Made by a program: the position numbers and the translations under genes. The notes under the pieces were generated by a model. The model saw only the letters and a program-made list of their open reading frames with translations. It was not told the origin of the DNA and made no database searches. 33,276 bases of DNA from Chimaeribacter coloradensis (lineage in GTDB: Bacteria; Pseudomonadota; Gammaproteobacteria; Enterobacterales; Enterobacteriaceae). Location: the NCBI RefSeq assembly GCF_002858715.1, contig NZ_PJZH01000034.1, positions 1-33,276 of the forward strand. The letters are read 5' to 3'. Shown here one piece after another: positions 1-33,276 of this stretch (the first letter of the stretch is position 1; every line of letters starts with the position of its first letter).

Positions 1-184
1 GCATCAGGAACGCAGCGGGGTCAAGGGCCTTATCGGGGCTGGTAAAGGTCAGGCGGTAACAGAAGGGCAGGCTCAGCGCCTCCTCGCTGCTCAGGCCCAG
101 GATGTCCAGCTCAGCGGTGCAGCCGCGCACACGCAGCAGATGGTGGCGGTGGTCAAAGAATATCGGCGGGGTAGAGGTGTTCAT
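1..184 (-). CDS. vgrG: VgrG-type T6SS spike protein, N-terminal fragment
   Basis: This is the first 61 codons of a gene that runs off the left edge. The start ATG is preceded by an AGGGAGCC ribosome site. The translation has the typical VgrG/Rhs-element opening: a short lead, then LLRVRGCTAELDILGL, a LSLPFCYRLTFTS stretch and DKALDPAAFLM. In known VgrG proteins this is the start of the gp27-like half of the spike that caps the Hcp tube of a type VI secretion system and carries effectors. Only the N-terminus is visible, so any C-terminal effector extension cannot be judged. No other T6SS gene lies in the window, so this may be an orphan vgrG or the edge of a cluster. The family call is fairly firm despite the short length. 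Confidence 0.8.
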   Translation of the reverse strand, partial: MNTSTPPIFFDHRHHLLRVRGCTAELDILGLSSEEALSLPFCYRLTFTSPDKALDPAAFLM

Positions 185-380
185 AAGGCTCCCTGCGTAT
201 GCCGGGGCAGAACGCCCGGCATCAAGCGTTGTAGAAAGTGGAGAAAAAAAACAACGCTGAGCAACATAGCATAGAAAAATAAGCATATGAAATACAAAGA
301 TATTATGGGTTAAAGGGGAGGTATTTAGCAGAGTGATGAATGAAACGGGTAAAACGAATAAAGAAGAGAGGCGTTGTGAC

Positions 381-412
381 AAAAAAGGCATACCTCCCGG
401 TATGCCTTTTTT
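381..412 (-). terminator. Bidirectional rho-independent terminator downstream of katN
   Basis: A perfect 14-bp stem (381-394 with 399-412) closes a TCCC loop. The arms begin with six A and end with six T, so it can act on either strand. It lies 18 bases past the katN stop codon, between katN and the upstream region of vgrG, and probably ends the katN transcript. Confidence 0.85.
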
Positions 413-429
413 GCTTTCAGCGGCTCGCC

Positions 430-1353
430 TCAAATCGGCGGCAGGTTCGGGTCACTGGCATCTTTTTGCTGGCTGGTGCCGGTGCCGGCCACTGACGTGG
501 CACCCAGTTCGGCACCGGTAGTGGGGTTGACCGTCGGGTCGGACTGGGTGCGCTGCGCCATCACCTCGTAGTCCACTTTCTGGTCTTCCGGAATAGTCAG
601 CACGGCCAGGCCGTCGCCGCCGTCCACCGCCGGTTGCGGGTCGGCCACGTAGTTGAAGTTCTCATCCGAGTTCCAGCTGCCGCGCACTTCCCCTTCACCC
701 GACATATTAAAGTAGGTGTTGGCGAACTCCGGCACCGGCGGCAGTTTGCCCGGCGGGAAGTTGTTGCGGATGGCGTAGAGCGCTTTCTCAAACGAAAGCT
801 GGTGCGCCACTTCACGCGTCATCAGGAAGGAGAGGGCGTCACGTACGCCGACGTCATCCGTCAGGTTGATCAGGCGTTCATAGACGATTTTAGCCCTGGC
901 CTCGGCGGCAATATTGGAACGCAGGTCGGCTGTTGGCTCGCCGATGGTGTCGATGTAGGCCGCCGTCCAGGGCACGCCGGCAGAGTTGATCAGCGGCGGC
1001 CCGCCGCCATACAGCACGTTGGTGATGTGGCTGTCATTGCCGTTGCCGGTCAGGGAGCGGTAAAGGTCGGCTTCATTTTGGGTGCCTTCGGCCAGCTCGC
1101 CTTTGGCACCTTTGTTCAGCATGGCAACGATGGTGCCGATGATCTCCAGGTGGCTCAGCTCTTCGGTCGCGATGTCCAGCAGCAGGTCTTTGCGCCCCGG
1201 GTCATCGTCGCCCAGTCCCTGGGTGAAGTAGCGGCAGGCCGCGGCCAGCTCGCCCTGCGGCCCGCCAAACTGTTCCAGCAACAGGTTGGCAAGGCCGGGG
1301 TTCGGCTCGGCGACACGGACGGTGTATTGAAGTGATTTCACATGTTTAAACAT
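430..1353 (-). CDS. katN: Manganese catalase (KatN type)
   Basis: This 307-residue non-haem catalase is expected to convert hydrogen peroxide to water and oxygen with a dimanganese centre in the cytoplasm. All five metal ligands known from the Lactobacillus plantarum enzyme can be placed: E35 (GGPQGELAAA), E65 and H68 (TEELSHLE), E151 (EARAK) and H184 (REVAHQ). The length and the disordered Pro/Thr/Gly-rich tail (from about residue 270) fit the ferritin-like manganese catalase family. The start ATG at 1353 has a GAGGATGG ribosome site. The gene stands alone between terminators, with proP upstream on the same strand. In Salmonella katN belongs to the RpoS regulon; the same control is plausible here but I see no clear promoter that proves it. 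Confidence 0.93.
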   Translation of the reverse strand: MFKHVKSLQYTVRVAEPNPGLANLLLEQFGGPQGELAAACRYFTQGLGDDDPGRKDLLLDIATEELSHLEIIGTIVAMLNKGAKGELAEGTQNEADLYRSLTGNGNDSHITNVLYGGGPPLINSAGVPWTAAYIDTIGEPTADLRSNIAAEARAKIVYERLINLTDDVGVRDALSFLMTREVAHQLSFEKALYAIRNNFPPGKLPPVPEFANTYFNMSGEGEVRGSWNSDENFNYVADPQPAVDGGDGLAVLTIPEDQKVDYEVMAQRTQSDPTVNPTTGAELGATSVAGTGTSQQKDASDPNLPPI

Positions 1354-1800
1354 TCGCCATCCTCAATGTTCGGGTGATCGGTTTCATGGGCGTGCCTGAA
1401 AACCGCATTGTGGTGCTGATATAAACGAGGTGCTCACATAAAGGCTCCGGCCACGGCTGAAGCCGTCGCGGAGGGAGGGGCAGAACTGTGTCAGCGTGCG
1501 CCGTAACGGCCGGGTTGACATGCTGGCCGGGCGCACAACACGTATAAGTTATAGAAGCCGGCGGGCAGCGCTGAGGAGAAATGCGATGAAGAAATCATCA
1601 ATTAAGATATTTCTTAAAAGAAAAAAGAAGATAAAAAATGAGGTGGCCTGCTTTGGTTCAACATAATCATTTGAATAAATTGATTATTTTTTATTGATGC
1701 GTCTCAGGCGTGAGGATTTTTAAGGATTTCGTTAAGAAAATTGTCTGAATATTGCACAAATTTATACGCTGATAAGCGGCCTGTACAGCTTTGCCCGGGC
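1354..1800. other. Spacer upstream of katN
   Basis: About 450 bases separate katN from the proP terminator. The part from about 1600 to 1760 is clearly AT-rich. I see no convincing ORF, RNA or strong sigma-70 promoter; a loose TTTATATC element on the minus strand (around 1420) is too weak to call. The katN promoter must lie here. Confidence 0.4.
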
Positions 1801-1832
1801 AAAAAAAAGCCTGTGGCAGGATGCCACAGGCT
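1801..1832 (-). terminator. Rho-independent terminator of proP
   Basis: An 11-bp perfect stem (1808-1818 with 1822-1832) closes a three-base loop. On the minus strand it is followed by eight T. It lies just after the proP stop codon at 1851. Confidence 0.9.
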
Positions 1833-1850
1833 GGGAAGGTAAAGGGAAGA

Positions 1851-3356
1851 TTATTCGTTGATGCGCGGGTGCTGCTGGATCAGGTTGGAACGCTTGGCTT
1901 CCAGGGCAGCAATCTGCTCATTGATGTCTTCGATTTTGCTCTCGATGTTGTCATGGTGCTCGCGCAGGATCTCTTTCGCTTCGCTGAGGTCAGACGCGGC
2001 CGGGGTTGCGCCACGCAGCGGCTTGTTGGCGGTCTCTTTCATGAAGAGGCCGGTCGCCAGGCCGATAAGCGCCACCACCATCAGGTAGTAACCCGGCATA
2101 TAGAGGTCACCGGTCGCTTCCACCAGCCACGCGGCGGCGGTCGGGGTCAGGCCTGCAATCAGCACCGAGATGTTAAAGGCGCTGGCCAGCGCGCTGTAAC
2201 GGATGTGGGTCGGGAACATCGCCGGCAGGGAAGAGGCCATCACGCCGGTAAAGGCGTTCAGGATCACCGCCAGCAGCAGCAGGCCGCAGAAGATCAGGCC
2301 GGTGGTGTGGCTGGTGATCATCATAAAGCACGGCACTGCCAGCAGCAGCAGCGCGATACTGCCGCCAATCACAAACGGGCGGCGGCCGAAGCGGTCACTC
2401 AGCAGGCCCATCACCGGCTGTACAAACAGCATCCCCAGCATCACCGCGATGATGATCATCACGCCGTGGTCTTCCGCATAGTGCAGGTTATGCGACAGGT
2501 AGCTCGGCATGTAGGTCAGCAGCATGTAGTAAGTGACGTTGGTGGAGAGCACCAGGCCGATACAGGCCAGCAGGCTGCGCCAGTGGCGGGTCGCGATCTC
2601 TTTAAACGAGACTTTCGGGCCGTCACGCAGCCCTTCGCGGTCGCCCTGTTCCAGCTTGTCCACGTGCTGCTGGAACGCCGGGGTCTCTTCCAGCGCGTTA
2701 CGCAGGTAGAGGCCGATGATGCCCAGCGGCAGCGCGAGGAAGAACGGCAGACGCCAGCCCCAGTCCAGGAAGCGCTCTTCGCCGATCACGGCGGAGATAA
2801 TCACCACGAGGCCCGCGCCGAGCACAAACCCGGCAATCGAGCCGAAGTCGAGCCAGCTGCCCATAAAGCCGCGGCGGCGGTCAGGGGAGTACTCCGCCAC
2901 AAAGATCGAGGCACCGGTGTATTCGCCGCCGACCGAGAAGCCCTGCGCCATTTTTGCCAGCAGCAGCAGGATGGGCGCCCAGATACCTATCGAGGCGTAA
3001 GAGGGGATTAAACCGATACAGAAAGTACTGACGGACATGATGACGATGGTAATCGACAGGATTTTCTGGCGGCCATATTTGTCACCCAGGGTACCGAAGA
3101 ACATGCCGCCCAGCGGGCGGATCAGGAAGGGTACGGAGAAGGTCGCCAGCGCGGCGATCATCTGGACGCCGGGATCGGCACCGGGGAAAAAGACCTGGCC
3201 GAGGGCGTACGCCACAAACCCGTAGACCCCAAAATCGAACCACTCCATGGCGTTACCCAGGGAGGCTGCGGTAATGGCTTTTCGTAACTTCGCATCATCA
3301 ATGATGGTTACGTCCTTCAAGCCGATAGGCTTTACTTGTTTCTTACGAAGCTTCAT
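1851..3356 (-). CDS. proP: Proline/glycine betaine:H+ symporter ProP
   Basis: This 501-residue protein matches ProP of E. coli in length and domain order. It is a 12-helix major facilitator of the metabolite:H+ symporter family in the inner membrane and takes up proline, glycine betaine and other compatible solutes during osmotic upshift. Visible marks are the NAMEWFDFGVYGF helix 1, the GDKYGRQK loop 2-3 motif, the GGEYTGASIFVAEY motif and the LSDRFGRRP repeat in the second half. The C-terminal tail (about residues 450-501) is a heptad-like stretch (SKIEDINEQIAALEAKRSNLIQ), the antiparallel coiled coil that tunes osmotic activation in the E. coli protein. The gene is monocistronic, ending at a strong terminator. 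The 800-base upstream spacer leaves room for multiple promoters as in E. coli. Confidence 0.95.
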   Translation of the reverse strand: MKLRKKQVKPIGLKDVTIIDDAKLRKAITAASLGNAMEWFDFGVYGFVAYALGQVFFPGADPGVQMIAALATFSVPFLIRPLGGMFFGTLGDKYGRQKILSITIVIMSVSTFCIGLIPSYASIGIWAPILLLLAKMAQGFSVGGEYTGASIFVAEYSPDRRRGFMGSWLDFGSIAGFVLGAGLVVIISAVIGEERFLDWGWRLPFFLALPLGIIGLYLRNALEETPAFQQHVDKLEQGDREGLRDGPKVSFKEIATRHWRSLLACIGLVLSTNVTYYMLLTYMPSYLSHNLHYAEDHGVMIIIAVMLGMLFVQPVMGLLSDRFGRRPFVIGGSIALLLLAVPCFMMITSHTTGLIFCGLLLLAVILNAFTGVMASSLPAMFPTHIRYSALASAFNISVLIAGLTPTAAAWLVEATGDLYMPGYYLMVVALIGLATGLFMKETANKPLRGATPAASDLSEAKEILREHHDNIESKIEDINEQIAALEAKRSNLIQQHPRINE

Positions 3357-4161
3357 AGCAGAGAGGACCTGTTTTTATGGTTATCAAGGTTTATTGTTTC
3401 CGTTGACGCACGATCTTTTATAACAGAAGGATAGACTACAGCGACAGTAAATGGGGTTTTAACGGTTAATGTATAAGCGAAAAAGCGAAATAAATGGCTG
3501 ATCGGGCAATTAATACACAGCGCAATCCGCTGTCCGGCGGTCTGGCCATTATCCTGCCGATGTCGGCGCAGCATAAAAAAAGGGTAGGCCCAGCGTTAGT
3601 GGGTATTTACCGCGCCGCTTTCCCTGCCGCAGGGGCGCACAGCATTATATTCCCACGGCAGCGCGGCGATTATTTATAACCGGTTGCACCATAACGGAAA
3701 TTAACAGCCGTTATTCGCCAGGCTGAGTGAAGGAATATATTTCCCCTGACGCCACCCGCCCGGCCCCTCTATTTTCACCCCTGCTGACCCCGCGCCGGCT
3801 GCCGGAAGAAGGGTAAAAAAGCGTAAAAAAGTGCCCCATAACGGTGACGTCTTTTCTGCGTCACAGGGGCGGATAGTGCGTGGTCATTGAGCGATCTTTT
3901 TTTATCGTGCTGGGTTTAGGTTTCTGACGTTATCAGGAATAAAATACCGTTAAATCAATGGCTGAGGTTTTTCTTAGCCTGCTTATGGTGCGGCTTTTAA
4001 TAAATAACCACGGGTTTGCACATTTTTGGTGAGGTTTTTCAGCAAGGCTGATCCTACTGCCGGGCGAGGCCCGCGCGCTGCCTGAAGGGTAAAGGCCGTA
4101 AAAAACTGGCACAGGGGTTGCAAAGGCTTTTTCAGCAAACAATGACTGAACCGGAGCCTTT
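3357..4161. other. Long divergent spacer between proP and the amine dehydrogenase cluster
   Basis: This 805-base region holds the divergent promoters for proP (minus) and the amine dehydrogenase operon (plus). I see no credible gene; short ORFs here have no family features. Visible sequence structure includes an AACCGGTT palindrome (3678-3685), a 7-bp inverted repeat (3691-3714), a near-repeat GTAAAAAAG pair (around 3812-3831) and a GTGACG/CGTCAC hairpin (3844-3864). None could be tied to a known regulator. Confidence 0.4.
3691..3714. promoter_or_regulatory. Inverted repeat, possible operator
   Basis: ATAACGG (3691-3697) and CCGTTAT (3708-3714) form perfect 7-bp arms around a 10-base AT-rich centre. 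An AACCGGTT palindrome lies 5 bases to the left. The arm and spacer sizes suit a dimeric regulator, but no regulator gene is adjacent and the site is about 450 bases from the first amine dehydrogenase gene. Confidence 0.3.
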
Positions 4162-5322
4162 ATGCGATATAGTTCGATAGCGTTGTGTACCCTCTTAGGC
4201 AGTATAACCCTCACCCCCAGTCAGGCCGCCGAACCCTTTAAACCGGAACGCATCAGCGTAGAAAAAAATATTGCGCCCGGCCCGAATATTTATGTGCTGG
4301 ACCAGAACTGGAAAGGGGCGAGCACCATTACCGTCCTCTCTGCCGATGACCTCTCCACCAAAGGAAATATCTCCGCCGGGTTAATCAGCCAGTTCACCTT
4401 GTCGCAGGATAAAAAACAGCTTTATACCGCCTCTGTCTATCCCAAACGAATTATGTCCGGCCCGACCGATGCCGTGGTGCAGGATTTTGACATCGCCACG
4501 TTAAGCCAAATCAAAGAGATGGAAACCCTGCCGAAAATGGCGCAGGTTGCGCCGTCAATTAACAGTTTCCAGCTCTCGGCCGGGGATAAATACGCCTTTG
4601 TGCAGAACGCCACCCCGGCCGCCTCGGTCTCTGTGATCAGCCTGGCGACCGGCCAGCACCTGCTGGAAGTGCCGACACCGGGGTGCTGGGGGATCTACCC
4701 CTCGCAGCAGCCGGGGAAATTCAGCGCCCTTTGCGGGGACGGCACTATCGCGACCTACCAGATCGCTGACGATGAGAAGAACTACCAGGCCGCCAAAAGC
4801 GCGAAACTGTTCGACAGCGACAAAGATGCCCTGTTCATCGCCGCGCAGCGGGACGGCGACCGCCTGATGTTCACCTCCTTCACCGGCAACATGGTGGTGG
4901 TGTCGGACAAAGAGGCCACCGCCACCTTGCAGGAGACGTTCAGCTATACCCAGGGCATCAAGGGCCATTGGGTGCCGGGCGGCTTCCAGGTGCTCGCCTA
5001 TAACAAACCCACCAACCTGATGTTCGTCACCATGCACCCCAACGGCAAAGAGGGCAGCCACAAAGATGCGGCCAAAGAGGTGTGGGGCATCGACATGGCG
5101 AGCCACAAGGTGGTGACGCGCTTCAAAGTGGATAACCCGATCGCGCTGGCGGTCAGCAACACGGCGCAGCCGCAGCTCTTTACCCTCAAAGACAATGAAG
5201 AGGGCGAGGGCGGCACGGTCACCCAATACCACTTTAGCAGTGATAAAAACGTCACTGCCAAAAAGCAGGGCAGCGTGAAGGGGCTGGGGGATTTCAACGT
5301 GATGCTGCGGGTGGATAACTGA
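4162..5322 (+). CDS. aauB: TTQ amine dehydrogenase, large (heavy) subunit
   Basis: This 386-residue exported protein belongs to the methylamine/aralkylamine dehydrogenase heavy-chain family, a seven-bladed beta-propeller that docks two TTQ light chains in the periplasm and helps form the substrate channel. It has a Sec signal peptide (about residues 1-22, cleaving after PSQA). Family marks include the TPGCWGIYPSQ segment with FSALCGDGT, and the HPNGKEGSHKDAAKEVWGIDMASHKVV segment. The ATG at 4162 has a GGAG ribosome site. The stop overlaps the next start (TGATG), indicating translational coupling. Motifs suit the aralkylamine (AauB) branch at least as well as MauB; the substrate cannot be settled from sequence. 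The gene leads a seven-gene unit. Confidence 0.88.
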   Translation: MRYSSIALCTLLGSITLTPSQAAEPFKPERISVEKNIAPGPNIYVLDQNWKGASTITVLSADDLSTKGNISAGLISQFTLSQDKKQLYTASVYPKRIMSGPTDAVVQDFDIATLSQIKEMETLPKMAQVAPSINSFQLSAGDKYAFVQNATPAASVSVISLATGQHLLEVPTPGCWGIYPSQQPGKFSALCGDGTIATYQIADDEKNYQAAKSAKLFDSDKDALFIAAQRDGDRLMFTSFTGNMVVVSDKEATATLQETFSYTQGIKGHWVPGGFQVLAYNKPTNLMFVTMHPNGKEGSHKDAAKEVWGIDMASHKVVTRFKVDNPIALAVSNTAQPQLFTLKDNEEGEGGTVTQYHFSSDKNVTAKKQGSVKGLGDFNVMLRVDN

Positions 5323-5867
5323 TGGCCGCCCTCTCCGGCATGCTGCACGTCAGTGTGCTCACCTTCCTGACGCTGCTGTTCAGCCAGGCGGCGCTGCATA
5401 AGCTCAGCGACCTGCGGCGCTTCTCCGGCTACGTGGCGGATTACGGCGTGCTGCCGCCGCGCCTGACGCTGCCGGTGACCCGGCTGCTGGCGGGTGCCGA
5501 AGCACTGGCGATTGCCCTGGCGCTGATCCCGGCGGCCTCGCAAACGGGGCTGGTGCTGATGGGCGCGCTGCTGGCGCTCTATGGCGGCGTGATGCTGCTG
5601 GCGCTGCGCCGCGGCAAACGCCGCATCGACTGCGGTTGCGGCGGCGTGGCCCAGCCGCTCTCCCGGCTGCTGGTGGTGCGCAACGGCCTGTTGCTGGCGC
5701 TGGCGGCGCTGGCCGCCCTGACCGGACACGCGCCGGTGGCCCTGCCCAACCTGGCGGTGGCGATGGTCGGCGGCGTGCTGCTGTGGGCCAGCTACCAGCT
5801 GCTTGAGCAACTGTTGCGCCTGCACAGCCTGCGCGCCGCCTTAACCCCGGACGCTGTTAACCCCTGA
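5322..5867 (+). CDS. aauE: MauE/AauE-type membrane maturation protein
   Basis: This 181-residue integral membrane protein has about four hydrophobic helices and a conserved CGCGG motif (Cys104 and Cys106) after the second or third helix. In the Mau system MauE is needed, with MauD, to make the disulfide-rich TTQ light chain; the family is a DoxX-like relative of redox membrane proteins. The gene shares its start with the stop of the large-subunit gene and precedes mauD, the order known from mau and aau clusters. The function is assigned from family and context. Confidence 0.85.
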   Translation: MAALSGMLHVSVLTFLTLLFSQAALHKLSDLRRFSGYVADYGVLPPRLTLPVTRLLAGAEALAIALALIPAASQTGLVLMGALLALYGGVMLLALRRGKRRIDCGCGGVAQPLSRLLVVRNGLLLALAALAALTGHAPVALPNLAVAMVGGVLLWASYQLLEQLLRLHSLRAALTPDAVNP

Positions 5868-5880
5868 CCCTGAGGTGCCC

Positions 5881-6486
5881 ATGACGACCCTGATCCTTTT
5901 TATGCTGGCGCTGCTGACGGTGCTGGTGGCCGTGCTGATTGTCGCCTTCTTTGCCCTGTCGCGGCAGGTGGGGGTGCTGTTTGAGCGCATCACGCCGGTG
6001 GGCGCGATGATCAATGACAACGGCCCGGCGATAGGCGACGCCTCCCCGCAGTTTACGCTGCAAAGCCTGAACCACGGCCCGGTGGCGATTGGCGGTGTGC
6101 AGCCGAAAAGCACGCTGGTGTTCTTCCTCTCGCCGACCTGCCCGATCTGCAAAACGCTGCTGCCGGTGGTGAAAAACCTGCGCCGCGCCGAAGGTGCCTG
6201 GCTGAATATCATCCTCGCCAGTGACGGCGACAGTGAAAAACAGCGCGCGTTTATCCAGCAGCAGCAGCTTGGCGACATTCCCTATGTGCTGTCGCAGGAG
6301 CTGGGCATGGCGTGGCGCGTGGCGAAACTGCCGTTCTCGGTGCTGATCAGCCCGCAGGGCATCATCACCGCCAAAGGGCTGATCAACAGCCGGGAGCAGT
6401 TCGAAAGCCTGTTTAACGCCCACGAGAGCGGCATCGAATCGATCCAGGCCTACAGCCGCAAGCCATCTTTGACCGCGAACCCTTAA
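5881..6486 (+). CDS. aauD: MauD/AauD-type thioredoxin-like maturation protein
   Basis: This is a membrane-anchored periplasmic thiol-disulfide protein of about 201 residues. An N-terminal anchor (about residues 3-25) is followed by a thioredoxin/peroxiredoxin-like fold with a CPIC active site (Cys87, Cys90) in SPTCPICKTLLP and a cis-proline region (KLPFSVLISPQG). MauD family proteins are required for disulfide formation or isomerisation in the TTQ light chain. The ATG at 5881 is preferred over an upstream GTG at 5875 because a GAGGTG ribosome site sits just before it. The gene lies 13 bases after mauE and shortly before the light-chain gene. Confidence 0.87.
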   Translation: MTTLILFMLALLTVLVAVLIVAFFALSRQVGVLFERITPVGAMINDNGPAIGDASPQFTLQSLNHGPVAIGGVQPKSTLVFFLSPTCPICKTLLPVVKNLRRAEGAWLNIILASDGDSEKQRAFIQQQQLGDIPYVLSQELGMAWRVAKLPFSVLISPQGIITAKGLINSREQFESLFNAHESGIESIQAYSRKPSLTANP

Positions 6487-6502
6487 CTGGCAGGAGACTA
6501 TG

Positions 6503-7036
6503 ATGAAATTTCTGACCTCTTTACTCGCATCCCTTGATGCGCTTTCCGAGCGCAAAATGCGCGATTCGGCCCGGCGGCTGGGGCGGCGCAGCTTCCTCGC
6601 CAAAACGGGCGCGGTGCTGGTCGGCACCGGGCTGATGCCGCTGCTGCCGTTTGACCGCTCCATGGGCAAGGCGTTTGCCGCCGCCCCGGCCGATGACCCG
6701 GCCTCCTGTGACTACTGGCGCTACTGCGCGCTGGACGGCAACCTCTGCTCTACCTCCGGCGGCAGCATGACCAGCTGCCCGCCCGGCGCGGAGGCCTCCA
6801 AAGTGGCGTGGGTCGGCACCTGCCGCAACCCGCATGACAAAAAGGACTACCTCGTCTCCTATAACGACTGCTGCGGCAAGGCCACGGTGGCGAACTCCAC
6901 CAGCTGCTTCACCAGCCAGGGCGAGCGCCCCGGCTACCGCATGGGGCTGCACAACGACATCAACTGGTGCATGGCGAATACCAACAAAGGCTACCACTGC
7001 ACGGTGGCGACACTGGTGGGGGTCGCCAATGAGTAA
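6503..7036 (+). CDS. aauA: TTQ amine dehydrogenase, small (light) subunit
   Basis: This is the catalytic light chain that carries the tryptophan tryptophylquinone cofactor and oxidatively deaminates a primary amine in the periplasm. A long N-terminal signal with RRLGRRSFLAKTG looks Tat-like, as in known light chains. The two TTQ tryptophans can be placed at W103 (VAWVGTC) and W155 (DINWCMAN), with the active-site Asp at D122 (SYNDCCGK) and Thr at T167 (HCTVA). RNPHDKKDYLVSYNDCCGK and ERPGY-LHNDINWCMAN resemble the Alcaligenes aralkylamine enzyme more than methylamine dehydrogenase. The mature part has ten cysteines instead of the twelve in MADH, one disulfide fewer. Tandem ATGs stand at 6500 and 6503; 6503 has better spacing from AGGAG. 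The 3' end overlaps the next gene by 8 bases. Confidence 0.9.
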   Translation: MKFLTSLLASLDALSERKMRDSARRLGRRSFLAKTGAVLVGTGLMPLLPFDRSMGKAFAAAPADDPASCDYWRYCALDGNLCSTSGGSMTSCPPGAEASKVAWVGTCRNPHDKKDYLVSYNDCCGKATVANSTSCFTSQGERPGYRMGLHNDINWCMANTNKGYHCTVATLVGVANE

Positions 7037-7457
7037 ACCGCTGATGCTCGCCGCGCTGCTGCTCTGCGCGCCTGCGGCCTGGGCGGACGGCCACGCCGCC
7101 TTTGAGGAGAACTGCGCCAGTTGCCACGGCGCGGATGCCGAAGGGATCGAGGGGCTGGCCCCGCCGCTGCACAATGCCGATCTGTGGAAAACGCTGGGCG
7201 ACAACCGGCAGGCCTATATCGCCGGGGTGGTCACCGGCGGTATGAGCGGCACGCTGACGTCCAAAGGCAGCACCTATGAGGGGCTGGTGATGCCGCCGCT
7301 GGGCTACCTCGACACCGCCACGCTGGTGGAGATCACCCACTATGTGCTGAACGAGGTGAACCAGGCGGGGGACGGCCCCTCCGCGGCGCTGATCACCCAG
7401 TACCAGGCGAACCCGCCGGAGCACGCGGCGCTGCGCAAACTCAGGAACGGGGGGTAA
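7029..7457 (+). CDS. Monohaem cytochrome c of the amine dehydrogenase cluster
   Basis: This 142-residue exported class I cytochrome c has a Sec signal (residues 1-19, cleaving after AWA), one haem site CASCH (29-33) and a likely axial Met at M88 in VMPPLGYL. It is expected to be periplasmic and to accept electrons from the TTQ enzyme, replacing the blue copper protein (amicyanin or azurin) used elsewhere. The ATG at 7029 overlaps the light-chain stop; in-frame sequence further upstream lies inside the light-chain gene and is not credible as coding. The electron-acceptor role is inferred from context. Confidence 0.85.
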   Translation: MSKPLMLAALLLCAPAAWADGHAAFEENCASCHGADAEGIEGLAPPLHNADLWKTLGDNRQAYIAGVVTGGMSGTLTSKGSTYEGLVMPPLGYLDTATLVEITHYVLNEVNQAGDGPSAALITQYQANPPEHAALRKLRNGG

Positions 7458-7459
7458 GC

Positions 7460-7909
7460 ATGCCGGGCAAACAGAGACGCACAGGCTGGGGCGTGCTGCT
7501 GCTGTCGCTGCTGCCGCTCTTTGCCCAGGCTGAAAAGAACACGCCGTGGCAGAATTACGTGTTGCGCTGCTCCGGCTGCCACGATATGGACGGCTCCGGC
7601 TCAGTCGCGGGGGGCATTCCCCCGCTGCCCGGCTTCCTCGGTACCTTCACCAACGACCCGGCCGGGCGGCTCTACCTGATGCATGTGCCGGGCATCGTCG
7701 CCTCCAGCCTGGACAATGCCCAGCTCGCCGAGCTGATGAACTTCCTGAATGAGAAATGGGGCGATCCGCAGGGTTATCCGGCGTTTACGCCGCAGGAGGT
7801 GAAAACCCTGCGCGACACCCCGGTCGCGGATGTGGTGAAATACCGGCGGCAGCTGGTGAAGCGCTACCTGAAAGAGGGCATGAAAACTGCCGATTACCCC
7901 TGGCCCTGA
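7460..7909 (+). CDS. Second monohaem c-type cytochrome of the cluster
   Basis: This 149-residue exported protein has a signal peptide (about 1-24, cleaving after AQA) and one haem-binding motif CSGCH (37-41) followed by DMDGSG. The distal part lacks the usual MPPxG axial-ligand stretch; M79, in a YLMHVPG segment (around 77-83), is the best candidate for the sixth ligand. It starts 2 bases after the previous gene with a GGGGGGT ribosome site, so the two cytochromes are almost certainly co-translated. It may relay electrons between the first cytochrome and the multicopper oxidase or respiratory chain; this role is an inference. Confidence 0.8.
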   Translation: MPGKQRRTGWGVLLLSLLPLFAQAEKNTPWQNYVLRCSGCHDMDGSGSVAGGIPPLPGFLGTFTNDPAGRLYLMHVPGIVASSLDNAQLAELMNFLNEKWGDPQGYPAFTPQEVKTLRDTPVADVVKYRRQLVKRYLKEGMKTADYPWP

Positions 7910-7936
7910 GTGGCCGGACACGCTCTGGAACCCTTT

Positions 7937-9433
7937 ATGCATCGACGCCATTTTCTGAAATGCGGCCTGACGGCACTGGCGGCAGGCAGTCTGCCGCGCA
8001 CGCTGATGGCCCACCCCCATGCGGTGATGGACCACGCCGCGCCGGTCGCCGCCACAGAGACCCCGGCCCTGCTGCCCGCCGGCCGTTTGCCCGCCGGGCA
8101 GGCGCTGCTGCCGTTACCGCGGCTGCGCAACGAGGCCACCAAACCGGGCACCTTCAGCGGCACGCTGGTGGCAGAGCCGGGCAGCGCCCAGCTCACCACG
8201 GATGGCCCCGCCACCGCCTGCTGGCGCTATAACCAGTCACTGCCCGGCCCGCTGATTGAGCTGGAAGAGGGCATGGAGGTCAGCCTCACCTTTATTAACC
8301 GCCTGCCGGAGCCGAGCACTATCCACTGGCACGGCCTGCCGGTGCCGGCCGATCAGGATGGCGGGCCGGATGACCCGGTCGCGCCGGGCGGCACCCGCGT
8401 TTACCGCTTCACCCTGCCGCCGGGCAGCGCCGGTTCTTATTGGTATCACCCGCACCCGCACCAGGGCGTCTCCGGGCAGATCGCCCGCGGGCTGGCCGGG
8501 GCGATTATCGTGCGTGCGCCGGGCGATCCGCTGGCGGCGCTGCCGGAGCAGCACTGGGCGATCAGCGACCTGCGGCTCGATGCGCAGGCGCAGATCCCGC
8601 CGCACAGCTACGGTGACTGGGTGGACGGGCGGGAAGGGGAGAACGTGCTGATCAATGGTCAGTATCGCCCGGCCCTCGCCCTCAGCACCACCCACCGGGT
8701 GCGGATCTGGAACATGTGCCCGGCGCGTTATCTCAACCTGTCGCTGCCGGGGTGTGAGTTCGTCCCGGTCGGCAGTGACGGCGGCCTGCTGGAGAAAGTC
8801 TTGCCGGCGCAGGCGGCGATCCTGCTCGCCCCCGGCGAGCGGATGGAGGTGCTGGTCACCGGCGCAGACGGCCACAGCACACTCAGCCTGTTGCCCTATA
8901 ACCGCCACCCGATGATGTCACCGCCACCGCAGGCTGCCCTGGAGATCGCCACCGTCACTTATCAGGCGGCACCGCAGCCGGTGAGTGAGGGCGTCGCCCT
9001 GCGCACCATCGCGCCGCTGGGCGAGCCGGGCAACCTGTTGCGCGCGGTGATGATGGAAAAAATGGCCGACATCATGAAGAACAAGGGGCAGACGCCGCCG
9101 CGCGCCTTCCTGATCAACGGCAAAAGTTTCGACATGGCGCGGGTTGACCTCACCAGCAAAGCCGGGGTGGTGGACCGCTGGGAGATCATCAACGCCACGA
9201 CCATGGATCACCCGTTCCATATCCACGGCGGCCAGTTCCAGGTGATCGAGCGCCAGTACCTCGGCAAGAAAAGCGCCCCGGCCTGTCTGGCGTGGAAAGA
9301 CACCGTGAACCTGCGCCCCGGCGAAATTGTCCGGCTGCTGATGCGGCAGGAAACGCCGGGGATGCGCATGTACCACTGCCACATCATTGAGCATGAAGAG
9401 CTGGGCATGATGGGGATGCTGAAGGTGAGCTGA
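7937..9433 (+). CDS. Multicopper oxidase, CotA/bilirubin oxidase-like
   Basis: This is a 498-residue periplasmic copper oxidase that should oxidise an electron donor and reduce oxygen to water. All copper motifs are intact: HWHG (130-133), YHPHPH (170-175), HPFHIHG (425-431) and HCHIIEHEELGMM (480-492). Predicted T1 ligands are H425, C481, H486 and M491. The HCHIIEHE form matches the CotA/bilirubin oxidase group. I chose the ATG at 7937 because it gives MHRRHFLKCG, a twin-arginine signal; a GTG at 7910 would add nine residues without a ribosome site. It closes the amine dehydrogenase cluster on the same strand, which suggests it is the terminal electron acceptor or protects against copper. 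Its last 50 bases overlap the opposite-strand GGDEF-EAL gene. Confidence 0.9.
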   Translation: MHRRHFLKCGLTALAAGSLPRTLMAHPHAVMDHAAPVAATETPALLPAGRLPAGQALLPLPRLRNEATKPGTFSGTLVAEPGSAQLTTDGPATACWRYNQSLPGPLIELEEGMEVSLTFINRLPEPSTIHWHGLPVPADQDGGPDDPVAPGGTRVYRFTLPPGSAGSYWYHPHPHQGVSGQIARGLAGAIIVRAPGDPLAALPEQHWAISDLRLDAQAQIPPHSYGDWVDGREGENVLINGQYRPALALSTTHRVRIWNMCPARYLNLSLPGCEFVPVGSDGGLLEKVLPAQAAILLAPGERMEVLVTGADGHSTLSLLPYNRHPMMSPPPQAALEIATVTYQAAPQPVSEGVALRTIAPLGEPGNLLRAVMMEKMADIMKNKGQTPPRAFLINGKSFDMARVDLTSKAGVVDRWEIINATTMDHPFHIHGGQFQVIERQYLGKKSAPACLAWKDTVNLRPGEIVRLLMRQETPGMRMYHCHIIEHEELGMMGMLKVS

Positions 9434-11954
9434 GCGCGCCGGGGGTGCCGCGCCCGGCAGGCATCGCCATCAGCGTTTTCAGCGCCTCGACGCTCATCGG
9501 TTTGCCGAGCAGGTAGCCCTGCGCCTGGTGGCAGTTGACGCGCAACAGCTCGTCAAGCTGGGCGGAGGTCTCGACCCCTTCGGCGGTCACCGTCAGGGAC
9601 ATCGCCCGGCCCAGCCCGACCACAGACTGGATAATCGCCTGGCTGCTCTGGCTGCCGTCGAGGTTGGCGATAAAGCTGCGGTCGATTTTCAGGCCGTCAA
9701 ACGGGTAGAGGCGCAGGTAGCTCAGGGAGGAATAGCCGGTGCCGAAGTCATCCATCGACAGGCGGATGCCGAGCGCCTTCAGCCCTTGCATAATCACCAG
9801 CGCCTGCTCCGCGTCTTCCATCATTACGCTTTCGGTGATCTCCAGCTCGACCCGCGCCGGGCGGATGCCGGTCTGCTGCAACACGTTGCTGACGCGGGCG
9901 ATCAGGTCGCCGCAATAGAACTCCACCGGCGACAGGTTGACCGAGATAATAAAGTCATCCTCCCACTGGGTCGCTTCCCGGCAGGCGGAGAGCATCACCC
10001 AGTCGCTGATCGGCACGATAAGCCCGGTCTCTTCCGCCACCGAGATAAAGTTCGCCGGGCTTTGCAGCCCCCGGCTGGGGTGGTTCCAGCGGATCAGCGC
10101 CTCCGCCCCGGCCACGCGCATCCCGTTCAGTTCAAAGCGCGGCTGGAACTCCAGGAAGAATTCGTGACGGCGTAACGCCTGCCGTAAATCTGTCTCTATC
10201 TGGCGGCGCTCGAGAATGCGCTCGTTCATCTCATTGACGTAGAACTTCCAGTTGTTGCGCCCGGCCGATTTGGCCTCATACAGGGCGATGTCGGAGTAGC
10301 GCAGCAAATCGTTGGCCAGGGTGCCGTTCTCCGGGCAGAAGGCGATGCCGATGCTGACCCCGACGCTCAGTTCATGTTCGCCAATCACGATGGTGGCGTT
10401 GATCGCGTCGATAATGCGGCGGCAGAGCTTCTCGGTGCTCTGCCGGGTGCCCGGCTCAATGGCGAGGATGATGAACTCGTCCCCGCCCATGCGCGCCACC
10501 AGATCGCACTGGCGGATGCACTTTTTCAGCCGGGCAGCGATCTCATTAAGTACCTGGTCGCCCGCCGCATGGCCCAGGGTGTCGTTAATCGGCTTGAAAC
10601 GGTCGAGGTCGAGGCTGAGCACCGCCATCTTTTTGGCCTCCGGCATCACGCCGAGGCTGGCCTGTAAAAAGTTCTGCATATGGCTGCGGTTGGCCAGCCC
10701 CGTGAGGCTGTCATGCAGTGACAGGTATTCGATATGCGCTTTCGCCTCCACCTCTTCCGTGATGTCACACACCGTGCCGCGGTAGCCGACGACCCGGTGG
10801 CCCGAAAGGATCGCCCGCACCGACAGGCTGCAATGGCGCGTCAGGCCGATGCGGTTTTTCAGCCGGCACGGCAGCGGCTTGCGCATCCCGTGGCTGCTGT
10901 CGGCGTCAAACGCGCCCTTCTCAAAGGCGTCGAGATCGTAGTTGATCAGCTGGTGGAACGGCTTGCCCAGCCACTCCGCGGCGGTGTAGCCGGTCATGCA
11001 GACAAAGCGGTCAGAGAGGTAGATCAGCTCCTGCCGGGCGTTGGTCTCCCAGATCCAGTCGGAGCTGCCCTCAATCACATGGCGCAGCCGCTCTTCACTG
11101 ATCGTCAGCGAAAGCTGGATGGCATCAAGCCGTTTCGCAGCGTGGTAGAGCCGCGCCTTGAGGCGGTTAAACGCCAGGCAGAACAGCGTCGCGAGCAGGA
11201 TCAGCAGCGGGAAAATGGTTTTCAGCAGATCGTTGCCGGGGTACTCCGCGTCCCAGCGCAGGCTGAACGGGGTGCCGCCGCTGGAACTCAGGGTAATAAA
11301 CGGCTCCCGCAGGTTCTCGCCGGGCGTGGTGGTATCGAGCCGCAGGTTATGCAGGTCAAAATCGCGGTCGAGGGATTTCAGCTTATCGGCGTCCAGCACA
11401 AAGGCGTAGATCAGTACCGAGAGGTGCGGGTAATCGGTGTAACTGCTGTCAGGCCGGATCACCGCCGCCGAGACAATCGCCGGGTCGCCGTTAATTAAAA
11501 AATAGTCCGAGGCATAGCTGTCTTCGGCGGATCTCGCCTGCGCCAGTTTAACCAGGCGTTTCAGGTCGCCTGTCAGCCAGGTCGCGGCCTGCTGTTGCGA
11601 AATTTTGCCGTTAATTAACGCGTACCGGGTCTGGAGATCGGGCGTCACAATAAACACCCCTTCCAGATTATATTGGGCAAACAGCGACGGGCCGATATTA
11701 TCGCGGGCGTAAGCCCAGTCGAGATTAATCGTCTGTTGGGTATTGCGGTAAGCATCCCCCCAGAAGGCGTAATCTTTTAATACGGTGCCGACTTTGTCCT
11801 GTAAATTCTGCATCGCTTTCACGACATCGACTTTACTGTGTTCAATTTGCCGGCTGTTCTGTTGGCAGACGATATAAAACAGCGCGGCGCAGGTGATCAG
11901 AAAAAGCAGGCCGCTCAGCAGGGCAAATTTTTTTATCGCCCGCTGGGGCAGCAT
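9384..11954 (-). CDS. CHASE4-PAS-GGDEF-EAL cyclic-di-GMP signalling protein
   Basis: This inner-membrane protein of about 856 residues can both make and break c-di-GMP. The order is TM1 (about 8-28), a periplasmic CHASE4-like sensor (YAFWGDAYRNT), TM2 (about 240-260), a PAS domain (SSDWIWETNARQELIYLSDRF), GGDEF and EAL. The GGDEF signature (490-494) is intact with an RQCD inhibitory site five residues before it. The EAL domain has EALIRW (618), ELEITES, DDFGTGYSSLSYL, KIDRSF and AEGVET, so phosphodiesterase activity is also expected. The ATG at 11954 has a GGTGAG site 7 bases upstream; in-frame starts at 12008 (ATG) and 12038 (GTG) would add up to 28 residues. The tail of about 25 Pro/Ser/Ala-rich residues is encoded partly in the overlap with the multicopper oxidase gene. 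Confidence 0.92.
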   Translation of the reverse strand: MLPQRAIKKFALLSGLLFLITCAALFYIVCQQNSRQIEHSKVDVVKAMQNLQDKVGTVLKDYAFWGDAYRNTQQTINLDWAYARDNIGPSLFAQYNLEGVFIVTPDLQTRYALINGKISQQQAATWLTGDLKRLVKLAQARSAEDSYASDYFLINGDPAIVSAAVIRPDSSYTDYPHLSVLIYAFVLDADKLKSLDRDFDLHNLRLDTTTPGENLREPFITLSSSGGTPFSLRWDAEYPGNDLLKTIFPLLILLATLFCLAFNRLKARLYHAAKRLDAIQLSLTISEERLRHVIEGSSDWIWETNARQELIYLSDRFVCMTGYTAAEWLGKPFHQLINYDLDAFEKGAFDADSSHGMRKPLPCRLKNRIGLTRHCSLSVRAILSGHRVVGYRGTVCDITEEVEAKAHIEYLSLHDSLTGLANRSHMQNFLQASLGVMPEAKKMAVLSLDLDRFKPINDTLGHAAGDQVLNEIAARLKKCIRQCDLVARMGGDEFIILAIEPGTRQSTEKLCRRIIDAINATIVIGEHELSVGVSIGIAFCPENGTLANDLLRYSDIALYEAKSAGRNNWKFYVNEMNERILERRQIETDLRQALRRHEFFLEFQPRFELNGMRVAGAEALIRWNHPSRGLQSPANFISVAEETGLIVPISDWVMLSACREATQWEDDFIISVNLSPVEFYCGDLIARVSNVLQQTGIRPARVELEITESVMMEDAEQALVIMQGLKALGIRLSMDDFGTGYSSLSYLRLYPFDGLKIDRSFIANLDGSQSSQAIIQSVVGLGRAMSLTVTAEGVETSAQLDELLRVNCHQAQGYLLGKPMSVEALKTLMAMPAGRGTPGALSSPSASPSCPALHAQ

Positions 11955-12263
11955 AAAATAACTCACCACGGGTGTGGAGGTATCAGGGTCGGCTGAAAAT
12001 GGCAGCATTCGGGGTCTTTTCCTGTCATGGGGCTTCACCGATCGTTATCGGCCCGGGCAGAAAAAGGTTGAAAGTTTACCGGGGGAATTATTTTTTCTGG
12101 TTTAGAATCAGGCGCGTGCTGCGGCGGGAAAAAACACCGGCGAAAACTATCTCAAATTACCCTGTCACGGCACGGGGAAATACACCGCGACTTAACGCAA
12201 ACCCCACGGAAATAACGCGGGAAGCAGGCCGGGCAACCCCGGCCTTCACAGGTTACCCTGCTG
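11955..12263. other. Spacer upstream of the GGDEF-EAL gene
   Basis: About 310 bases. The right end holds a stem-loop downstream of the stress-protein gene. The rest may include extra in-frame N-terminal codons of the GGDEF-EAL gene (to 12038) and an AT-rich patch near 12080-12105 that could be its promoter. No other gene is visible. Confidence 0.35.
12226..12245 (-). terminator. GC-rich stem-loop after the stress-protein gene
   Basis: An 8-bp perfect stem (12226-12233 with 12238-12245) closes a four-base loop 18 bases past the stop codon. There is no T-run on the minus strand, so termination strength is uncertain. Confidence 0.4.
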
Positions 12264-12698
12264 TCAGAGGGAGATTTCCTGATGGTTATTCTGGTCATCC
12301 CAATAACTGATGCGCTGCGCGGTCACTTTAATTAACAGCAGGTCAGGCGTGTCGATGCCCTGCGGGAACCATTTTTCCACGTCCGGCGTCCAGTACTCTT
12401 TCAGCGCCTCTTTCTCACGGATCAGCGCAGACTCCCCCTGGATGGCGATAAACAGGCTGGGCTTATCCGAGGATTTGGCGGTGACATAATTCAGCGTAGT
12501 GGTGGCGTCGTTTTCAATATCCGCGACGATCTGGTTATCTTCCGTGGTAAAGAAGTAGGCGTCGCCGTTGTATTCCACATTACGGTTGTTGCTCATCGGG
12601 CGGCTGGCGATGGTACCGCCTTCGCTCAGGGTAGAGAACATCGCGTAATCGATATCTTTAATCGCTTTGGACAACTGGGAAAGGCTGACCTGGCTCAT
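12264..12698 (-). CDS. General stress protein 26 family (FMN-binding split-barrel)
   Basis: This 144-residue protein is of the pyridoxamine 5'-phosphate oxidase-like, general-stress-protein-26 group. Marks are an early AMFSTLSEGGTIASRPMSNN strand pair, YFFTTEDNQIVADIENDATTTLNYV, and a central LFIAIQGESALIREKEALKEYW segment followed by WFPQGIDTPDLLLIKV, which is the usual order for this family. Members bind FMN or related flavins, are cytoplasmic and are often stress-induced; the reaction is unknown. The start has an AGGAG site 7 bases upstream. It is followed by a stem-loop and appears monocistronic. Confidence 0.85.
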   Translation of the reverse strand: MSQVSLSQLSKAIKDIDYAMFSTLSEGGTIASRPMSNNRNVEYNGDAYFFTTEDNQIVADIENDATTTLNYVTAKSSDKPSLFIAIQGESALIREKEALKEYWTPDVEKWFPQGIDTPDLLLIKVTAQRISYWDDQNNHQEISL

Positions 12699-12812
12699 CG
12701 TAAACTCCTGTTTATCTGTTATTGGTCACGTTATTAAAGGCTAGTAGACGAAAATAGCCGTGTCCAACAGCGGGCTTACAACGAAAAGGTATAACGTGCG
12801 GCAGAGAACGGG

Positions 12813-12845
12813 AAAAGCCCGGCGGCACAGGGCGCGCCGCCGGGC
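12813..12845 (-). terminator. Terminator after the DsrE-family gene
   Basis: A 10-bp perfect stem (12817-12826 with 12836-12845) with a 9-base loop is followed on the minus strand by four T. It lies 8 bases past the stop codon of the DsrE-family gene. Confidence 0.7.
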
Positions 12846-12852
12846 CTGCGCC

Positions 12853-13458
12853 TTATAACGGCATGAAGGTGTAGCCCTGGTGTTCCAGCACGGTGACGGT
12901 GGTCAGGCCGGAGAGCGCCTGGGTCACGCTTTTGTCCACCCAGGAGGTGTCGAAGTGGTGGGCCGCCACGGACTGGTCACACACCGAGACATCCACGCCT
13001 GCCTTGCGCAGCTTCTCAATCAGCGGCAGGTTCGGGTTATCGATGCCGTTGATCTTGTGGTACTGCTCGTTATTCAGGGTGGCCGGGGTCGCGCCGCCGG
13101 TGAGGATAGCCACGAATTTCAGCTGGTCCAGCGGCACACCGGAGCCGACATAGAGGTTCACGGCGCGCGCAACGCGATCCAGCCCTTCGTTGATCTGTGC
13201 CGGGCCGACTTCCTGCTTGTTCACAAAGAAGACGATCTTGTACGGGTCGCCATTCCCGGCGGTCGGCTTGTAGGCCACGTTGTCAAAGTTGTGAACCGGG
13301 CCGTACCCTTCGATGGTCGGCGTCACCCAGAACGCCGGGTCATCTTTCGGGGCGGTCATGGCGTGGTATTTGTCGACCAGGGCCGGGGTTTTCATCACAG
13401 CGGCACTGACGACGGCGCTGACGATGGCAGCAGTGATTAAGGTAGAAGCCAGACGCAT
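12853..13458 (-). CDS. Exported DsrE/DsrF-like family protein
   Basis: This 201-residue protein has an N-terminal hydrophobic segment (MRLASTLITAAIVSAVVSAAVM) that is a signal peptide or anchor, then a DsrE-like fold. Supporting features are YKIVFFVNK, the helix INEGLDRVARAVNLYV, LDQLKFVAILTGGATPATLNNEQY and the GVDVSVCDQSVAAHHF segment holding the only cysteine. DsrE-fold proteins can carry sulfur on a conserved cysteine, but this exported subgroup has no established reaction that I know of. It is probably periplasmic. It sits alone, with its own terminator. Confidence 0.75.
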   Translation of the reverse strand: MRLASTLITAAIVSAVVSAAVMKTPALVDKYHAMTAPKDDPAFWVTPTIEGYGPVHNFDNVAYKPTAGNGDPYKIVFFVNKQEVGPAQINEGLDRVARAVNLYVGSGVPLDQLKFVAILTGGATPATLNNEQYHKINGIDNPNLPLIEKLRKAGVDVSVCDQSVAAHHFDTSWVDKSVTQALSGLTTVTVLEHQGYTFMPL

Positions 13459-13768
13459 AGTTTTCTCCAGGGAAATAATAAGCAGGGCACAAGCGTTTTC
13501 CGGCAGCCAATGAGCCTGCCGGTCGGTAGCCCGGTACGAGTGTGGGGGGATTTATAGCACAGTGATTTGCGACATTAATCAGTCTGGAAAAGAATCAGAA
13601 TAAGATTAGAGGGATACATAATCAGCGCTTATTGGACGAAAAAACCCAAGGCCGGACGGGCGGCCTTTCAGGGTAAAGTTGTGTAAAAAAGTGGTAAATT
13701 TATCTGATAGGTAACTTTTCCGAATAAAACCAGCCAACACCCCTGAAACGGGTCAACGCCGCGTAAGA
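13459..13768. other. Spacer between the GNAT and DsrE-family genes
   Basis: About 310 bases holding the DsrE-family promoter region and, near 13638-13674, a terminator for the upstream GNAT gene. No ORF or RNA is evident. AT-rich stretches (13555-13625) may include the promoter but I could not define boxes. Confidence 0.35.
13638..13674 (-). terminator. Terminator after the GNAT gene
   Basis: AAGGCC (13648-13653) pairs with GGCCTT (13662-13667), and the flanking ACCC (13644-13647) pairs with GGGT (13671-13674). On the minus strand this is followed by six T. It lies about 95 bases past the GNAT stop. Confidence 0.6.
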
Positions 13769-14245
13769 TTACCGGCCAACGGCCACCCACTGCATCTCCA
13801 CACAGGCGTAGGCGCGACGGGCGCGGGCTGAAAAGTATTCGCTGTCACGCACACGGGTAAATCCCTGGCGCAGGTAAAACCCGGCGGCATTGGGGGTGGA
13901 AGAGAGCGTCAGCCCCGGAAAGCCACGCCGCTGCGCCTCCTGTTTGATCGCCGTTAAAATCGCCGTGGCGTACCCCCGGCCTTCATGCCCGGGCAGGGTA
14001 AAGATCGCCTCAACGCTCTGCTGCTGTAAATCCAGAAACCCGGTCGCCACCAACCGCCCCTCCGCCTCCATCACATAAAACGGGTTCTCCTCTATCGCCC
14101 GGTAGTAACCGGCAGGCATCACATCCGGCGTAAAGGCCGCCAGCGCGTCGGCGTCATACACATCGCGGCAGCCGTGGCGCAGTGCCAGATTGCGGATAAC
14201 CCAGGTCTCTTCTGCATCTTCTGCGTGTGCCAAACGAATCCCCAT
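13769..14245 (-). CDS. GNAT-family N-acetyltransferase
   Basis: This is a 158-residue single-domain acetyltransferase. The acetyl-CoA pyrophosphate loop is visible as GHEGRGYATAILTAIKQEAQRRG (around residues 86-108). The later STPNAAGFYLRQGFTRV stretch is the usual C-terminal GNAT motif B region. The protein begins IRLAHAEDAEETWVIRN, a typical first strand and helix. The acceptor substrate cannot be read from sequence. A GGGGGAG site precedes the ATG. It is divergent from the glycoside hydrolase gene, with a 163-base shared promoter region. Confidence 0.88.
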   Translation of the reverse strand: MGIRLAHAEDAEETWVIRNLALRHGCRDVYDADALAAFTPDVMPAGYYRAIEENPFYVMEAEGRLVATGFLDLQQQSVEAIFTLPGHEGRGYATAILTAIKQEAQRRGFPGLTLSSTPNAAGFYLRQGFTRVRDSEYFSARARRAYACVEMQWVAVGR

Positions 14246-14408
14246 TGCTCCCCCTTGTGATTTTCCTTACCAGCCTGATGGGACAGTAGCCGGGCGTGCG
14301 CAACAGGGCAATATGCCGTTAAGTTTTTGTAAAAGCAGGCAACGCCTGACGCAGGCTTAACTACCCTTTAAACAGGTGTAAAAACAGTGGCGAACAAGAG
14401 GAGATGAC

Positions 14409-16604
14409 ATGGCGGACAATGCGCAACAGGAAGAGATGATCTATCAGGCCTCGGCCCCGGCAGACCGCCAGGCGGCGGCGCTGGTCAGCAAAATGACGCT
14501 GGATGAGAAGATCATGCTGGTACATGCGCCGCTCGGCTTTCCGCTGGAAGCGGGCAAGGGTAAACCCGCCGGGGCGGTCGGCTCTGCGGCCTACACGCCC
14601 GGCATCCCGCGCCTGGGCATCCCCGGTTTGCAAGAGACGGATGCCAGCCTCGGCATCGCCAACCCCGGCAATATCCGCCCTGATGACCGCGCCACCGCGT
14701 TGCCCTCCGGGCTGATGAGCGCCGCCACCTTCTCGCCGGAACTCGCCCGGCGCGGCGGGGAGATGCTGGGGGAAGAGGCGCACGCCAAAGGCTTTAACGT
14801 GCTGCTGGCAGGGGGCATGAACCTGATCCGCGAGCCGCGCAATGGCCGGAATTTCGAGTACCTGAGTGAAGACCCGCTGCTCACCGGGCGGATGGCCGGG
14901 GAGGCGGTGGCGGGCATCCAGAGCCGCCATGTGGTCTCGACCGTCAAACACTACGCCCTGAACGCGCAGGAGACCGGGCGGGTGCAGGCGGACTCGGTCA
15001 TAGAGGAGGCCGCGGCGCGGGAGTCCGATCTGCTGGCGTTTCAGCTGGCGCTGGAACGCGGTCAGCCGGGGTCGGTGATGCCGGGCTACAACCTGATCAA
15101 CGGCGAATATGCGTCTGAAAACAGCTTTTTGCTGAACCGGGTGCTGAAAGGGGACTGGGCATACCCGGGCTGGGTGATGTCTGACTGGGGCGCGACCCAC
15201 TCCACCGAAAAAGCGGTGATGGCGGGGCTGGATCAGCAGTCCGGTGAAGAGCTGGATAAAGCGCGCTTCTTCGCCGAACCACTGAAAAAAGCGGTGGAAA
15301 CGGGGCAGATCCCCGAAGCGCGGCTGGATGATATGGTGCACCGCATCGTGCGCAGCCTGATCGCGGTGGACGGGCTGGCGCAGCCGCCGCGCCCGCGGCC
15401 GGTGGATGAGGCTGCCCATGCTGACGTCGCCGCGGAAGTGGCCCGGCAGGGCATGGTGCTGCTGAAAAATGCCGGGCAACGCCTGCCGCTCAGCGCGGAT
15501 GTGCGGCGGATTGTGGTGATCGGCGGCGATGCGGACAAGGGCGTCCTCTCCGGCGGCGGCTCCAGCCAGGTGGTGCCGCCCGGCAGCGTCAGCCTGCCGA
15601 CGCCGTTCCAGAATGCGTTTGTCAGCAAACGCATTCTGCACCCCTCCGCGCCGCTGGCCGCGCTGCGGGCCGCGTTACCGCAGGCGGAGATTGAGTATGA
15701 TGACGGGCACGACCCGCAACGCGCGGCGCAGAAAGCCGCGGCGGCGGATGTGGCGATCGTCTTCGCCTGGCAGTGGATGGCGGAATCGGTGGATGCGCCG
15801 ACCCTTTCCCTGCCGGAGAACCAGGATGCGCTGATCGCGGCGGTGGCGCAGGCGCACCCCGGCACCGTGGTGGTGCTGCAGACCGGCGGGCCGGTGAAAA
15901 TGCCGTGGCTGGAGAAGGTCGGCGCGGTGCTGGAGGCGTGGTATCCCGGCAGCCGGGGCGGCGAGGCGATTGCCGACGTGCTCAGCGGCAGGGTGTCGCC
16001 CTCCGGCCGGTTGCCGGTTACCTTCCCGGTAGACGAGTCCCAGCTTCCGCGCCCCGGCATGCCTGACCCGGAAAGCACTACCTCCATGCCGGGGCTGCCG
16101 CTGAAGCAGCCTATCCGCGTGGATTACAATATCGAAGGCTCGGACGTCGGCTATCGCTGGTATGAGCGCCAGGCGATCACGCCGCTGTTCCCGTTCGGCT
16201 ACGGGCTGACCTACAGCCGCTTCCACTACCATAACCTCAAAGTGGAGCCGGTCACCGGCGGCGGTCTGCGCCTGCGGATGACGGTCATCAACAACGGGGC
16301 GCGTACCGCCACCGACACGCCGCAGTTCTACCTGCGCAACGGCAGCAGCGGCCACGGCTTTGTGAAACGGCTGGTGGGCTGGCAGCGCATTACGCTGAAA
16401 CCCGGGGAGAGCGGGGAAGTGGCCGTGGACGTCGACCCGCGCCTGATGGCCCGCTGGGACAACGGCAAGGTGCAGTGGCACCTCTACCGCGGGGATTATC
16501 AGGTGATCGCCGGGGCGCACGCGATGGATGACGCCCTGAGCGCCACCCTGCACCTGCCGGAAGGCTGGCTGGCGGTCAACGGCCAACCGGTGGCAGAAAA
16601 GTAA
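14409..16604 (+). CDS. Glycoside hydrolase family 3 (beta-glucosidase-like)
   Basis: This 731-residue GH3 enzyme has an N-terminal TIM-barrel, an alpha/beta sandwich and a fibronectin-III-like C-terminal domain (about residues 620-715). The nucleophile is D259 in VMSDWGATHS. Other family marks are KHYALNAQE, MPGYNLINGEYASEN, LLKNAGQRLPL, AWYPGSRGGEAIADVLSGRVSPSGRLPVTFP and FPFGYGLTYSRF. The likely reaction is hydrolysis of beta-linked glucosides or related plant glycosides. No signal peptide is visible, so it is probably cytoplasmic, unlike periplasmic BglX. GAGGAG precedes the ATG at 14409. It ends at a strong bidirectional terminator and has no transporter beside it, so the substrate is open. 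Confidence 0.92.
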   Translation: MADNAQQEEMIYQASAPADRQAAALVSKMTLDEKIMLVHAPLGFPLEAGKGKPAGAVGSAAYTPGIPRLGIPGLQETDASLGIANPGNIRPDDRATALPSGLMSAATFSPELARRGGEMLGEEAHAKGFNVLLAGGMNLIREPRNGRNFEYLSEDPLLTGRMAGEAVAGIQSRHVVSTVKHYALNAQETGRVQADSVIEEAAARESDLLAFQLALERGQPGSVMPGYNLINGEYASENSFLLNRVLKGDWAYPGWVMSDWGATHSTEKAVMAGLDQQSGEELDKARFFAEPLKKAVETGQIPEARLDDMVHRIVRSLIAVDGLAQPPRPRPVDEAAHADVAAEVARQGMVLLKNAGQRLPLSADVRRIVVIGGDADKGVLSGGGSSQVVPPGSVSLPTPFQNAFVSKRILHPSAPLAALRAALPQAEIEYDDGHDPQRAAQKAAAADVAIVFAWQWMAESVDAPTLSLPENQDALIAAVAQAHPGTVVVLQTGGPVKMPWLEKVGAVLEAWYPGSRGGEAIADVLSGRVSPSGRLPVTFPVDESQLPRPGMPDPESTTSMPGLPLKQPIRVDYNIEGSDVGYRWYERQAITPLFPFGYGLTYSRFHYHNLKVEPVTGGGLRLRMTVINNGARTATDTPQFYLRNGSSGHGFVKRLVGWQRITLKPGESGEVAVDVDPRLMARWDNGKVQWHLYRGDYQVIAGAHAMDDALSATLHLPEGWLAVNGQPVAEK

Positions 16605-16626
16605 CCGCGCCGGTTTTCCGCCATAA

Positions 16627-16654
16627 AAAAAGCCGCGACGAACCGCGGCTTTTT
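16627..16654. terminator. Bidirectional terminator between GH3 and autotransporter genes
   Basis: AAAAAGCCGCG (16627-16637) pairs with CGCGGCTTTTT (16644-16654) around a six-base loop. It lies between two convergent stops (16604 and 16669) and can serve both genes. Confidence 0.9.
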
Positions 16655-16668
16655 AATATGTTACGCAA

Positions 16669-19600
16669 TCAGAACATCCGTTTGAAATTCAGCATCAGCC
16701 CCCGGTCGCTGATGCCGTCCTCGCGCCAGCTATAGGCGTCGATGCCGAGTTGGGTGTTCTCGCGGGTGTAGCTGACCCCGGCCTGCGCCAGGCCATTCAG
16801 GCCGCCGCCCTGCTGGCCGTCCTCCACGGTGAAGGTCTGCCCGTTCATACCCTGCAACGATGCAGTACGGCGGCTTTTGTTGTAACTCAGGTTCGGGCCG
16901 CCCTCCAGCGAGGCCTTCACCGCCCAGCCGTTTTTCCCGGCATAGCCCAGCGTCATCCCGATAACCGAGTCCACGGCGGTTTCACTGCCGCGGCCCATCG
17001 TCAGGTTGACGTCACCCGCACCCTGTTCGCGGTAGCCGCTCCCGGTGGTATAGCGCATTTTCAGCCCGGCGAACGGCGTGACCGTCAGCCCCTCCTGCAC
17101 GGTGTACGTTTTCTCCCCGGTGCTGCGCAGCTCCAGATACTGCTGGCGGCTGTCGGCGCTCGCCACCTTGTTGATGTCGCCGTAGCGCACCGTGCGGTTG
17201 CTGCTGAGGTTATGCAGGTCATAACGCAGCGCGTTCGTCCAGTTCAGGCCGCTGTCAGTGAGGGGCAGGGTGTGTGCCAGGCCGAAGAACTGGCTGTAAC
17301 CGCCGGTGATGCCGTTATCCCCGGGGCGGTTGCTGCCGTTGCCATCCAGCCGGGCAATACCGTACGCCAGCGCCAGCGTCTGGTTGCCCGCGAACGACAG
17401 ATGCTGGCGCAGGGCCAGCATGTCGTAGGTGGTGTCATTGCCCAGTTCGGCACGCTGGTCACCGCGCGCGACCGCGTTAAACGCCAGCCCGTTGGCCGAG
17501 ACCGGCGCGGCATCAGCCAGCATGTCAAAGCGCGTACTCAGTACCCGCGCATCCCGTGCGACGCGCTGTGCCTGGCTGCCGGAGAGCTGTTTCATCGCAC
17601 TGTTAAGCTCAGCGGCACTCTTCACGTTCAGGCTGTTAAACAGGGCATTGTTGGTGTAGGCGGCGTCCAGGGCTTTTGCCATGCTGCTGACGCCCGCGTC
17701 CGTCACGACCTGCGCATAGGCGTTTTTGGTCATGGTCACATCCACGTTGCCGCCGGCGTCTTTCTGGGCTGCCGCTGACCAGACCACGCTGGCGGATGTG
17801 ATGTTCTGCTCGCCCTGAATATCCCGGCCGACAAACACGTTGTCGAAAGTCTGGGTTTTGGCCGCTGTCCCGGCGGTAAAGCCGGTGTCCACGGTCACAT
17901 CCTGAATCACGGCGCGGTTGGCGGCCAGCGTCCCGGCGCTGCCGTCTGCGCGGGTGCCCACGGTGTACTGGCTGAGCGCGACCGGGGCCGTCGGGTCAAC
18001 CGGCAGGGTGTAGCTGGCGTAGTGTACTTCGGTGTTATCCCCCGTGTTGCCGTTAACCCCGGCGACCCCGACCCCGGCCTCTTTCACCAGGCCGCTGCCT
18101 GCCCCGGTGAGGTTCACCGTGCCGTTATTGACGAGGCGGCCATTTGCGCCGAGGCGGCTGAACGCGTAAGAGTTGCCGGCATGGATGTTGATAGTGCCGT
18201 TGTTCTCCAGCACCGCGTCGGCCGTGGCTCCGGCATCAAGTTGCATGGCAATCATGCCCGTCTCCGTGCTGCCTTCACTGCCGAGGTTAAGGGTGCCGTT
18301 ATTCACCAGCTGGGCATTCTGGCTGCCCCTCATGCCGATGGCACCGTTGCCGCTGAGCGTGATCGTCCCCTCGTTAAGCGCCTTCATGTTTTTGCTGCCG
18401 TCGCTGAAGTTAACGGCAATTTTATGGTTTCCCGTGCCGGTGGCGGCAAAATTCACCGCCCCCTGGGGCTGATTCCAGAACCAGCCGGTAACGTCGGCGG
18501 CGGTTTGCCCGTTACGTGAGTTAACGAAGGTGACTTTGCTCACGTTCGCCGTACCGTTGTTGATAATGACACCGGCACTGTTCAGGTTAACGGCACCGCC
18601 GTTATTGCCGTTGGTGAGGGTCAGGGTACCGTGGTTAACCAGGGTCCCGCGGGTGCCGATATAAATCGCGTTGGCGGTGTTCTGGGTAAAGGTTCCGCTG
18701 GTGTCATTCAAAAACAGCGACGTATCGCGGATATAGGTCAGCCCCTTATCTTTGACGCTGCCGGCTGTCGGGTCAGCCACCATGCTGCCCTGGTTGGTCA
18801 GGGTGCTGCTGCCGTAAAGGTCGGCCCCTTTGGTCAGCGTGCCGGTATTAACAAGGTTGCTGCTGCCGCTGGTTCTTATATTGCCGTTCACGGTACCGCT
18901 GTTATTCAGCGTGCCGCCGGTGAAACTGAGTGTACTGGCCCCATAACTGCCGCCGTTAAGGGTACCGGCGTTATTCAGCGTGCCGGTGGTGTTGACCGGG
19001 GCATCAATGACCGCCCCGCTTTGATTGGTCAAGGTGCCGTCTACCAGCAGGGTGCCGCTGCCGTTCACCGTGCCGGTGTTGCTGACGGTGCTGCCTTCAA
19101 GAATAACCGTACTCTCTGCCAGGGTAGTCACGCCGCTTAAGGTGGTGCCGTCAGTAAATTCAGGTGTGGTCACGCTGCCGCTGTTATCCGCCGTGGCCGG
19201 CACCCCGGCGCCCAGAGTAATCTGCCCGCGGTTGATAATGCGGTTATTAACATTCCCGTCAGAAAAGAAAGCGACGCCGTTTTCGGCATTGATATTAATG
19301 ATGCCGGTGGTGTCATTAATGGCTGTGCCCCCGCCATACGCTGCCATACCAGACAAAGGCTCATTGCCGGTGTAATTTTCATTTTTAGCCAGGTTGATAG
19401 TGCCCTGGTTGATCACCTGATTCGTCGTTCCGTACGCCACCATACCGGCACCGGCGTTATTAATGGTAATCGTGCCGCCCTGGCGATTAATTGCGACCGC
19501 ACCGGAAGCGGTGCCTGCATAGTTATCTAATCCTGCATTCATCCCTATAGCAAAACTGCGGTCTAAATTTGAAGGAATGTCTGGGGAAAGTTCAGTCTGA

Positions 19601-21606
19601 TCATTGGGATTTTTCCACATCGCATCCGCATTGATGACGCCATAGTTTTCTGCCTGCCCTGTATCACCTGCTTCCATGGCAACGCCTCTGCCATACATTT
19701 CTAATGTACCCTGAGCGTTATTGATAATAGAGGCTGAGGTGCCCACGGCAGCCATAAGCTCTATGGAGGCGACTGAGCTATTGGCTGAAAAATCATTTGT
19801 CGTGCTATATTCTTGATAGAGATTGATTATACTATTTTGATTCATGACTTTGCCGGTAAGCGTGCCCTCATTTACTGCACTGGAACTCTTCCGCGCCGCC
19901 AGCGCAGTAAAAGGCCCGCTTTTCATCTCCCGGGACTTGCTGGTTCTGTTTATTTCAACTTTTCCTTCATTATTTATCGCGGAGTCTGTATCGGTGAGTT
20001 TAATAAATATCATATCTTCTATAAAAACCTCGCCCTTAGTAACAGCCGTCGCTCCAGATGATAGAGAAATGATGTTGCTCGGGTCCATGAAGAAGTTATA
20101 GTTAGTAATCTGGGCATCCCGGTTATCAAATGTTGCCCCGTCCGTTATTTCAAGGTGTGCGCCCTGGGATAATGTAATTAATGGGCCGCTGTTTGCCGGG
20201 AATTCTCCGCTCATGCGGGAAGCACCGCTGAGATAGATCGAGGATTGCCCCTCAACCTGGATCAAAGCAGTATTACCCTGTCCGGTACGGGCAGTAGCGA
20301 TGGCATCTCCTGCAGTAATATCTCTCATTTGATCTTTTTCACCAACCAGCTCAATACCTTTCAAAAAATCCACCCGATTTCCATTCCCGCTGATAATCGC
20401 GCCGTTGATATTTTCCTGAGATCCAGCCTTCTTGGAATATTGGTGACCCGCATCTTCCGTATCCGCTATCACCTGCAAATGCCCATCCAGCACTACGCTA
20501 TTATTACTGCCACCCACCTTAATCCCGGTAGACGGGATATAAAAATAATCAGCCGCCAGCGCAGAGGCTTGATCTTTATCGACTACCATATTGCCGGTCA
20601 GGGTGACGGCGTTGGCTTCCCCCTGCACATCCACGCCCGTTGACTGATAGCCGGTGACGGACATGGTAGGTGACGTCAGGTTAACGCGGTTCTCTTTGCC
20701 GGAAGTTTTCAGGCCGGTGGAAAAATCAATAACTTCCAGTGTGCCGATTTGATTAACTTCATTACTGTCACCTGCGATCCCCAGCCCCAGGCTGGGCCGG
20801 GTAGGGTCAGTACTGTGGACGTGTAAATCGCCTACATTAATGACGCTGTTGCTGTCACCGTTGACGTTGGTGCCGGTGCTGCCGTCACTGACGTCGGTCG
20901 CACCGTTGTTATTAATTGTATTGTTGTTGCCGGTGATATCAGTGCCCGTTGCTCCATCCGTGATGCTGCTGCTGCCATTATTGTTAATGGTATTATCATC
21001 ACCGGTGACATTGGTACCTGTTGCGCCCTCCGCAACGCTGCTGTTGCCGTTATTATTAATGGTATTTTCATTACCAGTCACATCCGTGGCGATAGATCCT
21101 TGCCCGGTGGCGGTGCTGGCACCCTCATTGTTAATAATATTACTGTTGCCGTCTATTTTGGACGCCGTACTGCCGTTCGACGCGTCAGTTCCTCCGTTGA
21201 AGGTAATCGCATAATCATCACCCTGAATATAGGTGCCAATTTCCCCAGGTTCGTCCGCAACTACTTTATTATCATAATTAATGGGAGTTTCATTATCGCC
21301 GCCATTATCTCCGCCATTATCACTGCTGCTGCCGGCATCACTATCATCATCATTGTTATTCGCGATTACCGCGATAGTCACGGCCAGTGCCGCTGCGCCA
21401 CCCGCTATCCATGGCCAGTTTTGTTGCAGAAACGTGGGAGGTGTCCGGCATTGTGACGGCAGCGCAGCGCGTTGCGCCTGCGATAATTTACCGATATCCG
21501 TCGGACAGCCTGCTGCTGGTTTTTGATTGCCAATTTCATCGGCTGATAAACAGTGATGACTAAAAATCAATGCGATAGAGATTGATGTTAATTCATTCAT
21601 TTTCAT
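16669..21606 (-). CDS. Autotransporter (type Va) with repeat-rich passenger
   Basis: This 1645-residue surface protein has a signal-like N-terminus (1-22), an unusual second hydrophobic stretch (about 66-82, WIAGGAAALAVTIAVIA) followed by acidic/Asn-rich sequence, and a beta-helix passenger rich in GNxNTINNNG and NxGTV turns. The last roughly 280 residues form the outer-membrane beta-barrel ending in LNFKRMF, with the terminal Phe typical of barrels. A linker with LADAAPVSANGLAFNAVARGDQR precedes the barrel. The ATG at 21606 is chosen for its GAGGAA site; upstream in-frame codons to 21753 lack a signal peptide. The first third is visibly more AT-rich than the rest. It is probably an adhesin or biofilm factor, but the ligand is unknown. 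Confidence 0.85.
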   Translation of the reverse strand: MKMNELTSISIALIFSHHCLSADEIGNQKPAAGCPTDIGKLSQAQRAALPSQCRTPPTFLQQNWPWIAGGAAALAVTIAVIANNNDDDSDAGSSSDNGGDNGGDNETPINYDNKVVADEPGEIGTYIQGDDYAITFNGGTDASNGSTASKIDGNSNIINNEGASTATGQGSIATDVTGNENTINNNGNSSVAEGATGTNVTGDDNTINNNGSSSITDGATGTDITGNNNTINNNGATDVSDGSTGTNVNGDSNSVINVGDLHVHSTDPTRPSLGLGIAGDSNEVNQIGTLEVIDFSTGLKTSGKENRVNLTSPTMSVTGYQSTGVDVQGEANAVTLTGNMVVDKDQASALAADYFYIPSTGIKVGGSNNSVVLDGHLQVIADTEDAGHQYSKKAGSQENINGAIISGNGNRVDFLKGIELVGEKDQMRDITAGDAIATARTGQGNTALIQVEGQSSIYLSGASRMSGEFPANSGPLITLSQGAHLEITDGATFDNRDAQITNYNFFMDPSNIISLSSGATAVTKGEVFIEDMIFIKLTDTDSAINNEGKVEINRTSKSREMKSGPFTALAARKSSSAVNEGTLTGKVMNQNSIINLYQEYSTTNDFSANSSVASIELMAAVGTSASIINNAQGTLEMYGRGVAMEAGDTGQAENYGVINADAMWKNPNDQTELSPDIPSNLDRSFAIGMNAGLDNYAGTASGAVAINRQGGTITINNAGAGMVAYGTTNQVINQGTINLAKNENYTGNEPLSGMAAYGGGTAINDTTGIININAENGVAFFSDGNVNNRIINRGQITLGAGVPATADNSGSVTTPEFTDGTTLSGVTTLAESTVILEGSTVSNTGTVNGSGTLLVDGTLTNQSGAVIDAPVNTTGTLNNAGTLNGGSYGASTLSFTGGTLNNSGTVNGNIRTSGSSNLVNTGTLTKGADLYGSSTLTNQGSMVADPTAGSVKDKGLTYIRDTSLFLNDTSGTFTQNTANAIYIGTRGTLVNHGTLTLTNGNNGGAVNLNSAGVIINNGTANVSKVTFVNSRNGQTAADVTGWFWNQPQGAVNFAATGTGNHKIAVNFSDGSKNMKALNEGTITLSGNGAIGMRGSQNAQLVNNGTLNLGSEGSTETGMIAMQLDAGATADAVLENNGTINIHAGNSYAFSRLGANGRLVNNGTVNLTGAGSGLVKEAGVGVAGVNGNTGDNTEVHYASYTLPVDPTAPVALSQYTVGTRADGSAGTLAANRAVIQDVTVDTGFTAGTAAKTQTFDNVFVGRDIQGEQNITSASVVWSAAAQKDAGGNVDVTMTKNAYAQVVTDAGVSSMAKALDAAYTNNALFNSLNVKSAAELNSAMKQLSGSQAQRVARDARVLSTRFDMLADAAPVSANGLAFNAVARGDQRAELGNDTTYDMLALRQHLSFAGNQTLALAYGIARLDGNGSNRPGDNGITGGYSQFFGLAHTLPLTDSGLNWTNALRYDLHNLSSNRTVRYGDINKVASADSRQQYLELRSTGEKTYTVQEGLTVTPFAGLKMRYTTGSGYREQGAGDVNLTMGRGSETAVDSVIGMTLGYAGKNGWAVKASLEGGPNLSYNKSRRTASLQGMNGQTFTVEDGQQGGGLNGLAQAGVSYTRENTQLGIDAYSWREDGISDRGLMLNFKRMF
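20860..21150 (-). repeat. Tandem 72-75 bp repeats coding 24-25 residue beta-helix units
   Basis: Four head-to-tail units lie inside the autotransporter gene: 21076-21150 (25 codons), then 21004-21075, 20932-21003 and 20860-20931 (24 codons each). Each encodes the pattern G-x-x-N-x-I-N-N-x-G, then about eight variable residues, then T-G/D-x-V/I-T/N. Degenerate copies continue further into the passenger (GDSNSVINVG, GDSNEVNQIG, GKENRVNL, GEANAVTLTG, GSNNSVVLDG). The array is near-identical enough at DNA level to allow slippage or recombination. Confidence 0.85.
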
Positions 21607-21975
21607 GGTGGTTCCTCGTGATGCGGGCGTCGCATGGCTGCACAGCAATAAGAAGCTGGCCCGATAACTATTTATAGGGTTAAATGGTTCCATAAATAAA
21701 CTGTTATTTTCGGCGAAATTTATCCAGATAATAATAAAAGTGCGTGAATCCATAGGGTAGTGCCGTAATGTGTAGATTTTTATGTTTTTTATTTATAGTC
21801 GTAAAGTGCTAAAAAATTATCGTGATAATTAAACTATAAAATTATTTTGAGTGTTTATTAATGATGATATTTTCGCAGGCGCTGAATCAATTTGTCAGAA
21901 AAAATGCCTGGCGATTTTATTAATTATGATCGGATGTGATGTTTAGTCAAGAAAGCGTAAGGGGTGTAAATAAAT
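21607..21975. other. AT-rich leader region of the autotransporter gene
   Basis: About 370 bases, markedly AT-rich from 21700 to 21950. It holds a sigma-70-like promoter on the minus strand and otherwise no gene or RNA that I can support. Such composition is typical of H-NS-bound horizontally acquired promoters; that is inference. Confidence 0.4.
21923..21950 (-). promoter_or_regulatory. Candidate sigma-70 promoter for the autotransporter gene
   Basis: On the minus strand TTGACT (21945-21950) and CATAAT (21923-21928) are separated by 16 bases, each matching five of six consensus bases. Transcription would start near 21916 and leave a 5' leader of about 310 bases before the ATG at 21606. Confidence 0.45.
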
Positions 21976-22006
21976 ATAAAAAACCACCGGGACTGTCCGG
22001 CGGTTT
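21976..22006 (-). terminator. Terminator of the FAD dehydrogenase operon
   Basis: The arms 21981-21990 and 21997-22006 form a 10-bp stem that includes one G-U pair when read on the minus strand, followed by six T. It lies 18 bases past the cytochrome subunit stop. Confidence 0.8.
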
Positions 22007-22023
22007 TGTAAAAGAGGCAGAAT

Positions 22024-23346
22024 TTACTTCACATGCAATTTATCAATCGACGGAGTGCCGAGCATGATCGGGTCGGTGATCACGTCTTTATCGTTGCGCA
22101 CCTCCGCGACATCCTTCGCGGTGATCGCAGGCGCTTTATTGCCCCAGCTGCTGCGGATGAAGTTCACCACGTCCGCCACCTGCTGGTCGTTCAGCCGCCA
22201 GCCAAAGGCGGGCATGGTGATGGCGCTCGGCGCGCCGTTCACGCCCGGCAGGGTGTCGCCGGTCAGCACCACATGGATCAGCGATGTCGCATCGTCGGAC
22301 TGCACCACCGGGTTGCCGCGCAACGCCGGGAAGAATCGGGTGTAGCCTTTGCCGTCGGTGCGGTGGCAGGCGGCGCAGCTGTCCACATACAGGGACGCGC
22401 CGGGCTTGCTGTCATCACCTTTGAACAGCTGTTGCGCCACGGTGTCATCAGGTTTGAACGCCGGTTGGGCCGGGTCAGCCGGTTGCAGTGACTTCAGGTA
22501 ACGGGCGATGGCGGTGGCATCATCTGCGCTCAGGTATTGCAGGCTGTGCTCGACCACGCTGGTCATGCCGCCAAAGGCGGCGGTGTGGTCATTGCGGCCG
22601 GTGCGCAGGAACTGCGCCAGCTCCTCTTCGCTCCAGCGCCCGAGGCCGTCTTTGTTGTCACCGCGCAAGCTGGTGGCGACCCAGCCATCAATTGGCGCGT
22701 TGCTGCCCGCCAGGTAATCACTGCCTTCGCCGTTGTTCAGCGCTTTTTCCTGCATCGTCACACTGCGTGGCGTATGGCAGGCACCGCAGTGGCCGAGGCC
22801 TTCCACCAGGTAGCGGCCGCGCGCCAGCACCGGGTCTTCCCCGTTCGCGGGCCGGAAGTCTTTCACCTCCGGCGCAAAGATGCCGCGCCAGAAGCGCAGC
22901 GGCCAGCGCATCGACAGCGGCCACGGGATGTCGCTGTCGCGGTTGGCGGCCTTCACCGGCGCCACGCCGTGCATAAAGTAGGCGTAGAGGGCGCGCATGT
23001 CACTTTCAGTCACCACCGCATAAGAGGGGTAGGGCATCGCCGGGTAGAGCGTCTGGCCGTTTTTGGCAATACCGTGGCGGACGGCGTTGTCGAAATCCTC
23101 AAACGCGTAGTCGCCGATGCCGGTCTCTTTGTCCGGCGTGATGTTGGTGCTGTAAATGGTGCCGATCGGCGTTTTCATCCCCAGGCCACCGGCAAACTCG
23201 GTGCCGCCCGCCGCCGTGTGGCAGGCCACGCAGTCACCGGCGCGCGCCAGGTATTCGCCGCGCGCAATCTGTTCGGCGCCGTTGTCCTGCGCCCACGCGC
23301 CCACGCTGATGGCACCCAGCGTCAGGGCAAAAATCATCTTTTTCAT
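22024..23346 (-). CDS. Triple-haem cytochrome c subunit of FAD-dependent gluconate-type dehydrogenase
   Basis: This 440-residue membrane-associated cytochrome c has a signal peptide (1-19, cleaving after AWA) and three haem sites, CVACH (39-43), CGACH (187-191) and CAACH (324-328), the standard layout for these subunits. It passes electrons from the FAD subunit to ubiquinone at the periplasmic face of the inner membrane. The gene is third in a gamma-FAD-cytochrome operon, 10 bases after the FAD subunit gene, with an AAGGA site before its ATG. Substrate is most likely gluconate (to 2-ketogluconate), but 2-ketogluconate and polyol dehydrogenases share the same build. Confidence 0.92.
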   Translation of the reverse strand: MKKMIFALTLGAISVGAWAQDNGAEQIARGEYLARAGDCVACHTAAGGTEFAGGLGMKTPIGTIYSTNITPDKETGIGDYAFEDFDNAVRHGIAKNGQTLYPAMPYPSYAVVTESDMRALYAYFMHGVAPVKAANRDSDIPWPLSMRWPLRFWRGIFAPEVKDFRPANGEDPVLARGRYLVEGLGHCGACHTPRSVTMQEKALNNGEGSDYLAGSNAPIDGWVATSLRGDNKDGLGRWSEEELAQFLRTGRNDHTAAFGGMTSVVEHSLQYLSADDATAIARYLKSLQPADPAQPAFKPDDTVAQQLFKGDDSKPGASLYVDSCAACHRTDGKGYTRFFPALRGNPVVQSDDATSLIHVVLTGDTLPGVNGAPSAITMPAFGWRLNDQQVADVVNFIRSSWGNKAPAITAKDVAEVRNDKDVITDPIMLGTPSIDKLHVK

Positions 23347-23356
23347 GGCTTGTTCC

Positions 23357-25141
23357 TTATGCCTGCACCAGCGGACCCGGGTTTTTCAGATACTGATCGC
23401 GGATGGCGCGCGCCGACCAGTAGGTCAGGGCGGCCACGGTACCGGTAGGGTTGTAGCCCAGCCCCTGCGGGAAGGCGGACGCGCCCGGCACGAAGACGTT
23501 ATGCACATCCCAGCTCTGCAGGTAGCGGTTCACCGCGCTGGTTTTCGGGTCTTCGCCCATTACCGCGCCGCCGTTCATGTGGGTGGTCTGGTAGATGGTG
23601 GTGTCGAAGTGCTGGCCCGGCTGTTTCGGCGCACCGGAAATCACTTTCGGGTTCATCGCTTCGGCAATCTTGTGCATCCGGCCATGCATGAATTGCGACA
23701 TTTTGATGTCGTTCTCCTGCCAGTCGAAGGTCATGCGCAGCAGCGGCTGGCCGTGGACATCTTTGTAGTTCGGGTCGAGATCCAGATAGTTGCTGCGGTA
23801 AGACTGGTGCGCGCCGTGGGCATCCATCGACAGGTGGTGGGTGTAGACGTCCGCCACTTCCGCTTTCCACTTGCTGCCCCAGGCCGGGGTGCCCGGGCGG
23901 GTCGGCAGGCCGGAGATCGGCTTGGTGCCCGCCTGGTTAACCCAGAACGGCGACCCGCCGACAAAGCCATATTTGCCGTGGTCGAAGTTGTCCGCGTTGA
24001 AGTCATCCACCCCGACGCCCGCACCGCCCGCGCCGATAAACGGATTGGTGTGCACATCTTTGTCAAAGAAGGCTTTGATGGTGGAGATGTTCTGGTAGGC
24101 GAAGTTACGGCCGACCACGCCCTCGTTGGTGACCGGATCGTACGGTTTGCCGATGCCGGAGAGCAGCATCAGGTGGACATTGTGGAACTGGAACGCGGCG
24201 AGGATCACGATGTCCGCCGGTTGCTCAATCTGGCGGCCCTGCGCGTCAACGTAGGTCACGCCGGTGGCGCGCTTTTTGTCATCGCTGAGGTTAACGCGCA
24301 GCACATAGGAGTTGGCGCGCAGCTCAAATTTCGGCTCCTGGCGCAGCGCCGGCCAGATGTTCACATTCGGCGAGGCTTTGGAGTACATGTAGCAGGCGTA
24401 GCCGCTGCAATAGCCGCAGAAGTTACACGGCCCCATCTGTGCGCCGTAGGGGTTGGTGTAAGGGCCGGAGGTGTTGGCGGAGGGCAGGTCATACGGATGG
24501 TAACCCACCGACTCCGCTGCCTGCGCGAACATCTGGGCGGAGAAGGTGCGCTTCTGCGCGGGCAGCGGGAAGTCGCTGGAGCGGTCAGGCGCGAACGGGT
24601 TGCCGCCTTTGCCTTTGCCGACCACCTTGCCTTTGATGCTCCAGGCGCTGCCGGAGGTGCCGAACACTTTCTCCGCTTTGTCGAAGTAGGGTTCCAGTTC
24701 GTCATAGCTGACGCCGAAGTCCTGGATGGTCATCCCTTCCGGGATAAATTTCTTGCCGTAGCGTTCTTCATAGTGGCTGCGCATCCGCAGTTCCATCGGG
24801 TCGATGCGGAAATGCACCCCTGACCAGTGCAGCCCCGCGCCTCCGGTACCGGTTCCAGGCAGGAACGCAGCAAGCTGGCGATAGGGCTGGGCAGTCTGGC
24901 TGCTGTTGTGGCGGATGGTCACGGTGCTCTTGGAGAGATCCTGGAACAGCTTACGGCGGATGTTATAGGTCAGCTCGTCGATCACCTGCGGGTATGCGCC
25001 GTCCGGGTAGGTGTCCCGGTGCGGGCCGCGCTCCAGCGCCAGCACGTTCAGGCCCGCTTCCGTCAGCTCTTTGGCCATAATCGCCCCGGCCCAGCCGAAA
25101 CCAACGATCACCGCATCTACTTTTTTCATGACATTTGCCAT
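23357..25141 (-). CDS. FAD (GMC-type) catalytic subunit, gluconate 2-dehydrogenase-like
   Basis: This 594-residue flavoprotein of the GMC oxidoreductase group has its dinucleotide-binding loop at residues 14-19 (GFGWAG) followed by NVLALERG. Further marks are GTGTGGAGLHWSG, CNFCGYCSGYACYMYSKASPNV with its clustered cysteines, and a C-terminal HMNGGAVMGEDPKTSAVNRYLQSWDVHNVFVPGASAFPQGLGYNPTGTVAALTYWSA stretch. It oxidises gluconate or a related sugar acid in the periplasm. It has no signal of its own and is presumably exported together with the Tat-signal gamma subunit. The start at 25141 lies 3 bases after the gamma stop, with GAGAGGG before it. Confidence 0.92.
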   Translation of the reverse strand: MANVMKKVDAVIVGFGWAGAIMAKELTEAGLNVLALERGPHRDTYPDGAYPQVIDELTYNIRRKLFQDLSKSTVTIRHNSSQTAQPYRQLAAFLPGTGTGGAGLHWSGVHFRIDPMELRMRSHYEERYGKKFIPEGMTIQDFGVSYDELEPYFDKAEKVFGTSGSAWSIKGKVVGKGKGGNPFAPDRSSDFPLPAQKRTFSAQMFAQAAESVGYHPYDLPSANTSGPYTNPYGAQMGPCNFCGYCSGYACYMYSKASPNVNIWPALRQEPKFELRANSYVLRVNLSDDKKRATGVTYVDAQGRQIEQPADIVILAAFQFHNVHLMLLSGIGKPYDPVTNEGVVGRNFAYQNISTIKAFFDKDVHTNPFIGAGGAGVGVDDFNADNFDHGKYGFVGGSPFWVNQAGTKPISGLPTRPGTPAWGSKWKAEVADVYTHHLSMDAHGAHQSYRSNYLDLDPNYKDVHGQPLLRMTFDWQENDIKMSQFMHGRMHKIAEAMNPKVISGAPKQPGQHFDTTIYQTTHMNGGAVMGEDPKTSAVNRYLQSWDVHNVFVPGASAFPQGLGYNPTGTVAALTYWSARAIRDQYLKNPGPLVQA

Positions 25142-25144
25142 CTG

Positions 25145-25882
25145 TTACGCCCTCTCACCACGAAGGGATACCGGCGGGAAGGGGTAACGCTCGCCCCGTT
25201 CCACCCAATCCATAAAATCTGCCCGTGCGCCGGGGAAACCGATCAGTTTCCAGCCCACCATATTCTGGTTGCCGCCGTGCATCGGGTCACTGAAGAAGCC
25301 CTCGCGGGTGTTCTGCAGCAGCATGGCGAAAAAGGTTTTTGACGGCACCTGCGGGAAGTCCGCTTTACCGGCTTCCATCTGGCTCAGCATTGCATCTTGT
25401 TGATCTGCGTTGAGTTCGGCGAAGACTTTGCCGTGCTGTTTTTTGGCAAAGGCATCGGCATCCGCCAGCCCGAGGCGGTAGACGTCCCGCGGCACCAGCG
25501 GGAGCTGGTAGCCCAGCGCCGGGTCTGCATCCGGGTTGAACGGCCCCTGCATATACCAGTTGGAACCGGTTGCATACGGGGTCGACATTTGGCGGTCGAT
25601 GTATTCGGGGGCCCCTGCTTCCAGTGCGCCGGGGCCGCGATCATCCGCCGGGATCAGGCGTGCCACGGCCGCCTTGATAAAGGCAAACTCTTCAGCGGTA
25701 AAGAAGGTGGGGGTGTAATCCTTGGCGTTCTGGTTGGCCGGCGCGATATCTTCCGCGGCATCCGCTTTAGCCGGGGAGGTCAACGCACCCAGCCCGCTGG
25801 CACCGATGGCCACAGCCGGGGCCAGGGTAATGGTTTTCAACAAGAAATCCCGGCGGGAGTTTCCTGAAAATTTTTTAGACAT
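25145..25882 (-). CDS. Gamma (small) subunit with Tat signal, gluconate 2-dehydrogenase-like
   Basis: This 245-residue protein of the gluconate dehydrogenase subunit 3 family starts with a twin-arginine signal (SRRDFLLK, residues 9-16) and a hydrophobic stretch, then AKADAAED as the probable cleavage region. The mature part has the family segments [31 protein letters not shown] and [40 protein letters not shown]. It is required for export and maturation of the FAD subunit in known complexes. It leads the operon. Confidence 0.92.
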
Positions 25883-26184
25883 TTACTGCGCTCACTTACT
25901 TATGTAATACAAAAAATTAACAAGCCCGCATTAAATTCTCATTTGTTTACCTTTTCTTTGCATTTAGAGGGATTAAATATAATCTTACAAATTAAGTGGT
26001 TACGGTGAATAAATGTACAAGACGCGGCGGCTGGGAAGGGAAGGCGATAACCGGAACAGTTTGGCGAGGGGAATGCGGGGGAAGGGTTATAGGAAAATTG
26101 CCCTGACAGATTTTTCATAGATTTTCTGAAAAACCTGTTGGGTTGCAGGGCAATGTGTGGGGGCATGAGGGTGATAATCCCGGC
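25883..26184. other. Promoter spacer of the FAD dehydrogenase operon
   Basis: About 300 bases, AT-rich near 25895-26020, carrying the operon promoter on the minus strand (no box pair could be fixed) and, at its right end, an extended stem-loop downstream of the sigma-54 activator gene. No ORF is supported. Confidence 0.35.
26097..26154 (-). terminator. Extended stem-loop, likely terminator of the activator gene
   Basis: ATTGCCCTG (26097-26105) pairs with CAGGGCAAT (26146-26154). Inside it, ACAG-A-TTTTTC pairs with GAAAAA-C-CTGT apart from one mismatch. On the minus strand the structure lies 31 bases past the activator stop and is followed by TTTTCC, a short T-run. Confidence 0.5.
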
Positions 26185-28089
26185 TTACCCGCCCGGTTGC
26201 CAAATCGCGTCGCGCACGTGGATCGGGCGGGGCAGCAGGCCGAGGGCGTAGAAGCGGTCGGCAATGGTTTGCTGGTCGCGGATCACCTGGTTGTCCATCA
26301 GTTGGGTGCGGTGGCGGCGGCGGGCCAGCGCCTGCTCCAGGGCGGGTGAGGGCAGGCCGAGTTCACCGGCGAGGTGGCGGGCGGCCTGCGCCCGTTCGGT
26401 GTCGATGTAGTGGCCGGTCTGTTGCAGGGCGTGCAGCAGCGGCTGGAGGATGTCGGCGGAGCGGGCCGCGTAGTCGCGCCGTGCCAGATAAAACTGCTGG
26501 TTCAGCACCCGGTCCCGGCCGTCGGCAATCACCCGCAGGGTGCCGCTGCGCTCGGCGTCGCTGAGCAGCGGGTCCCACATCATCCAGGCGTCGGCGGCGT
26601 GGTAGTCGCTGGGGGCCAGCGGGTATTTCGGCGGCGCGTAAACAATGCGCACATCCTCCAGCGTTAACCCCTCTTCATCCAGCATCTGCACCAGCAGGTA
26701 GTGCACGTTCGACCCTTTGTTCACCATGATCCGCTTGCCGCGCAGGTCAGCCAGGGTGCGCACCGGGCTGTGGGCCGCCACCACCATCGCCACGCTTTGC
26801 GGGGCGGGCGGGTCGTAGGCCACATAGACCAGCGGGCTGCCGTCAGCCTGGGCGAAAATCGGCGGCACTTCGCCGGTGGTGCCGAAGTCGATCTCATTAT
26901 TCTGCAACGCCTGCAACAGTTGCGGCCCGGCCGGGAACTCGCTCCACAGCACCGAGACGTCATGCTGGGCGAACAGCGTCTCCAGGCTTTGCCGCGCTTT
27001 AAGGATGCCGAGGTTGCCGAACTTCTGGTAGCCGATGCGCAGCTCGCGCCCGGCGGGCGGGCGGGGCGGGGTGAGAGCCGGGTGGGCAGGCTTATTGCGC
27101 CCTTTGATCACCCCCATATTGGCAAGGTGGGTGCGCAAACTGTGGCGGCTGATGCCGAGCAGCGCTGCCGCCTGCATCTGGTTGCCGTCGCTGGCCGCCA
27201 GCGCGTGGCGCACCAGCGCATTCACCATACGCGGCAAGAGTTGCGGGGTGCCGCCGGCCAATTGCTGGCGGATGAACCCCTCCAGCCCGTCATCGGCACT
27301 GTCCGGCGCGGGCGCTTCCTGGTTCAGCCGCAGCTGGCGCGGGGTAATCTCGCGCTCTTTATTCAGCAGCACCGCATTATGCAGGGTGTTTTCCAGCTCG
27401 CGCACGTTGCCCGGCCAGCTGTAGCCGCGCAGCGTCTCCAGCGCTTCCGGTGAGAGCTGCATCTGCGGGCGGCCGAGGCGGCGGGCATACAGCTTGAGGA
27501 AATGTGCCGCCAACACCGGAATATCCTCACGGCGCTGGCGCAGCGGCGGCAGGGTCACCGCCGCCACGTTCAGCCGGTAGTAGAGATCCTCCCGGAACCG
27601 TTTCTCGCGGATCGCCTGCGCCAGATCGACATGGGTGGCGGCAATCACCCGCACGTTGATGCGCACCGGCTGGCGGGAGCCGACGCGGGTAATCTCACGC
27701 TCCTGCAACACCCGCAGCAGCTTGACCTGAAGCGACAGGCTCAGCTCGCCGATCTCATCCAGCAGCAGGGTGCCGCCTTCTGCTGCCTCAAACCAGCCCT
27801 GCTGCCGCTGATCCGCGCCGGTAAACGCCCCCTTCTCATGCCCGAACAGCTCCGCTTCCGCCAGGCTTTCGCTCAATGCGCCGCAGTTTACCGCCAGAAA
27901 AGGTTGCTGACGCCGCGCGCTGTGGTGATGCAGATAGCGCGCCACCACCTCTTTGCCGGTGCCGGTTTCGCCCACAATCAGCACGGTGGCATCGGTGGGG
28001 GCCAGCTGGTCAAGCAGGCTCTGGAACGCCACAGAGGCGGGGTCGATCAGCACCGGGTGATCGGCGGCATAAGGCAGCGGGCTTGGCAT
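26185..28089 (-). CDS. Sigma-54 activator fused to an SsuA-like sulfonate-binding domain
   Basis: This 634-residue fusion has a short N-terminal lead, an AAA+ sigma-54 activator domain with Walker A GETGTGKE (40-47), GAFTGA (87-92), Walker B LLLDE (108-112) and WPGNVRELEN (225-234), and a Fis-type HTH (about 302-325). A linker rich in Pro leads to a full SsuA-type solute-binding domain (349-634: RELRIGYQKFGN, WSEFPAGPQLLQAL, IDFGTTGEVPPIFAQADGSPLVYVAYDPP). There is no signal peptide, so that domain must work in the cytoplasm, presumably as sensor for an alkanesulfonate-like ligand. The ATG at 28089 has AGGAG 8 bases upstream; in-frame sequence to 28257 would read through the operator. It faces the sulfur operon and very likely activates it. 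Confidence 0.9.
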   Translation of the reverse strand: MPSPLPYAADHPVLIDPASVAFQSLLDQLAPTDATVLIVGETGTGKEVVARYLHHHSARRQQPFLAVNCGALSESLAEAELFGHEKGAFTGADQRQQGWFEAAEGGTLLLDEIGELSLSLQVKLLRVLQEREITRVGSRQPVRINVRVIAATHVDLAQAIREKRFREDLYYRLNVAAVTLPPLRQRREDIPVLAAHFLKLYARRLGRPQMQLSPEALETLRGYSWPGNVRELENTLHNAVLLNKEREITPRQLRLNQEAPAPDSADDGLEGFIRQQLAGGTPQLLPRMVNALVRHALAASDGNQMQAAALLGISRHSLRTHLANMGVIKGRNKPAHPALTPPRPPAGRELRIGYQKFGNLGILKARQSLETLFAQHDVSVLWSEFPAGPQLLQALQNNEIDFGTTGEVPPIFAQADGSPLVYVAYDPPAPQSVAMVVAAHSPVRTLADLRGKRIMVNKGSNVHYLLVQMLDEEGLTLEDVRIVYAPPKYPLAPSDYHAADAWMMWDPLLSDAERSGTLRVIADGRDRVLNQQFYLARRDYAARSADILQPLLHALQQTGHYIDTERAQAARHLAGELGLPSPALEQALARRRHRTQLMDNQVIRDQQTIADRFYALGLLPRPIHVRDAIWQPGG

Positions 28090-28169
28090 GGTGTGAACTC
28101 CTGACGGCAAGGGTGGGAAAAGCTTATCCCACTGCAACGCGCCGGACGAGAGGGGCAGAGGCCACCGGC

Positions 28170-28215
28170 GTTGCAAATGCAACAGCCTGCGCAGGCCGGT
28201 TGTTGCATTTGCAAC
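28170..28215. promoter_or_regulatory. Paired palindromes, probable upstream activator sites
   Basis: GTTGCAAATGCAAC (28170-28183) and GTTGCATTTGCAAC (28202-28215) are near-perfect palindromes and exact reverse complements of each other. Their centres are 32 bp apart, about three helical turns, with a GCCTGC/GCAGGC palindrome between. They lie about 98 and 130 bp upstream of the predicted sigma-54 start site, a normal distance for enhancer sites, and 80-125 bp upstream of the activator's own ATG, so autoregulation is possible. Confidence 0.75.
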
Positions 28216-28260
28216 AACGCGGAGAGTTGCCGGCTTCCACAACGCGTTGAAAATCATAAA

Positions 28261-28273
28261 TAAATTATTGATG
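28261..28273 (-). promoter_or_regulatory. Candidate IHF-binding site
   Basis: Read on the minus strand, 28273-28261 matches the IHF consensus WATCAANNNNTTR at all specified positions except the first W. It lies between the paired palindromes and the sigma-54 promoter, where IHF bends DNA in many sigma-54 systems, although closer to the -24 element than usual. Confidence 0.4.
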
Positions 28274-28278
28274 CGGAA

Positions 28279-28295
28279 TTGGCACGCATTCTGCT
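28279..28295 (+). promoter_or_regulatory. Sigma-54 (RpoN) promoter of the sulfur operon
   Basis: TTGGCACG followed by CATTCTGCT gives the invariant GG (28281-28282) and GC (28293-28294) with exactly 10 bases between. Only one position of the TTGCW half deviates. Transcription should start near 28306, about 58 bases before ssuD. Confidence 0.8.
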
Positions 28296-28363
28296 TTCTC
28301 TTTTATAACCAAACTCGGATATTCATTCGATAAATAACAGATAACGTTATATAGGAATCACAT

Positions 28364-29521
28364 ATGAGCCAGGCAGCAGACGGGACAATCAAAGTTTTCT
28401 GGTTTTTACCGACCCACGGTGACGGCCGCTATCTGGGCACCACGCAAGGCGGTCGCCCGGTTGATTTACAGTATTTACAACAGGTTGCGCTGGCCGCGGA
28501 TAACCTCGGCTACTACGGCGTGCTGATCCCGACCGGCAAAAGCTGCGAGGACTCCTGGCTGGTGGCCTCGGCGCTGGCCCCGATCACCCGGCGGCTGCGT
28601 TACCTGGTGGCGGTGCGCCCCGGTTTGCAACCACCCAGCCTGGCGGCGCGCATGGCCGCGACGCTGGACCGGCTCTCCGAAGGGCGTTTGCTGATTAACG
28701 TGGTGACCGGCGGCGACCCGGTGGAGAACAAAGGCGACGGCATTTTCCTGAGCCATACTGAACGTTATGAAGTCACGGAAGAGTTCCTGAACGTCTACTC
28801 CCGTCTGCTCAAAGGCGAAAAAGTGGACTTCGAAGGCAAGCACATCCACGTCGAAGGGGCGGAGATCCTCTTCCCGCCGGTGCAGGAGAACGGCCCGCCG
28901 CTCTACTTCGGCGGCTCTTCACCGGAAGCGATCGACGTCGCTGCCGGGCAGATTGACAGCTACCTGACCTGGGGCGAGCCGGTAGAGCAGGTGGCCGAGA
29001 AGATTGCGGTGGTGCGCCAGCGGGCAGAGGCGCGCGGCCGCACCCTGAGTTACGGCATCCGCCTGCATGTGATTGTGCGGGAGACGGAAGAGGAGGCATG
29101 GGCCGCCGCCGACCGCCTGATCGCCCATGTGGATGAAGAGACCATCGCCGCGGCGCAGAAGATCTTCGCCCGCATGGACTCCACCGGGCAGGCGCGCATG
29201 AGCGCATTGCATCAAGGCTCGCGTGACGGCCTGCGCATCGGCCCGAACCTCTGGGCGGGCGTCGGGCTGGTGCGCGGCGGCGCGGGCACCGCGCTGGTGG
29301 GCAGCCCGGAGCAGGTGGCCGAGCGCATCCGCGAATATCAGGCGCTGGGGATCGAGAACTTCATCCTCTCTGGTTACCCGCACCTGGAAGAGGCGCACCG
29401 TTTTGCCGAGCTGGTGATGCCGCTGCTGCCGCTGGACAGTGCCGCCCAGCCGCGGGCGCGCACCGTGAACACCGGGCCGTTTGGGGAAACCATCGGCGGC
29501 GATAAGCGACCGGGAAAATAG
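28364..29521 (+). CDS. ssuD: FMNH2-dependent alkanesulfonate monooxygenase SsuD
   Basis: This 385-residue luciferase-like TIM-barrel enzyme cleaves alkanesulfonates to sulfite and an aldehyde with reduced FMN and oxygen in the cytoplasm. Extensive identity with E. coli SsuD is visible: [11 protein letters not shown]-like start, IPTG-SCED (active-site region Cys61), VTGGDP, SERY-type loop, [24 protein letters not shown] (Arg/His around 233-235), [17 protein letters not shown] and [11 protein letters not shown]. It is first in the sigma-54-controlled operon. The usual partner flavin reductase SsuE and the SsuABC importer are not in the window, so reduced flavin must come from elsewhere or from a downstream product. 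Confidence 0.93.
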
Positions 29522-29571
29522 GTTTCCGGGCGGACTGTCGCCCGTTCCCTCTGCCTTCAAAGGAGCATGTG

Positions 29572-30678
29572 ATGCCTGAGCAACCGAACCGTACTGCCCC
29601 TATCCAGTTTGCCTACTGGGTGCCGAATGTCTCCGGCGGGCTGGTGGTCAGTAAGATCCCGCAGCGCACCGGCTGGGATGCGGAGTACAACCGTACCCTG
29701 GCGCAGATCGCCGAACGCGCGGGGTTTGATTACGCCCTGACCCAGATCCGCTTTACCGCCGGTTACGGGGCGGATAACCAGCACGAGTCGGTGGCCTTTT
29801 CCCAGGCGCTGCTGGGCGCAACGACGCGGCTGAAAGTGATCGCCGCATTGCTGCCCGGCCCCTGGCACCCGACGCTGGCGGCCAAACAGATCGCCACCAT
29901 CAGCCACCTCAGCCAGGCGCGTATTGCGGTGAACATTGTCAGCGGCTGGTTCCGCGGCGAGTTCAAGGCGATAGGCGAACCCTGGCTCGACCACGAAGAG
30001 CGTTACCTGCGCTCCGAGGAGTTTATCCGCTGCCTGCGGGGGATCTGGCAACAGGAGAGCTTTACCTTCGCCGGGGATTTCTACCGCTACCGCGACTATG
30101 TGATGAAACCCAAACCGCTCGACCCGTTGCCGGAAATTTTCCAGGGCGGCAGTTCGCGGGCGGCACGGGACATGGCGGCCCGGGTCTCGGACTGGTACTT
30201 CACCAACGGCAACAGCGTGGAGAATATCCGCCGCCAGATCGACGACATCCAGGCCAAAGCCCGGGAGAACGGCCATCAGGTGAAGATTGGGGTCAATGGG
30301 TTTGTCATCGCCCGTGACAGTGAGCAGGAGGCGCAACAGGTGCTGCACACGATTCTGGCGCACGCCGATCCGGCGGCGGTGCAGGGCTTCCACCATGAGG
30401 TGCAGAATGCCGGGCGCGCCTCGCCGGAGGGCGAGGGCAACTGGGCGGCCTCAACGCTGGAGGATCTGGTGCAATACAACGACGGGTTCAAAACCAACCT
30501 GATCGGCACGCCGCAGCAGATCGCGGAGCGCATCATCGCCTATAAAAATGCCGGTACGGATCTGATGCTGCTTGGCTTCCTGCATTTTCAGGAGGAGGTG
30601 GAGTACTTCGGCCGGGAAGTGCTGCCTCTGGTGCGGGCGCTGGAGCAACAGCAGCAGGCGGTGGCGGAGCATGGCTAA
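29572..30678 (+). CDS. sfnG: FMNH2-dependent dimethylsulfone monooxygenase SfnG
   Basis: This luciferase-like flavin monooxygenase of about 368 residues closely follows SfnG of Pseudomonas putida: FAYWVPNVSGGLVVSKIPQRT, YALTQIRFTAGYGA, QHESV, KVIAALLPGPWHP, AVNIVSGWFRGEF and EIFQGGSS. SfnG converts dimethylsulfone to methanesulfinate, which can feed methanesulfonate and SsuD/MsuD-type enzymes. The ATG at 29572 is chosen over a GTG at 29569 because AGGAG sits 6 bases before it. It lies 50 bases after ssuD, and its stop overlaps the start of the next gene, so all are likely one operon. Confidence 0.93.
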   Translation: MPEQPNRTAPIQFAYWVPNVSGGLVVSKIPQRTGWDAEYNRTLAQIAERAGFDYALTQIRFTAGYGADNQHESVAFSQALLGATTRLKVIAALLPGPWHPTLAAKQIATISHLSQARIAVNIVSGWFRGEFKAIGEPWLDHEERYLRSEEFIRCLRGIWQQESFTFAGDFYRYRDYVMKPKPLDPLPEIFQGGSSRAARDMAARVSDWYFTNGNSVENIRRQIDDIQAKARENGHQVKIGVNGFVIARDSEQEAQQVLHTILAHADPAAVQGFHHEVQNAGRASPEGEGNWAASTLEDLVQYNDGFKTNLIGTPQQIAERIIAYKNAGTDLMLLGFLHFQEEVEYFGREVLPLVRALEQQQQAVAEHG

Positions 30679-32074
30679 GCCGCGGGTGGTGATCATCGGC
30701 GGCGGCTTCACCGGTACGGCGCTGGCGATCCATCTGGCGCGCCTCAGCCCGGAGGGGCTGGCGATCACGCTGGTGGAGCCGCGCCCGCTGCCCGGCCACG
30801 GCGTCGCCTATTCGGCGCAGGACCCGGCGCACCGCATCAATGTGCCGGCCGGGCGGATGTTCCTCTCCGCGGCGGAGCAGGGGGAGTTTGAGCGCTGGTA
30901 CCAAAGCAGCCCCGCCTTCGCCGATGACCCGGCCGCGCACTGGGAAGACGGCAAACTCTACCCGCAGCGCGCCGCGTTTGGCCGCTTTGTGGCGGAGAAA
31001 TTCTTTGAGGCGGCGGCCACCACGCCTTCGACGCTGCGCCATCTGCGTGACCGGGCGACGCGCCTGCACGGCTGCACCGTGGAGACCGCCGGCGGCATTG
31101 AACTGCGCGCCGAAGCGGTGGTGCTGGCCATCAGCCACCCGCCGCCCGCGCTGCCCGGCTCCGTGGCGCACGCGCTGGGCAACAGCCCGGCGCTGATTGC
31201 TGACCCGTGGCTGCCCGGCGCGCTGGACGCCATTGGTGAACGGGAGCGGGTGGCGGTTATCGGTACCGGCCTGAGCATGGCGGATGTGGTGGCCTCGCTG
31301 CACCGGCGCGGCCACCGCGGCCCGTTGATCGCCTTCTCGCGCCGCGGCCTGCTGCCACGCCCCAATGCACGCGGCGACTATGCACCCTGGCCGTTCCTGC
31401 CGGCCACGCTGCCGCAGCTCTCCCTGCGCGGCTGGCTGCGGCGTACCCGGCAGGAGATCGCCGCGGCGGCGGAGCTGGGCGTCAGCTGGCAGGCGGTGCT
31501 GGACGAGGTGCGCGCGCGTGGCCAGCAGATCTGGCCGTCGCTGTCGCTCAAGGATCAGAAACAGTTTTTGCGCCACCTGCGCCCGTGGTGGGATGTTCAC
31601 CGCTACCGCATCGCGCCGCAGGTGGCCGCCGCCATCGGCAACGCGCAGGCCGAAGGGCGGTTGCAGGTGCTGGCCGCGCGGTTGCAGCACCTCGCACCGC
31701 ACGGTGACGCCGTCACGCTCTCCCTGCAACTGCGCCACGGCGGCACGCAGCAACATCAGGTTGACCGGGTGATCGTCACCACCGGCCCGGCGCACGGCGC
31801 GCTGCTGGAGAGCCAGCCGCTGCTGCACCAGCTTGAGCGCCAGGGCGTGTTACAGGCCGATCCCCTCGGCCTCGGCATTCTGGTAAACGGCCATGCTGAA
31901 ACCCTGAACCGGCAGGGCGAGGCCAACCCGCGCCTGCTGGTGGCCGGCCCGGCGGCACGCGGCCGCTTCGGCGAGCTGATGGGGCTGCCGCAGGTGGCCG
32001 AACATGCCGAGGCGGTGGCCCGCCGCCTGCTGCATAACCTGCACACCGGCGGGCGATGTCCCGCGTCACGCTGA
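30671..32074 (+). CDS. FAD/NAD(P)-binding oxidoreductase of unknown role
   Basis: This 467-residue two-dinucleotide-fold protein of the NAD_binding_9 type has an N-terminal FAD loop IIGGGFTGTALAIHLA (about 6-21), PLPGHGVAYS and INVPAGRMFLS, and a second nucleotide loop VAVIGTGLSMADVV. The ATG at 30671 lies inside the sfnG 3' end with GGAG just before it, implying translational coupling. Such proteins are often annotated only as FAD/NAD(P)-binding. Placed between two reduced-flavin monooxygenases, it might supply electrons or act on a sulfur intermediate; this is inference and no substrate can be read from the sequence. Confidence 0.82.
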   Translation: MAKPRVVIIGGGFTGTALAIHLARLSPEGLAITLVEPRPLPGHGVAYSAQDPAHRINVPAGRMFLSAAEQGEFERWYQSSPAFADDPAAHWEDGKLYPQRAAFGRFVAEKFFEAAATTPSTLRHLRDRATRLHGCTVETAGGIELRAEAVVLAISHPPPALPGSVAHALGNSPALIADPWLPGALDAIGERERVAVIGTGLSMADVVASLHRRGHRGPLIAFSRRGLLPRPNARGDYAPWPFLPATLPQLSLRGWLRRTRQEIAAAAELGVSWQAVLDEVRARGQQIWPSLSLKDQKQFLRHLRPWWDVHRYRIAPQVAAAIGNAQAEGRLQVLAARLQHLAPHGDAVTLSLQLRHGGTQQHQVDRVIVTTGPAHGALLESQPLLHQLERQGVLQADPLGLGILVNGHAETLNRQGEANPRLLVAGPAARGRFGELMGLPQVAEHAEAVARRLLHNLHTGGRCPASR

Positions 32075-32104
32075 TCCCTGATTTCCCCCTTTACTGACCC
32101 CCTG

Positions 32105-32131
32105 CCCGTGCGGGCCAACCGGCCCGGCGGG
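32105..32131 (+). other. Intercistronic GC hairpin
   Basis: GGGCC (32112-32116) pairs with GGCCC (32121-32125) around AACC; outer CCCG (32105-32108) and CGGG (32128-32131) can extend it. It is followed by a short TTTT just before the ribosome site of the next gene. It could be a weak attenuator or an mRNA-stabilising stem. Confidence 0.35.
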
Positions 32132-32149
32132 TGCCTTTTGGAGAATGTT

Positions 32150-33276
32150 ATGTCTCAGCAACCGACCGTGCCTGGAAAACGTGAAATCCGCCTTAATGCT
32201 TTCGACATGAACTGTGTCGGCCACCAGTCCCCCGGGCTGTGGGCGCACCCGCGCGACCGCTCCTGGGAGTATAAGGATCTGGCCTACTGGACCGATCTGG
32301 CGCGCCTGCTGGAGCGCGGCAAGTTCGACGGCCTGTTTATCGCCGATGTGCTCGGCGTGTATGACGTGCTCAACGGCAGCGGCGAGGCCGCCATCCGCCA
32401 GGCGACGCAGGTGCCGGTAAACGACCCGCTGGCGCTGATCACCCCGATGGCGCTGGTGACGGAGCACCTCGGCTTCGGCCTTACCGCCTCGCTGTCGTTT
32501 GAGCACCCGTACCCCTTCGCCCGCCGCCTCTCCACGCTCGATCACCTCACCAAAGGGCGCATCGGCTGGAACATCGTCACCTCCTACCTGGAGAGCGGCG
32601 CACGCAACCTCGGCCATTCGGCGCAGAGCGACCACGATGCGCGCTACGACTATGCCGATGAATATTTGCAGGTGGTCTACAAGCTGCTGGAAGGAAGCTG
32701 GGAAGAGGGCGCGGTGCTGCGTGACCGCGAACGCCGCCTCTTCAGCGACCCGGGCAAAATCCACCCGATTAACCATCAGGGCACCTTCTTTCAGGTGCCG
32801 GGGATGCACCTGTGCGAACCCTCGCCGCAGCGCACGCCGGTGCTCTATCAGGCCGGGGCGTCGAGCCGCGGCAAGCAGTTTGCCGCCGAACATGCCGAGT
32901 GTGTGTTTGTGGCTGCGCCGTCTAAAGTGCTGCTGAAGAAGACGGTGGCGGACATCCGCCGCCGCGCCGCCGAAGCGGGACGCGACCCGCGCAGTGTGCT
33001 GATCTTCAACCTGCAAACGGTGATTGTCGGCGAAACGGACAAACAGGCGCAGGCCAAATGGCAGGAGTACAAATCCTACGTCAGCTATGAGGGCGCGCTG
33101 GCGCTGATCTCCGGCTGGACGGGCATCGATTTCGGCCAGTATGCGCCGGACCAGGTGCTGAAACACCTGCACACCAACGCCATCCAGTCTGCGGTGGAGA
33201 CCTTCTCGACGGCTGATCCCAACCGCCAGTGGACGGTGCAGGCGCTGGCGGACTGGGTCGGCATCGGCGGATTTTG
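32150..33276 (+). CDS. NtaA/SnaA/DszA/DmoA-family FMN-dependent monooxygenase (3' end missing)
   Basis: An open frame runs from the ATG at 32150 (GGAG 6 bases upstream) through the window edge, giving 375 codons of a family usually around 450. Family marks are RLNAFDMNCVGHQSPGLWAHP, YWTDLARLLERGKFDGLFIADVLGVYD, SFEHPYPFARRLSTLDHLTKGRIGWNIVTSYLESGARNLG, HEGTFF-like NHQGTFFQVPGMHLCEPSPQRTPVLYQAGASSRGKQFAAEHAECVFV. Members oxidise nitrilotriacetate, pristinamycin, dibenzothiophene sulfone or dimethylsulfide with reduced FMN. Next to sfnG and ssuD, an organosulfur substrate such as dimethylsulfide is plausible but unproven. Confidence 0.9.
   Translation, partial: MSQQPTVPGKREIRLNAFDMNCVGHQSPGLWAHPRDRSWEYKDLAYWTDLARLLERGKFDGLFIADVLGVYDVLNGSGEAAIRQATQVPVNDPLALITPMALVTEHLGFGLTASLSFEHPYPFARRLSTLDHLTKGRIGWNIVTSYLESGARNLGHSAQSDHDARYDYADEYLQVVYKLLEGSWEEGAVLRDRERRLFSDPGKIHPINHQGTFFQVPGMHLCEPSPQRTPVLYQAGASSRGKQFAAEHAECVFVAAPSKVLLKKTVADIRRRAAEAGRDPRSVLIFNLQTVIVGETDKQAQAKWQEYKSYVSYEGALALISGWTGIDFGQYAPDQVLKHLHTNAIQSAVETFSTADPNRQWTVQALADWVGIGGF

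Follow-up and report, generated by a model that had tools for sequence, protein, structure and literature searches.

A sigma-54 activator of the SfnR type carries an SsuA-type domain behind its DNA-binding domain in Chimaeribacter coloradensis and other Enterobacterales, and may sense a sulfonate with it

The window, i.e., the whole stretch of DNA that was analysed (33,276 nucleotides, a complete contig), comes from Chimaeribacter coloradensis. On its minus strand, a frame running from 28089 to 26185 without internal stops, with AGGAG 8 bases 5' of its ATG, encodes a protein of 634 residues (P0001), which we call the fused regulator. About 20 residues precede the first domain, as the initial annotation had indicated by finding almost nothing N-terminal of it. 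This domain is the AAA+ domain of sigma-54 activators with its lid (residues 22-262, 27304..28026; Pfam Sigma54_activat at 22-178 with 233 bits, AAA_lid_14 at 184-262). A Fis-type HTH follows (residues 293-319, 27133..27213; HTH_8, 25 bits against a cut-off of 22); it is the sole HTH match in Pfam, and a LysR-type HTH is absent. After a linker (residues 331-345, 27055..27099), the protein ends with an SsuA-type sulfonate-binding domain (residues 346-630, 26200..27054), matched by NMT1 of Pfam at 374-558 and by the NCBIfam model TIGR01728 (SsuA_fam) at 350-630 with 171.6 bits, above its cut-off of 163.5. The narrower model PRK11553 scored 250.9 bits, below its cut-off of 299. In the translation, we take GETGTGKE for Walker A, GGTLLLDE for Walker B, and GAFTGA for the loop of that name, which reads GAFSGA in one of 13 rows compared. 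Thus, the order AAA+, HTH and SsuA in one frame, proposed from the DNA letters, was confirmed.

AlphaFold prediction on 31 fused proteins gave a mean pLDDT of 81.8 and a pTM of 0.49, the latter leaving the arrangement of the domains towards each other uncertain. Across the SsuA part pLDDT was mostly 80-95, and it fell below 50 at residues 331-345. The top five Foldseek matches were all to SsuA, that of X. citri (with MOPS, MES, and 3e4r) and that of E. coli; the activator ZraR came next. SsuA is normally made with a signal peptide and is a periplasmic partner of an ABC transporter. The domain described here is complete and internal to the 634-residue frame, and it therefore lacks a signal peptide, as had been claimed, and is predicted to be cytoplasmic.

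The same full-length fusion was found throughout the genus (four of four genomes) and in 28 of the 246 family genomes (the own genome being counted in both), with the other family members 58-91% identical. In an order-level draw it occurred in 4 of 295 genomes, all of the same family. In a phylum-level draw, 10 of 398 genomes matched, three with the full-length protein (same family) and seven with the activator part only (one other family, f30); with an Acetobacteraceae protein as the query, the figures were nine matches, three full-length and six activator-only. A scan of named genomes gave at least 600 stretches, at least 580 of them confirmed, the best 80 of which comprised 56 fused loci and 24 loci of stand-alone SsuA. 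The 56 include one that ends at a contig edge (L117) and one with broken frames (L128), and ten of them, taken to duplicate loci of the genome draws, were counted once. Altogether, the same domain order was present on at least 75 distinct contigs besides that of the window, nearly all from Enterobacterales. Among the best 80 matches, fused loci came from Serratia, Lonsdalea, Ewingella, Rouxiella, Erwinia, Raoultella, Pantoea, Hafnia, Klebsiella, Enterobacter, Kluyvera, Tatumella, Rosenbergiella and other Enterobacterales, and, outside this order, from Acidisoma silvae and an Acetobacteraceae metagenome-assembled genome (MAG). A search of E. coli genomes with the fused regulator was negative at E 1e-50.

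In the plasmid collection, 72 records matched P0001, 71 of them across at least 80% of its length (65 from Pantoea, two from Klebsiella, two from Methylocystis, and one each from Chimaeribacter, Azospirillum and Pseudomonas, the last being broken into four pieces). The nearest, at 88%, is a plasmid of Chimaeribacter arupi, and the fused order is also present on the Azospirillum and Methylocystis plasmids. These copies bear on the trivial explanation that a sequencing or assembly error had joined two genes. We found no support for it, database copies carrying two kinds of names, those of a regulator or of a substrate-binding protein. Neither a stop nor a frameshift was seen around residues 329-348, where a break had been thought possible, and the frame is uninterrupted in the window as well as in numerous independent assemblies, including complete plasmids. 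Since the full-length fusion recurs in so many genomes of the genus and the family, an artefact or chance fusion is excluded. As for the names, fused copies are listed as Fis-family regulators or, in Azospirillum and Chimaeribacter, as "aliphatic sulfonate ABC transporter substrate-binding protein" (e.g., L165, 5687-7864, and L166, 9001-10902). With several copies going under the name of a transporter component, the family can easily escape notice.

The activator part, AAA+ with HTH, is 50.3% identical to a P. aeruginosa protein encoded beside msuE-msuD, which we presume to be SfnR2. SfnR (SfnR1, SfnR2) of Pseudomonas is the sigma-54 activator of dimethylsulfone and methanesulfonate genes, and its own expression is reportedly under CysB. 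In PMC8234197, the msu operon is grouped with sfnR1 and sfnR2. Moreover, the sole non-fused matches in the phylum-level draw of 398 genomes, the f30-family proteins, are 51-53% identical. Judged by these identities, the activator part is SfnR-like and not that of an arbitrary sigma-54 activator. The Sigma54_activat domain with its GAFTGA loop, which marks a sigma-54 activator, is present, and rpoN was found in the same genome; the fused regulator is predicted to act on a sigma-54 promoter.

Divergent from the fused regulator, four genes lie on the plus strand: an FMNH2-dependent alkanesulfonate monooxygenase of the SsuD/MsuD family (28364..29521; NCBIfam), the dimethylsulfone monooxygenase SfnG (29569..30678; TIGR04021, 598 bits against a cut-off of 383), an FAD/NAD(P)-binding protein (30674..32074; Pfam PF13454), and a monooxygenase of the NtaA/DmoA family (32153..33276; NCBIfam), incomplete at the contig end. 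The first is 70.6% identical to P. aeruginosa MsuD versus 63.2% to E. coli SsuD. Methanesulfonate, a late product of dimethylsulfone oxidation, is the substrate of MsuD, and, as the window's SsuD is nearer to MsuD, it is also the likely substrate here.

We examined whether the fused regulator always sits beside ssuD and sfnG, and only the first half of this expectation held. An SsuD homologue 76-99% identical to that of the window was divergent from the regulator in 29/29 fused loci of the genome draws, and ssuD was divergent or near in 52/56 fused loci among the best 80 matches (in L104, L119 and L128 the gene is broken into two or three frames); it was lacking in the remaining four, L117, at a contig end, L089, L129 and L131. 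In contrast, sfnG was present at just 8/29 and 14/56 fused loci, some stretches ending early, and constant linkage to sfnG was rejected. The FAD protein was present at 25/29 and 49/56 loci, with the same limit. In Acidisoma, msuE and sfnG lie 3' of the fused regulator; in L131, msuE follows it and the contig then ends. In Azospirillum, msuE-sfnG is divergent from the regulator and ssuD lies downstream, and in Methylocystis sfnG and ssuD are near. Separate stand-alone SsuA genes, 36-41% identical to the domain, occur in the stretches of 11/29 and 15/56 fused loci (the L128 copy is a fragment), sometimes immediately behind the fused regulator (L046 to L067, L079 to L128).

Motif scans of the region between the regulator and ssuD revealed two upstream palindromes, CGTTGCAAATGCAACA at 28169..28184 and, 32 bases from it, TGTTGCATTTGCAACA at 28201..28216, as putative operators 1 and 2, and a putative sigma-54 -24/-12 promoter of the divergent operon, TGGCACGCATTCTGCT, on the plus strand at 28280..28295. 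In 30 intergenic regions, those of the window and of 29 further loci, which are related and not independent, at least two sites like TGTTGCANNTGCAACA occurred in 15, 27 and 30 regions at up to two, three and four mismatches, mostly 195-198 and 163-166 bases 5' of the ssuD start. The GG-N10-GC promoter was present in 30/30 regions, 82-88 bases 5' of the ssuD start in 29 of them. In 200 rounds of shuffling, sites at up to three mismatches were found in a mean of 0.46 and a maximum of 4 of the 30 regions, and the promoter in a mean of 0.19 and a maximum of 2. At up to one mismatch, the own genome had three sites, two of them at the fused locus, with one match to the reversed control pattern; in four genomes the numbers were 3, 3, 10 and 7, two being at the fused locus in each. 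As palindromes also occur elsewhere in these genomes, a regulon cannot be deduced from the motif by itself. Rfam found nothing in the window above a gathering score; a C4-antisense-target model reached 21.2 on the palindromes against a cut-off of 46.7.

Similar arrangements precede msu genes or sfnG in other bacteria. A perfect TGTTGC-N4-GCAACA with a -24/-12 sequence lies before P. aeruginosa msuE, and the palindrome with such a promoter lies before the msu genes of L069 and L071. With one or two mismatches, palindrome and -24/-12 sequence precede msuE of B. glumae, Azospirillum and L131 (Acetobacteraceae) and sfnG of Methylocystis. In both L070 and L071, the longest sfnG frame is preceded, at 30 bases, by a perfect palindrome; the start of the frame is probably set too early, as the promoter match falls inside it. 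In Acidisoma, a single palindrome (two mismatches) lies 5' of the fused regulator, and the scanned stretches have no -24/-12 match. At up to two mismatches, palindromes were absent from L068, L069, L072, L073 and L074 (a rescan of L069 with a free centre gave one), and none was present in the 350 bases 5' of the P. aeruginosa SfnR2-like gene. From their conservation, we infer that the palindromes are putative SfnR-type operators. The fused locus therefore resembles SfnR systems in the identity of AAA+ and HTH, in the type of palindrome and promoter known from P. aeruginosa msuE, and in the linked msuD and sfnG homologues. It differs in that SfnR-type proteins stop after the HTH (361-385 residues), whereas the fused regulator adds the SsuA domain.

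According to PMC3839906, X. citri SsuA holds the sulfonate by Gln36, Gly68, Gly86 and Ser141, with Trp185 facing the pocket. These residues align with Q355, G388, G406, N461 and W505 of the fused regulator, four of the five being identical and Ser141 being replaced by Asn461. All five were as in the window in 30/30 regulator domains. In 31 stand-alone SsuAs, the window's residue was kept at positions 1, 2 and 5 in all 31 and at position 3 in 29, while position 4 was Asn in 12, Asp in 11, Ser in six and Gly in two. TauA likewise holds its ligand by Gln, two Gly and Thr, as described in PMC6906117. Several groups of stand-alone SsuAs have these contacts too, so the ligand cannot be read from them. 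The domain also resembles E. coli SsuA (40% identity, whole domain aligned). It differs from SsuA proteins in being joined to an activator and not secreted, in Asn for Ser at one contact, and in the motif [DN]ARAA, present in 26/31 stand-alone SsuAs versus 0/30 regulator domains. This loss indicates a changed surface and, with the separate SsuA genes at some fused loci, would suit a domain that no longer senses and serves oligomerisation or contact with a partner, such as a sulfonate transporter. We regard this as distinctly improbable, as the pocket positions are constant in 30/30 regulators while the remainder varies. It is a reasonable inference that the domain senses an intracellular sulfonate, and that it senses a ligand of some kind, with either sign of control, is very probable.

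Two relatives bear on this sensor reading. In the 29th matching genome of the family (G111, locus L066), the match is limited to residues 10-338: the regulator stops after the HTH (352 residues), ssuD is gone, and the gene beyond the intergenic region is that of the FAD protein; this region keeps one palindrome (two mismatches) and a -24/-12 sequence. In a Pantoea MAG (L089), the SsuA domain is kept and ssuD is gone. We count the joint loss in G111 for the sensor reading and L089 against it; L089 also contradicts the idea that domain and ssuD are always lost together. In the activator tree, L066 lies inside a 27-row clade of fused Enterobacterales (100/99), within which the forks are unresolved, so that L066 could branch first. 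Domain loss is the simpler reading, because the Acetobacteraceae, Azospirillum and Methylocystis proteins outside the clade are fused. All fused activators form one clade apart from SfnR in the best tree, with support of 62/88 and a single very long outgroup; an alternative clade without Acidisoma was not rejected (p-AU of 0.308). In the domain tree, the 31 stand-alone SsuAs and the 30 regulator domains fall on opposite sides of a single branch (100/99); the rows of Azospirillum and Methylocystis are long, with a program warning that their joining may be false. This fits a single capture of the SsuA domain, the capture itself having been suggested at the outset.

The nearest parallel in mechanism, by analogy, is VnfZ/VnfA3 of Azotobacter vinelandii. 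According to PMC9542535, VnfZ is a substrate-binding-protein paralogue without a signal peptide that is needed for the action of the sigma-54 activator VnfA3, which we count as a precedent for sensing by the SsuA domain. Unlike in the fused regulator, VnfZ is a separate protein of another, vanadate-binding family, and VnfA3 is a GAF-type activator. The same source proposes that VnfZ acts on its activator when vanadium is absent, which lends some support to the opposite sign of control: the domain would bind a signal of sulfur sufficiency (sulfite, sulfate or another anion) and shut the activator off, the empty form being active. One conserved stretch also sets the regulator domains apart from stand-alone SsuAs, so that the ligand could have shifted. 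However, X. citri SsuA binds alkanesulfonates and not sulfate (PMC3839906), and the contact positions are kept in the regulators; we thus hold the opposite sign to be unlikely. The LysR-type sulfur regulators CysB and Cbl also place a two-lobed effector domain after an HTH, and CysB is said to be held off by sulfate, a further point for this alternative. They differ from the fused regulator in lacking an AAA+ domain and sigma-54, as it does from them in having AAA+ and no LysR match in Pfam.

We consider it fairly probable that the fused regulator is an SfnR-type activator whose cytoplasmic C-terminal SsuA domain switches the operon on in response to a short sulfonate, perhaps methanesulfonate. 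We favour this activator-type reading because the domain order, the conserved fusion, the kinship with SfnR, the palindromes with the promoter, and the contact positions agree. The protein would bind the two palindromes before the divergent msuD/ssuD-sfnG operon. A short alkanesulfonate, made in or imported into the cell, would close the two SsuA lobes and alter the contact of the domain with the neighbouring HTH/AAA+ part, which would allow the ring to assemble, hydrolyse ATP and open the sigma-54 promoter. In contrast to control by SfnR, which has no SsuA domain, the operon would thereby be expressed solely when the substrate is present.

Sigma-54 activators are mostly understood as proteins in which an N-terminal sensor restrains or frees the AAA+ ring, and in a conserved family with the sensor behind the DNA-binding domain the signal would have to travel by a different route. 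A 2011 survey (PMC3162934) gives four usual architectures, in none of which a sensor follows the HTH, and about 136 Pfam domain compositions. The SsuA domain after the HTH indeed departs from the sensor-first rule, as first remarked in the initial annotation, and, given that many compositions, the architecture may already be listed in a database. An account of it was not found among the openly licensed papers listed in the literature searches. More tentatively, at somewhat less than even confidence, the proteins may be a separate class of sigma-54 activators that arose by one capture of a transport substrate-binding protein, now in the cytoplasm and behind the HTH, whose closure on its sulfonate would directly gate the AAA+ ring; a LysR-like layout would thus have been reinvented, and shared by alphaproteobacteria and Enterobacterales, partly on plasmids. 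With a relative of SfnR that bears a sensor, it becomes possible to test to which signal the sulfur pathway responds, G111 and Pseudomonas SfnR being natural comparisons without the SsuA domain.

Some other features of the window deserve mention. Between the -12 element and the ssuD start, at 28304-28351, lies a conserved TATAAC...GTTATA inverted repeat, both halves of which are present in 28/30 loci, the second directly 5' of the AGGA ribosome site; GTTATA is found at a similar place before E. coli ssuE. The repeat may act as an operator or form a hairpin in the leader. On the minus strand, a frame of 1694 residues (16669-21753) with many short N-rich repeats and BigA_beta as its sole Pfam match looks by eye like an autotransporter. 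Finally, a methylamine dehydrogenase-type cluster is present at 4162-7036 in this Enterobacterales contig, with the heavy chain (PF06433), MauE (PF07291), the light chain (PF02975), and a protein without a Pfam match between them.
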